Positions 1-64,000 of a DNA stretch of 64,000 nucleotides are shown here, piece after piece. Each line of letters starts with the position of its first letter. The stretch's first letter is position 1. The notes under the pieces were generated by a model. That model made no database searches and was not told the DNA's origin. It saw only the letters and a list, made by a program, of their open reading frames with translations. Position numbers and translations under genes: made by a program. Source of the DNA: Dyadobacter chenhuakuii (GTDB lineage: Bacteria > Bacteroidota > Bacteroidia > Cytophagales > Spirosomataceae); the NCBI RefSeq assembly GCF_023821985.2, contig NZ_CP098805.1, positions 2,108,001-2,172,000 on the forward strand, given 5' to 3'.

Positions 1-1
1 G

Positions 2-286
2 CTCAATCTGATGGTTCCCCTAAACAGTGATTTCATCGAGCCGGGGACAGTGTTCTTTGCATTCAATGATGAAATTCATATCAATGCCGGCAAGCAGATT
101 ACTTATAATCTTTTTGACCAGAACCGCCTTTTCGTGGGCCTGGGTTACCAGTTTACCAAAGGGCTCAATTTACAAGTCGGTTATATGAACCAGTTTCAGC
201 AACTTCCTTCCGGCAACCATTTTAACAGCAACAATGTGCTAAGGATTTTTGTGTTTCACAACCTGGATATCCGGGCCAAAAAGTAA
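2..286 (+). CDS. DUF2490 family protein, 3' end only
   Basis: The reading frame is already open at the left edge, so this is the last 94 or so codons of a gene that begins outside the window. The visible part alternates hydrophobic and polar residues (FVGLGYQFTKGLNLQVGYMNQF), as in antiparallel beta strands of an outer membrane barrel, and ends in the HNLDIR pattern usual for DUF2490 proteins. That family is predicted to sit in the outer membrane of Bacteroidota and its function is unknown. The family call rests on the C-terminal third only. Confidence 0.65.
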   Translation, partial: LNLMVPLNSDFIEPGTVFFAFNDEIHINAGKQITYNLFDQNRLFVGLGYQFTKGLNLQVGYMNQFQQLPSGNHFNSNNVLRIFVFHNLDIRAKK

Positions 287-301
287 TAGTTTTCCCCTTT
301 G

Positions 302-706
302 CTATGCTCGACGGTCGGCTAAATTGGAAAGGGCTCTCTTATTTACCAATCCAGGGATTTCATTGATGCCTCTAAAAATGGCTTTTCCTTGATTCGCTCC
401 CGTAGTCACCATTTCATCTGCCCCGGCAGAAGGGCCTCCAATCCTGAGAACTGCATCACATTTAGCAATTAGATCAACAGCCACAGGATGAAAGATCCTA
501 TTGAATATTTCGTCCCCCATGGTTTGCGAACCTGCGGCTTCGATCAATGGCAATGCAAACCATTCCCCCATTACCGGTAGGTGGCCTTTATTATAAACCT
601 CCAAAGCCGCCTTTGTCATAGCATCTACATTTGCCTCAATCAGCTCCGGATTATCACCTGTTCCCGAACGATAAGGGCCGGCTACTAAGATCATCATTTG
701 ATTCAT
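302..706 (-). CDS. DUF4406 / nucleoside 2-deoxyribosyltransferase-like protein
   Basis: A 134-residue protein. It opens with a beta strand and a glycine-rich turn (MMILVAGPYRSG), followed by a helix and the ALPLIEAAG and CDAVLRIGGPSAGADEM segments. This is the pattern of DUF4406 proteins, which share the fold of nucleoside 2-deoxyribosyltransferases. The substrate cannot be read from the sequence. It ends 15 bases from the upstream gene on the other strand, so the two converge. Either of two methionines (residues 1 and 4-5) could be the start. Confidence 0.75.
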   Translation of the reverse strand: MNQMMILVAGPYRSGTGDNPELIEANVDAMTKAALEVYNKGHLPVMGEWFALPLIEAAGSQTMGDEIFNRIFHPVAVDLIAKCDAVLRIGGPSAGADEMVTTGANQGKAIFRGINEIPGLVNKRALSNLADRRA

Positions 707-940
707 ACCTCTGTTATTATGTTAATTAATATGTGTTTCTCATGAAAATGTGAGCAGAAAATCCAGTTCGGCCGCTGACCAGGCCCGGCTAACCAGATCA
801 ATAGCCGTTCACGAACTTCCCTATTATCTTTTCCCTATCCGATAACTCGACGCCTAATTCTGATTACTTTTGCGCAAGTTAGATCATTTCTGATCAATAC
901 CTATAAGTGCTTTGAAATAAAACTGATAAAATCCATAGCA

Positions 941-1441
941 ATGCAGCAATACCAACTGGCCCAAATTAATGTGGCCAAGATGAAGGGAATTGATATCAAT
1001 GATCCTGTGATGAAAGAGTTTGTAGACAATCTCGATGCAGTTAATGCACTTGCAGAAGTAAGTGAAGGTTTTGTGTGGCGTTTGAAAGCAGAGAATAACA
1101 ACGCAACCGGGCTTGATCCCTTTCAAGACCTGACCATTATCACCAATGTTTCTGTTTGGCGGGATATACCGACTTTACAGGCATTTACCTACCGCTCTTT
1201 TCATGCTGAATTTTTAAAAAGACGGCGCGAGTGGTTTTTGAACTACGGAAAGGTATCCATGGCAATGTGGTGGGTTCCCGCAGGAGCATTGACTACGATG
1301 GAACAAGCCATTGAGCGGCTTGATTATCTGACGACAAATGGCCCTTCTTTTTATGCTTTTAGCTTTAAACATCCCTTTCCAGCACCATTATACGGCGCTG
1401 AACAGATCGTACTGAGTAGTAGTTATCCCAGTCAATGCTGA
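941..1441 (+). CDS. DUF3291 domain-containing protein
   Basis: A 166-residue soluble protein. The MQQYQLAQINVAKMKG start, the central WRLKAENNNATG segment and the WRDIPTLQAFTYRSFHAEFLKRR helix are the hallmarks of DUF3291, a ferredoxin-like alpha/beta barrel fold related to monooxygenase-like dimeric proteins. No catalytic residues are established for this family. It stands alone, with 234 bases before it that contain no recognisable gene. Confidence 0.8.
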   Translation: MQQYQLAQINVAKMKGIDINDPVMKEFVDNLDAVNALAEVSEGFVWRLKAENNNATGLDPFQDLTIITNVSVWRDIPTLQAFTYRSFHAEFLKRRREWFLNYGKVSMAMWWVPAGALTTMEQAIERLDYLTTNGPSFYAFSFKHPFPAPLYGAEQIVLSSSYPSQC

Positions 1442-1548
1442 CCGACATTCCCCCTGCATATGTCCGGTTTTGCCTGCCTGGCAGAGATATCATTTGAATA
1501 ACTTTGATGGGTTGATAATTAAAGTCTGATTTCAAACTATAAAAGCTT

Positions 1549-2103
1549 ATGGCAAATCGCATTATATTCTTTCACGGTGGCGGGTCGAAAGAAGATTATG
1601 ACGCCGACAAAAAACTGGTCGAATCACTGGAAGACAGCCTGGGGGCTCCCTACTCCATCCATTATCCTTTCTTACCCAATGACGGATCACCGGATCTGGG
1701 GAGGCGAAACCAAATTAAGGAAGCAATTTCAGAAAGTGAAGATGGGGTCATCTTAGTTGCCCACTCCCTAGGTGCGTCCATGTTACTGGCATGCCTTTCC
1801 GAATTCAACATTGAGCGAAGGATTGCAGGCATTTTTCTGATTGCGACACCTTTCTGGGCAGGAAGCGAAGACTGGGTGGTGCCTTTTAAATTGCGTCAGG
1901 ACTTTGCAGAAACAATCGATAAGAATATTCCGCTCTTCTTGTATCATTGCCAGGACGATGAGGAAGTTCCGTTTATTCAACTTGCTAATTATCAGCGGGA
2001 ACTTCCATGGGCGACATTCCGAGAAATTCCATCCGGAGGGCACCAGTTGAATAATGACCTTCATGTCGTAGCAAAAGATCTTCTATCGCTCAAACTGGCG
2101 TAA
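1549..2103 (+). CDS. Small alpha/beta hydrolase (RBBP9/YdeN-like)
   Basis: A 184-residue cytoplasmic hydrolase without signal peptide. It has an N-terminal strand and oxyanion loop (IIFFHGGGS), the nucleophile elbow AHSLGAS at about residue 72, and a late histidine in GGHQLNND. These give a plausible Ser-Asp-His triad, with the acid probably in the CQDDEEVPF segment. Length and motif order fit the RBBP9/YdeN serine hydrolase group. The substrate is unknown. It is separated by about 110 bases from the DUF3291 gene on the same strand. Confidence 0.8.
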   Translation: MANRIIFFHGGGSKEDYDADKKLVESLEDSLGAPYSIHYPFLPNDGSPDLGRRNQIKEAISESEDGVILVAHSLGASMLLACLSEFNIERRIAGIFLIATPFWAGSEDWVVPFKLRQDFAETIDKNIPLFLYHCQDDEEVPFIQLANYQRELPWATFREIPSGGHQLNNDLHVVAKDLLSLKLA

Positions 2104-2289
2104 TCAGGCATATATCCGATAGCGACTATTAGCAAATTGCTTCGCAGGAAAAGTAATGCCTTACGTTTAGCGATTTTAACCCTCCCTTCACCGATTATCT
2201 CAGGCTTGCTGCCCGAACCAGATTTAGTTTTGATCATTCGAATGTGGGAAACATTCATTGAAACCAAATCATTTTAAAATCGGGCAATC

Positions 2290-3879
2290 ATGAAAACAAA
2301 CCATTTATTAGCCAAGACAACAATTGCATTGTGTGCGACACTTTATCTTACTTCGTGCCAGGAAATGGAGCCTGAAAAAGCGGTAGGCGCGTCGGCAGAA
2401 GCGAAAGTGAATGTCGTGGCGCCGGAAACGGCTTATCCCGGAGAAGATGGCATCACAAAACGAGGAAAGCTTTTTGGCAAAGAAATAACCTATTCAGAAA
2501 TCGATGGAAAGGCGGTTTTCGAAGGCGATATCATCCTGACACCGGAACAACTGGGCCAAAACACTGGTGCAAGGACCCAGGCTTTCACCAAGATACATTC
2601 ACTCTGGCCCAACAACTTCATCCAGTATATCGTGGACCCAAGCATTTCGGATGACAGTGCCATTCTCGCAGCGATTGCTGATGTGGAAGCTGCTACGCCA
2701 TTGCGTTTTATACGTCGTCGTTCTCTTGCTGAGATTCCGGGTTATCAATTTGCACAGACAAGTTATGTGACATTTACACGCAGCCGGGGCTACTCATCTT
2801 CTATTGGCCGCATAGGCGGCCAGCAGTTTATAGGGATTCCGTTTTTCCCGACCAAAGGTGGTATTCTGCATGAGATCGGACACACAGCGGGCCTGCTGCA
2901 CGAGCATACACGCTACGACCGGAACGCTAATGTTAAGGTTAATCTCAACAATGTTGCCGAAGCCGCAAAACCGAACTTTACAATCCTCGATAATGAGGGA
3001 TATGACAACAGAAAATACGGCTCCTTCGATTTCGGCTCTATTATGATGCTCGACTCGTACGCATACTCACAAAACGGCCAGCCTGTCATGACAACGCTGG
3101 ATAACAAGGCATTTACCGTGCAGCGAAGCCAACTGTCAGTAGGCGATGCCCAGTGCATTACTGCTATGTATTCCAATGTGTTTGCTGTTACGCCTACCGG
3201 CATTCTGGCGGGAGACGCGGCAACGGGCAAAAATGCACCATTGGCAACGCTTTACACCGGAGCAGGTGAGATTTATGCGTTGAAAGATCAATTCTTTCTG
3301 TCACAAGGCAATAAGGTGACGCAGATCAGATCGAAATCTGGCTGGGCTTATAATGTAACATCAGGCACAGGACCCGTAAATGGCATGACTTACTACAAAG
3401 GAAATATATTCACATTGCAAGATGGGAGCGTATGGAAAACCGAAGCTACAAATTGTGTTAGACAGCAATACACAGGGCCATTTTTCACCGGCGGAACCGC
3501 ATTGGCCTACGCATTCGGGCTTCCCTACGCGGTGGTTGGCGACAGGCTCCACATTATTTCAATTGATGGTAAAAACAATAGTGTCATGGCATACGGATAC
3601 AGCGGGGTTACCGAAATGGTGGGCTGGAAAGCCTGGCTTTATGTCATCAAACCGAGCGGCAAGCTCTATAAAGTAAACCCGACCAACGGCGACATTGTCC
3701 AACACGGAACCACAACTTTTTCGTCCAATGCCCAATTGACATGCACGGGTAAAAATCTGCTGGTTGTTAGCCAGGGCACATTATACAGCGTAGATGAAGC
3801 AGGGATTACAAAACCAATTTCAGGCGGCTGGGCCAATGTAACCGATATTTCAGCCGTCAATTCAGAAGATCAACCTTAA
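2290..3879 (+). CDS. Astacin-family (M12A) zinc metalloprotease lipoprotein
   Basis: A 529-residue exported protease. Residues 1-22 form a lipoprotein signal ending in the lipobox LTSC, with Cys23 as the lipid site. The catalytic domain spans roughly residues 95-295 and holds the full astacin zinc motif HExxHxxGxxHEHxR: His194, Glu195, His198 and His204 are all present. The SIMMLDSYAYS segment is the probable Met-turn. The remaining 230 residues are rich in short strands and repeat GNIFTLQDGS-like units, suggesting a beta-propeller-like domain, which astacins do not usually carry. The gene stands alone and ends in a strong terminator. Its protein substrate is unknown. Confidence 0.88.
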   Translation: MKTNHLLAKTTIALCATLYLTSCQEMEPEKAVGASAEAKVNVVAPETAYPGEDGITKRGKLFGKEITYSEIDGKAVFEGDIILTPEQLGQNTGARTQAFTKIHSLWPNNFIQYIVDPSISDDSAILAAIADVEAATPLRFIRRRSLAEIPGYQFAQTSYVTFTRSRGYSSSIGRIGGQQFIGIPFFPTKGGILHEIGHTAGLLHEHTRYDRNANVKVNLNNVAEAAKPNFTILDNEGYDNRKYGSFDFGSIMMLDSYAYSQNGQPVMTTLDNKAFTVQRSQLSVGDAQCITAMYSNVFAVTPTGILAGDAATGKNAPLATLYTGAGEIYALKDQFFLSQGNKVTQIRSKSGWAYNVTSGTGPVNGMTYYKGNIFTLQDGSVWKTEATNCVRQQYTGPFFTGGTALAYAFGLPYAVVGDRLHIISIDGKNNSVMAYGYSGVTEMVGWKAWLYVIKPSGKLYKVNPTNGDIVQHGTTTFSSNAQLTCTGKNLLVVSQGTLYSVDEAGITKPISGGWANVTDISAVNSEDQP

Positions 3880-3900
3880 TGTCTACATAGCAAATGACAA

Positions 3901-3938
3901 AAATCTCTGCACACTTTTCATTGTGCAGAGATTTTTTT
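3901..3938 (+). terminator. Rho-independent terminator after the astacin gene
   Basis: A perfect 13-base stem (AAATCTCTGCACA pairing with TGTGCAGAGATTT) with an eight-base loop, followed by a run of T residues. It starts 22 bases past the astacin stop codon. The A-run on the other side would also let it work for the converging minus-strand genes. Confidence 0.85.
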
Positions 3939-4126
3939 TGCTAGCGATCCACACACGAATGCGCCTTTTGCTAACCTTATAATTGTATGAAAACAGAATA
4001 AGCTGGCATCCTGATTTGATCGACGAACATTATTCATTAATGGCCAGTATTATGATGGTGAAACGATGCATCAAACGGCACTTCTGTTACCATATTCATT
4101 CTGTCCAGGTGCGATTCCGCATTTTA

Positions 4127-4588
4127 TCATGGAAAAACGGCAGCTCGCTGGGAAGTTATGAATTCGATCTGCTGATCCTTTCCGGGCCTGGCGTCACCGG
4201 GCTTAAAGCCTTCCCCGGTTTTGAAATCATAGTCAAATGCCAATCCTGACACATTTCTATGAGCAACATTCACGTGCTCTACGGAATAAATCTCGGCATT
4301 TATATTGGTCCCATACCATTGCGGCATTGGTTTTTGTTTCCAGGTTACCAGGGTATACTGTGCTCCTGGGCTTAGTTTGAGCAAAGAATCCTGAGCCGTT
4401 TGCAGCGCAATGTCATTGCCGTAAAGCATTGCAATCGTGCCTTTCTTGTTATTAATGATGGATTTGATCACCTTTTCATTTCCCGCATCGTACAGGTATT
4501 CAGGTGCAAGATCGGCAGTGTTGCGATCGTTGCAGGACATTACAAAAAGTGCCAGCGCTGTGATATATAGTGAAATAGTTGACTTCAT
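4127..4588 (-). CDS. Cytochrome P460-like lipoprotein without a haem motif
   Basis: A 153-residue lipoprotein with lipobox FVMSC (Cys19). The body contains KGTIAMLYGNDIALQTAQ, TLVTWKQKPMPQWYGTNINAEIYSVEHV and GEGFKPGDA, which parallel the P460 half of the protein encoded just upstream (IRIVYGNDVLVKAL, VVKVVWGKQAEDKDGNV). It has no CxxCH, so it probably keeps the P460-type fold without covalent haem. It follows the haem-binding gene by 11 bases in the same operon and may be a partner or an accessory copy. The function is inferred from fold similarity only. Confidence 0.6.
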   Translation of the reverse strand: MKSTISLYITALALFVMSCNDRNTADLAPEYLYDAGNEKVIKSIINNKKGTIAMLYGNDIALQTAQDSLLKLSPGAQYTLVTWKQKPMPQWYGTNINAEIYSVEHVNVAHRNVSGLAFDYDFKTGEGFKPGDARPGKDQQIEFITSQRAAVFP

Positions 4589-4599
4589 TTTGGTGCTAT

Positions 4600-5532
4600 T
4601 TATTTGGTCGGAATGTTGAATACAAAATCGTTTTCAGGTGCAAGCAGCCGGTGGCAATTCGCGCAAGTCTGTTCAAAAAGGACCGTTTTGCCTGCTGGTT
4701 TCAGATCGAGTCCGTCAAATTTCGCAAATCCCCAGCCTTCGGTTGAGCTGTATTTTTTGCTGTCTTTGATCATAAACTGTGCATTTTGAAAATTGCCTGG
4801 CAGCACATTGCCGTCTTTATCCTCCGCCTGTTTACCCCAAACGACCTTTACCACCCTGGATCCGTCGGGGAAAGGAAGTTGATGGTTTTTAAGAGCCTTC
4901 ACCAAAACATCATTTCCGTAAACGATCCGCATGCTGCCCCCGTCAAACTTATCGGTCACGCTGATGATCTTCCAGTTTTTGTACTCCGCAGAATAGGGAA
5001 TGCCATTCAAGGAGACCGGCGTTTTTTGAGTCAAAAATTTATCATTTGTTAAAGATCGGGCAACGATCCTGGCGGTGTCCACTTTATGCCTTCCCGGAAG
5101 TGTATTGACATATTGTTTCAAAACCGTCAGTTCGGATGCAGACACTTTGCTGCCGGGATGTGCCAGCTGATAACGTTGTAGAGGCATTTTCTGCTGATCG
5201 ATTGCGTTCACCATTTCCCAAAGCAACAACTCCTGCACAGCAGGCGGGTTTCTGTCCCATTCCGAAAAATTAAACCGCGACCGCGCCTCATTCACATCAT
5301 GCGCCACCAGGAAGGATGCTGGGGCGATCCTATCAAACCATTCTACTTTGGCTTCATTGGAATGGCAGTCATAACAAGCCCGCTCCAAGATCTGCTTTAC
5401 CTCCTTTGGAACCACAATTTCGCTGGTCACCGGCGGATTTTTAATGGCTGGAGAGCCGATTTGCAATGCTACAAAAATGATGATGAGCACGATCGCCGCA
5501 CTTTTGTAAAATGTTAACCCTGGCTTTTTCAT
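4600..5532 (-). CDS. Membrane-anchored haem-binding domain plus cytochrome P460 protein
   Basis: Start taken at the methionine of MKKPGLTFYKS, ten codons inside the longest frame, because it puts a membrane anchor directly at the N-terminus. After the anchor come a haem-binding domain with CYDCH at about residue 50 (WFDRIAPASFLVAHDV is typical of that domain) and then a P460 domain ending in a second haem motif, TCANCH. Two covalent haems are therefore likely, on the periplasmic side of the inner membrane. P460 proteins act on small nitrogen compounds in some bacteria, but no substrate can be assigned here. It leads an operon with the haem-free P460-like lipoprotein. Confidence 0.8.
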   Translation of the reverse strand: MKKPGLTFYKSAAIVLIIIFVALQIGSPAIKNPPVTSEIVVPKEVKQILERACYDCHSNEAKVEWFDRIAPASFLVAHDVNEARSRFNFSEWDRNPPAVQELLLWEMVNAIDQQKMPLQRYQLAHPGSKVSASELTVLKQYVNTLPGRHKVDTARIVARSLTNDKFLTQKTPVSLNGIPYSAEYKNWKIISVTDKFDGGSMRIVYGNDVLVKALKNHQLPFPDGSRVVKVVWGKQAEDKDGNVLPGNFQNAQFMIKDSKKYSSTEGWGFAKFDGLDLKPAGKTVLFEQTCANCHRLLAPENDFVFNIPTK

Positions 5533-5747
5533 TCTGTATAATATCTGATTCTCATAGCTCAAATATAGCTCTGTTCATCCCTGTTTCCGAGCAACAGGCC
5601 CTCGTACCAGGCAAACTTGACCGTAAACCAGACATCGACGAAGGCGAACCGGACAGTAAACGGCACCGAGTGTGACAGGTGATCCGCTTTCAACCCTAAC
5701 AATGCGGGATAATAGGGTTAACTTAGAAGAAATCAACTCCGCACTTT

Positions 5748-7991
5748 ATGAAGATTTCGTTTGTAGGCACATTCCCGCCACGGGAATGCGGAATTGGCAC
5801 CTTTACCAAAAATCTGTATGATGCTGTCAACTCCGCACCAGGGGCAGATGGCCCAAATACTGCGCTAGTGGTAGCGATGGATGACAACGGGCAGCATTAT
5901 GACTATCCAAAAGAGGTGAAACTGACCATCCGGCAAGAAGAACAAGCTGATTACCTGGAAGCCGCAAGTTTTATCAATATCAGCGGGGCCGACATCTGCG
6001 TTTTGCAGCATGAGTTCGGGATTTTCGGGGGGCAAAACGGCATTTATATACTCCCGTTCCTTTACCGTCTGAAAATTCCGTTGATCGTCACTTTGCACAC
6101 AGTGCTGAAAAACCCTTCCTATAATGAGCGGGCTGTGATGATTGAGATCTGCAAAATCGCCCAAAGGGTCGTCGTAATGACCAGGAAGGCGGTTGATATG
6201 CTGATGGAAGAATATGGTGTTGCCGAAAGTAAAATCGAGCAAATTGCGCACGGCGTTCCGGATATACAATTTGACCAACAGTCTGTCAAAAAAGAATTCA
6301 AGCTTCTATCCAGAAAAGTCCTTCTCACATTTGGATTTATCGGGAGAAACAAAGGCATTGAAATTGCGCTGAAAGCCCTGCCTGCGGTGGTTGCAAAGTA
6401 TCCGCAGCTGGTTTATATCGTTCTAGGCAAAACGCACCCGAACGTGATCCGGCATTCAGGTGAAGAATACCGGATTTTCCTGCTAGGATTGGTTAAAAAG
6501 CTAGGCATTGAAAAGCATGTCATTTTCATGAACGAGTTTGTTGACCAGACTGAGCTTTTTAAATATCTCTCCGCCTCTGACATTTACATTACACCTTACA
6601 CCAATGAGGCACAGATCACAAGCGGAACATTGTCCTATGCCATTGGTGCAGGATCTGCCGTGATTTCTACGCCCTACTGGCATGCTGCCGAATTGCTTTC
6701 CGAAGGCCGCGGCAGATTGTTTCCGTTCAACGATGTCCAGGCTCTAAGTGAAGTATTTCTTGATTTGCTTGATCACCCGGATACAATGATGCAATTGCGT
6801 AGTAACGCATTTAATTACGGACGAGAGATTACCTGGCCCAAGATCGGTGCAAAATATGCGAAGCTTGCTGAAAAAATTGTGTCGGAACAGCCGGATGTGC
6901 AGGCAGAAACGGAAACAATCCTGGATTTGCTGGCCTTGCCTCCATTTTTGCTGGACCATGTACAACGGCTCACCGACGATACGGGAATCATTCAACACGC
7001 CAAATACGGCATTCCGAATTTGAAAGAAGGTTATTGCCTGGATGATAATGCGAGGGCGCTTTTGATGGTGCTGATGACCTATAAAAGGAATAAAAACCCG
7101 CTGGCACTCAAATTATCCCCTACTTACCTGAGCTATATCAATTACATGCAAAACCCGGACGGCGCGTTCCGGAATTTCCTGAGTTTCAACCGTAATTTCC
7201 TGGATGAAGTGGGTTCAGAAGATTCGTTTGGCAGGACAATATGGGCATTGGGCTATCTGTTAGGAAATGCACCTAATGACGCTTATTATCAAACCGGGCG
7301 GGATATTTTCTTTGACGCTTCACCCAATTTCGTGAAGCTGCAATCCATCCGGAGCATTGCCAACACCATCGTAGGCATATGTCATTATCTGAAAAGCAAC
7401 TCAGGGGACGAAGGAATGATTGAGGTTTTGCGGCAGTTGACAAACCGGCTCATGGTGGATTATGAACTGAACCGGACGGATGACTGGCATTGGTATGAAT
7501 CGCTTCTGGCTTATGATAATGCTTTTTTGCCTCTCGCAATGCTGCACGCTGCCGAGTTTTTGAATGATGAAAGAGTCAATCAAATTGCTTTGGAGAGCAT
7601 GGAATTTCTTTCGAAAATCACTTTAAACAACGGCTATCTTTCTATTGTAGGTAATGAAAAGTGGTATCTTAAAGATGGCGAAAGTTCAATGTTTGCCCAG
7701 CAGCCACTGGATGCATTGGCTATGGTGCTCATGTTCCACCAGGCGTTCCGGCTGACGAGCGATCCCGCTTATGTCCAACAGCTTAATACATGTTTTATGT
7801 GGTTTTTAGGTGAAAACGATCTCCGTATCAGTCTTTATGACTTTGAAACCAAGGGCTGCTGTGATGGTCTGGAAAGATATGGCGTAAACAGGAACCAGGG
7901 AGCAGAGAGCACATTGGCTTATTTGATTTCTCATCTAAGCGTTTTGGAAGCATTTGAAGAGCTGACCAAGTTAAAAGCGGCTCACCCATGA
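5748..7991 (+). CDS. GT4 glycosyltransferase fused to an (alpha/alpha) barrel-like domain
   Basis: A 747-residue cytoplasmic protein. Residues 1-390 are a GT-B fold GT4 enzyme: MKISFVGTFPPRECGIGTFT with the acceptor-side glycine loop, LTFGFIGRNKGIEIALKAL, and the nucleotide-sugar region GAGSAVISTPYWHAAELL. Residues 400-747 are all helical with regularly spaced aromatic and acidic residues (CLDDNARALL, DDWHWYESLLAYDNAFLPLA, LDALAMVLMFHQ), resembling the (alpha/alpha) toroids of glycoside hydrolases. Its stop overlaps the next GT4 start by ATGA, so the two are translationally coupled, and a GH130 enzyme converges on them. The context suggests synthesis of a mannose-containing glycan or oligosaccharide. 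Donor and acceptor are not known. Confidence 0.85.
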   Translation: MKISFVGTFPPRECGIGTFTKNLYDAVNSAPGADGPNTALVVAMDDNGQHYDYPKEVKLTIRQEEQADYLEAASFINISGADICVLQHEFGIFGGQNGIYILPFLYRLKIPLIVTLHTVLKNPSYNERAVMIEICKIAQRVVVMTRKAVDMLMEEYGVAESKIEQIAHGVPDIQFDQQSVKKEFKLLSRKVLLTFGFIGRNKGIEIALKALPAVVAKYPQLVYIVLGKTHPNVIRHSGEEYRIFLLGLVKKLGIEKHVIFMNEFVDQTELFKYLSASDIYITPYTNEAQITSGTLSYAIGAGSAVISTPYWHAAELLSEGRGRLFPFNDVQALSEVFLDLLDHPDTMMQLRSNAFNYGREITWPKIGAKYAKLAEKIVSEQPDVQAETETILDLLALPPFLLDHVQRLTDDTGIIQHAKYGIPNLKEGYCLDDNARALLMVLMTYKRNKNPLALKLSPTYLSYINYMQNPDGAFRNFLSFNRNFLDEVGSEDSFGRTIWALGYLLGNAPNDAYYQTGRDIFFDASPNFVKLQSIRSIANTIVGICHYLKSNSGDEGMIEVLRQLTNRLMVDYELNRTDDWHWYESLLAYDNAFLPLAMLHAAEFLNDERVNQIALESMEFLSKITLNNGYLSIVGNEKWYLKDGESSMFAQQPLDALAMVLMFHQAFRLTSDPAYVQQLNTCFMWFLGENDLRISLYDFETKGCCDGLERYGVNRNQGAESTLAYLISHLSVLEAFEELTKLKAAHP

Positions 7992-8998
7992 GAGTCGCGA
8001 TCTTATCATCCATTGCCTGGCGCACGCCGCCACGCAATTACGGGCCCTGGGAGCAAGTTGCGTCCCATCTGGCAGAAGGTTTGGTAGCAAAAGGAATCAA
8101 TGTAACATTATTTGCTACTGCCGATTCAGTTACCAAAGGGAAATTGGATGCTACTTGTCCTGTCCCTTATGCGGAAGATCAGAACGTTGACCCTAAGGTG
8201 GTTGAATGCTTGCATATCAGTAATGTAATGGAAAAAGCAGATCAATTTGATTTAATTCACAATCATTTTGATTTCCTGCCACTGACGTATTCCAGGCTGA
8301 TCAAAACGCCAATGTTGACTACTATACACGGTTTTTCGTCGGACAAGATCAGGGAGGTTTACCGGAAATATAATGATGACACACATTACGTTTCAATCAG
8401 TAATGCGGATCGGGATGAGACTCTGAGTTATACGGCCACGGTCTATAATGGTATCGACGAAGAAGCATTTCCCTACATTACTTTTCCGAACGATTATCTG
8501 CTTTTTTTTGGAAGGATCCACCCCGACAAAGGTGCAAGTGAAGCTATTCAGATCGCTCGGAAAAGTGGAAGGAAGCTTCTTATAGCAGGATTGGTCCAGG
8601 ATGAGGGGTATTTCAAGCGAGAAGTGGAGCCGCATATCGACTCTGAAAATGTCTTTTATTGCGGGAATGTCGGGCCAGAAAGGAGGAGCACGCTGCTCGG
8701 CATGGCTTATGCAATGCTGCATCCAATCAGTTTTGAAGAACCTTTTGGACTCAGTGTGGCTGAGTCGATGCTTTGCGGAACGCCCGTAATCGCTTTTAAT
8801 CGCGGATCAATGTCCGAATTGATCAAGCACGGTCAAACAGGATTTTTAGTAAGTACGGTGTCCGAGGCAGTAGAGGCCGTGGGGCTTGTAAAAACGATTA
8901 ACAGAAAGGACTGCGCCGAATGGGCACAGTCCATGTTTACCAAGGATAAGATGGTGGATGGCTATCTAGCGGTTTATGAATCAATTTTAAACAGATAA
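7988..8998 (+). CDS. GT4 family glycosyltransferase
   Basis: A 336-residue GT4 enzyme translated from the ATGA overlap with the preceding gene. The N-terminal half has the GPWEQVASHLAEGLVAKG acceptor-domain motif and the C-terminal half has LLFFGRIHPDKGASEAIQIA. The retaining-GT EX7E motif appears in EEPFGLSVAESMLCGTPV. It has no signal peptide and probably acts in the cytoplasm with its longer partner on the same glycan. The 3' end overlaps the converging GH130 gene by 12 bases, so the three genes form one compact cassette. Confidence 0.87.
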   Translation: MRVAILSSIAWRTPPRNYGPWEQVASHLAEGLVAKGINVTLFATADSVTKGKLDATCPVPYAEDQNVDPKVVECLHISNVMEKADQFDLIHNHFDFLPLTYSRLIKTPMLTTIHGFSSDKIREVYRKYNDDTHYVSISNADRDETLSYTATVYNGIDEEAFPYITFPNDYLLFFGRIHPDKGASEAIQIARKSGRKLLIAGLVQDEGYFKREVEPHIDSENVFYCGNVGPERRSTLLGMAYAMLHPISFEEPFGLSVAESMLCGTPVIAFNRGSMSELIKHGQTGFLVSTVSEAVEAVGLVKTINRKDCAEWAQSMFTKDKMVDGYLAVYESILNR

Positions 8999-10468
8999 TC
9001 CCGCATTTTGTGTCAGCTCTTTTAATAAATCTTTAAGATCCACAACTACATAAGTCGATGCGTAATCTGACATCGCGTATGGAATAATCAGGCTCTCGTT
9101 GTGAATAAGCGCGCCGCAGGAATACACGACATTAGGAACATAGCCTTCCCGTTCCTTGCGATTTGGGATCAACAATGGCTGGCTCAGTCTTCCAATTTCT
9201 TTTTCAGGATTATCCAGCTCAAAAAGGGACGCTCCCAGAACGTATTCACGCATAGGACCAACGCCATGGGTCAGGACCAGCCAGCCAGCCTCTGTCTCCA
9301 ACGGCGATCCGCAGTTTCCAATCTGCACGAATTCCCAGGGGAATTTGGGCGACTGGATCATGGTCGCCTGTCTCCAAACACTGATGTTGTCAGAAAAAGC
9401 AATGTAATTATTAACCCCGTCGATCCGGCAAAGCATGGCGTATTTGCCATTGATTTTCCTGGGAAAAAGCGCCATGCCTTTATTTTGAGCGATTTCGCCA
9501 TGAATGGGCAACACTTTGAAGTGATAAAAATCCTTTGTCATCAGGATTTTGGGCAGGATCGAAATTCCGTCATATGCGGTGTAAGTTGCATAGTACACCG
9601 GCTCGTTGTCTCCCTGCATGAATTTAACAAACCGGGCATCTTCAATGCCCCGTTTTTCTGTGTCAGCAATGGGAAAGATCACGCGTTCGGAAATATCAGT
9701 GTCCAGGGAAAAATCCATTTCGTAATGCGATGATGCCAGCCACATCATTTCCCTCAGAAAAATGCGGCTAGGCTCGTCCATTTCAATGACCCTGTTTGTT
9801 TCATCGACGTAGCGTTTCAACTCCTCATATGTAAAGGTTTCGGTCAGTTTTTGTTCAATAACCGGGTAAGCAGCGTTTTCCAGGTTCTGCATTTCGCCCA
9901 GTTTTGCCAGGAAAGTCTTCTTTTTGTACACATGGTTACGCACATGTGCAGGCGAATCAAGCATTCGGCCAGGAGGCTCGACAGTGATCAGGTTATCCCG
10001 GTCAATGATGGCCGATCTGAAAACAATCGAAGAAATATGGCCCTCGCCCGTTGCCCGGAAACTCAGGATAACCCTGCGCTCCCCAAAACCTATCCGTGAC
10101 TGGTCCGGATCTTCAACAATCGATGGATTAAAGAAGGCAGCAGCTTCAATAGAATATTCCATTGTAAAAAAAGAACCTATCAACATTTCCGCTGTGGTTC
10201 CTAATTGTTTCAAATCAATGTCCATCGAGCTGAGCACGTGGTGGAGCCGGTGAAAATGCCGTTCAAAAATTCTCAGAATATTGCGGTGCCGCTTGGCATA
10301 TTTGCGCAGGACATTGCTTAACTCCTGTTTTTGCTGCTCCTGGGAAAGGTTCAGGATCATTGTGATCAATTGCCTGGCCCTTTCTTCACTGCTAAACATA
10401 AAACGGGCAATTACGCGGCTTGAATCTGGTTGAAAGACAATGTCCTTCCTGGTTATGTTGATTGACAT
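8987..10468 (-). CDS. GH130 family glycoside phosphorylase or hydrolase
   Basis: A 493-residue protein. The first 170 or so residues are a helical extension rich in charged residues (RKYAKRHRNILRIFERHFHRLHHV). The rest is a five-bladed propeller of the GH130 type, with GIEDARFVKF matching the family's G-x-ED-x-R catalytic acid region and LTHGVGPMREYVLG plus LDNPEKEIGR matching the substrate and phosphate-binding end. GH130 enzymes act on beta-mannosides, mostly by reversible phosphorolysis. Whether this one uses phosphate or water cannot be decided by eye. It is encoded tail to tail with two coupled GT4 enzymes, so turnover of the product they make is the simplest reading. Confidence 0.85.
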   Translation of the reverse strand: MSINITRKDIVFQPDSSRVIARFMFSSEERARQLITMILNLSQEQQKQELSNVLRKYAKRHRNILRIFERHFHRLHHVLSSMDIDLKQLGTTAEMLIGSFFTMEYSIEAAAFFNPSIVEDPDQSRIGFGERRVILSFRATGEGHISSIVFRSAIIDRDNLITVEPPGRMLDSPAHVRNHVYKKKTFLAKLGEMQNLENAAYPVIEQKLTETFTYEELKRYVDETNRVIEMDEPSRIFLREMMWLASSHYEMDFSLDTDISERVIFPIADTEKRGIEDARFVKFMQGDNEPVYYATYTAYDGISILPKILMTKDFYHFKVLPIHGEIAQNKGMALFPRKINGKYAMLCRIDGVNNYIAFSDNISVWRQATMIQSPKFPWEFVQIGNCGSPLETEAGWLVLTHGVGPMREYVLGASLFELDNPEKEIGRLSQPLLIPNRKEREGYVPNVVYSCGALIHNESLIIPYAMSDYASTYVVVDLKDLLKELTQNAGLSV

Positions 10469-10672
10469 TTGAAGTTTTGCAGCAAGGTGAGCCTTTAATC
10501 CGGAATGTCAATGCCTTTGTCCAAAGTCCATCCCTGAGGCCCCTCGCAGGAGTCCCGCGACTAATGGTGTTGAATGTCCATTATTAAAGGGTATCTTACA
10601 TAAAACGAAAAGATCATGTCAAAGAAAAGGTTGCATTCTTTTGCTTGCTATAAAATTTAATGTTTTGCCAAA

Positions 10673-11101
10673 ATGAATAAAGGTGGCGATATCATCATTA
10701 TTGAAGATGATCCAGATGACCAACTGTTAATTGAACAAGCTTTTCAAGAGCTGGGTTATGCAAACAAAAGAATTTATTTTCCCGACGGGCTCGAGGCGTT
10801 GGCATATTTAAATAGTGAAACACCGTTGCCATTTATCATCTTATCTGATATCAACCTCCCCAGGTTGGATGGGATCCAACTAAGAAGAAGGTTGCGAGAG
10901 AATGCATCGCTAAACTTAAAGTGCATCCCCTATTTGTTCTTTACGACTGCGCTGAATCAGGATGTGGTCATTGAAGCTTACAGCACATCAGCGCAGGGTT
11001 TCTTTGTAAAACCGTCAGACTTCAATGAAATCAAACAAACTTTGAAATCCATCGTCGAATACTGGAAGCGATGTGCCGCTCCGAATAATTTTAAGTCGTA
11101 A
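10673..11101 (+). CDS. Single-domain response regulator
   Basis: A 142-residue stand-alone receiver domain. Acidic pocket residues Glu11, Asp12 and Asp13, phosphoacceptor Asp59 (in LSDINLP), Thr91 or Thr92 (FFTT) and Lys113 (FVKPS) are all in place, so it should be phosphorylatable. There is no DNA-binding or enzymatic output domain and no histidine kinase in the window. The IIIEDDPDDQLLIEQAF start is typical of the Rcp1-like group common in Cytophagales. The stop overlaps the converging small gene by 11 bases. Confidence 0.9.
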   Translation: MNKGGDIIIIEDDPDDQLLIEQAFQELGYANKRIYFPDGLEALAYLNSETPLPFIILSDINLPRLDGIQLRRRLRENASLNLKCIPYLFFTTALNQDVVIEAYSTSAQGFFVKPSDFNEIKQTLKSIVEYWKRCAAPNNFKS

Positions 11102-11285
11102 TCAGATAGTATTCATCAATCTGGTTCCAGGAATAGCTGTAAGTAATTCCGGATACTTCCTGTACAAAGTCACCGGTTTCACCATCTGTAAAGCCAACGC
11201 GCCAGTTGGTTGTATTTTTGATCCTGAATTTTAGTGTCGAATTTGACGGCGGGAGATCCTTTTTTCCTAATATCTTGATTTTCAT
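11091..11285 (-). CDS. Small hypothetical protein, 64 residues
   Basis: A short basic-to-acidic protein (MKIKILGKKDLPPS at the start, WNQIDEYYLITT at the end) with several aromatic residues and alternating beta-strand-like segments. No family was recognised. It could be a genuine small protein, since its 5' end lies outside the receiver gene and its composition is coding-like. It overlaps the 3' end of the receiver gene by 11 bases on the opposite strand. Confidence 0.45.
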   Translation of the reverse strand: MKIKILGKKDLPPSNSTLKFRIKNTTNWRVGFTDGETGDFVQEVSGITYSYSWNQIDEYYLITT

Positions 11286-11461
11286 ATGCTAAGGTAGCCT
11301 TATTCAGGCGCAAAACCTTCTTATATTCCGTATAGTTTGTCCGTTATGGTTACTTTTCCGGGATCAACGGTATAATGCAGTTTTGCGCCATTCGTCTTTT
11401 GCTACGCGCCTGAAAAGCGCTGAAAATAGTGTGAGAGCCAGCATGCTGGATTTCGTTTCAT

Positions 11462-13048
11462 TTAATTCCAGTCGTTGGTAATGTCTTTCGCGACTAGCGG
11501 ATTGGTGTTTTTCTCAGTTAAGGGAATAGGAAATAATACGTGTTTGTCCTGGAAGAAAGACTGACTTGACGCCGGATACTTCGCTTTCTTTTCAGCATTC
11601 AAGGTTTCTTTGGCAATGCCCCAGCGGATGAGGTCAAACCAGCGCACTTGCTCACCGACGAGTTCCAGTTGGCGTTCCAACATGAGCTTTTTCATTGCCT
11701 CGTCCTTGCTACCCAGCGCAGTGTAGGCAAATGCGCCGGAGCGGGCGCGCACTTTGTTGATCAATGGCAAAGCTTCACCTATTTTTCCGACCTGGATCTG
11801 CGCTTCGGCGAGCATCAGCAGTACATCGGCATAGCGGATGATCTGGGAATTGATGTCCGATTGGGGTAGTTCGCCTTTTTCCTTGTATTCGTAAGGTTCG
11901 TATTTCCTCCACCGGTAGCCATTGCCATTCTCTGCGAACGGATACGTTTTTACCCCGGCAGCGCATTTGTCGCAATAGGTTACGTCGCCTCCGCTGGCTT
12001 TATCTCCGTAGAATGTGTTTTGGGCTCTCGGATCGACATAAGCCTTGCCGGCTTCATCTTTATAAGTGAATGCTTTCACGGCTGCGTCTGAGATAAACAC
12101 GTTTCGCCAGTCGTTCCAGCCGTATTCCATGGCGCGGCCGGTCAATGTATTTTTACCGCTTCCCGATCCTTCCTGAGATCCAAACATATAGTATGGACTT
12201 CCTTCGGCCCAGCCCCCCCATTCTTTGTGCGGAACGTCGAAAACCGATTCTGCGTTTTTCACAGGCGATTTAGTGAAGAGCTCGTCGAGGTTTTTGACCA
12301 GATCATACGTGTAAGGCGCCTTGGTCAGTAGCTCAAATTGCGCGGCAGCTTCGGCGTATTTCTTTTGGTATAAATAGGTTTTGCCCAATAATGCAATGGC
12401 CGCACCTTTGGTAACCCGGCCCAGGTCGCCCGCACTGGCGTACGTGACAGGCAGTCCGCTGATTGCATTGGTGAGATCCGATTCAACCATTTTCCAGCTT
12501 TCCTCAGTACTCGCCCTTGGAAGATAAAATTCGTCGTTACCACTGTAATCCTTGCGGATCGGCACCCTGCCCCAAAGCGTTACAAGCAAAAACTCAGCAT
12601 AAGCCTTCAAAAAATAGGCTTCGGACACATATTGGGCCAGTTTTAACTTCTCTGCATCGTTTGCAGGTGTTATTTTCGCAGCTTTATCGATCACCAGATT
12701 CGCCCGGAAAGTCATTTTGTAAGTGGTAGACCAAAGGTCATTGATCTGCGCATGATTGGGTGCATAACTGTAATCGTGCAGCTGCAAAACGTCCCCCAGC
12801 AACGGCGCATCTGCCTCGGCTTCATTCCCGGTAAGATCCATTAAATAATAGAAATCCCTGGAATACAACCCCTTGTAAAGTAGCAGCCCATAAGTCGCTG
12901 TAACAGCTTCTGAAATCGTGGCGGGCGTTGTGAAGTAAGTATCGTCGTTGTAGCTCGACTGATTTTTGACATTATCCAGTGAGTTGTCGCAGCCGGCAAG
13001 GGTAAGGCAGGCCAGCGTTCCCAGCGAAAGTATTTGCTTTTTCATCAT
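11462..13048 (-). CDS. SusD/RagB family outer membrane lipoprotein
   Basis: A 528-residue lipoprotein with lipobox LTLAGC (Cys20). The N-terminal half has TPR-like helices (NLVIDKAAKITPANDAEKLKLAQYVSEAYFLKAYAEFLLV) and the C-terminal half has SQIIRYADVLLMLAEAQIQVGK and ERQLELVGEQVRWFDLIRWG, the signatures of RagB/SusD. Such proteins sit on the cell surface and lid the partner SusC barrel, binding the oligosaccharide. It follows SusC by 27 bases and is the last gene of this polysaccharide locus. The bound glycan is probably a beta-glucan such as xyloglucan, judged only from the GH74-like enzyme upstream. Confidence 0.94.
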   Translation of the reverse strand: MMKKQILSLGTLACLTLAGCDNSLDNVKNQSSYNDDTYFTTPATISEAVTATYGLLLYKGLYSRDFYYLMDLTGNEAEADAPLLGDVLQLHDYSYAPNHAQINDLWSTTYKMTFRANLVIDKAAKITPANDAEKLKLAQYVSEAYFLKAYAEFLLVTLWGRVPIRKDYSGNDEFYLPRASTEESWKMVESDLTNAISGLPVTYASAGDLGRVTKGAAIALLGKTYLYQKKYAEAAAQFELLTKAPYTYDLVKNLDELFTKSPVKNAESVFDVPHKEWGGWAEGSPYYMFGSQEGSGSGKNTLTGRAMEYGWNDWRNVFISDAAVKAFTYKDEAGKAYVDPRAQNTFYGDKASGGDVTYCDKCAAGVKTYPFAENGNGYRWRKYEPYEYKEKGELPQSDINSQIIRYADVLLMLAEAQIQVGKIGEALPLINKVRARSGAFAYTALGSKDEAMKKLMLERQLELVGEQVRWFDLIRWGIAKETLNAEKKAKYPASSQSFFQDKHVLFPIPLTEKNTNPLVAKDITNDWN

Positions 13049-13075
13049 GATGAAAATGAATTTGAATAGAGAAAA

Positions 13076-16000
13076 TTAAAACCCGACCTGCAATCCGACG
13101 AGGAACGTCCTCGGCTGTGGATACTGACCTGTATCGACGCCTTTGGTGAAAATAAAAGACTTGGCATCGTTCACACTCGCGCTTACTTCGGGATCATATC
13201 CTTTGTATTTGGTCAATGTGAGCAGGTTCATCGCGGTGGCATAAATGCGGAAGCTCGAAAACACTTTTCCGCCTGTGGAATTCAAAATTGTTTTCGGGAC
13301 CGAGAATCCAAGGGTGAGGTTGCGCAACCGCATGAACGAGCCGTTTTCCAGAAAGCGGTCGGAAGCACGCAGGTTGGAAGGTGTATTCTGGCCGGATCTT
13401 GGCATATCGGTAACGTCTCCATCCTTTTTCCAGGCATTGAGTACAGCCGTTGAAGAGTTGAATGGGCGCGTTGTGCCTTCTGTCCAGTAACGCAATGCAT
13501 TGTAAACTTTCACATCGCCGATCCCCGCCAAACCCATCGAAAGGTCAAAAGCTTTGTAGGATAAATTGACCGAGCCACCATAAGTCCAGACGGGGATCGC
13601 CGAGCCGAGGAACGACTGGTCTGCATCGGTAATGCGTCCGTCGCCATTCAGATCTTGATAAACAATGTCACCCGCCTTTAAACCGTCCTGATAACTTGCA
13701 AACCCCTTCGCAACCGCCTGCTCATTATACCTGGCCACATCCGCAGCGCTGGACACCACATGATCCACCTTGTATCCGTAGAATGAACCAATCGCCGCGC
13801 CTACATCCGTTTTGGTGATATTAATTCCACCATTGGTGCTGCCACTCACGATCGGCGCGCCATTGCCAAGTGACACTACATTGTTCTTATTATAACCCGT
13901 ATTGGCCGAAATGCTGTAACTGAAATCTCCTGACTGCCCTGCATAAGATAATGCGGCTTCAAAACCTTTATTAACTGCATTAGCCGCATTCTGAACCATG
14001 CTCGCATCATTATAAACATCTCCCAAACCTGTGGAAACGGGCAGTTTCACATCCAGCAGTAAATCCTTGCTATCGCGTTTGTAGTAATCCAGACTCACCT
14101 GAAGTCTGTTTTGCAAAAGGCCGAAATCAACTCCAAAGTCGATCTGCGTGGTTTCTTCCCATTTTAGGAAAGGGTTAGGCACGCGGGTAACGGTCGCTCC
14201 TTGTTGGAATGCTTTGTTTTCGCCAAAAGAATAGACAATGTTGTTATTTCCATAGCCTCGGTAAACGGTCGGGTCAGTGAGGAACAAGCCGATATTCGCA
14301 TTGCCGGTAATGCCCCAGCTGCCGCGCAGTTTAAGGTCGGAGATAAAGGAGATATTTTTCATAAAATCTTCATTCGCAACCTTCCAAGCCACCCCAACTG
14401 ACGGGAAATTCCCTTTGCGGTAAGCCTTTCCAAATGCAGGGTTAATGTCCTGACGGATCGATGCATTTACGAGATACCTGTCATGAAAAGCGTAGGTAAG
14501 ACGGCCAAAATACGAGCGGGAAGCATAAATACTCGATCCAGTGCCGGTAATGCTGTTGGATTTGGAAACACCGATTTGCTTGATGAGGTCATTGGTAAAA
14601 CCCGAACCGGTCATATTCACGCTCCGGCTCCTGGTGCCTTCATTGTAGGTGTTACCGGCCATGAGTGAAAAATCATGACGGCCTATTGTTTTCGTGTAGC
14701 TCAGGATATTTTCAATGATCGGCGACACTGAGAATGAATAGCTTTCCTCGATCTTGCGGTCAATTTTGGTATTTCCGTTCAGATATTCGCCTGTGTAATT
14801 ATAGCTGTTGCCATTGGAAAGGCCGATGTTCGCCTGTGTCCTGAATTTGAGGCCATTGATAATGTCCACTTCACCCCATAATTGAAACAGATTCGAGACG
14901 CCTCTTCCTAGTTTTTCCGTGAGATAAATGCCTGGTAGCGGATTGAGCGCATCGTTCTGGTCGATGATCGTCGTCACTTTACTATATCCTCCCAGGTTGG
15001 CTGGGTCCATTGTCGGTGCGTAGGGTGGCATCCGGAGCGCCTCTACAAAGCTGGCTGCATTGCCCGTTGTCCTGTTGTATTTAAAGTTAATGGTTTGTCC
15101 AAGTCGAATTCTTTTGCCGATCTGCTCTTCGAGCTGCGTGCGTAAATTGATCCGCTGGTAACCATAATCCCGCATAATACCCTCCTGATTGGTATAACCA
15201 GCCGAGAAGTTATAGGTCGCTTTATCACTTCCGCCTGTTACGTTCACGTGGTGCTCGGTGATTTTTCCATTCCTAAAAATCTCTTTCTGCCAGTCGGTCC
15301 GGGTTACCAGCACGTCGGGCGTGTTGAGTTTATCGGGCACTTTGTTTCCCTGTACTGCATCAATGTCTTTTACCAACTGCACATACTGCGCCGCATCCAG
15401 CATATCGAGCCTTTTCCAGGCCTGTGCCACGCCTACATAGCCATTGTAAGTCACTTTTGGCGTTCCGGCTTTGCCTTTTTTGGTAGTAATCAACACAACT
15501 CCATTGGCTGCCGATGCGCCATAAATCGCCACGGAAGCAGCATCTTTCAGCACCGTAATGTCCTGAATATCATAAGGACTTACTGAATTGATATCGCCGC
15601 CCTGGATCCCATCGATCACATAAAGCGGATCGGAATTGGTGAGCGAACCAACGCCACGAATGATGATTTTGGCATTCGAGCCCGGTAATCCGCCTGTATT
15701 CACGATCTGTACACCGGCGATTTTACCCTGCAAAAGTTGCTGGGCAGATGTAGCCGATACATCCCCGAATTCCTTGCGCCCAACCACGGCAACTGCGCCG
15801 GTCAGGTCTTTTTTCTTGGCCGTTCCGTAACCGATAACCACCACTTCTTCCAATGCTTTTGTATCCACCGAAAGCGAAATATCCACGACAGAACGATTCC
15901 CAACGATCTCTTCCTTTGGCAGATATCCTACAAAAGAAAATATCAGAACATCGTTGGGACCTGCTGCTGTCAGCTCATATTTGCCCGCAATGTCCGTCGT

Positions 16001-16597
16001 AACGCCACGTTGCGAACCTTTGATCACCACATTCACTCCCGGAAGTCCATTGCCTCGCTCATCTGTAACCCTTCCCTTGATTGTCTCTTCCGCTGGATTT
16101 TCCTTTGTTATTTTGGAAACAGTAATTTCAGTCCGGCTCAACGATTCAGGAGCCGCACTTGGGGCGATGGTAGCGCTCTCAATCGTGGCTATTCCGGCCT
16201 CAGATACTTTTTTCTCAAATCGTGAAACGATCACATATGCTTCTTTTCCTGCTTTTTTGAAACGAAGATTGAACGGTTTGAGCAGATCTGTCAGCTGCTT
16301 TTCCAGCTTGCCGCCTTCCTGACGGAAATCCGCGCCGGTAATGGTGATATTTTTAACGGTTTCTTCTTCAAACAATATGCTTACTTGGTGCTGCTTGCCC
16401 AAATCTACCAACAAATCTTTCAGGTTTTTGGCGCTGCTTTCTTCGCGTTGGGAAAGATTCCGTTGGACGGCATTCCGTTGGGCGGCATTCTGCTGAGTCG
16501 GTCGACTTGCAAATGAAATAGCCTGCGCCGTGCAAAGCTGCTGAACAAATAACATGGTCAGCACGATACGGGTTTTTTGTAGAAATCTGCTACTCAT
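13076..16597 (-). CDS. SusC/RagA TonB-linked outer membrane transporter with STN domain
   Basis: A 1173-residue protein with a signal sequence. After a stretch rich in QRN repeats, residues 60-130 form a secretin/TonB N-terminal (STN) signalling domain (NLKDLLVDLGKQHQVSILFE). A carboxypeptidase-regulatory-like domain follows (GRVTDERGNGLPGVNVVIKG), then the SusC linker ALEEVVVIGYG, a plug and a large barrel. The STN domain is used by transducers that talk to a FecR anti-sigma factor, and fecR overlaps this gene by 8 bases upstream. It should therefore both import glycan pieces and report them to the ECF sigma factor encoded here. Length is normal for the family. Confidence 0.95.
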   Translation of the reverse strand: MSSRFLQKTRIVLTMLFVQQLCTAQAISFASRPTQQNAAQRNAVQRNLSQREESSAKNLKDLLVDLGKQHQVSILFEEETVKNITITGADFRQEGGKLEKQLTDLLKPFNLRFKKAGKEAYVIVSRFEKKVSEAGIATIESATIAPSAAPESLSRTEITVSKITKENPAEETIKGRVTDERGNGLPGVNVVIKGSQRGVTTDIAGKYELTAAGPNDVLIFSFVGYLPKEEIVGNRSVVDISLSVDTKALEEVVVIGYGTAKKKDLTGAVAVVGRKEFGDVSATSAQQLLQGKIAGVQIVNTGGLPGSNAKIIIRGVGSLTNSDPLYVIDGIQGGDINSVSPYDIQDITVLKDAASVAIYGASAANGVVLITTKKGKAGTPKVTYNGYVGVAQAWKRLDMLDAAQYVQLVKDIDAVQGNKVPDKLNTPDVLVTRTDWQKEIFRNGKITEHHVNVTGGSDKATYNFSAGYTNQEGIMRDYGYQRINLRTQLEEQIGKRIRLGQTINFKYNRTTGNAASFVEALRMPPYAPTMDPANLGGYSKVTTIIDQNDALNPLPGIYLTEKLGRGVSNLFQLWGEVDIINGLKFRTQANIGLSNGNSYNYTGEYLNGNTKIDRKIEESYSFSVSPIIENILSYTKTIGRHDFSLMAGNTYNEGTRSRSVNMTGSGFTNDLIKQIGVSKSNSITGTGSSIYASRSYFGRLTYAFHDRYLVNASIRQDINPAFGKAYRKGNFPSVGVAWKVANEDFMKNISFISDLKLRGSWGITGNANIGLFLTDPTVYRGYGNNNIVYSFGENKAFQQGATVTRVPNPFLKWEETTQIDFGVDFGLLQNRLQVSLDYYKRDSKDLLLDVKLPVSTGLGDVYNDASMVQNAANAVNKGFEAALSYAGQSGDFSYSISANTGYNKNNVVSLGNGAPIVSGSTNGGINITKTDVGAAIGSFYGYKVDHVVSSAADVARYNEQAVAKGFASYQDGLKAGDIVYQDLNGDGRITDADQSFLGSAIPVWTYGGSVNLSYKAFDLSMGLAGIGDVKVYNALRYWTEGTTRPFNSSTAVLNAWKKDGDVTDMPRSGQNTPSNLRASDRFLENGSFMRLRNLTLGFSVPKTILNSTGGKVFSSFRIYATAMNLLTLTKYKGYDPEVSASVNDAKSFIFTKGVDTGQYPQPRTFLVGLQVGF

Positions 16598-17600
16598 GAT
16601 TAGGGTTGGTTACTGATGTTCTCAATTCAATAAATTCGTTGTGTTTTACCACTTCCAAATGAAGCAGTTCAGATAAGATGGCCAGGAGGTCGTCGGCTTG
16701 CCTCGCTTTGTAGACGCCGCCGATCCGACGGTTACCAAGAACGGGGTCAAGTATACGCACATCCACTTTGAAGCGTTCGTTCAGCTGTTGCACCGCCTCT
16801 GACAAGAGCGTATTGTCGAAGTAAAACATATCCTGCTTCCAGGCCACGAACTTTGCTGGTGTCGATGAAGATGTAAGCGTGAATTTTCCGTCTTTTTCGG
16901 TTGAAAACAGATTGCCGGGTTTCATATAAAGCTGCTTTCCTTTCGGCAGGCTTAGCTTTACCTTTCCTTTTGTTAGAAAAACCTTCGTACCACGCTCACG
17001 AGAGTAAGCAACAAACTCAGTACCAAGGACTTCGATAGAATAATCTTTATCCATTTTCACAATGAACCGGCTATCCTGCTCGGTATGAACGACTTTGAAC
17101 TCTGCCTCACCTTCCAGCACTACTTCCCGGTTGCCCGATCCGAAACCGAGCCTCGGAACGCGTAAAACTGAATTGGCATTAAGCACGACTTTCGTTCCGT
17201 CCGAGAGTTCAAAGGCAGATATACGGCCGTTATCGGATGTTAATGATTTGTACATCAATTCCTGATTGAAAACAAAGCCGCCCACCACCAGGAAACAAGC
17301 AGCCACGGCACTGTAAGCCCATGCACTTTTCCAGATGCTGAAATGCGTTTGTTCTATTTGTTGCAAAGGGATTTCCCGGGCTGCATCCTGATCGTTGACC
17401 AGCGCAACAAATTCAGAGAGAGCGCTTTCCACCTGCGGTGAAAACTGCGGATGGCGGCTTTCCCATTCGTCGAGATACTGATAATAAAGCTCTTCATTCC
17501 GCGGGTCAGCCAGCCAGTCTTCGACGAGCTTACGCTGAATGGATGTGGTCCTTCCGTCAAAAAAATCGAAGAGGACGTCTTTGGATAGGGATTCTTTCAT
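16590..17600 (-). CDS. FecR family anti-sigma factor
   Basis: A 336-residue inner membrane protein. About 85 cytoplasmic residues (KLVEDWLADPRNEELYYQYLDEWESRHPQF) lead to one membrane span (SAVAACFLVVGGFVFN). The periplasmic FecR domain (FELSDGTKVVLNANSVLRVP ... VEVLGTEF-like strands) follows, then a C-terminal DUF4974-like domain (LLSEAVQQLNERFKVDVRI) that would meet the STN domain of SusC. It should hold or release the ECF sigma factor encoded just upstream. A copy of the locus promoter motif lies 63 bases before the start, between it and the sigma gene. Confidence 0.93.
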   Translation of the reverse strand: MKESLSKDVLFDFFDGRTTSIQRKLVEDWLADPRNEELYYQYLDEWESRHPQFSPQVESALSEFVALVNDQDAAREIPLQQIEQTHFSIWKSAWAYSAVAACFLVVGGFVFNQELMYKSLTSDNGRISAFELSDGTKVVLNANSVLRVPRLGFGSGNREVVLEGEAEFKVVHTEQDSRFIVKMDKDYSIEVLGTEFVAYSRERGTKVFLTKGKVKLSLPKGKQLYMKPGNLFSTEKDGKFTLTSSSTPAKFVAWKQDMFYFDNTLLSEAVQQLNERFKVDVRILDPVLGNRRIGGVYKARQADDLLAILSELLHLEVVKHNEFIELRTSVTNPNHE

Positions 17601-17663
17601 TTTATATTTTTTAGCTTTTACAGTCCTGTGAGGGCTGTCTTGGATGATTCGCGGCAGTCAACA

Positions 17664-17694
17664 ACAGACAAGTGCAGTGGCCCGAACCCCATGT
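17664..17694 (-). promoter_or_regulatory. Putative ECF sigma promoter before fecR-susC-susD
   Basis: Read on the minus strand: ACATGGGGTT, 13 bases, TTGTCTGT. The same two blocks with the same 13-base spacing occur before the sigma gene and before the GH74-like gene. The spacing from GGGG(A/T)T to GTC is 15 bases, usual for ECF promoters. The leader to the fecR start is 63 bases. Confidence 0.6.
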
Positions 17695-17699
17695 CGGGT

Positions 17700-18359
17700 T
17701 TATACTTTAATTGAAATCATCAGCGCGAGGCAGATAAACCAGCTGTCTTTCAAGCCCGTGCGAAGCCTTGCGATGGCGCGGGTAATGAGCGCTTCCACCG
17801 ACTTGGGCGTAATCTGAAGCTCAGCTGCAATTTCTTCTAGCGACTTGCCTTCAACGCGTTTAAGCAGATAGGCTTTCCGGCATTGCGACGGCATATCCTG
17901 TACAATGCGCTCGACCTGCTGGTGCAACTCGCTGTATAACAAAGCGTCACACGGATTGAGCGTATGGGCCTCGAAAGGCGTGGTCATTCCGTCCATCGGG
18001 GACGTACGGTTCAGGTCCCATTTCAGGTAATTGTAGGACCGATTTCGGACAGATTTGTACAGGTAAGCGCGGTAGGAAGTGTTGATGAGTTCAAAAGTCC
18101 GGCTTTGCCAGAAAGCTGCAAATACCTCTGACACAATATCTTCCGCGACTTCGCTGGAATGCACAAACCGGATCGCGTGGTTGCATAAATTGGTGTAATA
18201 CTTTTTAAACAGCAGCTCGCAACCTTTCTGCGGGTCCAGGCTGAACGTCTTGCGGATCAGGTATTCGTCGTCGAGCATCATGGGGCCGTTATCCTGCGCA
18301 GACATATCCGCTACGTCCTTTTCGGCTGACGGTAGTTTGTTGATAGAATTTATTGCCAT
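17700..18359 (-). CDS. ECF RNA polymerase sigma factor (Bacteroidota FecI-like)
   Basis: A 219-residue sigma-70 of the ECF class. Region 2 is seen in LFKKYYTNLCNHAIRFVHSSEVAEDIVSEVFAAFWQ and region 4 in LPSQCRKAYLLKRVEGKSLEEIAAELQITPKSVEALITRAIARL-like sequence near the C-terminus. There is an unusual 40-residue N-terminal extension before region 2. It lies between the GH74-like gene and fecR on the same strand and probably drives this whole locus, including its own gene, through the shared two-block motif. The start used is the ATG at the beginning of the frame. Confidence 0.93.
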   Translation of the reverse strand: MAINSINKLPSAEKDVADMSAQDNGPMMLDDEYLIRKTFSLDPQKGCELLFKKYYTNLCNHAIRFVHSSEVAEDIVSEVFAAFWQSRTFELINTSYRAYLYKSVRNRSYNYLKWDLNRTSPMDGMTTPFEAHTLNPCDALLYSELHQQVERIVQDMPSQCRKAYLLKRVEGKSLEEIAAELQITPKSVEALITRAIARLRTGLKDSWFICLALMISIKV

Positions 18360-18377
18360 ATCGTTTCATTAACGCGG

Positions 18378-18391
18378 CTGCAAATTTGCAG
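18378..18391. promoter_or_regulatory. 14-base perfect palindrome in the sigma gene leader
   Basis: CTGCAAATTTGCAG reads the same on both strands. It lies 18 bases before the sigma start and 9 bases downstream of the putative -10 block, near the expected transcription start. A repressor operator at that place is plausible. No regulator has been linked to it. Confidence 0.35.
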
Positions 18392-18400
18392 TTCTCTCAC

Positions 18401-18431
18401 ACAGACAAAACCACAAGCTCTATCCCCATAC
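18401..18431 (-). promoter_or_regulatory. Putative ECF sigma promoter before the sigma gene
   Basis: Read on the minus strand: GTATGGGGAT, 13 bases, TTGTCTGT, with an A-rich tract just upstream. The leader to the sigma start codon is 41 bases, identical to the leader at the GH74-like gene. This would make the sigma factor autoregulated. Confidence 0.65.
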
Positions 18432-18535
18432 TATAAATAATATTTTTTTTTCAGAAAATAATTCTATTTGATCCATTTCTGAGGTGCATAACAATATAGC
18501 TCTGCCTACCGCAATGGTTTATGCGGATTGAGTTT

Positions 18536-18720
18536 AAAAATCCCGGAGGGATGTAATATTGGTAGCCGCGCCGCGGCAGAGAAATATGGGTAGTAACATT
18601 AAAATCCCGTAGGGATGAAACAACATACACGCCGTTTCATCCCTACGGGATTTTAAAATTTCAACAATCATCTTTTTGCTACCGCGCGGCGGCGGCCGAT
18701 ATTTCATCCCTACGGGATTC
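18536..18720. repeat. Complex REP-like palindromic repeat (ATCCCGTAGGGAT family)
   Basis: Four copies of a 17-20 base unit containing TCCCGTAGGGATGAAA occur in 185 bases. One variant copy (TCCCGGAGGGATG) is at 18541. A perfect 21-base inverted pair sits at 18601-18621 and 18634-18654 around a 12-base loop. A fourth copy is at 18701-18720. Between them are two GC-rich blocks (GGTAGCCGCGCCGCGGC near 18561 and GCTACCGCGCGGCGG near 18679) that are rough inverted copies of each other, so the whole element is nested-palindromic. It lies directly after the GH74-like stop codon, where it could end or stabilise the transcript. Confidence 0.75.
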
Positions 18721-18731
18721 AATCAGTATTC

Positions 18732-21700
18732 CTACCGCCTCACAACCTTCAATACAACCGCTTCCCGTGAAGAACCTACCCTGATCAGGTAAAGCCCTGC
18801 TGTTTTGCCGAGCGGCAATGTGTGACGCTCTTGGTCGGCTGGTTTTGGGATTGATTTGCTGAACAAAGAACGGCCATTCACGTCGATAACCGTTACGTTG
18901 AGAGGCAATGCATTTGCACCGGTGATGACAACCTCGGCCTGGTCGCTGCTAACGGGATTTCCCATTAGTGTGGCGGTTAGTTTGGCTGGTTCCACTTCAT
19001 TTTCGACTATTCCGAACCGGCCGTTAGTCTGCGCAGCAGGTTCCTCGCCGTACACGAGCTGTCCTTTGTAGTAAACCGTTATCTTGCTGTTTTCAGCAAA
19101 TGGCGCGGCTGCTTTGAAGGAATAGTCGTTGCTTTCATCAAATGCTGACCAATTTGACTTCGCGATCCTGTACTGAATATTGCCGGTGCTGCTTAGTGGA
19201 TACAATTTTCCGAGCGAAGGCGCACCTTTCAGTTCGAAATAGGTGTCCGCATTCACTTTCTGCTGGTTGCCAGCGAACTGGCCGCTCACGTTTGCAGCAC
19301 CCAGTGCGGCGAAGTCTATCCAATGGTTCAGACTGGCAGTGCCGTCTGATGTGAACCAGTAGCGTATCGCAAGATCAGCGTAGTCTACAGGTACATTGCC
19401 TTTGTTCTCTACTTTGATCCACGTGCTCAGCGAGGCTGGCGACGCATTGGTATTTTTGTTTTCCGAATAAACTTTCAAGTCCATAACCGACGTTGCCGTG
19501 TCGGGTTCCACGCCCCACCAGAGTTTGCCGTTGCGATACAGCGTGATGTGATCGTTGGCAACGTAGGCAGAAGCGTTTTTGAAAGAGTAGTCGTCGCTTT
19601 CCGAAAGATCGGCCCAGTTCGTGTTGGCAAATCTGGTTTGGATAGCTCCCGAATTGGCCGACGGATTCAAATTCCCCGCAGAAACATTGAAAGCGATTTC
19701 AACATAACCCAATGCGCCATTGCGCGGTTTGGTCAGTTCCACATAGTTCATAGAAACCTTGCTGTTTCCCATTTCAGCGAAATCCACCCATTTGTTAATG
19801 CCCGCAAAATTCTCGGCAGTAACCCAGTAGCGGGCAGTAAGTTCGCTGTACGGAACTGCAACGGTGCTTTCGTTGGCAATGGTTAGGTATGGTTTGATGT
19901 GATTGTTGTTCACCTGTCCATTGTCGCCATCCATGTAAAGCACTTTCAAACCGGAAGAAACGACCAGTGTCCGGCTCGATGGCTCCGCAGGACTAAACGT
20001 TTCGTTCCCACTCTGAGAAGCGGTGATTACTGTGGTTCCGGGCGCAACAACTTTGATTTTTCCATTGGCTATAAGGGCCACAGAAGTGTCTGAACTTGCA
20101 TACGTTACCGGCAAACCAGATGATGCTACTGCGCCCGGATCGAAGTCGGCATCGCCCACTGTTTTGCGCACCAAGCTATCCAGTGAAACCGTTTGTGCAA
20201 CGACCGGAGGAGCTGCTATCGTCAGACAGAAATCATCCAGTATTAGCTTTCCGCTAGGGCCGGCTTTTGATGCCCATATGCCGATCGTTACGGCATTTGC
20301 AGGTGCTAATTTGGTTACTGAATATTTGGTATAAACCGTTTTTGCCGGATCAAATGGGTGAACCTGGAACTGCGTGGTACCACTCGTAATTTTTACTCCC
20401 TGCGCATCATAGAAATCGATTCCTATCCCAGCCCACCATGGCAGGATAAATTGCGATGCGTTTGAGGGATTTGGCGTCGCTTCTACTTTGGCCCAAACCT
20501 CAAAAGTGATCTCTCTGCCTCCGGTTACCGGAATTGTTTTTCCATAATTAATGGCTCCCTGATCCGCTGTGATCACGGCACTTTTCAATCCGCTTTGCGC
20601 TGATGTACCAATGGTCGCAGCCGCTGCATTCGGGTTCCTAATCCAGTTTACAAAACCACTTTCAAAACCATTGTTGGTAAGCACACCGCATGAACCCGCG
20701 CTGACAACCGTTACCGCCGAACCGGAAGAAACACCGCCTGCATCCTGTGCTGTGGCATTAATCGTAGCATTACCGACGGCGACAGCTGTTACAATTCCGG
20801 TTGCACTTACCGTAGCGACACTTGGATTGGATGAGCTCCATACCACCGTTTTGTTGCTTGCATTGGCAGGCGCAATCGCTGCTTTAATGGAAGTTGTATC
20901 CCCCACGCCCACAGTGGCTGACGTTTTATTTAATGTAACCGATGTGATCAGAACATTGGAAACCGTCACTACACTGCTAGCGGTTTTGTTCCCATCCTGC
21001 GTAGTGACGGTAACATTTGCAGTTCCAGGGGAAACGCCGGTTAATACACCACTTTGACTCACTGAAACAATGCCCGCATCGGATGTAGACCAGGTAAGCG
21101 TTTTATCAGTAGCATTGGCGGGTTGTACAGTAGCAACAATCGTAACTGAGTTATTCACGCCAACCGAAGTTGTAGGTGTGAGCGAAACACCACTCACAGC
21201 GATATTGGAAGCAGTTATAGTCGCTGAGGCTGTTTTCTGGCTCTCATTCGTGGTAACTGTGATAGTGGCAGTGCCAGGTGATACGCCTCTCACCAGCCCT
21301 GTTCCGTCCACGCTTACAACAGAAGTATTGGAGGAGCTCCAAACGACTTTTTGATTGGTAGCAATGGCGGGTAGTATCGTAGCCGACAACCGTGTTGTGT
21401 CGCCTACACCCACAGCAGCATTGGACGGAGTTACGGCCACAGAAGCAACAGGTGTGAGTCCTACTTCGATACCACTAACGACAGGAAACTCAAAATTCGG
21501 TATAGGCCTGAAAACAACATTAAGTAATCCTGACGCATTGGAACGGACCGAAAATTCTCTTACAATACCCTTAAATCTTCCACCGGCCTGCGCGATAATA
21601 TCAAAGTTTTTAAGCAATGTGTCAGCTACACTGGTGCCGGTCACATTAAATTTCCTTTTTCCAGCAGTAACGGTTGTAGTGATCTCAGCAAAATGAATTC

Positions 21701-24629
21701 TGACTGTATACAGACTATTTGGCACCAGATTTCCATAGGAATAAATAAGCGGATGACCGCTGTGGCGCTGTGATCTGTATACATCCGCCGGAGCAGGAGA
21801 GCTGATGGCGCTCAAATCAATAGCTGTTGTTGTAGAGGTAGTCCATTGGTAGCCCGACTGCGGTGAGTCGGCAACAAAATTTCCAATCGTAGGCCCTCCG
21901 CAGTTGTTTGCAACCACGACAGTACCCACGGTCAGCACCGAGGTCGCTGTTTTTGCTGCATCTTCCGTGGTGACGGTAATGGTGGTTGTACCCAGCTTTA
22001 AGCCGGTTACCAAGCCACTGGAATTTATCCTGGCAACCGTTGTATCCGACGAAGCCCAGCTTACCTTTTTATTGGTTGCGATGGCAGGAAGGACAGTTGC
22101 AGTCAGATTTCGGCTCGTGCCTAATCCTATGTTGATGGCCGGGTCAAGGGTAACACTCGTCACACCGGTGGTAGGCGTAACTTTGATGCTGCTTTGGGCC
22201 GTTTTTCCACCATCCTGCGTCGTTACCGTAATGGTAGCAACGCCGGGAGCGACTCCGGTAACCAATCCTGTTGCATTCACAGTTGCAATGGCCTCGTCAG
22301 ATGATGCCCAGCTGATGGCATTATTGGTGGGATAAGTCGGGGTAAGTGCAGCTTTTAATTGTTTTGTAAAACCAACAATGACAGAGTCAGCAGCTGGTGT
22401 TACGGCCACAGAAACAACCGGGCCGCCTGCGGGCTCACCCACAAAAATGCCATTGCCGCCAATGCCCAAATACACTCTTCCATGCAAATCAGCAGCCATA
22501 TTACTCACAATACCCGGAACCGGGTTAGCGATCGTTGTCCAGGTAACACCATTATCATCGGACCGGAAAACACCATACGAAACGCCATTGATCCCTGTGC
22601 CTTCCGAACTTACAAAGATCACTGGACTGGCAGATGCAGTTGTATCTGCCTTGCCAACCGCAACCCATTTCGGCTTTTTGATCACATCCGGATTGATTTT
22701 GGTAAAGCTCTGGCCAGCATCTGTGGAATGGAACAGGCCGTCACCGGAGAACGAAATCCAGATATCTCCTTCCACGCCCGGTGTAGTTTCCACACTCATT
22801 TGCGCCACATTTCCAACATTAGGCAGATTGCTTGCCGCAGTCGGCGCAAAATTGACCCCTCCATCGGTGCTCTTGTAAATCTTACCATTGGCATAAATGT
22901 AAAAGACATTACCATTCACTTTATCAGCGGCTAATGGCTGCATTCCTGCCCAGATCTGGTAAATATCACCAGGCTTTAAAACCGCATTAGGAACACCATT
23001 GCAGGCTGTCCAAGTGGTACCCAGGTTGTCGGAATAATAAGTGAGCCCGCCCTGCGTAACCCAGACCATTTTGCGGCTGGTCGCAGAAACTGCGATCCTG
23101 CCTCTTGCTCCCGGAATCGAAGGAAATTTCACATAAGATCCCCCGCCATTGGTCGAATAGCCTCCTATTCCCGTACCATTCCAGCCATCGCTTCCTACCC
23201 GTGCTATAAAATTGGGATCTGAATACTGAATGGCGCCTCCGGATGTATTGCAACCGGTTTGGGTTGCAAACCAGGCGGATATTCCTTTCAAAGGTGGTGA
23301 ATCCAGCGATTTGTGGTCGAAACCACCTACGTCGCCTGTTGTCGAAACCAAATAATTGGGGCCCGACGGCGGGCAGACCATTGGGCCGGCTACGACAATT
23401 TCTTCCAGTCCGTTATCGCGCAATTTCCAGGTTACCCGGCTTGCCCACACATTGGTCGTCTGGCCCACATCGAGCATATCCGAAAACCAGACGTGACCTG
23501 CATTAAAAGGATCCCAGGCAAAACCATTGACATTATGGCCGATATTTCCATTCGCTCCATCTCCGGCTGAATGCGGCGCTTCCGAGACATCGCGGGTTGC
23601 CGGTGCCATCGACGTCCAGCTACCCTGGCTCCCACCCGAAGTGCTGCGGTAAGCCACATCATGGTTCCACGTACTCGTTGTTGATACGATCACTTCGTTG
23701 CTATTGGACGGGTTGACGCCCACGCCGCTAAACTCCTTGCCAGCCACCGGTGTGATATCGATCCAGCTGCTTCCATTCCATTTATGCAAAGAATGCCCAC
23801 CTGATGGACGGTAATCGGCTTTCGGCAGCCGGCTTACGAAAAAGGTACCGTCGTTGCTGATGCTCGCACGACGCGGTTCGGCCGGACTTCCAGGCATTAA
23901 GGCAAAGGTATTTCCTCCGTCCGTACTGCGGTATACGCCGGCCTTGCCACCCAGGAAAATGTTCCGGGTCACGCCATTGACTACTCCACCGCTTTTGTCA
24001 AAAAAGATAAATCTGCCTGATACCGAATCCGGCAAAGTAGTATTCACTTTCGTCCATGACCCTACTGCGCCCGCGGCTGTACTTTTGTGGGTACCATTTG
24101 CCCGGCTTGTTACATATACTACATTACTGTTGTTTGGGTCAACAGCGATGCGGTCTGTGTAAGTCTGGTCACTATTTGGCAAAACTGTTATGCGAAGCTG
24201 GCAGTCGGTCCAGGTATTGCCCCTGTCCACCGACTTCATGACCGTTCCCGGCGAAGTGCCACCTCCCGGCACCGTGCCCATGCCCGTCTGATGTGTTGCG
24301 TAAAGAATGTTACCCGTTACGTCGCTGGGGTCAAAAGCAATATCACCGCTCTTGGCGGCAGCTTCCCAGTTCCAGTAGGTGGTCGGAATCTTACCGGACC
24401 ACATCATATCCTCCCATTTCTGGGCGGCGTGGTTCCAGCGGTAAGGTGTGCCTACGTCCGTGGTGATAAAGTAAAGATTAGGCACTTTGGGATGCGCTTT
24501 GATACTGGTTACATTACCTCCGCCGCCAATTCTAACCGGTTTCCAGTTGTAGGTCTGTGCTTTTGCGACAAAATTCAGGGCTCCTGTCAGTGCAATCAAC
24601 AGCAGCAGCATTCGGAATAATCCTTTCAT
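18732..24629 (-). CDS. Secreted multimodular GH74-like glycanase with CBM3 and T9SS sorting domain
   Basis: A 1965-residue exported enzyme. The signal peptide ends near Ala24. Residues 25-735 are a GH74-type double propeller with repeated Asp-box-like STDGG segments. The WKPVRIGGGGNVTS start, TDVGTPYRW (candidate catalytic Asp58) and TGDVGGFDH match the two conserved GH74 acid regions. Then come two Big2 Ig-like domains (about 738-905), a malectin-like domain (905-1060), three more Big2 domains (to 1310), a CBM4/9-like module (1314-1470), another Ig-like domain, two CBM3-like modules (1560-1710 and 1716-1870) and a C-terminal T9SS type A sorting domain. It should be displayed or released outside the cell and cut xyloglucan or a related beta-glucan while bound to cellulose. 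The substrate is inferred from the family. Confidence 0.88.
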   Translation of the reverse strand: MKGLFRMLLLLIALTGALNFVAKAQTYNWKPVRIGGGGNVTSIKAHPKVPNLYFITTDVGTPYRWNHAAQKWEDMMWSGKIPTTYWNWEAAAKSGDIAFDPSDVTGNILYATHQTGMGTVPGGGTSPGTVMKSVDRGNTWTDCQLRITVLPNSDQTYTDRIAVDPNNSNVVYVTSRANGTHKSTAAGAVGSWTKVNTTLPDSVSGRFIFFDKSGGVVNGVTRNIFLGGKAGVYRSTDGGNTFALMPGSPAEPRRASISNDGTFFVSRLPKADYRPSGGHSLHKWNGSSWIDITPVAGKEFSGVGVNPSNSNEVIVSTTSTWNHDVAYRSTSGGSQGSWTSMAPATRDVSEAPHSAGDGANGNIGHNVNGFAWDPFNAGHVWFSDMLDVGQTTNVWASRVTWKLRDNGLEEIVVAGPMVCPPSGPNYLVSTTGDVGGFDHKSLDSPPLKGISAWFATQTGCNTSGGAIQYSDPNFIARVGSDGWNGTGIGGYSTNGGGSYVKFPSIPGARGRIAVSATSRKMVWVTQGGLTYYSDNLGTTWTACNGVPNAVLKPGDIYQIWAGMQPLAADKVNGNVFYIYANGKIYKSTDGGVNFAPTAASNLPNVGNVAQMSVETTPGVEGDIWISFSGDGLFHSTDAGQSFTKINPDVIKKPKWVAVGKADTTASASPVIFVSSEGTGINGVSYGVFRSDDNGVTWTTIANPVPGIVSNMAADLHGRVYLGIGGNGIFVGEPAGGPVVSVAVTPAADSVIVGFTKQLKAALTPTYPTNNAISWASSDEAIATVNATGLVTGVAPGVATITVTTQDGGKTAQSSIKVTPTTGVTSVTLDPAINIGLGTSRNLTATVLPAIATNKKVSWASSDTTVARINSSGLVTGLKLGTTTITVTTEDAAKTATSVLTVGTVVVANNCGGPTIGNFVADSPQSGYQWTTSTTTAIDLSAISSPAPADVYRSQRHSGHPLIYSYGNLVPNSLYTVRIHFAEITTTVTAGKRKFNVTGTSVADTLLKNFDIIAQAGGRFKGIVREFSVRSNASGLLNVVFRPIPNFEFPVVSGIEVGLTPVASVAVTPSNAAVGVGDTTRLSATILPAIATNQKVVWSSSNTSVVSVDGTGLVRGVSPGTATITVTTNESQKTASATITASNIAVSGVSLTPTTSVGVNNSVTIVATVQPANATDKTLTWSTSDAGIVSVSQSGVLTGVSPGTANVTVTTQDGNKTASSVVTVSNVLITSVTLNKTSATVGVGDTTSIKAAIAPANASNKTVVWSSSNPSVATVSATGIVTAVAVGNATINATAQDAGGVSSGSAVTVVSAGSCGVLTNNGFESGFVNWIRNPNAAAATIGTSAQSGLKSAVITADQGAINYGKTIPVTGGREITFEVWAKVEATPNPSNASQFILPWWAGIGIDFYDAQGVKITSGTTQFQVHPFDPAKTVYTKYSVTKLAPANAVTIGIWASKAGPSGKLILDDFCLTIAAPPVVAQTVSLDSLVRKTVGDADFDPGAVASSGLPVTYASSDTSVALIANGKIKVVAPGTTVITASQSGNETFSPAEPSSRTLVVSSGLKVLYMDGDNGQVNNNHIKPYLTIANESTVAVPYSELTARYWVTAENFAGINKWVDFAEMGNSKVSMNYVELTKPRNGALGYVEIAFNVSAGNLNPSANSGAIQTRFANTNWADLSESDDYSFKNASAYVANDHITLYRNGKLWWGVEPDTATSVMDLKVYSENKNTNASPASLSTWIKVENKGNVPVDYADLAIRYWFTSDGTASLNHWIDFAALGAANVSGQFAGNQQKVNADTYFELKGAPSLGKLYPLSSTGNIQYRIAKSNWSAFDESNDYSFKAAAPFAENSKITVYYKGQLVYGEEPAAQTNGRFGIVENEVEPAKLTATLMGNPVSSDQAEVVITGANALPLNVTVIDVNGRSLFSKSIPKPADQERHTLPLGKTAGLYLIRVGSSREAVVLKVVRR

Positions 24630-24670
24630 ACTTGAAGATTTTGGTAAGAAGTAGTTTTTGACATCTTCGT

Positions 24671-24701
24671 ACAGACAAGTAGGTCAGGAAAATCCCCATA
24701 C
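24671..24701 (-). promoter_or_regulatory. Putative ECF sigma promoter before the GH74-like gene
   Basis: Read on the minus strand: GTATGGGGAT, 13 bases, TTGTCTGT, with a run of A residues some ten bases further upstream. The first block and the spacing match the copy before the sigma gene exactly, and the leader to the start codon is again 41 bases. This ties the secreted enzyme to the sigma factor of the same locus. Confidence 0.65.
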
Positions 24702-24762
24702 ACTAAACTTATTTTTTTACCATTAAAGCTATGAATATTATTAAATCAATGAGGTGCGCATA

Positions 24763-25083
24763 CTAGGTGCCTGATATCATTTTGTAGTATATAAAATCAG
24801 TCATCGGAGGCTGAATGCCAATGCTTCGAAGTTCAGTAGCAATTTGTCCTCTATGATAAGTGGAATGAGTAATGATTTGAAAGAATATTTCCTGAACGGA
24901 GTGGGTAAAGGTGGTACCGGAACCAGTTTTATAAGTAACGGGCTGCTGAGTGCTAAAGCGTTCGAGTGCCGCCAATGTCGCTTCGCTATTTGCCCGGTCG
25001 ATTTCAAGCAGTGTCTTTATTAAACGTATCCATTCGAATGTGTTGGCTATGAAATAAATACAAATGAACATCATTGAACGCAT
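24763..25083 (-). pseudogene. Truncated DinB-family protein
   Basis: A 106-codon frame that matches the C-terminal two thirds of DinB-superfamily proteins: ANTFEWIRLIKTLLEID, then VQEIFFQIITHSTYHRGQIATELRSIG, with the conserved HxxxH pair. Full members have about 150-170 residues and another metal-binding histidine near the start of this region, which here reads YFIANTFEW. The first 40-50 residues are absent, and only 32 bases separate it from the divergent deacetylase gene. A truncated remnant is the best reading. A very short active form cannot be excluded. Confidence 0.6.
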
Positions 25084-25115
25084 ATTTTTAATTTTATACT
25101 AAACCTGAGCCCCTC

Positions 25116-26051
25116 ATGAAATTGCATATACTGCTGCTACTAATTATTCTTCAATCTTTTGCAAAACAAGTCTTCGCTCAAAAGCAAATTGCCATTACCA
25201 TTGACGACTTGCCAACGGTCAGCAGAATCATGAATACCGATGCCTTGAGAGCGGAATTGACAGATCAGCTGTTAGGCCATTTGAAACAACATAAAGTCCA
25301 GGCGACGGGGTATGTCATCGGGGAGAAACTTGTTAAAGACGGAAAAATCATTCCCGCCCAATACGGTTTACTAAGAAAATGGCTGAAAGCCGGCCATTCA
25401 CTCGGAAACCACACTTTCGGACACTTAGGCATCAACAATATTTCGGCAGCCGCCTATGAAGCGGATGTGCTCGGTGCCGATACACTGCTTCGAGGTTTTC
25501 TCCATAAAGAAGGCGCTGAACTCAAATATTTCCGGCACCCTTATCTCCACAGAGGAAATACGGCTGAGAAACGGGATTCGCTGGAAATGATACTGGCCAA
25601 ACACAAATACATCCAGGCACCCGTGACGGTCGATAACGACGAATACCTTTTTGCCGCTGCCTTTGACAAGGCGATGGGCGGCAAAAACCAGCTCCTGGCC
25701 GATTCTATCTCGAAGACATATGTCAACTATATGATGGATTATGTCCATTACTATGAGTCCCAGGCCGACTCGCTGTTCCACCGGCGCATTCCGCACATTC
25801 TGCTGATGCATGCTAACCTGCTCAATAGCAAAGCACTTGGCCAGTTGCTTTCCAGACTAGAAGCGGATGGCTATCAGTTTGTCACGCTTCAAAAAGCGCT
25901 GGAAGATCCTTGTTATCTCACGGAGGATCAATATATCGACAAGCGAGGCATTTCCTGGATTCACCGCTGGGCTATTACCATCGGTAAGAAAGGGGCATTC
26001 TTCAAAGGCGAGCCGACAGTTCCAAAATTCGTCTCTGATCTGATGCAATGA
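25116..26051 (+). CDS. Polysaccharide deacetylase (NodB/CE4 fold)
   Basis: A 311-residue exported protein with a signal peptide ending at VFAQ. The NodB motifs are visible: ITIDDLP (the first Asp pair), HSLGNHTFGHLG (metal-binding histidines), FRHPYLH (catalytic arginine loop) and a late LLMHANLLNS. It should remove acyl groups from a cell-wall or extracellular sugar. The region between the third and fourth motifs is long and helical, as in CE4 relatives common in Bacteroidota. It is followed after about 50 bases by an M20 amidohydrolase on the same strand. Confidence 0.85.
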   Translation: MKLHILLLLIILQSFAKQVFAQKQIAITIDDLPTVSRIMNTDALRAELTDQLLGHLKQHKVQATGYVIGEKLVKDGKIIPAQYGLLRKWLKAGHSLGNHTFGHLGINNISAAAYEADVLGADTLLRGFLHKEGAELKYFRHPYLHRGNTAEKRDSLEMILAKHKYIQAPVTVDNDEYLFAAAFDKAMGGKNQLLADSISKTYVNYMMDYVHYYESQADSLFHRRIPHILLMHANLLNSKALGQLLSRLEADGYQFVTLQKALEDPCYLTEDQYIDKRGISWIHRWAITIGKKGAFFKGEPTVPKFVSDLMQ

Positions 26052-26102
26052 TGTAAGCCCGAGCGGATCCTAAGAGTTCACTCCAGAAGCAGTCAAACAG
26101 TT

Positions 26103-27527
26103 ATGGCAATGTTTAACAAGTTCAGTGTAACGCAGCAAACGATTATGGGCAAATCAGCAAACGGAAACAGCAAGAGCTTAGCTAAGCTCATCCCCCTTCT
26201 GATACTTATTTACATATCACTGACGGCCAGCGGGCAAACTAGTAAGCTAACTAAGGCAAATTCATCAGCGCTAACTGCAATTGAAAGCAAGATTCGCGAC
26301 AAAACGATGGCCATCGAGTCCAAGTTGATCGGCTGGCGCCGGGATATACACCAAAATCCAGAACTGGGAGATCAGGAAGAACGCACTTCAAAACTGGTTG
26401 CAGAACACCTCCGCGCTCTGGGAATTAAAGTGCAGACAGGAGTGGGCGGCACAGGGGTTGTAGGCATATTGAAAGGCGGGAAGCCAGGAAAGTTGGTTGC
26501 CCTGCGGGCAGATATGGATGCCTTGGCCGTTAAGGAGCCCGCCGGATTACCATTCGCTTCAAAGTCCACAGCCCAAATAAGCGGAAAGACTGAATACCTG
26601 ATGCATGCTTGTGGGCACGACGCACATACGGCTATGCTAATGGCCGTAGCCGAAGTGCTTGCAAGCATGAAAAGTGAGCTGACAGGTTCAGTAATGTTCA
26701 TATTCCAGCCCGCCGAAGAAGGCTCAAGCGTTGTGGAGCCAGGGTCGGGTAAAAGCTGGGGCGCCAAACGGATGCTTGAAGACGGCATGTTTAAGAAAAA
26801 CAAACCAGATGCAGTATTCGCGCTACACGTTCACCCCGGCAAATCAGGACAGATTGATTACAAAAGTGGACCTGCCACAGCCAGCAGCGACGTGCTGAAC
26901 ATTACTGTCAGCGGGCAGCAGGGCCATGGAGGCATGCCATGGAACACAGTTGACCCGGTAGTAGCCTCGGCATATGTAGTTGCCGGCTTACAATCCGTTG
27001 TCAGTCGACGCGCTGACCTGACAAAGTCGCCAGCCGTTGTTTCAGTGGGGATGATCCATGGCGGGTCCAGCCAGAATGTGATCCCGGATACGGTTAAAAT
27101 GGTTGGCACCATCCGTTCATATGACCCTGAGGCACGCAAGCAACTTCATGCTGATATTAAGCAGGCTGCTGAGCACATTGCGGAAGGAACCTATGCGAAG
27201 GCGCAGGTTGACATTTTGCCTATGTATGATGTCACAGATAACAATGATGCCCTGGCTCAACAGATGCTGCCCGTACTGAAGCGCGCTGCCGAAGCGGGCG
27301 TGATACCCGGGTCGTTGCAGGGGGCTTCGGAAGACTTTTCTTACTTTGCCAAAGAAGTGCCGGGTCTGTATATTTTTCTTGGTGTCACGCCCGATGGTGA
27401 GGATCCTGCCAAAGCTGCCCCAAACCATAATCCCAAATTCTTTGTCGATGAAAAAGCATTGGTAGTAGGCACAAGGGCAATGGCGGCAATGGCCGTTAAC
27501 TTTTTAATGAGCAGATCGCCCAACTAA
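26103..27527 (+). CDS. M20D family amidohydrolase (N-acyl amino acid / hippurate hydrolase type)
   Basis: A 474-residue protein, or 460 if translation starts at 26145 (MGKSANGNSKSL), which gives a better placed signal peptide ending at TASGQ. The catalytic core shows RRDIHQNPELG, ALRADMDALAV, HACGHDAHTAML and FQPAEEG, the di-metal and catalytic-glutamate motifs of the M20D group. The dimerisation insert follows, then GASEDFSYFAKEVPG with a final conserved histidine in PNHNPKFFVDE. It should hydrolyse N-acylated amino acids or similar amides, here outside the cytoplasm. The exact substrate is unknown. Confidence 0.88.
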   Translation: MAMFNKFSVTQQTIMGKSANGNSKSLAKLIPLLILIYISLTASGQTSKLTKANSSALTAIESKIRDKTMAIESKLIGWRRDIHQNPELGDQEERTSKLVAEHLRALGIKVQTGVGGTGVVGILKGGKPGKLVALRADMDALAVKEPAGLPFASKSTAQISGKTEYLMHACGHDAHTAMLMAVAEVLASMKSELTGSVMFIFQPAEEGSSVVEPGSGKSWGAKRMLEDGMFKKNKPDAVFALHVHPGKSGQIDYKSGPATASSDVLNITVSGQQGHGGMPWNTVDPVVASAYVVAGLQSVVSRRADLTKSPAVVSVGMIHGGSSQNVIPDTVKMVGTIRSYDPEARKQLHADIKQAAEHIAEGTYAKAQVDILPMYDVTDNNDALAQQMLPVLKRAAEAGVIPGSLQGASEDFSYFAKEVPGLYIFLGVTPDGEDPAKAAPNHNPKFFVDEKALVVGTRAMAAMAVNFLMSRSPN

Positions 27528-27601
27528 CGATTGCCCGGCGCAGGATATTTTACGGCAAAAAGTGCCGGACAATGTCAGGATATTGGTCAATATATATGGC
27601 T

Positions 27602-28660
27602 TTAAGGAAATACGATTGTAAAGATATACATCATCAGATTAACCAAAAGCACGATAGCATATAAGCTGTTGGTTTGTCCCTTATTAAGCGAAAGCATTAC
27701 CGTAAAAATTGAAAGAACCAGCAGGACCATGGATTTCATGGTGAGACCGAGGATAAGTGGCAAATCCATTATTGTGCAAACAATGACCACAGTAGGAATA
27801 CTTAGCCCTATACTTGCTAACGCGGAACCTAACGCAAGATTGATGCTCGTCTGATACTGGCCGCGTCTTGCCGCACGGATAGCAGCTATGCCTTCCGGTA
27901 GTAAAATAACAGCTGCAATAGCCACACCCACTAGTGCCGTGGGTAACCCGGCTGCAACAATTCCGCTTTCAATTACCGGAGAAAGGTTTTTGGCCAGGAA
28001 AATAACTACGCCCAGGCATATGAGTAAAAAAGCCAGGCTTATCAGAGCTTCGCTTCTGGAAACATCTTTCTCCTCGCCTGAAACTTCTGTCAGAAAATAC
28101 TTACGGTGCCGGACAGTTTGCGTAAATATAAAAGACCCGTAAATGACCAGACAGCAAACGCCAATGGCGATTAGCTGTGGCGTGCTGTAGGAAGGTCCGG
28201 CGATACTCGTGGTAAAATTAGGCAGCACCAGTGTAAGTACTAGAATAGACACCAGGCTGACCAATGCAATTGTAACGCTTTTGGTTTCAAAACTCTGCTC
28301 CTTAAATTTCAATGCGCCCAAAAACATACTAATACCCAGAATGCCATTTAATATAAGCATAACGGCTGCGAACAGGGTGTCACGCGCATAAGTATCTGCA
28401 CCGGCTCCTCCTGTCAACATCAGTGATACGATAATCGAAGCTTCCAAAAGCGTTACCGCTACTGCAAGTATAATTGTTCCATAAGGTTCGCCCACTTTGT
28501 GTGCGACTACCTCAGCATGGTGCACGGCTGAAAATACACCTGCGATCAAAGCAACTACGGCTAACGAGTTGACCAGAAAGCCTGAGCCAATAGGCAGCAT
28601 CAGGTAAAAAATCCAGGCGATAATAGGTGCAATATAACTCCACTGAAATATTTTTTTCAT
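27602..28660 (-). CDS. chaA: ChaA-like calcium/sodium:proton antiporter
   Basis: A 352-residue integral membrane protein with about eleven membrane spans. Two repeats carry the CaCA family acidic motifs: GEPYGTIILAVAVTLLEASIIVSLML and LPEGIAAIRAARRGQYQTSINLALGSALASIGLSIPTV. Members extrude Ca2+, Na+ or K+ in exchange for protons. The gene follows a TerC-family gene by 47 bases on the same strand, so the two probably form one metal-export operon. The symbol rests on family similarity, not on proven ion specificity. Confidence 0.88.
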   Translation of the reverse strand: MKKIFQWSYIAPIIAWIFYLMLPIGSGFLVNSLAVVALIAGVFSAVHHAEVVAHKVGEPYGTIILAVAVTLLEASIIVSLMLTGGAGADTYARDTLFAAVMLILNGILGISMFLGALKFKEQSFETKSVTIALVSLVSILVLTLVLPNFTTSIAGPSYSTPQLIAIGVCCLVIYGSFIFTQTVRHRKYFLTEVSGEEKDVSRSEALISLAFLLICLGVVIFLAKNLSPVIESGIVAAGLPTALVGVAIAAVILLPEGIAAIRAARRGQYQTSINLALGSALASIGLSIPTVVIVCTIMDLPLILGLTMKSMVLLVLSIFTVMLSLNKGQTNSLYAIVLLVNLMMYIFTIVFP

Positions 28661-28707
28661 ACGAAAGGTTAAGGATAAAAGCTTGTTCTTTTTATATTTT
28701 CCAAAAA

Positions 28708-29460
28708 CTATGGCAGAAGCCGATCTTCACCTGGCTGATAATGTTCATGGGTTTTCACAGGCGCGCTCTTAGATTTGTTCATTCGCATCTGGAATACATC
28801 CACCAGCAGTGAAAATGCCATAGAGAAGTAAATGTAGCCCTTCGGAATTTCAAGCCCAAAGCCCTCACTGACCAATGAGAAGCCGATCAGCAATAAAAAT
28901 GACAAAGCCAGCATTTTGAATGCAGGGTGCCGGTTTACAAAATTACTGATCGTTTCAGCTGCTACCAGCATTAATATTACCGTTGCAATAACTGCTACAT
29001 ACATTACCCAAACTTCCTTTACCATACCAATAGCGGTGATGATGGAATCGATGGAAAAAACCATATCCATGATCAGTATTTGCGTGAGGACCTGCCCGAA
29101 AGACGAAGCTTTGATCTGTTTGCTCTGGTCTCCCTCCTCCCCTTCCATTTTGTGATAAATCTCAGTCGAACTCTTGTAGAGCAGAAATAATCCTCCTGCG
29201 AGCAGGACAAGCTCCTTTCCTGAGAACCCTTCACCAAAGACCACAAAAAGATCTTTGTCCAGCTTCATAATGAGGGAAATCAAAAGCAAAAGCCCGATCC
29301 GCATCACGCCTGCGAGTACCAAACCATATTGCCGCGCTTTCTTCTGCTGGTTTGCAGGAAGTTTTGCGGCGATGATTGATATAAAAATGACATTGTCAAT
29401 GCCAAGAACCGCCTCCAAAGCGACCAGCGACAAGAGTGAAACGATGACTTCGAATTCCAT
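28708..29460 (-). CDS. TerC family integral membrane protein
   Basis: A 250-residue protein with seven or so membrane spans. The conserved TerC segments ALEAVLGIDNVIFISIIAAKLP and ILIMDMVFSIDSIITAIGMV carry the paired aspartates thought to bind metal within the membrane. TerC proteins are linked to tellurite resistance and, in several bacteria, to manganese export. It leads an operon with the ChaA-like antiporter. A 9-base inverted repeat lies 33 bases upstream of the start codon. Confidence 0.9.
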   Translation of the reverse strand: MEFEVIVSLLSLVALEAVLGIDNVIFISIIAAKLPANQQKKARQYGLVLAGVMRIGLLLLISLIMKLDKDLFVVFGEGFSGKELVLLAGGLFLLYKSSTEIYHKMEGEEGDQSKQIKASSFGQVLTQILIMDMVFSIDSIITAIGMVKEVWVMYVAVIATVILMLVAAETISNFVNRHPAFKMLALSFLLLIGFSLVSEGFGLEIPKGYIYFSMAFSLLVDVFQMRMNKSKSAPVKTHEHYQPGEDRLLP

Positions 29461-29493
29461 GAGTATTTGTTGATTAGAATTTCAAGATGAGGC

Positions 29494-29542
29494 TGGCATG
29501 CTGTAACTTCCTGTTATATACGGATTTGATTCAAGCATGCCA
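29494..29542 (-). promoter_or_regulatory. Inverted repeat in the terC leader
   Basis: TGGCATGCT at 29494-29502 pairs perfectly with AGCATGCCA at 29534-29542 across 31 bases. It sits in the 5' leader of the TerC-ChaA operon. The core does not resemble the known manganese riboswitch by eye, so it is either another leader structure or a protein-binding site. Confidence 0.3.
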
Positions 29543-29614
29543 AAACATTTTTTCAGTTTTATTTTCTTTGCAAAACTATATTCAGTAAATTTACAACTGT
29601 AAAAATAAAAAAAA

Positions 29615-30583
29615 ATGACTTATCTTAGTGCTCAGCCGCAGTTCACTACTTCATGGGATGAAATATGCTACCCTGTAAATTCAGTGTGGCTGGCCGACCT
29701 ATTGCCGGACTATGAAATCATGGCCACTGATAAGCAGCAACTTATCGTTGGTCAGCCTTTTCGAGGGACTAAAACGATTTTCGGCATTCAAAGCGCTGAC
29801 TATGCCATCATACCCAACATATTAATCAGAGAAGTTGTCGATAAGCTATTTTCAGACTACAACCTGGAAATTAAATACACGTCTACGGGTGAATTTAGCA
29901 TTAATATCATTTTTCCTGAGCAGCTCGCCATTGGCGGTGAGCAGTTGCAGCGGAGCATGATTTTGACGAATAGTTATAATGGAAAAACCCCATTTAGCGT
30001 ACAAGGCAAAACATTGACGGCCATGCTGGATGGTTCCGGGCTTCCGGGCACGAGCATGTACCGGGCAGTTTGCCAGAATGGGCTAATGGGATGGGCGGAC
30101 TCCTTTTCCGAACTCCCAAAATATCGATCGTGGTTGGAGGAACGCAGGCAGGGAAAAGAAAAAAAACAAGGAACCAACAGCAGTGCCATCGCAAAAAAAG
30201 ATGCAGCCAGCCGAAAAATCCACCAGAGCAGGCGGCAAACACCTGAACTGTTTCAGGAGCAGCTGTATGAATTGCTGGCTGGTCAGGATTATAAAAGCCC
30301 TACCCTGACGACCACGGTATATGAACATTTTCAACAAAAATCCTTTGGCAGAGCGGATGAAAAACTGCTAAAAACACTGCCGATTCCTGTTCAACTGGCA
30401 AAGCAAGCTTATGAGCGCCTCAAACTGGAGCAGCGGCTCCTCGACCAGGATTCGTCTTACTGGCTGATGTACAATGCTGTTAATCATGCCCTTTTCAATG
30501 CGCGGAGCAGTCTTACATTAAATGACCGCTACAAGCTTGATGAAAAGGTTTTCCATCAGCTCGCAGCCAGTTCCTTGATATAA
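29615..30583 (+). CDS. DUF932 (phage/plasmid-like) protein
   Basis: A 322-residue soluble protein. FRGTKTIFGIQSADYAIIPN, SMILTNSYNGKTPFSVQGKT and YRAVCQNGLMGW match the core of DUF932, and the tail YWLMYNAVNHALFNARSSLTLNDRYKLDEKVFHQLA is the usual family ending. A lysine- and serine-rich linker (about residues 175-210) divides the two. DUF932 proteins are often carried by phages and plasmids and their function is unknown. Here the gene leads several orphan genes on the same strand, with no integrase or structural phage genes nearby. Confidence 0.72.
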   Translation: MTYLSAQPQFTTSWDEICYPVNSVWLADLLPDYEIMATDKQQLIVGQPFRGTKTIFGIQSADYAIIPNILIREVVDKLFSDYNLEIKYTSTGEFSINIIFPEQLAIGGEQLQRSMILTNSYNGKTPFSVQGKTLTAMLDGSGLPGTSMYRAVCQNGLMGWADSFSELPKYRSWLEERRQGKEKKQGTNSSAIAKKDAASRKIHQSRRQTPELFQEQLYELLAGQDYKSPTLTTTVYEHFQQKSFGRADEKLLKTLPIPVQLAKQAYERLKLEQRLLDQDSSYWLMYNAVNHALFNARSSLTLNDRYKLDEKVFHQLAASSLI

Positions 30584-30643
30584 CGCGGGCCATCGTCGTC
30601 GAGGCTGCTGTTTTGCAACTTAATAGACTAAACTGAAATGATC

Positions 30644-30757
30644 ATGGAAAACGAAAAAATCAGACCGGATGATGAAATGTCTACGGCAATATTCTACGCA
30701 TTTACGATCATGTTCATCTATATCGCCGTTTGCATATTGATGGCAAACATCAAATAG
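30644..30757 (+). CDS. Very small single-span membrane protein, 37 residues
   Basis: A short frame with a charged head (MENEKIRPDDEM) and one hydrophobic helix (FTIMFIYIAVCILMA) ending in NIK. An in-frame ATG two codons earlier (30638) is an alternative start. It lies 60 bases after the DUF932 gene on the same strand and 30 bases before the next frame, as in a co-transcribed set. No family was recognised. The shape is that of many genuine small membrane proteins. Confidence 0.45.
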   Translation: MENEKIRPDDEMSTAIFYAFTIMFIYIAVCILMANIK

Positions 30758-30787
30758 AAAAACACTTATAATGGAATTTTCAAAATT

Positions 30788-31156
30788 ATGCATTTATCTT
30801 ATTCAAAAATTGGCGCTGCTTCGGTAGCGATGGTACTCGCAGAAATGGAAGATATCTTCCAAAAGAGAGAGGCTCATGAAATAGATGGTATGCCTGCTAC
30901 CAGGCAGCAAGCTGATTTTGATGTATATGCCAATTTCCTGAATGAGAATGCAATTGTGCTTGGTGGTACAGGTGCTGTACACGATCAGCAGACGCTGGTC
31001 AATACGCCAATCAAAATTAACCAGTCGGCAAAAAACCGGTTTTTGTCTATCCTAAGCCGTGTAACGAAGGCACATGAAGGCGTGTCACGTCAGGAGCGCC
31101 TTTTTGTTCATTGGTTTTGGTCACAAATACAAAGCAGCCTTCTACACCGGCCATAA
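30788..31156 (+). CDS. Hypothetical protein, 122 residues
   Basis: Predicted mostly helical (SVAMVLAEMEDIFQKREAHEID at the N-terminus, KNRFLSILSRVTKAHEGVSRQERLFVHWFW at the C-terminus), without signal peptide or membrane span. No family was recognised. It follows the DUF932 gene and the small membrane protein on the same strand. Another ATG at 30771 is in a different frame and closes after 18 codons, so the start at 30788 was kept. Moderately supported by its length and context. Confidence 0.5.
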   Translation: MHLSYSKIGAASVAMVLAEMEDIFQKREAHEIDGMPATRQQADFDVYANFLNENAIVLGGTGAVHDQQTLVNTPIKINQSAKNRFLSILSRVTKAHEGVSRQERLFVHWFWSQIQSSLLHRP

Positions 31157-31480
31157 TTTCATCCCCCCCTAAGTATACCCCGTCAAACGTGGACGCTATC
31201 TGCTGTCCACTGCGAAACGTCTCCCCGGTTACCGGCCGCCCGCCTGTTGAAGACTGCCTGACAGTCTGGTGGACTTGAACAACCGGCTTGCAAAGTTGTA
31301 AGAAATTTTTGGGTCGTAATGGCTACTCAGTCAGTGGATAACATCCCGAACCAAAATTTAGATCTGCATAATTTCGAACAGCCACTTGAATTTGAGCTGC
31401 CGTTTAGATATTTTTGAGATCATTAGTTTGATACTTAAAATATCTCAACTGTTCACTCATCAACAAACTGACCTTTCGCC
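31157..31480 (+). other. Intergenic gap without a confident gene
   Basis: This 324-base gap has no recognisable homology. A 32-codon frame from 31319 to 31417 (start MATQSVDNIPNQ) ends 63 bases before the next gene in the same phase. It may be a lost N-terminal piece or chance. No clear terminator hairpin was seen. Confidence 0.3.
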
Positions 31481-32140
31481 ATGACTACCAAATTCCCAAT
31501 GACTACGCGAGAACTTTATCATAGCGTGGGACTTTCAACTGCTGACATTACTAAGATTGACAATCCAACATTTGTATGGGTGATTGCCGCATTCGCTAAA
31601 AGGGAAGACGAACCAGCAGCTGCATTTTCTGATTTCGGTTGTGCGCTGAATTTGGTCAAACGCGTGAATGCATTTGTGGAGGGTGGTGTTGGGCTCAGGC
31701 CGGTTTTGAAATCTACAAATAAACTCAAAACGGACCGGTACAAACGATTAGTGGATGTTGGCTTAACACCGTATATGGTTAGCTTTAACAGTAATCGAAA
31801 TGGCATTGAACTAGTAGATGATCTTTGCGATGACCTTGATGAATTAAGTGTCGATAAGTTGATGCGTAATTTGAATAGGATTGGTGAGATAGCGCCGGTA
31901 GTTCTGGTGGATAATCTTTTTGGTACATTTTGGGCACCTAACGGCCACCTTGCAATAAAAAAGGCCAAAGTATTTAAAGCGGTGTTAGATTCTTTAAAAG
32001 ACAAACAACTAGTAAGGGAAATGGAAGCAGGTAGAAATCAATCAACAGTATGCGCAAATGAAAAAGAAATGGAAAAGCAAATTGGGCTGAGCCAAAATTT
32101 GGATATTGCATCAAAACCGGAAGATGAAAACGATTCTTAA
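31481..32140 (+). CDS. Hypothetical protein, 219 residues
   Basis: A soluble protein with no signal peptide. It has an N-terminal helical part (TTRELYHSVGLSTADITKID), a valine- and phenylalanine-rich middle (NPTFVWVIAAFAKRED), an acidic helix (LVDDLCDDLDELSVDKLMRNLNRI) and a polar tail rich in glutamate and asparagine. No family was recognised. It shares strand with the DUF932 group but is separated from it by a 324-base gap. The intact long frame and even composition argue for a real gene. Confidence 0.55.
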   Translation: MTTKFPMTTRELYHSVGLSTADITKIDNPTFVWVIAAFAKREDEPAAAFSDFGCALNLVKRVNAFVEGGVGLRPVLKSTNKLKTDRYKRLVDVGLTPYMVSFNSNRNGIELVDDLCDDLDELSVDKLMRNLNRIGEIAPVVLVDNLFGTFWAPNGHLAIKKAKVFKAVLDSLKDKQLVREMEAGRNQSTVCANEKEMEKQIGLSQNLDIASKPEDENDS

Positions 32141-32229
32141 AAATGAAAAGCTGATTCTCCGGCACGAACCCGGCAACCGAATGAAAGCAGGCAGGAACAA
32201 AAGATTGTGGCTGCAATAAAGAAGTTATC

Positions 32230-32517
32230 ATGACAGGTAAGAGAATTAAAAACTTGCTGACCTGGATTACTCCGCTGATACTGGGAGCATTATTAGGTCT
32301 TTACGAAATTCTGCATGGCCTGTTTTATGTGATTTATGGAACACCGGACCAGAAGCGAGACTATCCACTAGAAATTGTTCTTGGACTGCTAATCATGGCT
32401 GTCTGTTTGGGAGGCCATTGGCTAATTAGCCGTATCTCGCATTCCAACACGCGCACAATCTGGATCATTGAATCCATACTGGTGGCCTTAATTATTTACG
32501 GTTTTTATCGATCTTAG
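32230..32517 (+). CDS. Small integral membrane protein, 95 residues
   Basis: Three hydrophobic spans are clear: WITPLILGALLGLYEILHGLF, EIVLGLLIMAVCLGGHWLI and IWIIESILVALIIYGFY, joined by short charged loops. No family was recognised. It follows the previous orphan gene by 89 bases on the same strand. The span spacing and the positive N-terminus (MTGKRIK) are those of a genuine inner membrane protein. Confidence 0.6.
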   Translation: MTGKRIKNLLTWITPLILGALLGLYEILHGLFYVIYGTPDQKRDYPLEIVLGLLIMAVCLGGHWLISRISHSNTRTIWIIESILVALIIYGFYRS

Positions 32518-32727
32518 GAAATCAAACTGTATAATTGCTGGCGTAGAGGCATAGCGTTTTTAATGAGATTTTTAACCATTTGATCCGAAAACTGGAAGGT
32601 ATTAAATGCCGCAATTGATTGTAGTTACCAAGATAATGGGAATTATTCCCTAGGCGTGGAATGCGGTTGAACAAATGAGAAACGTCGAAACTGCTTGATT
32701 TTAGGGACCGGTAATCAGAACACAGCA

Positions 32728-33369
32728 ATGAAACTTTCTTCAAAAGCGGATAACATCCTGGAACAGATCAATAGTAAAACCAGACTAGGAGACTTACGGA
32801 AAATTGCTAAAGATATTAAAAAAGATCATGAGCTGGCTCTTGAACTATGGTCGACAGGGCGATTTTTGCCCAGGCAACTGGCCATTTTAATTATGGACAA
32901 TAAGCGCATATCACAAGAGCTTATCAATGAACTTGACCGTGATATGCAAACCCATCCATCAATCGAGCGGAATCAATTGATAGACTGGTTAATGGCCAAC
33001 CAAATCCATAAAGACAAGAAGACCACAGCGTTAATTGAATCTTGGGAAAATAGCCCGTCTGCTCTGCAAAGAAGAGTATTCTGGTACCATCAGGCGCGTT
33101 TGAGATGGATGGGACAAATTCCTCCTGAAAACACGGCGGAATTGGTGACCAAAATAGAAACCAACATTCCCAAAGAAGAACCGGAAGTTCAGTGGGCGAT
33201 GAATTTAACCGCCGGCTGGATTGGCGTCTATGAAAAACAATATCGGGATCGGTGCATTGCCATCGGCCAGAACACTGGTCTCTATAAGGGGGAAATGGTA
33301 TCAAAAGGCTGTACTCCAAATTATCTGCCTGAGTTCATAGCAATTGAAAGCAAAAAACGCAATCTATAA
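32728..33369 (+). CDS. DNA alkylation repair (AlkD-like) protein
   Basis: A 213-residue all-helical protein. The ATG at 32728 is used instead of the one 11 codons upstream because family members start with a similar helix (MKLSSKADNILEQI). The helical repeats RLGDLRKIAKDIKKDHELALELW, LIDWLMANQIHKDKKTTALIESW and ALQRRVFWYHQARLRW fit the HEAT-like superhelix of AlkC/AlkD-type glycosylases, which remove alkylated purines. The C-terminal part (GQNTGLYKGEMVSKGCTPNYLPEFI) resembles a known variant of this group. Enzyme activity is not proven by sequence. Confidence 0.72.
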   Translation: MKLSSKADNILEQINSKTRLGDLRKIAKDIKKDHELALELWSTGRFLPRQLAILIMDNKRISQELINELDRDMQTHPSIERNQLIDWLMANQIHKDKKTTALIESWENSPSALQRRVFWYHQARLRWMGQIPPENTAELVTKIETNIPKEEPEVQWAMNLTAGWIGVYEKQYRDRCIAIGQNTGLYKGEMVSKGCTPNYLPEFIAIESKKRNL

Positions 33370-33394
33370 GCGGGTGTATTAAAAAAAATTTGGA

Positions 33395-33434
33395 CAACCA
33401 AATAGTTGTGCTTAAATTAGCAACCAAATGGTTG
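33395..33434 (+). promoter_or_regulatory. Tandem ArsR-type operators (CAACCAAATGGTTG)
   Basis: Two 14-base sites lie 26 bases apart: CAACCAAATAGTTG at 33395-33408 and the perfect inverted repeat CAACCAAATGGTTG at 33421-33434. The second ends three bases before the ArsR start codon. They are probably the autoregulatory operators of the ArsR-AHSA1-RibD operon. Their place also argues against the longer 5' frame, which would run through both. Confidence 0.65.
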
Positions 33435-33437
33435 TAT

Positions 33438-33776
33438 ATGGTAGAAAGAAGGGATGTTTTTCAAGCGATTGCCGACCCTACGCGACGAATGATCATTCAG
33501 CGGTTATCGGGTGGCGCATTGAATATTGGTCAGATTGTGGACGACTTTGGCATTACCCGCCAGGGCATTGCCAAACATCTGAAAGTGCTGCATGAATGCG
33601 GCATGGTCACGCTTACCCAGAGAGGGCGCGAGCAAATGTGTGAGGCGCGGCTGGATCAGTTGGATGAAGTGGCCGACTGGGTGAATGAGTCTCGCAAACG
33701 CTGGAATCAGCGATTCGAAAAGTTGGACAAATTTTTAGCAGATACAAAAGACAGCGAAAATGAAATCACAGGATAA
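33438..33776 (+). CDS. ArsR family winged-helix transcription regulator
   Basis: A 112-residue regulator starting at MVERRDVFQAIADPTRR, the standard beginning of this subgroup. The frame is open upstream, but it would cross two operators. The winged helix shows IIQRLSGGALNIGQIVDDFGITRQGIAKHLKVLHECG and the wing MVTLTQRGREQ. It has no metal-binding cysteine pair, so it belongs to the group paired with AHSA1 proteins rather than the arsenic sensors. Its 3' end overlaps the AHSA1 gene by 17 bases. Confidence 0.9.
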   Translation: MVERRDVFQAIADPTRRMIIQRLSGGALNIGQIVDDFGITRQGIAKHLKVLHECGMVTLTQRGREQMCEARLDQLDEVADWVNESRKRWNQRFEKLDKFLADTKDSENEITG

Positions 33777-34263
33777 GGAACTCTTAATCACACGCATATT
33801 CCATGCGCCCATCGATAAGGTTTTTGACGCATGGACCGACCCTGAAAAACTTAAACGCTGGTATGCGCCCGATGGCTGCACGATCGACTATAAGCATATC
33901 GAGGTTAAGGAAGGTGGACGCTTTCATTACCGCATCACTCATCCGACCCACGGCAGTGGATGGGTTATCGGCAAATATCTGGAAATAATGCGACCGGAGA
34001 AACTAGTATATACTATACGGCTTTCAAACGAAAACGGCGACCTACTACCACCAGATGATTTAAAATCAGCAGGTTGGCCGGGCGAGATATTGATCAAAGT
34101 AACATTCGAATCTCTCGGTAACCAGACAAAGGCAGTGATCTACGAAGCTGTATCGGAAGAGGAAGCCCGTAAAACCGGGGCGTATAGCGGCTGGATCGAA
34201 ATGTTTGACAAACTGGAACTTCAACTACAAAGCATTCCAAACCATAATTCAGCATCAGCATGA
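33760..34263 (+). CDS. SRPBCC (AHSA1-like) domain protein
   Basis: A 167-residue START-like lipid or ligand binding protein. ELLITRIFHAPIDKVFDAWTDPEKLKRWYAPDGC is the classic AHSA1 start, followed by GGRFHYRIT and a C-terminal long helix (GAYSGWIEMFDKLELQL). It is encoded in overlap with an ArsR regulator and, by ATGA, with a RibD-like reductase. Such three-gene sets are frequent in Bacteroidota, but their ligand is generally unknown. Confidence 0.9.
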   Translation: MKSQDKELLITRIFHAPIDKVFDAWTDPEKLKRWYAPDGCTIDYKHIEVKEGGRFHYRITHPTHGSGWVIGKYLEIMRPEKLVYTIRLSNENGDLLPPDDLKSAGWPGEILIKVTFESLGNQTKAVIYEAVSEEEARKTGAYSGWIEMFDKLELQLQSIPNHNSASA

Positions 34264-34877
34264 GCAAAATATTCTTTGACAGCGGGATTTCTCTGGACGG
34301 CTATTTCGCCGGTGACAACAGAAGTCCACAAAACCCGATGGGCGGCGTGTCGGGCAAACTTCATCAATGGATGTTCAAACAAAAGGCATTCTGGAAACAC
34401 ATCAAAATGGAAGGCGGCCAGGAGGATGGTACCGATGGGACATTGATCGACGATGTGTTTGCCCGGACAGGTTCGTACATTATGGGAAAGCGGATGTTCG
34501 AGGAAGGCGAAGTGGCCTGGGCGGAAGACCTGTACGAAGCCGACGTATATGTGCTTACGCGCGAAAAGCGCGAGCCCTGGATTCAGAAAGGGACTACAAC
34601 CTTTTACTTTATAAATGACGGCATTCAAAGTGCGTTGGAAAAAGCACGGGAGTCAGCAATGGGAAAAGATATCAGGATACAGGGTGGCGCGAACACCATT
34701 CAACAATTTCTCAACGCTGGTCTCATCGACGAATTTTTCATTCACATTGCACCGGTCTTTCTGGGAAGTGGCATCCGGCTATTCGATGGAATTGAAGACA
34801 TTTATGATATGCAGATCATGGAAGTGATACCGTCCGAACTTACCACGCATTTGAGGTACAAGCTGACAAAGAAATGA
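34260..34877 (+). CDS. Dihydrofolate reductase / RibD C-terminal family protein
   Basis: A 205-residue protein. SGISLDGYFAG near the start, GSYIMGKRMFEEGE, DVYVLTRE, IRIQGGANTIQQFLNAGLIDEFFIHIAPVFLGSGIRLF and the last strands match the RibD_C fold, an NADPH-dependent reductase. It is translationally coupled to the AHSA1 gene (ATGA overlap). The substrate is unknown and is unlikely to be folate. It may detoxify a compound sensed by the ArsR regulator of the operon. Confidence 0.87.
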   Translation: MSKIFFDSGISLDGYFAGDNRSPQNPMGGVSGKLHQWMFKQKAFWKHIKMEGGQEDGTDGTLIDDVFARTGSYIMGKRMFEEGEVAWAEDLYEADVYVLTREKREPWIQKGTTTFYFINDGIQSALEKARESAMGKDIRIQGGANTIQQFLNAGLIDEFFIHIAPVFLGSGIRLFDGIEDIYDMQIMEVIPSELTTHLRYKLTKK

Positions 34878-35000
34878 AAGATTGAATCATCAATCAGCAT
34901 TTTGCTGGCTGTCTTATCTTATCCTGACCTGCAATAGCTAGTAGTGATTGCTATTCCCAATAAGGCCAAAACAAGCATGGGATAAGCTGATTTCCGAACA

Positions 35001-35222
35001 TTATGCCAGCAAAAATCTTTCTATTAATATAGTAACCTGGCGATATGGTTCAGAGCCGGCTTTCAGTGTCGTAATTTCACCAAGGTAATCGCCATGGCCG
35101 CCCGGAATGATCGTTAGGTCTGAGCCTTCAATCAGCTGATGCATCTTCAATGTATGTTCCAGTGTTGCGACATCCTTGTCACCAGTCAAGATCAATGTTT
35201 TTGCTGTGATGCTGGCCAAGGT
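35001..35222 (-). pseudogene. 3' remnant of an alpha/beta hydrolase gene
   Basis: About 73 codons read ITAKTLILTGDKDVATLEHTL, then LTIIPGGHGDYLG with the catalytic histidine region of an alpha/beta hydrolase. The nucleophile half is missing and no ATG starts the frame. The preceding in-frame codon is a stop that ends the GrpB remnant, so two unrelated gene ends are joined here by a deletion. Confidence 0.7.
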
Positions 35223-35393
35223 TTAGAGGCTTGTCATCATTCTGTTCCCTACGTTGTGCGGTGTTTCGATTTGTGGATCAAAGCAACTTACTGACACCTG
35301 TATGTCAATGATATCTTTTGCAGCAAGACCCGGGACAGCGGTAGATCCTATATGATGAAATGTGGATTTGAAAACCGGCAGTGCTATTTTCAT
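35223..35393 (-). pseudogene. GrpB (UPF0157) family remnant
   Basis: A 56-codon frame containing FHHIGSTAVPGLAAKDIIDI, the unmistakable core motif of GrpB family proteins, which belong to the nucleotidyltransferase superfold. About 25-30 N-terminal residues and the last 100 or so are missing. Its ATG overlaps the stop of the phosphoesterase gene (ATGA), so a short product could still be translated. The 3' side is joined directly to the hydrolase remnant. Confidence 0.7.
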
Positions 35394-36166
35394 TTTCCCA
35401 GACGTAATGATTCTGCATATGCATTGGGAAGGATGCTCGCTTCGACAGCCTTGGCTGCTGTTTCGACATCGTATTCAAAACGTATAAAATCTACTGTAAT
35501 GCTTTCCTTACTTGCTATGTATGCATCCGCGTTAATGTGCAGGATTACATAGCCACCCCTTGGGTCACCATCTTTTGGCTTACCAACCGAACCAATATTG
35601 ATCGCATGCCGGAAATGGTCTGTGCCGTCTGGCTGGACTGATCCCAGGATCCTATGATAGGGTTTGTGGGTATGGCCGAAAAGCATGACATCAGCGCCTG
35701 CCTGCTCCATGATCCGCAGCATGCTTTTTTCATCGCGGTCTTCAAACAAGTATTCATTGATCCGCCGTGGGCTTCCATGCACCAGAAGAACTGATAACGG
35801 TTTCTCATTTAATTGAAATTCCAGACGGATGTGTGCCGGCAACGTTCTTAAATAAGCGCGCTGCTCGTCTTTGACAATTTCGTTCGTATAAGCAATCGAT
35901 ACTTTGCCGTTTTCTTTTTCATTGTCAGTCTTATAAGCACAGCCGCAATCGTCGCTGCTCCTTCCGATGCCAAAGTCGTAGTTACCGGCAATGGTAGGAA
36001 TACCGCGCCTTCTGATTTCGTCAATAACTTCATTAGGCCATATGTTGTAACCGACCAGATCGCCCAGGCAATAAATAGCATCAATGTTTCTGGTTTCAAC
36101 ATCTTTAAAAAACGCATCCAAAGCCGGAAGGTTGGCATGAATGTCTGAAAAAAGGGCAATTCTCAT
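35390..36166 (-). CDS. Metallophosphoesterase
   Basis: A 258-residue calcineurin-like phosphatase. The metal site is complete: FSDIHANLPALD, CLGDLVGYNIWPNEV, TIAGNYDFG, LLVHGSPRRINEYLF and LFGHTHKPY. This group of Bacteroidota proteins acts on phosphodiesters or phosphoproteins, and the natural substrate is not clear. A cysteine-bearing stretch (DDCGCAYKTDNE) lies between the third and fourth motifs. It is downstream of arsR and a DUF6428 gene on the same strand, and the break upstream suggests something has been deleted. Confidence 0.85.
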   Translation of the reverse strand: MRIALFSDIHANLPALDAFFKDVETRNIDAIYCLGDLVGYNIWPNEVIDEIRRRGIPTIAGNYDFGIGRSSDDCGCAYKTDNEKENGKVSIAYTNEIVKDEQRAYLRTLPAHIRLEFQLNEKPLSVLLVHGSPRRINEYLFEDRDEKSMLRIMEQAGADVMLFGHTHKPYHRILGSVQPDGTDHFRHAINIGSVGKPKDGDPRGGYVILHINADAYIASKESITVDFIRFEYDVETAAKAVEASILPNAYAESLRLGK

Positions 36167-36177
36167 ATAATAGGCAG

Positions 36178-36240
36178 TTAATTGGAAAACTTATGCTGTT
36201 GTTTGAGAGCAAAATTGACCATCAGGATCAATACCGGAAC
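36178..36240 (-). pseudogene. Possible C-terminal scrap of an ACR3-type arsenite permease
   Basis: Twenty codons ending in a stop read VPVLILMVNFALKQQHKFSN. This is how many ACR3 arsenite exporters end (EVPxLIxLVNxAL and a basic tail). It lies directly between the DUF6428 gene and the phosphoesterase, where a permease gene would be expected in an ars operon. The match is short, so this is only a suggestion. Confidence 0.4.
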
Positions 36241-36264
36241 TGCTAAATGGCATCCGGCACCTGC

Positions 36265-36852
36265 TCAGCAGCACCCAGAGCCAGGCTTGCAGCTGTCACC
36301 ATCGGAGGTGACCAGTTCAAGTTCCTGTTTGACAGGCGTGGGCGCGCAGCAGGATGGTTCTGCTGACGGTGTGCCGCAACTTTGGTTTCGGGTAAGTGCC
36401 TTGCATTGGGTGAAGTCCGGGACCAGGTTAACAGTGAAAGCTTCACCATCGGAAGCAAACTCTCCGGGGTACATCTGGCGTGTATCAAACCTGGAATTGC
36501 CGAACTCAATTTTAACGATTGCATTAGGGTTCAGTGGAAGCGACTTTTCAACCAGGTCGACAATTTTCAGCGCTTTGTCCACTTTCATTGAACGGTCTAC
36601 TTCTTTTTCTGATGGTTCCCATAGCTGCACGATCACTTCTGTCCAGCTGTTCATTACCCCGCCGCAATCAACCGAAACGATGGGTGCTTGCTTGATTTCG
36701 GTAATGTGGTAAGAGCTGTCTACAAACTTGCCTTCTTCATATTGGAATTGCAGGTGCAGATCGGGATTTCGTTGAAGGGTATTTTTAAAATCACCCCAGG
36801 TCAGCGGCCCCCGGGTCAGCGGCCCCCGGATCATCGGATTTAATTGGCTCAT
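36265..36852 (-). CDS. DUF6428 family protein with cysteine-rich tail
   Basis: A 195-residue protein. The core (WGDFKNTLQRNPDLHLQFQYEEGKFVDSSYHITEI, VDCGGVMNSWTEVIVQLWEP, FGNSRFDTRQMYPG) fits DUF6428, a family found beside arsR genes in Bacteroidota. The tail has CGTPSAEPSCCAP and CKPGSGCC, which could bind arsenite or another soft metal. The N-terminus holds a tandem RGPLT repeat from a duplicated 15-base unit, so the true start is uncertain. It follows arsR by 57 bases with an operator-like site between them. Confidence 0.72.
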   Translation of the reverse strand: MSQLNPMIRGPLTRGPLTWGDFKNTLQRNPDLHLQFQYEEGKFVDSSYHITEIKQAPIVSVDCGGVMNSWTEVIVQLWEPSEKEVDRSMKVDKALKIVDLVEKSLPLNPNAIVKIEFGNSRFDTRQMYPGEFASDGEAFTVNLVPDFTQCKALTRNQSCGTPSAEPSCCAPTPVKQELELVTSDGDSCKPGSGCC

Positions 36853-36875
36853 GGCTTCTATTGGTTAAATGTATT

Positions 36876-36892
36876 ATTACGATTGATATTTT
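36876..36892 (-). promoter_or_regulatory. Operator-like site between arsR and the DUF6428 gene
   Basis: ATTACGATTGATATTTT on the plus strand differs by one base from a 17-base stretch before arsR (37278-37294). A second ArsR binding site, giving separate control of the DUF6428 gene, is the likely reading. Confidence 0.5.
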
Positions 36893-36909
36893 CAAAAAAA
36901 ATGCCCTGC

Positions 36910-37242
36910 CTAGTTGCAGCAGGATTCAGTATGGGCAAATGTGTCCAGCAACGAACCAAATGTTTGCTTCGATTCTGACCACACGACCGGGTTTATACAA
37001 TAGCATACCCTCGGCGGATTGATTTCACCCTGGATGATGCCGATTCTTTTAAGCTCCTTCAAATGCTGGGAAACAGTTGCCTGGGCAAGTTCGAGCTCAT
37101 CCACCAAATCACCGCAAACGCAGGCTTTTCTGGAAATTAGCAATTGCAGGATCGCAACCCTGGCCGGATGCGAAAAAGCCTTTGCCAGATCCGCGATACG
37201 GTTCTGCTGCTCGGTGAATATTTCGGTTTTAGTTACTCCCAT
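36910..37242 (-). CDS. ArsR family metal/arsenic-type repressor
   Basis: A 110-residue winged-helix repressor ([46 protein letters not shown]). Candidate As(III) or metal ligands are Cys in KACVCGDL, the CYC pair in the wing, and the final ESCCN. It is followed on the same strand by a DUF6428 gene with a cysteine-rich tail. Two matching operator-like sites, one before each gene, suggest autoregulation. The sensed ion is inferred from cysteine placement. Confidence 0.87.
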
Positions 37243-37268
37243 GCTGCAAATATATATAGCATTTGACC

Positions 37269-37294
37269 AATTGCAATATTACGATTAATATTTT
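37269..37294 (-). promoter_or_regulatory. Operator-like palindrome upstream of arsR
   Basis: AATTGCAATATTACGATT is an imperfect palindrome 26 bases before the arsR start, and it runs into the 17-base block shared with the site at 36876. It probably overlaps the arsR promoter. Confidence 0.5.
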
Positions 37295-37462
37295 TTCGTC
37301 TGCTAAATTCTATGGTATCTTTTACGATTCTGAACCGATGAAGGCGTTTTCACCTGTCCTACAGATAAGGTCTTTTATTGTTTGTGCCAACCCGTTTTTA
37401 TAGACAACTGAATCTGCCGATGGGTCCGCCTGTAAAAACATTACGAACTGAGGTTACCCTAC

Positions 37463-37497
37463 AAAAAAAGACCTGATCGTTTTGACCAGGTTCTTTT
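37463..37497 (-). terminator. Terminator after the molybdenum hydroxylase operon
   Basis: Read on the minus strand, ACCTGGTC pairs with GATCAGGT around a short AAAAC loop and is followed by TTTTTTT. It lies eight bases beyond the stop codon of the large subunit gene. The A/T runs on both sides could let it work in both directions. Confidence 0.75.
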
Positions 37498-37505
37498 TCG
37501 ATGCT

Positions 37506-39758
37506 TTATATAACTTTTTCCGTTTCGTCTTTGAAAGGCTGATTATAATAACGTTTGCCTTTCATTTTATATAGCGCATTGGCCACGGCCCCAAAAACCG
37601 GTGGGAATGGCGGTTCGCCCAATCCGGTCGGATCCAGTTCGTTTTGCACGAAATGGACTTGGATGCTTTTGGGCACTTCGTTCATCCGGATCATCCGGTA
37701 ATTATGAAAGTTGCTTTGCTGGGCGGCACCGTCTTTATGGGTTAACTGGCCATAAAATGCATTGCCAATCCCATCCACAACCGCTCCTTGCACCATGTTA
37801 GTGGCCGCATCGGGATTAATGACAATCCCGCAATCCATTGCGCTGAAAACGCGCTCGACATAAGGCTGGCCATCTCGCGTGATCATATCCACCACGTGCG
37901 CCGCATACGAATTATGACAAAAATAAGCGGCCACACCACGGTTGTATTTTTCATTGCCAGCCTTGCCCCAGTTTGATTTATCACGCACCAATTCCAGTAC
38001 ACCGGCGTATCGATCGGCATCATATTCATTGTTTTTCCCAACAGGCTTTTCTTTGGCTCTTTTCAAAAGTTCCAGCCTGAATGCGATCGGGTCTTTGCCA
38101 GCGGCTTCTGCTACTTCATCCAGAAACGATTGCTCAGCGGCTGCGTTGAAATTAGAACGCGGCGCACGGAAAGCGCCTATGGTTATGTTTGAGGCAATCT
38201 GCCAGCCTTCTGCAAGGTAATTATCTATGGCCCCGGCCGGAAAACGGTTTGCATGGATTGGATGCTCCGGAATCCCACCTCCTTTTACGTGAAACGCGAT
38301 CAGGTTTTTATTAGCGTCCAAAGCAGCGCGGTAAGTGGCTGTGTACATCGGGCGGTAAATGCCGTAGGTCATGTCGTCCTCCCTTGTGTACATCAGCTTC
38401 ACCGGTGCTTTCATTTTTTTGGAAATCAGCGCAGCTTCGTAGAGATAATGGCCATAAGCCCGGCGACCGAAGCCGCCGCCCATGCGCGTCATTTGTATCT
38501 CAATCTTGTCGGCAGGCAGGTTCAGTAGCTTTGCAAGTGTAGGCTCAGACCAACCTGGGGCTTGCAAGGGCCCCGCTACCAGCGCCTTTTCATCTGTCAC
38601 ATGGGCAAAGAAATTCATGGGCTCCATGCAATTATGTGCTAAAAAGGGCCCGTTGTATGTCCGCTCGATCACCTGGGCTGCATTCTTGAAAGCAGCTTCC
38701 GGATCACCATCTCGTCTCAATTCCTGAGCCGGCTTGGCAGCATATTCCTGCATTTGCTGCATTTGCGTAGTTGTACTTTCGAGGGCTCCCGGAACGGTAA
38801 CTTCCCTTTTTCCACCCCTTCCACTTATTGTGTCTTTCACATCACCAGCCGCTTCCCAGTTGGCAACCAGCTTTTTACGTGCACTGATCACTTCCCAGGT
38901 GCTACTTCCGACAATAACCAGCAGCTCATTGAAGCTACGCGTATCAAAACCGCCTTGTTCAAAATCATCCGCATATAATTTAAGAGTAAAAACATCTTTA
39001 ATACCCGGCATTTTCAATGTTTCGGCGGCATCGAAAGATTTTAGCTTCATTCCAAAAGCAGGCGGGTGCTGGATCATGGCGATGAGCATTCCGTCAACAC
39101 TATAATCCAACCCAAAAAGCGGCTGGCCGGAAGTGATCTTCTTTATTTCTACGTTCTTCTTAGACTTGCTGACTATGGTAAAATCCTTTGGTGCTTTCAG
39201 CTTCAAATCTTTTGGCACAGGCACGCTGGCTGCTTTGCTGGCCATATCTCCATATTTGGCAGATTTCCCGCTCGGGTGCGACAAAACACCCGCCTTGGTC
39301 GTCACTTCGCTGGCCGGCACATTCCAGGTTTGGCCGGCAGCTTCACGCAGCATCTGCCTTGCAGCAGCCCCAGCCTCACGCAAGGGTTTCCAGTACATGC
39401 GTACAGAATTGCTTCCGCCTGTAAATTGCGCCCCGAGTTTGGCCGGATCGTGCGGCCCCATCTCGACGCTCACGTTTTTCCAATCCACATCCAGTTCTTC
39501 TGCCAGCATCATCGGCAGAGAAGTCATTACATTTTGCCCAAATTCAGGGTTGGGACAAATCAGTTTCACCTTGTTATCTGGTAAGATATGAATGTAACCA
39601 TTCAGGGTTGCCCACTGCTCAGGCAAGCTCAGCGCCTGGGTCTTGTCAGCAGATTTGAAGCTGGATAACCAGCTGACGGTAAGCATCATTCCGCCACCAG
39701 ACAGGATTGAAGCTTTTAGAAAAGAGCGTCTGTTCAAGGCTGTTTTATCTTTGTCCAT
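37506..39758 (-). CDS. Molybdopterin-binding large subunit, isoquinoline 1-oxidoreductase type
   Basis: A 750-residue xanthine oxidase family subunit. The N-terminus has a Tat signal (NRRSFLKAS), so the folded enzyme is exported to the periplasm, as in the IorB group. Molybdopterin-binding stretches include GGFGRRAYGHYLYEA, FRAPRSNFNAAAEQSFLDEVAEAAGKDP and the C-terminal GLGEPPFPPV with its conserved glutamate. It should hydroxylate an aldehyde or N-heterocycle, passing electrons to the 2Fe-2S subunit and the dihaem cytochrome encoded upstream. A 285-base scar separates it from the cytochrome gene. Confidence 0.88.
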   Translation of the reverse strand: MDKDKTALNRRSFLKASILSGGGMMLTVSWLSSFKSADKTQALSLPEQWATLNGYIHILPDNKVKLICPNPEFGQNVMTSLPMMLAEELDVDWKNVSVEMGPHDPAKLGAQFTGGSNSVRMYWKPLREAGAAARQMLREAAGQTWNVPASEVTTKAGVLSHPSGKSAKYGDMASKAASVPVPKDLKLKAPKDFTIVSKSKKNVEIKKITSGQPLFGLDYSVDGMLIAMIQHPPAFGMKLKSFDAAETLKMPGIKDVFTLKLYADDFEQGGFDTRSFNELLVIVGSSTWEVISARKKLVANWEAAGDVKDTISGRGGKREVTVPGALESTTTQMQQMQEYAAKPAQELRRDGDPEAAFKNAAQVIERTYNGPFLAHNCMEPMNFFAHVTDEKALVAGPLQAPGWSEPTLAKLLNLPADKIEIQMTRMGGGFGRRAYGHYLYEAALISKKMKAPVKLMYTREDDMTYGIYRPMYTATYRAALDANKNLIAFHVKGGGIPEHPIHANRFPAGAIDNYLAEGWQIASNITIGAFRAPRSNFNAAAEQSFLDEVAEAAGKDPIAFRLELLKRAKEKPVGKNNEYDADRYAGVLELVRDKSNWGKAGNEKYNRGVAAYFCHNSYAAHVVDMITRDGQPYVERVFSAMDCGIVINPDAATNMVQGAVVDGIGNAFYGQLTHKDGAAQQSNFHNYRMIRMNEVPKSIQVHFVQNELDPTGLGEPPFPPVFGAVANALYKMKGKRYYNQPFKDETEKVI

Positions 39759-39861
39759 GTTCGGATATCTTTAAATGGTTAACTAAGGATCACTTTTTGC
39801 TTCAATCTTAACTGATCAGGTGCATGCATTTATATCTATCTTGGCTAGTCCTGTAAGGACG

Positions 39862-39968
39862 GCCTTCATTTTTATCTATTGCCGGGCCGTAGCCGAAGCT
39901 TAGCCCATACAACCTAGCCCGAGCGCCGACACTTCAAGCCTGCTTTTTCCTAATTGTCTTTTTTGCAT
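39862..39968 (-). pseudogene. 5' remnant of an aldo/keto reductase gene with a frameshift
   Basis: The frame starts MQKRQLGKSRLEVSALGLGCMG and meets a stop. After skipping one missing base it continues LSFGYGPAIDKNEG, exactly as aldo/keto reductases continue. Beyond that the similarity ends. Only about 36 of some 330 codons remain, between the cytochrome and large subunit genes of the molybdenum operon. Confidence 0.8.
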
Positions 39969-40043
39969 TGTGTTCTTACTTTTCGTTGAAACCCACCTTT
40001 CTGTCACCCTACGCGCACCGGGCCGGCGGGCTGTCGAAGGGCC

Positions 40044-40685
40044 TTACTTCTTTGGGGCGTAAGCTCCGCTTTGAAGCCAGGTAATCCAGGCTTTTTTGAA
40101 TTCTGCATGCGTTACCGGTGGCAATGTTCTTCCTTCTCCCGGATCCCAGCCTGCCAACACAAGCCCATCATCGGCGTGCTCGATCAGCTTTTTGATATCC
40201 TTATTCCCATTTTGCTTTTTGTCGACCAACTGTTTGGCTAGCTCATGCGCACTTTTTCCTTGAAAAACCATTTTCATGGCAGCAGGCGGCAAATGCCACT
40301 CAGGGTTGCCGGGCGGCATATGAAGGCCAGCTATGTTGGTTTCCTGATGGCAATTCGAACATTTCATGGCATAGACGCCCTTTCCATCCAAGCCGCGTTT
40401 GGGTCCCATTGCATGCAAATGGCTGTCATCCCCTTGCAGCGGCACATCGCCGGCCGGATGGCAGTTCATACAGCGAGGGCTCATCAGCGTTTTATAAACA
40501 ATTTCAAAAGCTTGCACCGACGCTACGCTATCACGGTTAATGGTGCTGAATGTAATCTGTTTTACCGGCGCATCATTCCGGAATGCAGATGCCCCGACGG
40601 CGACGATAAAAATGAATATTGACAGCACGGTAGCGGCCTTTTTCGGAACAAACAGTTTCATTCCATTTTCTGGTTTTTGCTTCAT
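40044..40685 (-). CDS. Dihaem c-type cytochrome, oxidoreductase electron acceptor
   Basis: Start set at the methionine of MKQKPENGMKLF, since the longer frame would run back through the 2Fe-2S gene. A membrane anchor or signal (AATVLSIFIFIVAVGASAF) leads to two haem c sites, CMNCH and CSNCH, with candidate axial methionines in the HAMG and LHMPPG segments. The 213-residue protein sits 25 bases after the 2Fe-2S subunit gene and upstream of the molybdopterin subunit. It probably carries electrons from the enzyme to the respiratory chain. Confidence 0.85.
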   Translation of the reverse strand: MKQKPENGMKLFVPKKAATVLSIFIFIVAVGASAFRNDAPVKQITFSTINRDSVASVQAFEIVYKTLMSPRCMNCHPAGDVPLQGDDSHLHAMGPKRGLDGKGVYAMKCSNCHQETNIAGLHMPPGNPEWHLPPAAMKMVFQGKSAHELAKQLVDKKQNGNKDIKKLIEHADDGLVLAGWDPGEGRTLPPVTHAEFKKAWITWLQSGAYAPKK

Positions 40686-40710
40686 AAGGTGAATTTGAAA
40701 ATGGATGTTG

Positions 40711-41190
40711 TTAACCTTTCGTACCTGTTTTTTTCTGCAACTCGGCAGCCGTGTGGATCGCCTCGCGAATCCGCAGGTAGGTGCCGCAGCGGCAAATATT
40801 GCCCGCCATCGCATCATCAATATCCTGGTCGGTTGGGTTAGGCTTTTCGCGCAGCAGCACCGCAGCCGACATAATCTGCCCGGAATGGCAATAACCGCAT
40901 TGCGGCACGTCAATTTCCTGCCAGGCTCTCTGGACAGGGTGCGAATTTGTTTCAGACAACCCCTCGATCGTTACCACCTTTTTCCCAGCCGCGCGACTCA
41001 CCTTGGTCACACAGGAACGCACCGCTTCTCCATCCAAATGCACCACGCAAGCCCCACACTGCGCGACCCCGCAACCATACTTAGTCCCTTTAAGACCAGC
41101 CAGATCGCGGATCGCCCACAAGAGTGGCATTTGCGGATCAGCTTCCAAAGGGTAATCCTTTTTGTTGATATTTAATGTGATTTTAGCCAT
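40711..41190 (-). CDS. 2Fe-2S subunit of xanthine oxidase family enzyme (IorA-like)
   Basis: A 159-residue iron-sulfur protein. The plant-ferredoxin cluster ligands are in [17 protein letters not shown] and VRSC, and the second cluster in [10 protein letters not shown] and GNICRCGTY. There is no signal peptide of its own, so it would be exported with the Tat-bearing large subunit. It is the first gene of the operon. Confidence 0.92.
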
Positions 41191-41271
41191 GGTGAACAGT
41201 GTTTACATTGATGGTGTGATGATACGATATCTTTATTAAATATTGGTTTTATTATCGCTTAATATCTCTTT

Positions 41272-41394
41272 TCAAACTGCATTTGCCGCTGCCGTTTTCT
41301 GCTTGCCGATTGTTTGGGCAATGACAGTAACAAACTCTTTTGACTGGGCAGGCGACCAACCTGTACGCAGTGAAATGTTCAGGTTCTCTGCCAT
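41272..41394 (-). CDS. Short frame, 40 codons, possible gene remnant
   Basis: Reads MAENLNISLRTGWSPAQSKE and continues for 20 residues to a stop. The frame is open seven codons further upstream without another start. It looks like the coding-quality C-terminal end of some protein, but no family was recognised. It lies 81 bases before the iron-sulfur subunit gene on the same strand, in a 374-base gap that holds nothing else I can name. Confidence 0.3.
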   Translation of the reverse strand: MAENLNISLRTGWSPAQSKEFVTVIAQTIGKQKTAAANAV

Positions 41395-41564
41395 TCTTTC
41401 TTTACGGAATTCCGCAGTTTAAGTGGATTGTAAATTTCGGCTTTGATTTGAGAGCAAATGGTATACAGATTCCTGTTTTATCTACCAATATTCCTGATTT
41501 GCCTTTCCTGATTTTTCAGCAGGTAATGAATTGGGTAACTTTGGGTAGCTAAAAATTTCAGCCT

Positions 41565-42470
41565 ATGGAAGACATCATCCGTTTCGAAACTGTAAATCAA
41601 TACAATGCATTTAACCAGCAGGAAACACTGCACCCGTTGGTAACTGTGATTGATTTGTCAACCGCAAGTCCCAGAAAAAAGACCAGCCAATACATGGGCT
41701 GCTACGGGATTTTCTTAAAAGATGTCGTCTGTGGTGATCTTCGTTATGGGAAAGAGTATTATGATTATCAGGAAGGCACGCTTGTCTTCATGTCTCCCGG
41801 ACAGGTTTTCACCGTAGAAAATGATGGGGAGCTTTATCAACCCAAAGGCCACGCGCTCGTATTTCATCCCGATCTGCTTTTGGGAACTTCACTGAACGGG
41901 AAGATGCAGGAATTTTCGTTTTTTGGTTTTCAGGTCAATGAAGCCCTGCATTTGTCCCAGCGTGAAAGACAGATTGTGATGGATTGTTTTGGCAAGATCA
42001 AGTATGAGCTCGAACACGCCATTGACAAGCACAGCAGAAAACTCATAGTCGCGAACCTTGAATTGTTTCTGGATTATTGCACACGCTTTTACGACAGGCA
42101 GTTTCTTACCCGCGATAACATACACAGGGGAATCCTGGCAAAATTTGAGAGCCTTTTGAGCAGTTATTTCAGCTCAGAGAAACCTCAGACCATTGGCCTG
42201 CCGTCTGTCTCGTATTGTGCCGATGAGCTCAATTTATCAGCAAAATACTTTGGTGATCTAATTAAGAGAGAAACCGGCCAGACTGCGCAGGAATACATTC
42301 AAATGAGGGTGATTGAAGCCGCCAAAGAAAGGATATTTAGTAGCGACAAGACCGTTAACGAGATCGCCTTTGAACTGGGCTTTAAATATCCCCAGCATTT
42401 TAGCCGCCTGTTTAAACAAAGGATCGGGCAAACTCCCAACGAATACAGGATTTTAAACAATCTCAATTAA
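41565..42470 (+). CDS. AraC family transcription regulator
   Basis: A 301-residue regulator with an N-terminal cupin-like sensing half (YYDYQEGTLVFMSPGQVFTVEN, GHALVFHPDLLLG). The C-terminal half has two helix-turn-helix motifs (SVSYCADELNLSAKYFGDLIKRETG and KTVNEIAFELGFKYPQHFSRLFKQRIGQTPNEYR). This subgroup usually controls neighbouring oxidoreductase or cupin genes. Here the neighbours are only scraps: a cupin-like start follows it and an aldo/keto reductase start lies across the divergent operon. It may still act on the divergent molybdenum enzyme operon. Confidence 0.92.
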   Translation: MEDIIRFETVNQYNAFNQQETLHPLVTVIDLSTASPRKKTSQYMGCYGIFLKDVVCGDLRYGKEYYDYQEGTLVFMSPGQVFTVENDGELYQPKGHALVFHPDLLLGTSLNGKMQEFSFFGFQVNEALHLSQRERQIVMDCFGKIKYELEHAIDKHSRKLIVANLELFLDYCTRFYDRQFLTRDNIHRGILAKFESLLSSYFSSEKPQTIGLPSVSYCADELNLSAKYFGDLIKRETGQTAQEYIQMRVIEAAKERIFSSDKTVNEIAFELGFKYPQHFSRLFKQRIGQTPNEYRILNNLN

Positions 42471-42487
42471 TTCTAATGCGCAACGAA

Positions 42488-42664
42488 ATGCAGCCATCAA
42501 AAGGACTGATCCGTCTGATGTCAGCATTCCTGCTGACGCTCACGCACATCTTTGTAAACACCCAGGTAAAAAATGCCGGATCAGAAAATAATACGCCGAT
42601 TTTTCCAAAAGGGCAACTGGCCCCCGCTAGCACTCATTTACGGAACTGCCTTTTCTACATATAG
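42488..42664 (+). pseudogene. 5' remnant resembling a secreted cupin protein gene
   Basis: A signal-peptide-like start (MQPSKGLIRLMSAFLLTLTH) is followed by ENNTPIFPKGQLAPAS, which resembles the start of secreted cupin proteins often placed after AraC regulators (xxIFPKGxxAP). After that the frame runs into the converging DUF389 gene and stops. The gene appears to have lost all but its first 45 or so codons. Confidence 0.45.
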
Positions 42665-43957
42665 TTTGATTGAATCACTCTTGAGCCTGACCTGCAACCA
42701 GTTTTTTATTTTTGTAAAGTCCCTTCCAGTCTGCCTCAGATTGGCAGAACCCAAAACAACAACTGTATAATTGCTTGTTTTACCCCCATTTGTAAAAAAC
42801 GTTTGCCGTTCAGCTGAGCAGTATCTTACGTCGGGGAATAGGGGTTTGATCTCATTGAACAAAAGACCGGTAGCCTTATTAAGTGCGCCAATGCTGTCTT
42901 GTCTTTGAATATTACGGCTGAGCTCGGTCTTTAACTGATTTATCTCAGCCTGATACCGGTCGCTCTGAGTTAGATCTCCGGAAACATCATTAATAGAAAA
43001 CCCTTGCTGAACGATCACCGTTGTGCTTGCAAGTCCGTAAATTGCCTTTCGGCTGTTTAACCGTTTCTTTTCAGAGTCGTTGATCAGTTTCCCTCCATAA
43101 ATAAGCTTGATCTGCTTTTTAGCTGGATCCAGTTCGTGCTTTAAAAGGAAATCACCTTCAATATAGCTTTCATTGGTTATAAAATTGTTGGCATTCTGAA
43201 TAAAATGCTCTTTTTGAACCAATAAATAACCATAGTAAATGCTGGGAATGGTCGTTAAGAGCACCAAAAAACTGACCCAGCGATTTGCCATGGTCTTTTG
43301 ATGTTCGTTGGCATAGTCGCGGATGGGATATTGAAGCAGCCTTACCGTGATCAGCGTTGCGGTTCCTATAAATACAGTGTTGATCGTAAGCAGGTAAAAT
43401 GCGCCAAAGAAGAATCCCCAATTGGCCGTTGCCAATCCGTAACCCGCCGTACAAAGCGGAGGCATCAGCGCGGTTGCTATGGCAACACCAGGAATTACAT
43501 TGCCCTTATTTTTGCTGGAAATCGCCACGATTCCGGCAAGTCCTCCGACCAGTGCGATGATTACATCATAAATGTTAGGCTGCGTCCTCGCCAGCAGTTC
43601 AGAGTGCGCCTGGTAAATGGGTGTAACATAAAAATATATGGCAGACGTAAGCAGGCCGGCAACAATAGCAAAAAGATAATTAACGAGTGCTTTTCGGAAA
43701 AGTGAAAAATCGTAAGTCGCAATGCTATATCCCATCCCAAGGATCGGCCCCATTAATGGTGACACTAGCATGGCGCCAATGATTACCGCGGTCGAGTTGA
43801 CATTTAAACCAACCGATGCAATGAAGATGGCAAAAATAAGGATCCACAAGTTTGTTCCTTTAAACTCAATGCCACTCTCGACCGTATCGTGAATCTTTAT
43901 GTAGTCCTCCCGCTCAGAAGAAATATCAAACCTTCTGAGTAACTTTTCAATGATCAT
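42638..43957 (-). CDS. DUF389 family membrane protein
   Basis: A 439-residue integral membrane protein. The conserved DUF389 core is obvious: ASVGLNVNSTAVIIGAMLVSPLMGPILGMGYSIA, VGGLAGIVAISSKNKGNVIPGVAIATALMPPLCTAGYGLA and NTVFIGTATLITVRLL. About six membrane spans are followed by a hydrophilic C-terminal half with a coiled-coil-like helix (YQAEINQLKTELSRNIQRQ). The family is widespread, but its transport role is not established. Confidence 0.9.
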   Translation of the reverse strand: MIIEKLLRRFDISSEREDYIKIHDTVESGIEFKGTNLWILIFAIFIASVGLNVNSTAVIIGAMLVSPLMGPILGMGYSIATYDFSLFRKALVNYLFAIVAGLLTSAIYFYVTPIYQAHSELLARTQPNIYDVIIALVGGLAGIVAISSKNKGNVIPGVAIATALMPPLCTAGYGLATANWGFFFGAFYLLTINTVFIGTATLITVRLLQYPIRDYANEHQKTMANRWVSFLVLLTTIPSIYYGYLLVQKEHFIQNANNFITNESYIEGDFLLKHELDPAKKQIKLIYGGKLINDSEKKRLNSRKAIYGLASTTVIVQQGFSINDVSGDLTQSDRYQAEINQLKTELSRNIQRQDSIGALNKATGLLFNEIKPLFPDVRYCSAERQTFFTNGGKTSNYTVVVLGSANLRQTGRDFTKIKNWLQVRLKSDSIKLYVEKAVP

Positions 43958-44024
43958 AACAGTGATTTAAAATAAGATAGTTGGAAGGACAAAATCACAA
44001 GGGATTCGATTTTGCCCAATTACA

Positions 44025-45446
44025 TTAGTGCCACTCTTCTGCATTTTTGACTCCCCAGTCAGATGCTTTATAAACAGGATCTTTGCCTTGTTTTTTCTGC
44101 TGCTGATAATCTTTCAATGCGTCCAGCGCGGGTTTTCTCAAAAGCAAAATGGCGATAATGTTCAGCCAGGCCATCATTCCAACACCAATGTCCCCGATTG
44201 TCCAGGCGAGTTCGGCTGTTTTTACTGATCCGTAAAATGTGGCCGCCATGATCAGGCCGCGCAGCACCCACAGCATGACTTTGCTGTCACCATCTTTCAT
44301 TAAATAGCTCAGATTGGTTTCAGCAATGTAGTAGTAAGCCATAATCGTCGTAAATGCAAAGAAAAGCAGTGCTATGGAGACAAATCCACTTCCCAAAGCA
44401 GGAAAGTGCGCATTGATCGCCTGCTGCGTAAATTCAGATCCGATTGCCATGCCTTTTACATTCTCGACCATAAAACCGCCATTGGGATTTACCACATTGA
44501 ACTTGCCTGTAAAAAGGATCATCAGCGCAGTGGCCGTACACACAAACAAAGTGTCGACATAAACAGAAAACGCCTGAACCAAGCCCTGTTTCACAGGATG
44601 GCTCGCTTCTGCTGCGGCAGCCGCGTGGGGCGCTGTGCCCTGGCCGGCCTCATTGGAATAAATGCCGCGCTTAACGCCCCAGGAAACCGCCATACCAAAA
44701 ATACCTGCAAATGCAGGTTCCATGTCAAATGCCGAACGGATGATCAGGCTGAAAACGGCCGGAACTTGCGTGATATTAATGGCAATAATGATCAGCGCCA
44801 TGAGAATGTACGCACCCGCCATAAACGGGACAACCAGTTCTGCCACCTTGCCAATCCGCTTCACCCCGCCAAAAATGATCAGCCCGAGCAGTATTGTGAT
44901 GGCAGCTCCCGTCATTTCAACCGGAATGTCAAAAGCAGTTTTAGCGCTTGTGGCAATGCTGTTGCTCTGCACGCCGGGTAAAAACAGTGCGGTGCTGGCA
45001 ATGGTGGCGATCGCAAATAATGTTGCATACCACTTCACACCTAATCCTTTTTCAATGTAGAATGCCGGACCACCGCGATATTGTCCGTCTTTGACCTGCT
45101 TGTAAATTTGTCCGAGTGTGGCTTCGACATAAGCAGATGCCGCGCCCAGAAATGCAATGGCCCACATCCAGAAAACTGCCCCGGGCCCTCCCATTGCAAT
45201 AGCCGTTGCGACACCTGCAATGTTGCCGGTCCCTACCCTTCCTGAAATTGCAATGGCAAAAGCCTGAAATGATGAGACTCCTTTTTCGGATGCCTTATTG
45301 CCAAAAAGCAGGGTGACCATATCTTTCAAAAACCGCACTTGCAGGAAGCGTGTTACAACTGAAAAATAAATCCCTGTTCCCAGGCAGAGTGCAATGAGCG
45401 CATTGCTCCAAATGACACTGTTAATAGAATTGACGATTTGCTCCAT
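44025..45446 (-). CDS. Alanine/glycine:cation symporter (AGCS family)
   Basis: A 473-residue transporter with about eleven spans. Diagnostic AGCS segments are present: FQAFAIAISGRVGTGNIAGVATAIAMGGPGAVFWMW, AYVEATLGQIYKQ, RGGPAFYIEKGLG and VSWGVKRGIYSNEAGQGTAPHAAAAA. It should import alanine or glycine together with sodium. It is a single gene. Beyond its upstream side lies a trehalase remnant. Confidence 0.93.
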   Translation of the reverse strand: MEQIVNSINSVIWSNALIALCLGTGIYFSVVTRFLQVRFLKDMVTLLFGNKASEKGVSSFQAFAIAISGRVGTGNIAGVATAIAMGGPGAVFWMWAIAFLGAASAYVEATLGQIYKQVKDGQYRGGPAFYIEKGLGVKWYATLFAIATIASTALFLPGVQSNSIATSAKTAFDIPVEMTGAAITILLGLIIFGGVKRIGKVAELVVPFMAGAYILMALIIIAINITQVPAVFSLIIRSAFDMEPAFAGIFGMAVSWGVKRGIYSNEAGQGTAPHAAAAAEASHPVKQGLVQAFSVYVDTLFVCTATALMILFTGKFNVVNPNGGFMVENVKGMAIGSEFTQQAINAHFPALGSGFVSIALLFFAFTTIMAYYYIAETNLSYLMKDGDSKVMLWVLRGLIMAATFYGSVKTAELAWTIGDIGVGMMAWLNIIAILLLRKPALDALKDYQQQKKQGKDPVYKASDWGVKNAEEWH

Positions 45447-45509
45447 GTAGGCGGTTAGAGGATAGGTTCAGAATAATACTATGTGAAGCCTAAATAAAAC
45501 CAAAATTTG

Positions 45510-45647
45510 TTAACACACGGCATTTTCGAAGAAATACCGTATCTGGTTCTTGCTTTCGACCAGTCTTAAATAAACTGCATTCGTCCAGCCGAATCCTTCC
45601 TGGTTGGCGTATTCACCGCCACCGGCAGTAAGATTTGTATCGGAGAT
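45510..45647 (-). pseudogene. 3' remnant of a trehalase (GH37) gene
   Basis: Forty-five codons to a stop read ISDTNLTAGGGEYANQEGFG followed by WTNAVYLRLVESKNQ. This is the C-terminal trehalase signature (GGGEYxxQxGFGWTNGV), which includes residues of the GH37 active-site region. Upstream the frame loses similarity and has no start, so roughly 470 codons have been deleted. It lies in the 352-base gap between the AGCS gene and the esterase. Confidence 0.85.
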
Positions 45648-45798
45648 GCGCAAGCGAACAGCAAATGGTCCGTTTTCGCACAAAAAAACAAGAAGCCATT
45701 TGCTAAGTATTTGATTAAGAGCAAAATGTTTGACGGCATAATTCTTTCACCAATACATGACAAATCTTAAAAGTAGAAATTATATTTAATCTCCAGCC

Positions 45799-47028
45799 AT
45801 GAAAAAATTTTGTGTTTTAATAGGGTTACTGTGCCTTTCCAGTTTGACGAAAGGACAATCCGGCCAGCAAGCGATCGTACTGGGACATGTTGATACGGTG
45901 TATTCTGAGGTACTAAGGGAAAATAGGCCAATTTTAATTTATTCTCCAAGTTATGATACTGCTTACTTCAGTAAACCGGCATATCCGGTACTATATGTTC
46001 TGGATGGAGAAGGATATTTTGCTTCGCTGGTAACCATGATACAGCAGCTTAGCGCTCATAATGGCAATACAGTATTTCCTCAAATGATCATAGTAGGTAT
46101 TCCTAATCTGCGGGGGACAAGAAACCGGGACCTTACCCCCTCCCCCAGTTCAATGGATCCAAAATCTGGTGGTGGCGAAGCCTTTACTGCCTTTTTGGAA
46201 AAAGAACTAATTCCTTACGTAGATAATCACTACGCCACAGCTCGATACCGTACTTTAATCGGGCATTCGTTGGGCGGTCTTTTGGTAATAAATACATTAT
46301 TGAAGCATCCTTCACTTTTTAACGCCTATGTAGCTTTGGATCCAAGTATGTCTTATGATGAGGGTAACCTGCTCAAACAAAGCAAGGAGTTGCTACAACA
46401 ACAGAGCTGGAAGCAACAGAGCCTATTTTTAGGCGTTGCTAATACCATGAAGCCTGGCATGGATACCGCGCAGGTCAGATCAGATACTACTTCAATTACT
46501 TACCACATCAGGTAAATATTGAAGCTGAAAGATCACTTGACACAAGCCACTGTCAAAGGATTGCATTGGGACCACAAATATTATTCTGAGGACGACCATG
46601 CATCAGTACCACTAATAGCAGAATATGATGCGTTACGCTTTATTTTTCGCACCAACCGTTTTCCTAGCAATCAACCCCAAAATCAATTTTTTGATAAAAA
46701 ATATTCTGTTGAGCAATTGAAAAAAGCCATGGACGCGCATTACCGTCTTCTTTCAAAGGAACGCGGATATGAGGTAAGGCCGCCGGAACCCTTAATGAAC
46801 CAGTTGGGGTATTCCTTTTTGCAGCAAAAAGATTTTGAAAGAGCCTTCTTTTTCTTTGAAACGAACGTGAATTACTACCCAAACAGCTTTAATGTCTATG
46901 ACGGCCTGGGCGATTACTATTTAGCTGTTGATAAAAAAACAATAGCAGTTGACTGTTTCAAACAGGCACTGAGATTGAAAAACACTTTGGAGATAAGAGA
47001 CAAACTTCATAAACTAAGTTCAAAATAA
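45799..47028 (+). pseudogene. Alpha/beta hydrolase-fold esterase interrupted by one stop codon
   Basis: Two frames in the same phase are parted by a single TAA at 46513-46515. The first (238 residues) has a signal peptide ending at TKGQ, the lid and the nucleophile motif IGHSLGG (Ser157). The second holds YYSEDDHASVPLIAEYDALRF, whose histidine completes the triad in this esterase group, and TPR-like helices (LGYSFLQQKDFERAFFFFE ... YDGLGDYYLAVDKK). Joined, they make a normal 409-codon secreted esterase of the siderophore/feruloyl-esterase-like type. The truncated product would lack the catalytic histidine, so the gene is probably inactive unless the stop is read through. Confidence 0.8.
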
Positions 47029-47079
47029 GGTGAAAAGACTTTCCATTCGAAGAAAGTGTAAACCAGAGACCTGGCCAAA

Positions 47080-49443
47080 CTAATTGGCCCTGCTGTTCTC
47101 CGGTTGCGCTTGTCTTTGCGGTTGTGCAGCTGGCGCTGTGCCGCCAAATCTGTACGTTGCAGTCAGCTTAAAGTAGTTATTGCCAAACCGTCTGTTATAA
47201 TAGACCTGCGTTTTTCCAACATTGTAATCACCTTCTGCTATCGACCGGTTAAAAATATCGTTTGCACTCAGGTTTAGTTTCAGTTTATTACTGACAAATG
47301 ATTTCTCGATTCCAGCCGTAACGAGCGATCGCCGGGCATCACGGCGGATGCCATAGTAACGTTCGCCAAGGTGCCAGGCGAGCAACTGCATTTTAATGCC
47401 GTGTGTTAAACTGAATGTGTTGCTTGTATAAAAGTAAGCCTGAGGCGTTACTTTTCCGGTCGCATAATCATATTGGTCGTCAAAGGACCGTCCGTATGTA
47501 ACACTGACGGTGTTGATCGATTGCCACCATTTACCGATCGAGAAAGGTCTCGTTAATGATGCAAGAAACGTGCGGTCACTGCTTCTGTTGATCGATTTGA
47601 GCACATAACTCTCGGGAGTGTTTCCCCGCAAAGCCGCCCCTGAAAGCGGGTCAATGGTGTACGTGTAACCAATCTTAAATTCCGTTTTTTCCAGATTCAA
47701 ACCGATTTCAAATGCATGTGCTTTTTCCGGAACAAGATTGGGATTCCCTTCAATGGTGGTGAAAGCGTCCTGGTAAATGACAAATGGGTTCAAGGCCTGA
47801 TATCTCGGACGGGTGATCCTGGCGTTGTAGGAGGCTCTGAGCTTACTGCCATTTTCGAACGGATATGCCAGTTGCAGATTGGGAAAAATGTTCAGATAGT
47901 CTTTTCCAAAATCCTGCCCATCACCTGCGGTCGTGCTCAACTTATAAGTCGTCCACTCCGCCCGCACACCGACATTGGCACTCAGCTTCCCGACATTCCC
48001 CGAAAAACTGGCGTAAGCCGCTCCGATCGTCTCTTTATAATCAAACAGACTTGACAACTTTGAATCCGGCAAATAAGGTCCGTCGGAATTGTTTCCAACC
48101 AAAAAACGGGTGTCGGAATTGTTTCCCACATGGCTGAATCTGAGACCGGACTCCACTTTCATGTCTTTTTTAAAATATTTTGAAACATCGGCTTGAACAG
48201 CAGCAATGTTCAGATCTTGTGAAAAAGTATTCCGCAGGTAACGAGGAGCAGACCCGCCAAACTCTGAAATCACATCTTCATTGCCCGTCCTGAAAGTCGA
48301 GTACTGGGCGCTCAGGAACACTTGCGAACCCAGTGTATCGATGGTTTTGGTAAAGTCGGCCAGGATCGTATTGTTTTGCCGGAGTTCGTCTCTTACAATG
48401 CTGCTGCCATAATTATTGTCAGTCGTAAGCGAGGTGATCCGGTTGCGGCTCTCAACGGCTCCGCCCAGTTGATCCCTGTTTCCGTTATAGGAAATGGATA
48501 ATAAAGAAGCAGGTGAAAAGCGGTAACTGACACCCATGCCATAGGTCGCATAAACATTGAAATCCCGTTTCCAATCTGTTGTGAGAGCAGAATTAAGATA
48601 TTCGGAGGAATCCGGACGATTTCTGACAGTGTAAAGCAGTTCCCTTCCACTGCCTTTAAGTAAGGCAACATTGGCGGAAAGTGAGAATTTGTTCTTTGCA
48701 AAAGCCAGATCGGCAAAGCTGTTGGCATTGCTGCCGGCAAAATCCGATGCGGTCAGGTGCTGGCTAAGCCTGCCGCTCAATCCGTTCCCATCCGGAGCTT
48801 TGGTAATAATGTTGATCACGGCCCGCCCGCCTGCATCATAACGTGCAGAAGGATTTGCAATAACCTCAATACGGACAATTTGTGAAGTTGAAATACCCGC
48901 CAGGCGCTCGGCGGGAATTAAAGTCCCGTTCAGATAAATGATCGCCTCACCCTTTCCCTGAAGAGAAATCACGCCCTCATTAACCGTAAGCCCTGGTGTT
49001 CGTGAAAGTATTTCGGTGACAGAGCTGCTGCTGGCCAGCACGGTTCCAGCCACATTGACTTCCATGTTGCCATTTTCGCCATAATGCATTAACGGAGCCG
49101 AAGCAGTAATCGTCACTTGCTCCAGGTCGGTCGCACTTTCCTGCATGACAATTGTGCCAAGGTCTACATCAGCTGTTTGTGCAAAGACAATGTTAATTGT
49201 AGTGTCTTTGGAAATAAGCGAGCTCAGCGTCAGCCTGAGATGCACATTGTTCAGGCCAGAAATTGCAACACTTTCGTTAAAAGGACTGTTTTGAATCACC
49301 TTTCCGGTGGTGTCGGTCAGCAACAAATTGCCGTCAACGGAAACACCCGCTGCGTCGGTAATCTTTGCCGAAATGCTTCGGATTTGTGCTGAAACGGGCA
49401 GGCTTAATAAAATTGAAATGACTAGAAGAACGATAGATTTCAT
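47080..49443 (-). CDS. Outer membrane beta-barrel, TonB-dependent receptor-like protein
   Basis: A 787-residue exported protein with signal peptide (VSAQ). A carboxypeptidase-regulatory-like domain (ISAKITDAAGVSVDGNLLLTD) leads to a plug (ILSRTPGLTVNEGVISLQGKGEAIIYLNGT and IEVIANPSARYDAGGRAVINIITK) and a large barrel. This is the outer membrane protein beta-barrel family, a TonB-receptor relative common in Bacteroidota. The C-terminal tail is rich in glutamine and proline. The upstream membrane-bound AraC regulator on the same strand may control it. The ligand is unknown. Confidence 0.87.
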   Translation of the reverse strand: MKSIVLLVISILLSLPVSAQIRSISAKITDAAGVSVDGNLLLTDTTGKVIQNSPFNESVAISGLNNVHLRLTLSSLISKDTTINIVFAQTADVDLGTIVMQESATDLEQVTITASAPLMHYGENGNMEVNVAGTVLASSSSVTEILSRTPGLTVNEGVISLQGKGEAIIYLNGTLIPAERLAGISTSQIVRIEVIANPSARYDAGGRAVINIITKAPDGNGLSGRLSQHLTASDFAGSNANSFADLAFAKNKFSLSANVALLKGSGRELLYTVRNRPDSSEYLNSALTTDWKRDFNVYATYGMGVSYRFSPASLLSISYNGNRDQLGGAVESRNRITSLTTDNNYGSSIVRDELRQNNTILADFTKTIDTLGSQVFLSAQYSTFRTGNEDVISEFGGSAPRYLRNTFSQDLNIAAVQADVSKYFKKDMKVESGLRFSHVGNNSDTRFLVGNNSDGPYLPDSKLSSLFDYKETIGAAYASFSGNVGKLSANVGVRAEWTTYKLSTTAGDGQDFGKDYLNIFPNLQLAYPFENGSKLRASYNARITRPRYQALNPFVIYQDAFTTIEGNPNLVPEKAHAFEIGLNLEKTEFKIGYTYTIDPLSGAALRGNTPESYVLKSINRSSDRTFLASLTRPFSIGKWWQSINTVSVTYGRSFDDQYDYATGKVTPQAYFYTSNTFSLTHGIKMQLLAWHLGERYYGIRRDARRSLVTAGIEKSFVSNKLKLNLSANDIFNRSIAEGDYNVGKTQVYYNRRFGNNYFKLTATYRFGGTAPAAQPQRQAQPENSRAN

Positions 49444-49546
49444 GACTTTGGATTAAATGTCCAAAGCTAGTCTGCTTGAAAAACAGGAAGGTTTTGAAGT
49501 CGGGAATTCGGAGTTCGGATTTATAATTCCGTACCGACCGCATTAG

Positions 49547-50614
49547 TTAAGTGGTTGATAATCCTTCTCTAAACAAGCTGGGCGTGGTTCCGCGGTATTT
49601 TTTAAATGCGGTGAAAAACGTAGACTTTGCATTAAAGCCAACCTCGTAACCGATCTCTTCGAGCTTGATTCCGTTGTTGCTCGCGATCAACTCACAAGCT
49701 CTGGCAACACGATATTCATTGATATAAACATTGAAACTTTTGCCCAGATTGTCGTTAAGCAGCTGCGAAAGCTGATGCCCGGAAATGTTAACCGCCTTGG
49801 CCAGATCATTCAATTTCAGGTCAGGATTTTTGTAAAGTTCCTGTTCTGTGATGACTTTATGAATCTTGTCCGTAAGGCTCGATGCATGATCTTCGGCGAT
49901 CTTCTTTTTGGCATAACGCTCCGGTTCTGCATAACCCAGGAATGTTGTATTTGACCTTTTTCGGCTAAAAAACAGCGGAATATTCAGGTAAAGCAGCAAT
50001 GAAAAGAATATAGCGCCGGTAATGTATACGCTGCTGAATGACCAGAAAAAGACGATGAGATAGGCGATCAAAATAACCGCATTTCCGAAAAAGATTGAAA
50101 GGATCGGCTTCTCCGTGGGCGAGAGATTTTCGGTTTTGTCAAACAGCTTTGCGATCCGCTTTCTGAGCATCCATCCGGTCAGAACAAAATAGGCAACCCA
50201 TTGTGCGTAAATGATATGAACAATGTAATGGTTCCAATCCCAGGGATGGCTTTGATAAGGAATTAATATCCCTAAAATAGTGATTCCCACCAGCCAGGCA
50301 CAATAAATATACTTCCATCGAACTGGTGTCTTAACCGTGTTTTCGAGTGCCGCCCTGGTGAAATAAAAAAGTGAAGGACCGATTAAAAAGCAACCTGAAA
50401 GTCCGATTTGAAGATAAATCCGTGGGAGATCGGGGTAAAAATAATTGAAAACAGCCTTGGTGATCCGCATGGTAAGAGCCAGCAACAGCAGCCCCAGAAA
50501 GTATGATGCAGGCGCTTTTGGCTTTTTAAAAATCAACAGATAGCAACTTATAATCAGCCCGTTAAACGCGCCCAGTGCGCTGAAAAAGAATAGGATCTGC
50601 TGACCTGGGTTCAT
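49547..50614 (-). CDS. Membrane-bound AraC family regulator
   Basis: A 355-residue protein starting at MNPGQQILFF, ten codons inside the longest frame, so that the first membrane span follows directly. Seven or so spans fill residues 5-220, and the C-terminal 120 residues hold an AraC DNA-binding domain (LNDLAKAVNISGHQLSQLLNDNLGKSFNVYINEYRVARACELI and IGYEVGFNAKSTFFTAFKKYRGTTPSLFR). It would sense a signal in the membrane and act on nearby promoters. The TonB-receptor-like gene 103 bases downstream is the natural candidate target. Confidence 0.9.
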   Translation of the reverse strand: MNPGQQILFFFSALGAFNGLIISCYLLIFKKPKAPASYFLGLLLLALTMRITKAVFNYFYPDLPRIYLQIGLSGCFLIGPSLFYFTRAALENTVKTPVRWKYIYCAWLVGITILGILIPYQSHPWDWNHYIVHIIYAQWVAYFVLTGWMLRKRIAKLFDKTENLSPTEKPILSIFFGNAVILIAYLIVFFWSFSSVYITGAIFFSLLLYLNIPLFFSRKRSNTTFLGYAEPERYAKKKIAEDHASSLTDKIHKVITEQELYKNPDLKLNDLAKAVNISGHQLSQLLNDNLGKSFNVYINEYRVARACELIASNNGIKLEEIGYEVGFNAKSTFFTAFKKYRGTTPSLFREGLSTT

Positions 50615-50711
50615 GCATTTGGCTTGTAAGTAACAACATTTCAAAACGGGTTTGTAAAAATAATAATATTAAAGTCTGAAAATAATAATGACCGCTTCCA
50701 CACGACCAAGT

Positions 50712-51269
50712 CTAAGCATATGGAACAGTAGATACGTCCCGATATACCCCCGCAACTCTTTTGCTTAGCGTAGCCCTAAATCCTTGTGGCCTCGCAACGA
50801 TTCGCGCTCCGGTCCACGTTGATGCGATTACCATGCCGGCAGCTATCAGGATAATATCTTTGATGATGTATTGGGCTTCCAAGGTCGGCGCATGCATTGT
50901 GCCAGAGAAAAGCTCAGAAGGATAAAGGAATAACGGGGACATAGCGCCCACCATTTGAAGCGCAAGCAGCCATACCCCTACCCGCAGGAACATACCCGTT
51001 AAAAAGCAGAAGCCGATCAGGCATTCAAGGGTAGCAACAAAAACCATTGCATTATGCCCTGTGAAAACACCCAAGGTAAGCTCAGAGGTTGTGCGGGTTG
51101 CCAGTGATTCGATTGGACTTATTCCCGTAAAAAATTTGAGCACGCCAAAAGCAACAAAAACAATCCCCATCGTAAAGCGAAGAATGTTAATGCTATTGGC
51201 TACCAGCCATTTGTTAATGGATGTGTCAAGTTTATCAAAGCGGTCAAAAAGGCTGAGTGAATTCTTCAT
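50712..51269 (-). CDS. DoxX/DUF417-like membrane protein
   Basis: A 185-residue inner membrane protein with four main spans: ILRFTMGIVFVAFGVLKFFTGISP, MVFVATLECLIGFCFLTGMFL, GVWLLALQMVGAMSPLFLYP and IIKDIILIAAGMVIAS. The FGVLKF motif and the E-x-x-I-G segment match the DUF417/YkgB branch of the DoxX superfamily. No enzymatic function is established. It is a single gene, and a transposase fragment lies on its upstream side. Confidence 0.82.
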   Translation of the reverse strand: MKNSLSLFDRFDKLDTSINKWLVANSINILRFTMGIVFVAFGVLKFFTGISPIESLATRTTSELTLGVFTGHNAMVFVATLECLIGFCFLTGMFLRVGVWLLALQMVGAMSPLFLYPSELFSGTMHAPTLEAQYIIKDIILIAAGMVIASTWTGARIVARPQGFRATLSKRVAGVYRDVSTVPYA

Positions 51270-51465
51270 TATGTTGCAGGTCTGGTTTAGGCTATCTACG
51301 TCAGGACCGGCTCAAAAGATCGCTTTAACATTAAGTTAATGCGGGCGGTTGTTGAATGGAAGAGCAAACACTTACCAGTATTTATTATTTCTATACTAAT
51401 TCCATAGATTATATATTTATATCAAAAAATATGTATTTTTGGAAAAGAATAGAATCAAGAAAAAT

Positions 51466-51903
51466 ATGCTTGCGAAGGATGCGATAAGACTTTACAAAGA
51501 CGAGGACCTTGCCATTGAAGCCTTTAAAGAGTATCGACTTCAAAAAGGGATCTTATGCAAAAAATGCGGTGGGTCCCACCATTATTGGCTGGCTTCCAAA
51601 CAACAATTTCAATGCAAAACATGCAGGTTTCGCACTACACTTCAGAGTGGGACGCTACTGGAAGGTAGCAAACTTCCTATTTCGTATTTTTTTCTGGCTT
51701 TGTACCTGCTTAAAAATAGCCAGAGAGACCTGTCTGTGGCCGAATTCCAAATTGAAACGGGTCATAAGTACAGTGAGCCGCTCTACGATTTTCTGCGCAA
51801 AGTAAAGGTGTATCTCAAAACGGAAGATCAGAATTCAATACTAATAACCTTCCTGGAAGTCGCCAGCGCCTCCTTGCACAACAGCTCTGCGGATAACCTT
51901 TGA
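51466..51903 (+). pseudogene. IS1595-type transposase N-terminal zinc-ribbon, no DDE domain
   Basis: A 145-residue frame from the first ATG (an upstream TTG is possible). ILCKKCGG, FQCKTCRFRTTLQSGTLLEGSKLPISYFFLALYLL and the following helix match the N-terminal zinc-ribbon half of IS1595-family transposases. The catalytic DDE half, another 150-200 residues, is absent, and no terminal inverted repeats were seen. It is either a remnant or a domesticated zinc-ribbon protein. The flanking DNA to 52040 contains nothing recognisable apart from a GC-rich inverted repeat (CCGCCG/CGGCGG). Confidence 0.6.
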
Positions 51904-52040
51904 GTCCTTGAATACGTGGGCCGCCGCTGACGCCTCATCTTCACGGCGGCGGACGCGACATCTGCTCCCGGTGAGTTACATGACCATACGTGTAAGTTAC
52001 CGCGACGCATCGCCTTGCTTACCAGATTACCCCACAATCC

Positions 52041-55019
52041 CTACTTTGCTCGGTTCAGCAATGCATTGATATCACTAACAATACCATTTTTAATTACAGT
52101 CTTCACATTTAGCAAATCCTTGATATTAGTTAATGGATCACCATCCAAAATGATCAGATCAGCCAGTTTCCCAGCTTCAATACTGCCCAGGTCATCTCCT
52201 ACTCCTACTGACTCGGCAGACCACAATGTGGCCGACCGCAATGCCTGAAAAGGAGTAATTCCGCCATCGACCCAGCTTTGTAGTTCAGCATGCAGACTCA
52301 CTCCCGGTGCTATAATAGGCGAATCCGTCCCCGGCGTAACACGCCCGCCAGCAGCCAGGATTGCTTTTAGTGTTTTTTGAATGTTGCCAAATGAGGTCAG
52401 AAATGCAGGATTTGTCTTCAACCGCAACTCGCCTGATTCCCTTAGTTCCTGAATTGATTCTTTGGAATAAAAAGATTGAAACTGACGGTTATCAAAAAAC
52501 GCAGTGTCTTTGTTAATCAGATAATGCAGTCCGCCGTGGAGCGAAGCCGTTGGCGTAATGTTCAGACCCAATTTGGCAATGATCTGCACAACGTCCTGGT
52601 AAGAATTATTTTCCGCCGATAGTTTGGTAGAATAGCCCCGCCGGCTGGTAGCGCCGATATGCTCGACTGCATCGACACCATAACCCGCAGCGGGGAAAAT
52701 CTCGTGAGATGAAACGGGAATGCCGTTTCTGTGTGCAAATTCGGTGACCTGTTTTTGCAAAGAATCAGGCATGCGCACGTAGGTCTTGATCATATCGTAA
52801 CCAAGTCTTACCGACCTTTTAAGCTCCTGATCGAGCTGCGCGCCAGCCCGGTTGCTGACGGCAAGGCCATAATAAATGCGGTTTCCGTCCATCAATGCCC
52901 CGGCGTAAAACGTTCGCGGACCTTTGCGACGCCCACTTTCCCAGGATTCTTTCCTTTCTACCACATCATAAGGCTCCGTTCCCGGCTCGCGCGTGGAAGT
53001 TATGCCGTAAGACAGCCACAGTCTGCCGAGCTGCTCACCGGCCAAAGCCGACTGGTGCGTGTGCATTTCAAACAGTCCGGGGATCACCACACTTTTGGAC
53101 GCGTCAATCACCTTTCCTTTTCGTGATGCATTGTGCGGCTCGATCTTCCTGATGCGGTTCCCTTCGATCAGAATGTCCACATTCTCTTGGTATTTCTCAT
53201 TTTTTCCGTCAAACACTTTTCCGGCGTGAATGGCGTAATGTTCTTTGGGCTGCTGTGTTTTCCAGGTCAGGTCTAATGAAAATGTTTCCTGTTTCCCATC
53301 GCGCAGATTGACTTGTTTTAATGCATCCGTGGCAATAAAAACAATGTGCTCTGAGTCAGCCGTCCAGCTAAAACCTTCCGACAGCTCGCGCGTCCATTGC
53401 TTAGGCACGCCGGTCAGCTTGCCCGCTTCAATGGGAACCGTCCACAGGTAACCATCCAGTCCGTAGGCGAGCGATTTGCCGTCTGGCGACCAGTAGGGGC
53501 CATTTTTGCCTCTTGCGGCAGGCGTCCGTTCCGCAACGGGCGCAATGAAATCGCCCTTTTTTTCTTTGACATTAATGAGCAAAAATTCACTCACACCTTC
53601 CCGATAACGCGTTGAATAAGGCTGCAAAGCAGAAAGGATAATGGATTTTCCGTCCGGCGACCAGCTTGGCTGTGAAGCATCGAACAATGGCGCATATACC
53701 AGCTCGGACTTTGTGGTTTTCAGGTCCAAAGTTTTAAGTGAAGTGCGCAGCCAGCCTTTCGGATCAGACTCATAATAAGCGATTTGGCTACCGTCCGCCG
53801 ACCAGCTCGGATATTTGATCGCATGTTTTGCGTCCAGCAAAAGTTTATCCTGGCCGGTGGCTATATCCCTGACCCAAAGATCCGAGTTACCATTCCGGTC
53901 GGAAGCATACGCAAGCTGCTTTCCGTCGGGAGACCAGGCCGGGTCTATTGCAATGAATTTATCATCTGTAAGTTGCAGCGGCTTTGCAGTCCCTTTTGTC
54001 AACAGATACAAATCACCCAATGCGGTGAACGCAATCTGTTTTCCGTCGGGTGAGACAACCGGGCTTCTAATTCCCAGCACGGACTTAACCTTTTCAGAAT
54101 CAAAGTCCCGCTTTTTTCTTGCGTACGTATGCCGTCCTACATTTACCTGCGCTTCAAATGAAATGTTGGTTGATGTTTTGTCTCCCAATTTTCCTTTTTT
54201 GATTCGGCCGCTTGACGTATAGAGATAATCGTTTTCAGAGATCCAGGCTGCGCGGAAAGGAAAAACATCTTCTTCCGGTCGGGACAATGTCTGCCACTCG
54301 CCGCCACCTGTCTGGACAAAGTCCAATGTGCTTTCGCCTTGCGTTACACTATTAAAAATGATCCACTTCCCGGAAGGATGCCAAGAAGGCGAAGCCAGCT
54401 TTTCCTTACTGCTGACCAGCAGCTTTTCCGCACCATTTGCATCCTGCACATAAATGCCGCCGCCTGCTTTTCGCTCTGAAACATAGGCCAGCCTGCCATC
54501 AGGCGAATATGCAGCGAAATAATCGTTGGCGGGATCGGTCGTGAGCTGTTTCAGTTTTCCGGAAGCAAGCTCAACGTGCCAGATATCATAGTTACCACTG
54601 CGGTCGGAAGAAAAGGCGATAAGGTTTCCGTCAGGCGACCAGTAAGGTTCGCGATCGTCATAAACGCCCGTCGTAACCTGATTTAAACCGGTGCCATTTT
54701 TATTAACTGTCCAAATATGATAGGTTCCATCCCGGTACGATTGAAAAGCTAACTTTTGACCATCAGGTGACCAAGCTGGCTGCCGAATGTCGCCTAATGC
54801 ATCCGAAATGGGTACTGCTTTTCCTCCACCAATTGGCAGAATCCACAATGTTCCCTGCAAATCAAAGGCGATCGTTTGTTTGTCCGGCGACAAGGCCAGC
54901 GCAAAATTGGTACCCTCAGTGAGCGTAATTTTAGTTGAATCCGATTTGAAATCCTGGCCTGAAACGCCCATGCCGAAACTCAGAAACAGCAATGCAAGTA
55001 ATCCGATGCTTTTAGTCAT
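52041..55019 (-). CDS. Amidohydrolase with N-terminal TolB-like propeller
   Basis: A 992-residue exported enzyme. The start is the ATG of MTKSIGLLALLFLSFGMGVSGQ, five codons inside a GTG-led frame. Residues 25-580 hold many PD40/TolB-like repeats (WSPDGQKLAFQSYRDGTYHIW and variants). Residues 600-992 are an imidazolonepropionase-like amidohydrolase with GLFEMHTHQS, a later SHEIFPAAG, DAVEHIG and TPGTDSPI as metal and catalytic ligands. The propeller may present peptides or cyclic amides to the active site. It is the last gene of a six-gene operon, 11 bases after SusD. Confidence 0.88.
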   Translation of the reverse strand: MTKSIGLLALLFLSFGMGVSGQDFKSDSTKITLTEGTNFALALSPDKQTIAFDLQGTLWILPIGGGKAVPISDALGDIRQPAWSPDGQKLAFQSYRDGTYHIWTVNKNGTGLNQVTTGVYDDREPYWSPDGNLIAFSSDRSGNYDIWHVELASGKLKQLTTDPANDYFAAYSPDGRLAYVSERKAGGGIYVQDANGAEKLLVSSKEKLASPSWHPSGKWIIFNSVTQGESTLDFVQTGGGEWQTLSRPEEDVFPFRAAWISENDYLYTSSGRIKKGKLGDKTSTNISFEAQVNVGRHTYARKKRDFDSEKVKSVLGIRSPVVSPDGKQIAFTALGDLYLLTKGTAKPLQLTDDKFIAIDPAWSPDGKQLAYASDRNGNSDLWVRDIATGQDKLLLDAKHAIKYPSWSADGSQIAYYESDPKGWLRTSLKTLDLKTTKSELVYAPLFDASQPSWSPDGKSIILSALQPYSTRYREGVSEFLLINVKEKKGDFIAPVAERTPAARGKNGPYWSPDGKSLAYGLDGYLWTVPIEAGKLTGVPKQWTRELSEGFSWTADSEHIVFIATDALKQVNLRDGKQETFSLDLTWKTQQPKEHYAIHAGKVFDGKNEKYQENVDILIEGNRIRKIEPHNASRKGKVIDASKSVVIPGLFEMHTHQSALAGEQLGRLWLSYGITSTREPGTEPYDVVERKESWESGRRKGPRTFYAGALMDGNRIYYGLAVSNRAGAQLDQELKRSVRLGYDMIKTYVRMPDSLQKQVTEFAHRNGIPVSSHEIFPAAGYGVDAVEHIGATSRRGYSTKLSAENNSYQDVVQIIAKLGLNITPTASLHGGLHYLINKDTAFFDNRQFQSFYSKESIQELRESGELRLKTNPAFLTSFGNIQKTLKAILAAGGRVTPGTDSPIIAPGVSLHAELQSWVDGGITPFQALRSATLWSAESVGVGDDLGSIEAGKLADLIILDGDPLTNIKDLLNVKTVIKNGIVSDINALLNRAK

Positions 55020-55030
55020 TCTCAGTTCAA

Positions 55031-56467
55031 TCACTTTTTATTGACCGGTGTTGGTTCAAAAACACCCGGAACCGGATTGGGCGCATTGGTATTCGAATTG
55101 ACTTCGTCCTGCGCGTATACAAATCGCTCAGGCAAAACACTGCCGTTGTTGGCAGGAACCGGTACAACTACTGCCTCTTTTCGGGTCCTTCTCAAATCAT
55201 TGAAACCTAAGATCTGACCAAAAAAAGTAATATACCGTTCTTCCAGGATTTCCCGCAGCAGCGCGTCACCGGCCGCTTCGCGTTTTTTATTGGCAATCCC
55301 CCCAGCGGTAAAATCAGCCGCGACGTACGGTTCGTATTTAAAATTCCCTTCGCGGTAAGTGGTGCCGATGTAACCACCTTCATTCAGATAAGCGCGGTAT
55401 TTGTTCAACTGCAAAAGCCCTTCTTCCAACCCATTTACCCGGTAACCCGCCTCAGCAAGGATCAACTGGTTTTCCTGGAAAGTGATCAGTGGAAATGGTG
55501 CGTCCTGCGCAAAAACGCCTTTTTTGGTTGCTGTGCTGGTGTAGTTATGTTTGAAGCTGGATTTCACACCATTGGCTTCTGTGTAAGTAAGGTAGAAATT
55601 CAAACGCGCACGCTCGTCGGTTTTTGCATCACCGCGATAGGCTGCACTAGCCGGATCGAGGATCGTGGTGATGTAGGCGCCTTGTGAATCAATGTCTGTG
55701 ATGGAGCGGCCGGTAAAATAGAAATTCTCATTGATACCCGAGGAAGTTCCATGCGGCGCCAGCAGCGAACCTTCTGCGTTTTTTATGCCGAGCTGCGCTT
55801 CTTTGTAAGCATTTGCATAGTCTCGCACGTCCAGATAAAAGCGCGCTTTGAGCGTATGTGCCACGTCGATCCATTTAGTCGTATTTCCGCCGAAATGAAT
55901 GTCGGCTACCCCAGGCGTTGTTCCCTGGTTGGTTTCCAGGTCTGCGATGGCATCATCGAGCAGCTTTTGTAACGATTTGTAAATATCCTCCTGCTTGTCA
56001 AAAACCGGATTTGGGAACTGTGCAATGTCGGCAGCCTGCGCGAAAGGCACGTCGCCCCAGCCGGAAGTTGCCGCACCCGCTGCATGCGCCTTGACCACTT
56101 TTGCAATGCCCGCAATAACGCGGTTATTGGTTAGCCTGGCCTGTTCTTCTAACAGTTTCGTTTGCTGCAATACGCCGTAGTAAATGTTCTGCCAAGAAAC
56201 ATTGAACAGTCCACCCGAGGCATTGTAAAAATAAATGTCGCGGTACTGGCGGTCAATGCCAGTGAAGTAACCAGACCAGAGTCCGGCAACCCGCGCAGTG
56301 TGACCTTCGTGAATGCTAATATTTCCGAGCTGTAAACCTGTCAGCAATAATGTCGCCGAGGCTTGTGCAGGGTTATTGGGATCGGTATTGAGCTCGTCCA
56401 CAACGCTTTCGCAGGACAGCAAAACCATCAGTAGGGGAATAAAGATACATCGCTTGAAGCGTTTCAT
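55031..56467 (-). CDS. SusD-like lipoprotein (SusD/RagB superfamily, type 2)
   Basis: A 478-residue lipoprotein started at MKRFKRCIF, so that the lipobox LLSC lies at the right distance. The longer frame adds 23 codons without signal features. ELNTDPNNPAQASATLLLTGLQLGNI is the typical opening of the second SusD class, which often serves peptide or non-glycan uptake. TPR-like helices (RVIAGIAKVVKAHAAGAATSGWGDVPF) follow. It is between SusC (11 bases upstream) and the amidohydrolase, in the redox-linked operon. Confidence 0.92.
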   Translation of the reverse strand: MKRFKRCIFIPLLMVLLSCESVVDELNTDPNNPAQASATLLLTGLQLGNISIHEGHTARVAGLWSGYFTGIDRQYRDIYFYNASGGLFNVSWQNIYYGVLQQTKLLEEQARLTNNRVIAGIAKVVKAHAAGAATSGWGDVPFAQAADIAQFPNPVFDKQEDIYKSLQKLLDDAIADLETNQGTTPGVADIHFGGNTTKWIDVAHTLKARFYLDVRDYANAYKEAQLGIKNAEGSLLAPHGTSSGINENFYFTGRSITDIDSQGAYITTILDPASAAYRGDAKTDERARLNFYLTYTEANGVKSSFKHNYTSTATKKGVFAQDAPFPLITFQENQLILAEAGYRVNGLEEGLLQLNKYRAYLNEGGYIGTTYREGNFKYEPYVAADFTAGGIANKKREAAGDALLREILEERYITFFGQILGFNDLRRTRKEAVVVPVPANNGSVLPERFVYAQDEVNSNTNAPNPVPGVFEPTPVNKK

Positions 56468-56478
56468 ACTCTTAAATT

Positions 56479-59400
56479 TTAATAGGTTAAGCGCAAAGTC
56501 AGGATGAGCGAGCGGGTTCCGGGGGAGTTGAACCAATCCATATTTCGGGCTAGCGGGTCGCCGGTCAGGTTGGTATCGGGGTCAATGCCTTTGATTTTTG
56601 ACCAGAGAAAAAGATTTCTTCCGGTTACCGAAAAATCGATTGATTGCAGCGGAATCACTTTGCGGAATTTCTCGCTGTCCAAATGATAGCTCAAAGACAA
56701 TTGCCGCAGGCGCGTCCAGCTTCCGTCGCTGATCATATGCTCTTTCAAGTCACTGAAACCGCCGCCGATCGAGGTGTAATAGGGTTCGTCGAGCAGCACC
56801 GGTCCACCGCCGAAATCGTGCAGATTACCGCGGACGGTCGTTCCTGCCGCAAACACTTTCCCCGTATAGTTTTTAACATCCTGCGTCAGTGTTACCTCTT
56901 TGCCCACATCGGCATGTGTACCAAAATTATACATCACCGCGCGGGTACCTTCATAAAAATCACCTCCCTGTGAAGTTTCGAACAATACGTCGAGCGTGAG
57001 TTTTTTATAACGCAATGTCGTGCCCAGTCCACCGCGCCAGTCCGGATTCGGGTCTCCGATGATGCCACTGATAGAGGCCAGCTGTGGAAAATTGTTTTTG
57101 TCCAGCGCGAGTTTCCCATCTTCTGTCCGCTGGTATTTTCCATACCAAAACACGCCCACCGGCTGACCTTCTACGGCGCGCACGTCGATAGAACCGCTGA
57201 TGCCAGTCAGGAATAAGGAGCTGGTTCCCGCAAGGTCAGTCACCTTGTTTCGATTGCGATTCACATTAGCATTCACCGACCAGTTAAAATCCTTAGTGCG
57301 GATCAGATCCAGCGCCAGATCAGCCTCGATGCCTTTATTTTGCAGTGTGGCCGCATTGGTATATTTACTCACAAAACCTGTTGAGGCTGGAAGGGTAACG
57401 GGAATCAGCAGGTTATCGACTTTATTTTGATAATAGGTAAAACCAAAACGGGCTTTATTGTGCCAGAGCCGCAGGTCTGCCCCGATCTCATACTCCGTTT
57501 TTCGTTCCGGGCGCAGCTTATCGTTTCCCTGCTCTGGACTTTGCAGGAATGCGCCGTTCCCATATTGCGAGCCGGCAATGTTATCACCTAAAATCCCTTG
57601 CGAGAATGCGGCTGCCAGGTAATTTGTCTGTGTTTTGTAAGGCAGGGGCTGCACGCCTACTACTCCAAATGACGCCCGCAGCTTGCCAAAGTCCAGTCCT
57701 GAATTTTCCAGAAAAGGTAGGTTCGAAAACTGCCACGCAATATCTGCTGACGGATAATAGAATGTGTTTTTCGCATTTTTACCAAAAGCCGAGCCAGCCT
57801 CCGCAGCCAGCGAGACATTTACAAACACCGAATTGAATACGGATAAACCGGCCGTGTTGTAAAAACGCGCATTACGGATGTGCGAGCGGACTGTGGTTGG
57901 TGTGCGGTTAGCGGAAGTGGCGTTCGAAGGATTGGCCGGAGCGTCGGGAATGATAAAGTTTTTAACGTCCAGATTGTCGTTCAGATAACGCCGGTCATTG
58001 ACATTGAAGCCGATCACGTAAGTCAAGGCATAATGTTTACCAAAGTCTTTCACAAAACGCCCGATCAGATCCGTGTTTAGTTCCGCTTCTTTGAACAGCC
58101 TGTCGACAAACTGCCCACGTCCATTGTTGCTCAGATCGTTAACCGGGAAATAATCCAGCCGCTCGTCGGTGTAGGTGTCATAACCTGCCCGGGCGATGAG
58201 CTCAAACCATTCAACCGGCTTGATGCCCAGCTCCACGCTGTTCAAAAACCGATTGACAGAAGAAGTGTATTTCTGTTCATGAAGCGCCCATACCGGGCTC
58301 CCGATCAACGGGTTTGCAGACGCACCAAGGTAACTTCTGTACGTGCGCTGGCGGTTGAACTCCGGCGAGGCCGACGGGCTGGCGTAGTAGGTTCCTTTGT
58401 AGTCGGATACATCGAAATCAGGCGCATTTCTAAGTAAACCCACAGGCGCGCCCGAATTATTGTTTCCCCTGCCCTGCCTGTTGGAAGTGATCCTGCTCAT
58501 TGTAGAATTGGCAGCAATGCGGAAAACATCAGTGAACTTGCGTTCGGTGTTGAGTTTAAAACTGGTTCGTTTGTAATCGCTCGCGCCATTGAAAACACCT
58601 TTTTGATTTAAATGTCCGGCGCTGAAATAAAATGTGGATTTTTCGGTTCCGCCGCTAACGCTCAATGTGTTGTCAGCCGCAGTACCGGTGCGAAAAACCT
58701 GGTTGTAGTTCGATTCGTTGAAGGTTTCCCTGGAATTTTTCGTGACGATCGGATAATGTTTGGTCCCATCCTGCGCTTCGAAATAGGCTCCTGTCGTATT
58801 CAACTCGTCGGCCGCTCCGGAGCGGTCGGCTATTTTGTCTCCCCAGGAATTGGTACCGGCAGGATTGTATTTACCTCCCGCTCCCTGCCCGAATGTGTTT
58901 TGTCTTGCGTGAAATGCATTCACCTCATCAAAAGAATACGAAGAATTGAACGAAATGCTCAGTTTTTCGCCGCTGCCCTTTTTGGTCGAGATCACGATCA
59001 CGCCGTTGGCGGCACGTGAACCCCAGAGCGCTGCGGCGGATGCTCCTTTCAGGATCTGGACCGAGGCAATGTCATTGGGATTGATATCGTTCAGGCGCGA
59101 TTGCTGCGATACATTTCCCTGCGAGCCTCCCTCACTTGAATTGCTCAATGGAACACCGTCCACAATAATCAGCGGCTGATTATTGCCGGTAATGGTGCTC
59201 AGTCCTCTGATCTGAATGAAGGATCCCGCTCCGGGGTCACTGCTATTTTTATTGATTTGCACGCCAGAAGCCTTACCAGCCAGACTGTTTATTAAAGTCG
59301 GTTCACCTGAGGCGGTAATCGCTTTTGCGTCGATTTTGGAGCTGGTCGCTGCCAGTTTATCCGAGCTTTCCTTAAAACCAAGCGCAGTAACGACGACTTC

Positions 59401-59730
59401 GGAGAGCTGCTGCGACGACTCTCTCAGTGCAACATCAACTTTGGTTCTGGTACCAATCGTCTGCTCCACCGGATCATAGCCGATAAAGGAAAACACGAGC
59501 ACATTGTCGCTTTCATTGATACTGAACTGGTAACTGCCATTTGCATCGGTGGAAATACCCTTGCTGGATCCTTTCACGACCACATTCACACCGGGTAGCG
59601 GACTATTGTCCTGAACAGACGTCACTTTGCCGCTGACTACTTTTTCTTGCGCAAAAGCGATATTAAAATCGACAGACGCAAGCGTACAGAGCAGCCACAA
59701 GCTGCCGGCTTTTCGTAAATTTTTATACAT
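56479..59730 (-). CDS. SusC/RagA TonB-linked outer membrane transporter
   Basis: A 1083-residue barrel protein. A signal peptide (NIAFAQ) is followed by a carboxypeptidase-regulatory-like domain (VSGKVTSVQDNSPLPGVNVVVKG), the SQQLSEVVVTALG linker, a plug (IQIRGLSTITGNNQPLIIVDGVPLSN, ILKGASAAALWGSRAANGVIVISTKKG) and the barrel. It has no STN domain, unlike the other SusC in this window, so it is not wired to a FecR anti-sigma factor. The neighbours suggest a peptide-like or metal-bearing ligand rather than a polysaccharide. This is inferred from context. Confidence 0.94.
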   Translation of the reverse strand: MYKNLRKAGSLWLLCTLASVDFNIAFAQEKVVSGKVTSVQDNSPLPGVNVVVKGSSKGISTDANGSYQFSINESDNVLVFSFIGYDPVEQTIGTRTKVDVALRESSQQLSEVVVTALGFKESSDKLAATSSKIDAKAITASGEPTLINSLAGKASGVQINKNSSDPGAGSFIQIRGLSTITGNNQPLIIVDGVPLSNSSEGGSQGNVSQQSRLNDINPNDIASVQILKGASAAALWGSRAANGVIVISTKKGSGEKLSISFNSSYSFDEVNAFHARQNTFGQGAGGKYNPAGTNSWGDKIADRSGAADELNTTGAYFEAQDGTKHYPIVTKNSRETFNESNYNQVFRTGTAADNTLSVSGGTEKSTFYFSAGHLNQKGVFNGASDYKRTSFKLNTERKFTDVFRIAANSTMSRITSNRQGRGNNNSGAPVGLLRNAPDFDVSDYKGTYYASPSASPEFNRQRTYRSYLGASANPLIGSPVWALHEQKYTSSVNRFLNSVELGIKPVEWFELIARAGYDTYTDERLDYFPVNDLSNNGRGQFVDRLFKEAELNTDLIGRFVKDFGKHYALTYVIGFNVNDRRYLNDNLDVKNFIIPDAPANPSNATSANRTPTTVRSHIRNARFYNTAGLSVFNSVFVNVSLAAEAGSAFGKNAKNTFYYPSADIAWQFSNLPFLENSGLDFGKLRASFGVVGVQPLPYKTQTNYLAAAFSQGILGDNIAGSQYGNGAFLQSPEQGNDKLRPERKTEYEIGADLRLWHNKARFGFTYYQNKVDNLLIPVTLPASTGFVSKYTNAATLQNKGIEADLALDLIRTKDFNWSVNANVNRNRNKVTDLAGTSSLFLTGISGSIDVRAVEGQPVGVFWYGKYQRTEDGKLALDKNNFPQLASISGIIGDPNPDWRGGLGTTLRYKKLTLDVLFETSQGGDFYEGTRAVMYNFGTHADVGKEVTLTQDVKNYTGKVFAAGTTVRGNLHDFGGGPVLLDEPYYTSIGGGFSDLKEHMISDGSWTRLRQLSLSYHLDSEKFRKVIPLQSIDFSVTGRNLFLWSKIKGIDPDTNLTGDPLARNMDWFNSPGTRSLILTLRLTY

Positions 59731-59740
59731 AGATATGAGC

Positions 59741-60694
59741 TTATTTTTTCTTGAACCGGTCGTCAGTCAATGCCTCCAGAAATGCTACAATGTCATCAAC
59801 TTCGCCGTCGGAGAGGTTGAGCGAGGTGCCCAGGGACAAGTCGCGTTTGATGCTGTTACTGACAAATTTGTCGGGTGTGTTATAATATTGAACGACTTCT
59901 TTGAGTGTTTTGAACATCGCATTGTGCATGTACGGTGCAGTGACGGCCACATTACGCAGGCCGGGCACTTTAAACAGACCGATGTGAGCGCTGTCTTTGG
60001 TGACTTTGAACCGGCCGGGATCAGTCAATTCCTTTCCATTAAAAAGGCCAATGTTCTTAAAACGATCGGCAGTAAAGTCCTCGCCGGAGTGGCAAGTGGC
60101 GCAACCCGCCTTACCGATAAACAGTATACGTCCGCGAACCGCTTGTTCAGACATCGCCTTTTCATCCCCGTCCAGATATCGATCGTAAGGTGTGTTGGTG
60201 GTTTCCAATGTTCGTTCGAAAGAAGCGATTGCACTCAGCAGATTTCTTTGGTTTACCTCTGTTTTAAAAATCTTTTGAAAAGCCGCGCTATAGAATGTAT
60301 CCTGCTTTAAACGCTCTACAGCCTGTTCGACCGGTAGGTCCATTTCGTCATGGGCCAACAATGGGCCAAGTATCTGCTCTTCCAGCGAAGCCGCCCTTCC
60401 ATCCCAGAAAAATTCTGTACGCCCCGAAAGGTTCGTTAGCGCCGGGCTGTTTCGCGAAACTCTGGTTCCTTTATCACCCACACTGAAGGCAGCGGTGTCA
60501 GCGAACGCAAATTGTGGAATGTGACAGGAGGCGCAGCTGATGGCTTTTCCTCTTGACAAAATAGGGTCGGAAAATAACTTTTCACCCAGCTCTGCCTTCG
60601 TGGAAACGTCATTTTCCTGATGCTGAAATGCCACAGTTATCACAAAAAACAACGCAGCCGAAAGAACGGTAACAATTTGCTTGACTTTGAACAT
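59741..60694 (-). CDS. Dihaem cytochrome c peroxidase (CcpA/MauG family)
   Basis: A 317-residue exported protein started at MFKVKQIVTVL; the longer frame begins with TTG. Two haem sites, CASCHIPQFAFAD and CATCHSGEDFTADRF, divide it into the two cytochrome domains of bacterial CCP and MauG proteins. APYMHNAMFKTLKEVVQYYN holds the usual methionine ligand region. It would reduce peroxide in the periplasm or modify a protein partner as MauG does. It lies 10 bases before susC. Confidence 0.93.
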   Translation of the reverse strand: MFKVKQIVTVLSAALFFVITVAFQHQENDVSTKAELGEKLFSDPILSRGKAISCASCHIPQFAFADTAAFSVGDKGTRVSRNSPALTNLSGRTEFFWDGRAASLEEQILGPLLAHDEMDLPVEQAVERLKQDTFYSAAFQKIFKTEVNQRNLLSAIASFERTLETTNTPYDRYLDGDEKAMSEQAVRGRILFIGKAGCATCHSGEDFTADRFKNIGLFNGKELTDPGRFKVTKDSAHIGLFKVPGLRNVAVTAPYMHNAMFKTLKEVVQYYNTPDKFVSNSIKRDLSLGTSLNLSDGEVDDIVAFLEALTDDRFKKK

Positions 60695-60711
60695 GCTGAT
60701 GAATTTCTGTT

Positions 60712-61170
60712 TCAATTAATCCGAAAAGACTCCTGGAAAGGAATGCAAAGGCCGTCTTCGTTGCTACACAAGAGCCCCTTTATGGTTCCCGCAACATTAA
60801 ATCCGTTTTTTGAAACCTTAATTTTCTGCCGGAACTGTGCCTTCTCGGTGAAATAGGTGTACTGCACATCCCAGGTGGGGTCAGTCGTTTTTTTGGGCTG
60901 AATAGGGTTAATGGTGCCTATCAACTGATACGAATCGGTTTCCACAAATTTGAATTCAGTAGGAAGCGGACCGATTTCGTTTTTGAAATCACTGGAATAG
61001 AGCTTCCAATTTTTATCAATCGAAGCTGAGAAAATGAGCTCGACTTCATCACCTGCTTTCGCATTTTTGCTAGAAACGGATACATTCCATTTAGAGATGT
61101 CAGAAGGTTCCTGGGCGAAAACATTTACAGATGTAAGTAGAAAAAGGAAGAACAATTGCTTAAACAACAT
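60712..61170 (-). CDS. DsbD N-terminal-domain-like thiol protein
   Basis: A 152-residue exported protein with signal peptide (NVFAQ). An immunoglobulin-like domain (WNVSVSSKNAKAGDEVELIFSASIDKNWKLYS) ends in GLLCSNEDGLCIPFQESF, a Cys pair at the place of the active cysteines of the periplasmic DsbD alpha domain. The membrane and thioredoxin parts of DsbD are not present. It could pass electrons between a TlpA-type thioredoxin, encoded upstream, and haem or substrate proteins. It lies 17 bases before the peroxidase gene. Confidence 0.82.
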   Translation of the reverse strand: MLFKQLFFLFLLTSVNVFAQEPSDISKWNVSVSSKNAKAGDEVELIFSASIDKNWKLYSSDFKNEIGPLPTEFKFVETDSYQLIGTINPIQPKKTTDPTWDVQYTYFTEKAQFRQKIKVSKNGFNVAGTIKGLLCSNEDGLCIPFQESFRIN

Positions 61171-61268
61171 ACTCGTGCGGCATTAAAGTGAAGGATTAAA
61201 CAACTGCAAAGTGAGAACTCTCCCTTGCAGTTGTTCAGATTACCAGTTAGCGTACCAAATCACCCTTT

Positions 61269-62582
61269 TTATTTCCCACTTTTCGCAGGAGTAGTATTGG
61301 CCGACGAGAAAGTGGCCGGAACGGGCTCAGCGATTAAAGCGTCAAGATCCTTATTCCATTTGGCAACATAATCCTCGAAATATTTTCCGGTAACCGTGCC
61401 GGTGTAGCCCGTGTGGATCTGCTTTACCTCGCCATCACGACCGATGATGATCGTGGTTGGAAATGCCATCATGCGGTTCAGTGCAGGCAGTTTTTCGGAA
61501 GCGACCTTCTTGTCTGCAATGCCGCCGAAAAGAATGTCGTACTCAATGCCGTACTTTTTTTTCAATGTGCCCAGCGTGTATTTGGCATAAGCAAGATCGT
61601 CTTTTTGTTCAAAACCGATCGCAATCGCTTCTACGCCGCGCTTTTTGTTTTCTTTAAACCAGGGCGAAAGGAAAGCCGTCTGATCTGTGCAGTTCGGGCA
61701 CCAGGTGCCGATGATTTCGACGATCACCACTTTACCTTTGTATTTGTCATCGCTGAGCGAAACTTGCTTTCCGTCCAGGTCAGGCAAGGTGAAATCCAGT
61801 TTGGTATATCCTTCTTTCAAATAGGTCAGTTTGTATGGGTCTGGCAATGCTGCCTGTTCGTTCTTGGCACCTTCAAACTTGGTATTGTCGTAAATACCCG
61901 AGCTGATTACACCCGTGATGGAGCCATCTTCATTAATTTTTCCTTTATAAACCCTTGGGTTAGGACCAGAAAAATGGGAAAGCACAAATTCATCGCCTTG
62001 CACAACGCCTTCCAGCTCGCGGCTGTCCCCTACTGTTGACATTACCACGCCGGTCAGTTTGTTTCCTTCTTGTTTGAGAAGCGCTACATTATCAGGCATT
62101 TTGGCTTTGCTGAAAACCTGCAAATCCCATTTGCCGCTCAAATTGTGTTTGGTAGGCTGCTCTTTGCCTTTTTCTACAAAGCGATAATCCTTGCCATGCT
62201 CGGCTGAAAATGGCAACGAATTCCCCCGGAAGCCAGGCACCAGGCTGCGGTATTCACCTGTAATCTTTCCGTCTGATTCCACCTTTGCGACCAATGCTGC
62301 ATCATAAGTGTTCATTTTTACAAAAATCGAATCCGCGCCGATTTTTGTCACATGGAAATCGTCCCTTCGTGAGCCGTTCAGCAGCGTCAGGATCGGATCC
62401 TTTGCGTTTTTAGCATTGTACTCGAAATTGAATGGAATGTGTGTTTCGCTAATTACAAACTCCCCGCGCCAGATACCCTGCTTGGGCGATTTAGCACCAG
62501 GCTTGTCTGCCGTTGCTGCAAAACTGCTTAAAAGCGTGGCACCTGCCAAAGCCACAACCTTGATCTTGTCGTTGATTTTCAT
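61269..62582 (-). CDS. TlpA-like periplasmic thioredoxin with N-terminal beta domain
   Basis: A 437-residue exported protein started at MKINDKIKVVALAG, 12 codons inside the longest frame. A beta-rich domain (about residues 35-245) with ISETHIPFNFEY and SLPFSAEHGKDYRF precedes a thioredoxin domain: FTLPDLDGKQVSLSDDKYKGKVVIVEIIGTWCPNCTDQ with the redox pair WCPNC, and AFPTTIIIGRDGEV with the cis-proline. It is the first gene of the six-gene operon, and its promoter faces that of the DoxX-like gene. The substrate disulfide is unknown, and the neighbouring DsbD-like protein is a natural partner. Confidence 0.88.
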   Translation of the reverse strand: MKINDKIKVVALAGATLLSSFAATADKPGAKSPKQGIWRGEFVISETHIPFNFEYNAKNAKDPILTLLNGSRRDDFHVTKIGADSIFVKMNTYDAALVAKVESDGKITGEYRSLVPGFRGNSLPFSAEHGKDYRFVEKGKEQPTKHNLSGKWDLQVFSKAKMPDNVALLKQEGNKLTGVVMSTVGDSRELEGVVQGDEFVLSHFSGPNPRVYKGKINEDGSITGVISSGIYDNTKFEGAKNEQAALPDPYKLTYLKEGYTKLDFTLPDLDGKQVSLSDDKYKGKVVIVEIIGTWCPNCTDQTAFLSPWFKENKKRGVEAIAIGFEQKDDLAYAKYTLGTLKKKYGIEYDILFGGIADKKVASEKLPALNRMMAFPTTIIIGRDGEVKQIHTGYTGTVTGKYFEDYVAKWNKDLDALIAEPVPATFSSANTTPAKSGK

Positions 62583-62736
62583 ACAACTTGTGTTGTTAAA
62601 ATGGATAATAGTTAACATATATTCTTGCCAGACAAGCTGAAAGAATCCTCACTGGACCGGAAACATTTGCAGGATTTTTTCCGGTATAATTGTTAACCTA
62701 TCAAAGGTGGTTTTTAAAAGGTCGTCGTTAGACTTG

Positions 62737-62768
62737 TACAAATGTAGATCACATCTCTATTAAATTTG
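62737..62768. promoter_or_regulatory. Divergent TAnnTTTG promoter boxes with TACA/TGTA operator-like site
   Basis: TACATTTG on the minus strand (62746 to 62739) faces the TlpA operon, and TAAATTTG on the plus strand (62761-62768) faces the DoxX-like gene. Both fit the Bacteroidota -7 box TAnnTTTG. The minus box lies inside TACAAATGTA (62737-62746), the arm pattern bound by BlaI/MecI-type repressors. An inverted repeat CTATTAA/TTAATAG (10-base spacer) surrounds the plus box. No -33 TTTG was identified with confidence. Confidence 0.45.
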
Positions 62769-62873
62769 TAGACTTAATAGAATAATTCGATTTCATACCA
62801 CCAAACGGATTGCACAGCAAAAGTCTGCCTTCTACTTTTGTCAGCGTCAATTCATTCACATTTCATTTTTACA

Positions 62874-64000
62874 ATGTCATTACCGAAAGCACCTTCGGCG
62901 TTTCCCAGCTGGAAAACGCGCGAAAAGATTGCATTGCGCGCCGCGCTGATTTATGCTGTTATTAGCACAGTACCCTTTACGCCTGAATTCTACCAACAGG
63001 ATTTCGACGCAGGTTTCAATGTAAATTCCTACAAATTCCGATGGCTGGATGCGCTCTCGCAAAACAAGCCCTGGTTTTTCGAGAGTCAGGAAGGCAAGAA
63101 CTACACGGGATGGTTCGTCACAGTCGTCATATGCCTGCTGGCAGGATGGGCTTGGGACCGGCTCGACAGAAAGCGCATTGATTTTGAGAAGCTGTATTAC
63201 TGGTTTTACACCGCGGCGCGCTATGGCATTGCGCTGAGAATGTCCTGGTTTGCTTGGGCGAAAGTGTTTCCGGTGCAAATGCCGTTTCCGACAATCAGTC
63301 AGCTGAACACCAACCTGGGCGATTTCACTCCGGGTAAGTTATATTGGCTGACCACCGGCGTATCGCCGTTTTTTGAAGTTTTCGCGGGATTTTTCGAGCT
63401 GGCGGCAACGCTTTTTATCCTTTTCCGGCGGACTACCACACTCGGGGCCCTGATGATGGTGGCTATTTTGGTGCCGATCTGGTTTGTTAACATTGGTTAC
63501 GACGCGGGTGTGGAGCTTGCGAGTTTGCACATTCTCACGCTTTCGCTGATGCTTTTGGTGCGGGATGGCAAACGGTTTTATGAAATTTTAATTGAGCACA
63601 AGGCTGTTGCACTGACATATGTGCCAAAGATCACCTTTGCCCAAAATTGGAAGAATAGCGCCCTTCTTGCGTTCAAATATGCATTCATTTTCCTGTTCAT
63701 CATTCATCGCGGTTACAGTTACGGGACCTTGTATGCGAGTGGCAAGACCTTCAAACTTCCCTTGGATGATGGACTTGCCGGATTTAGCGGGTTCTATCAC
63801 GTGGCTGATTTTAAGCTGAATAGCAACACAATCCCGGATGCGATTGGAGACACCACGCGCTGGCAGAATGTCGTATTCGAGAAGTTCAATTCCATCAGCA
63901 TTAAAATTGACAAGCCTTTCAAGCTCAACACGAAGAATTCAATCCGGACCACGGAGTATTACGGCAATATCGGCCGGTATTATTATGGGTATTCTGCCGA
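62874..64000 (+). CDS. DoxX-like integral membrane protein, 5' part
   Basis: The frame is open from the ATG at 62874 to the right edge (375 codons), and its stop is outside the window. MSLPKAPSAFPSWKTREKIA leads to several spans: WFVTVVICLLAGWAW, FEVFAGFFELAATLFILF, TLGALMMVAILVPIWFVN and LHILTLSLMLLV. The segment RYGIALRMSWFAWAKVFPVQMP with the F-E-x-x-A-G element resembles the DoxX fold. A soluble beta-rich part begins near residue 295. It is transcribed away from the TlpA operon from a shared promoter region, so a redox role is possible. Confidence 0.75.
   Translation, partial: MSLPKAPSAFPSWKTREKIALRAALIYAVISTVPFTPEFYQQDFDAGFNVNSYKFRWLDALSQNKPWFFESQEGKNYTGWFVTVVICLLAGWAWDRLDRKRIDFEKLYYWFYTAARYGIALRMSWFAWAKVFPVQMPFPTISQLNTNLGDFTPGKLYWLTTGVSPFFEVFAGFFELAATLFILFRRTTTLGALMMVAILVPIWFVNIGYDAGVELASLHILTLSLMLLVRDGKRFYEILIEHKAVALTYVPKITFAQNWKNSALLAFKYAFIFLFIIHRGYSYGTLYASGKTFKLPLDDGLAGFSGFYHVADFKLNSNTIPDAIGDTTRWQNVVFEKFNSISIKIDKPFKLNTKNSIRTTEYYGNIGRYYYGYSA

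Follow-up and report, generated by a model that had tools for sequence, protein, structure and literature searches.

The window, a stretch of 64,000 nucleotides from Dyadobacter chenhuakuii, carries on its minus strand three two-block sites that are very probably (we put the probability at about 0.88) ECF-type promoters read by the adjacent FecI-like sigma factor, the promoter of its own gene included. The common form of the three sites is ATGGGG(A/T)T-N13-TTGTCTGT, in which ATGGGGWT would be the −35 element and TTGTCTGT the −10 element (Table 1). Bacteroidota can hold dozens of ECF sigma factors, many of them beside glycan-uptake loci, and few of their promoters are known.

Table 1. Genes and predicted regulatory elements of the locus (positions are those of the window)
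Feature	Position	Strand	Basis
SusD-family lipoprotein	11462..13048	-	PF07980, PF14322 above cut-off
SusC/RagA TonB-dependent transporter	13076..16597	-	TIGR04056 840.8 bits
FecR-like anti-sigma / sigma regulator	16590..17600	-	PF04773, PF16344 above cut-off
Predicted promoter of fecR-susC-susD: ATGGGGTT-N13-TTGTCTGT	17664..17692	-	pattern search, 13 orthologous loci
FecI-like ECF sigma factor gene, 219 aa	17700..18359	-	TIGR02985, Pfam
Predicted promoter of sigma gene: ATGGGGAT-N13-TTGTCTGT	18401..18429	-	pattern search, 13 orthologous loci
A/T-rich tract, candidate UP element	18430..18454	-	directly upstream of predicted sigma promoter
Secreted enzyme, 1965 aa	18732..24629	-	phmmer, Pfam, TIGR04183
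Predicted promoter of secreted enzyme gene: ATGGGGAT-N13-TTGTCTGT	24671..24699	-	pattern search, relatives

The profile search assigned the sigma factor to TIGR02985 (Sig70_bacteroi1) with 138.8 bits against a cut-off of 126.4, and the Pfam domains Sigma70_r2 and r4_2 both scored above cut-off. The regulator that adjoins the sigma gene has the FecR domains (PF04773, PF16344), as FecI/FecR cell-surface signalling requires. The end of fecR overlaps susC by 8 nt (16590-16597), which suggests translational coupling of regulator and transporter.

The N-terminal region of SusC was compared with the FecR_C and STN signalling folds. In the window protein FecR_C reached 14.3 bits, below the cut-off of 24.4. 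Among 13 SusC N-termini (from the window and from 12 relatives, including one paralog) a weak likeness at E up to 1 was seen to FecR_C in 11/13 and to STN in 3/13, the best E-values being 6.3e-4 and 2.9e-4, respectively. The AlphaFold model of this region is weak (pLDDT 54) and gave no fold match at E 0.001; when solved structures were searched with a profile, no match had an E-value below 0.2. The region may thus be said to resemble the FecR_C/STN fold weakly.

The secreted enzyme consists of a GH74-type catalytic part, five Big_2 domains, two CBM_3 domains, a malectin domain and a T9SS sorting tail, the last just over its cut-off (TIGR04183, 23.7 bits against 23). Its first 760 residues match 6p2m (E 1.8e-78) and the xyloglucanase 6mgj (E 1.7e-58) in phmmer; we take both to be GH74 entries. 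By similarity over the predicted catalytic part the enzyme is assigned to the GH74 type (xyloglucanase-like), which makes xyloglucan or a similar plant polymer its probable substrate.

The first-pass annotation of this DNA, made from the sequence alone, had described the three minus-strand sites; all three were found again, at coordinates shorter by two upstream bases, and the second block is indeed identical at each. The site before fecR-susC-susD lies 7 nt past the sigma stop codon. An A-rich tract had been noted before the sigma and enzyme sites; it does exist, and other species have conserved it: over the 25 nt upstream of the sites the mean pairwise identity among orthologous loci is 0.84 for the sigma site and 0.76 for the enzyme site, with 0.57 for fecR, and we consider the A/T-rich tract a candidate UP element. 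The ‘same 41-base leader’ attributed to the sigma and enzyme genes did not hold: both leaders are 41 nt long and only 11/41 positions are identical, therefore the match is a coincidence of length, and the leader was rejected as a shared sequence. We also rejected TTGTCTGT alone as evidence; it is unremarkable in the window, with five copies against 1.67 expected, and 5/100 shuffles reach five.

The full motif is far more specific. A genome-wide scan for ATGGGGWT-N13-TTGTCTGT, which had been proposed as a check, gave three exact matches in 6,083,856 bases, all at the locus, with none for the reversed control; when window dinucleotide frequencies are applied to the genome length, ∼0.007 matches are expected. 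The scan was extended to close relatives (Dyadobacter, order Cytophagales, Bacteroidota), comprising 48 genus genomes and 222 family genomes. An ortholog of the sigma factor, at about 73-100% identity, is present in 13/48 Dyadobacter genomes, the next matches being at 55-63%. The exact motif occurs in 13/13 genus genomes with the ortholog and in 0/35 without it, so that presence of the motif equals presence of the sigma ortholog in 48/48 genomes, as expected if the motif clusters at this locus and at homologous loci. The 222 family genomes contain 21 exact matches (reversed control 0), and 20 of the 21 are at the locus in the same 13 genomes; the match in genome G114 runs antisense inside a coding frame and was rejected as a regulon member. 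Ten orthologous loci appear under both L048-L059 and L068-L077 and entered these counts once.

Variation of the spacer and of the letters led to the same three positions. With spacers N8-N18, 31 matches were found in the 48 genus genomes: 20 with N13, seven with N12 and strays with N8, N9, N16 and N16 (the reversed control gave five matches over 11 spacings). All seven N12 matches stand before enzyme genes. A relaxed pattern gave 43 matches in the 13 genomes, and the expected three sites in every genome account for 39 of them. None of the four extra matches recurs, the reversed control gave more (eight), and we rejected the four as further regulon members; by this search, which would miss weaker sites, the regulon appears to comprise these three promoters and no others.

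The spacing had been described as always 13 bases. This is true of the window and, in relatives, of 13/13 sigma and 13/13 fecR sites, be they exact or changed at variable positions; it fails for the enzyme site, which has N12 in nine of 13 species and N13 in four (one of these N13 sites belongs to a gene remnant). With N12 or N13, the enzyme site is present in 12/12 genomes that have the enzyme, in addition to the remnant. We compared 38 of the 39 sites (the N12 enzyme site of G062 was left out) in orthologous loci and found a mean pairwise identity of 0.93-0.98 for the blocks and 0.47-0.61 for the spacers. The sequence TTGTCT is invariant, while 35/38 sites read ATGGGG and 3/38 ATAGGG; the letter that splits the window's group from its nearest paralogs is thus not strict. 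The similarity might be ascribed to descent from upstream DNA that was copied and has no function, given that the region upstream of the sigma gene is conserved beyond the motif (0.84 over 25 nt, as above). At the fecR and enzyme sites, however, identity is down to 0.35 and 0.44 in the 25 nt downstream and to 0.50 and 0.61 in the spacers, against 0.93-0.96 in the blocks; this divergence around preserved blocks makes functionless ancestry barely credible. An ECF-type promoter is characterized by two elements that stand upstream of genes at a nearly constant distance and are conserved in relatives, and we refer to the three sites as predicted promoters.

The enzyme ortholog (80-100%) is found in 12/48 genus genomes, each of which also carries the sigma ortholog. 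In G017 the enzyme gene is located ∼2.25 Mb away from the sigma gene and still keeps its site, with N12 (L205 / L227, C1:3365916-3368360), an arrangement that favours a trans-acting reader. The enzyme promoter regions of G017 and G035 are nearly identical, and the move in G017 may therefore be recent. In the closest relative, G006 (sigma 98%), the enzyme is reduced to an 85-residue N-terminal remnant (L048 8379-8697), whose predicted promoter differs in one base; the sigma, fecR, susC and susD genes of G006 are full-length matches at 95-98%.

The promoter geometry extends beyond the orthologs. We collected 97 distinct related sigma genes, mostly from among the matches listed and with the window's group included, which form 20 groups at 68% identity; the genes were taken going down the scores, with some rows skipped, before upstream regions were looked at, and four proteins were excluded as duplicates. 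In the 300 nt that precede the start of the match to the window's sigma factor, GGG-N17-GTCT was present in 65/97 of these genes among the matches listed (12/20 groups), with a mean of 0.7 and a maximum of 2 in 20 dinucleotide shuffles. The sequences counted for N16 (14) and N18 (13) all prove to be N17 sites with a longer run of G, and every other spacing from 10 to 24 was seen in 0 to 4 sequences and in at most two groups. The shorter form GGG-N17-GTC is carried by 74 of the 97 genes among the matches listed and is lacking in 23; among these matches it is wholly missing upstream in groups 3, 6 and 11 and in five singletons. The flanking letters are group-specific, examples being CTAAGGG...AAAGTCTT, TATAGGGAA...TTGTCTGG and TACGGG...CTTGTCTAA. 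The members of group 3 are L027, L028, L145 and L148-L152, those of group 6 L025, L026, L078, L144 and L146. Upstream of the group 3 genes a different stretch (...GACC(A/G)CGTGTCC) is conserved, and it may represent a promoter written in other letters. The two-block spacing fits an ECF promoter, as had been suggested, and the geometry recurs upstream of most related sigma genes among the matches listed.

The same counts bear on two other explanations of the motif. Instead of a sigma promoter, it could be an operator through which a conventional transcription factor regulates the locus: co-occurrence alone leaves the binding protein unspecified, and the block starts are 21 bp apart, about two helical turns. 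By inspection, however, neither block repeats the other, in direct or in inverted orientation, and GGG-N17-GTC at 74/97 related sigma genes among the matches listed, with varied flanks, fits a sigma family better than one regulator; we consider an operator unlikely. Alternatively, the sites could be sigma promoters at which cross-talk prevails, with one or several paralogs of the neighbouring sigma factor, and not that factor itself, as the main readers. The genome has 27 sigma matches, the GGG/GTC core is common to paralog groups, and the 3/38 sites with ATAGGG carry the letters of the nearest paralog group. This explanation has to face the complete absence of the exact motif from the 35 genus genomes without the ortholog, although 26 of them, when scanned, hold 18 to 51 related sigma matches each, and we judge it still less probable than an operator.

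Recognition by the window's own sigma factor is what we infer from co-occurrence and geometry, which together support a sigma factor reading its own gene, the anti-sigma/transporter operon and the secreted enzyme gene. The start sites, the signal and the feedback are part of the same proposal. The SusC/D transporter would meet a glycan, probably derived from xyloglucan, whereupon FecR would let the sigma factor work. The freed sigma factor would then transcribe its own gene, giving positive feedback; it would transcribe fecR-susC-susD from the separate promoter past its own stop codon; and it would transcribe the gene for the secreted GH74-type enzyme. The presence of the predicted site before the sigma gene in 13/13 loci argues for such autoregulation.

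It is conceivable, at what we regard as even odds, that the FecI-like sigma factors of Cytophagales follow GGG-N17-GTC as a general promoter grammar, in which most of them would read their own gene, the flanking letters would be the code that separates the paralogs of one genome, and the ATGGGGWT/TTGTCTGT regulon would be one word. A second site, between sigma and fecR, was found in 20/97 sequences and 4/20 groups among the matches listed (shuffles: mean 2.2, maximum 5); by this count among the matches listed, a separate fecR promoter is a minority design. GGG-N17-GTC between sigma and fecR was seen in three other groups of fecI paralogs, in 2/2, 1/1 and 4/8 members (L147, L154, L190, L029, L153, L161 and L167), hence a separate fecR promoter is not unique to the locus. 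In the window's own genome 4 of the 27 sigma matches have GGG-N16/18-GTC upstream; it was not found upstream of the nearest paralog in this genome, L078 (48%). A pairwise search for blocks shared upstream or downstream of single sigma genes was too noisy outside the main group.

Outside the genus, 69 TIGR02985 sigma genes from eight genera were scanned over the 450 nt that precede the profile match. GGG-N17-GTC is present there in 20 (3.6 on average in shuffles, at most 5), and the next spacing is N18, with 10 (3.2 on average in shuffles, at most 7). This is an enrichment, not a rule. Since TIGR02985 also gave weak matches in 11/14 control genomes, and matches over the cut-off in one, the count was restricted to those that exceed the cut-off. 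Of 70 such matches listed, 69 entered (L031 was omitted); L285 (below cut-off) was left out as well, and L297 (frame problem) was kept.

Region 4 of sigma factors reads −35 elements. All columns of the sigma alignment were ranked by how well they separate groups that have GGG-N17-GTC from groups that lack it, and the top five (175, 174, 191, 187 and 152) were all in region 4 (147-199); columns lower in the ranking lie both inside and outside it. The best p of 0.004 is uncorrected for ∼219 columns or for relatedness, and the ranking serves as a pointer only.

The promoters of known ECF sigma factors are of the GGAAC ... GTC type. The window sites share with them a G-rich −35, a GTC-containing −10 and about the same distance between the two; they differ in the −35, which reads ATGGGGWT and not GGAAC, and have TTGTCTGT at the −10. 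The locus resembles E. coli FecI/FecR/FecA in having an ECF sigma factor, a FecR-type regulator and a TonB-dependent outer-membrane protein side by side, as well as a sigma-dependent promoter (predicted, in the window) before the transporter operon. In E. coli, fecR shares a Fur-controlled transcript with the sigma gene, whereas in the window it is joined to the transporter genes behind a site of its own. According to the part of the source available (PMC9249621), fecIR and hasI are not autoregulated; in the window the motif stands before the sigma gene itself, and self-reading would be a difference from both.

The locus is also similar to Bacteroides PUL-linked pairs (BT1877/BT1876 of PUL24) in combining sigma and anti-sigma in a glycan locus. 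In an anti-sigma mutant of PUL24 in Bacteroides thetaiotaomicron, separate 5′ ends were mapped before the PUL gene BT1875 and the enzyme gene BT1871, and one mapped start is inside the anti-sigma gene, as given in the available sections of the study (PMC11501099). A sigma consensus was not found in those sections, whereas the locus in the window has a consensus, with the sigma gene included. Another ECF-type motif of Bacteroidota is the SM6 promoter motif of Flavobacterium psychrophilum; in the accessible text (PMC9723704) it is associated with T9SS components and with low nutrients rather than with a SusC/D locus. EcfO and a −30/−10 motif are further examples in the portions available of PMC12596196 and PMC7366714.

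The arrangement of ECF sigma factor, FecR and SusC/D is already known. The consensus, the regulon and the geometry were not found in a literature search, in which a consensus as such is not text-searchable and supplements lay outside the search; nor were they found in the available parts of PMC12596196, PMC3878776, PMC9723704, PMC7366714, PMC13114119, PMC10766802, PMC8999054 and PMC12632263. The 2021 ECF classification might list related motifs, and thus the novelty of the consensus is provisional. B. thetaiotaomicron has 50 ECF sigma factors, nearly half of them in PULs, and two of its ECF factors were tied to a non-canonical motif in 2025 (both from the accessible part of PMC12596196). At the time of a 2020 map a motif was known for no ECF factor of this species (PMC7366714, in the text available), and a 2013 study described the prediction of ECF promoters as a challenge that needs start-site data (PMC3878776, likewise in part). 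Comparison alone gives here a consensus, an apparently closed regulon of three promoters and a likely substrate class, and the GGG-N17-GTC geometry lends itself to tests with many further sigma factors. If the reading of the sites as promoters of the adjacent sigma factor is true, the assignment of sigma factors to promoters in Bacteroidota becomes directly testable, and the system offers insulated promoter-sigma pairs.

An inverted pair of ATCCCTACGGGATTT is located at window positions 18602-18653, between the enzyme stop codon and the predicted sigma promoter. The genome contains only these two exact copies, and shorter copies with one mismatch are at 18538 and 18707; the pair is perhaps a terminator or a local repeat.
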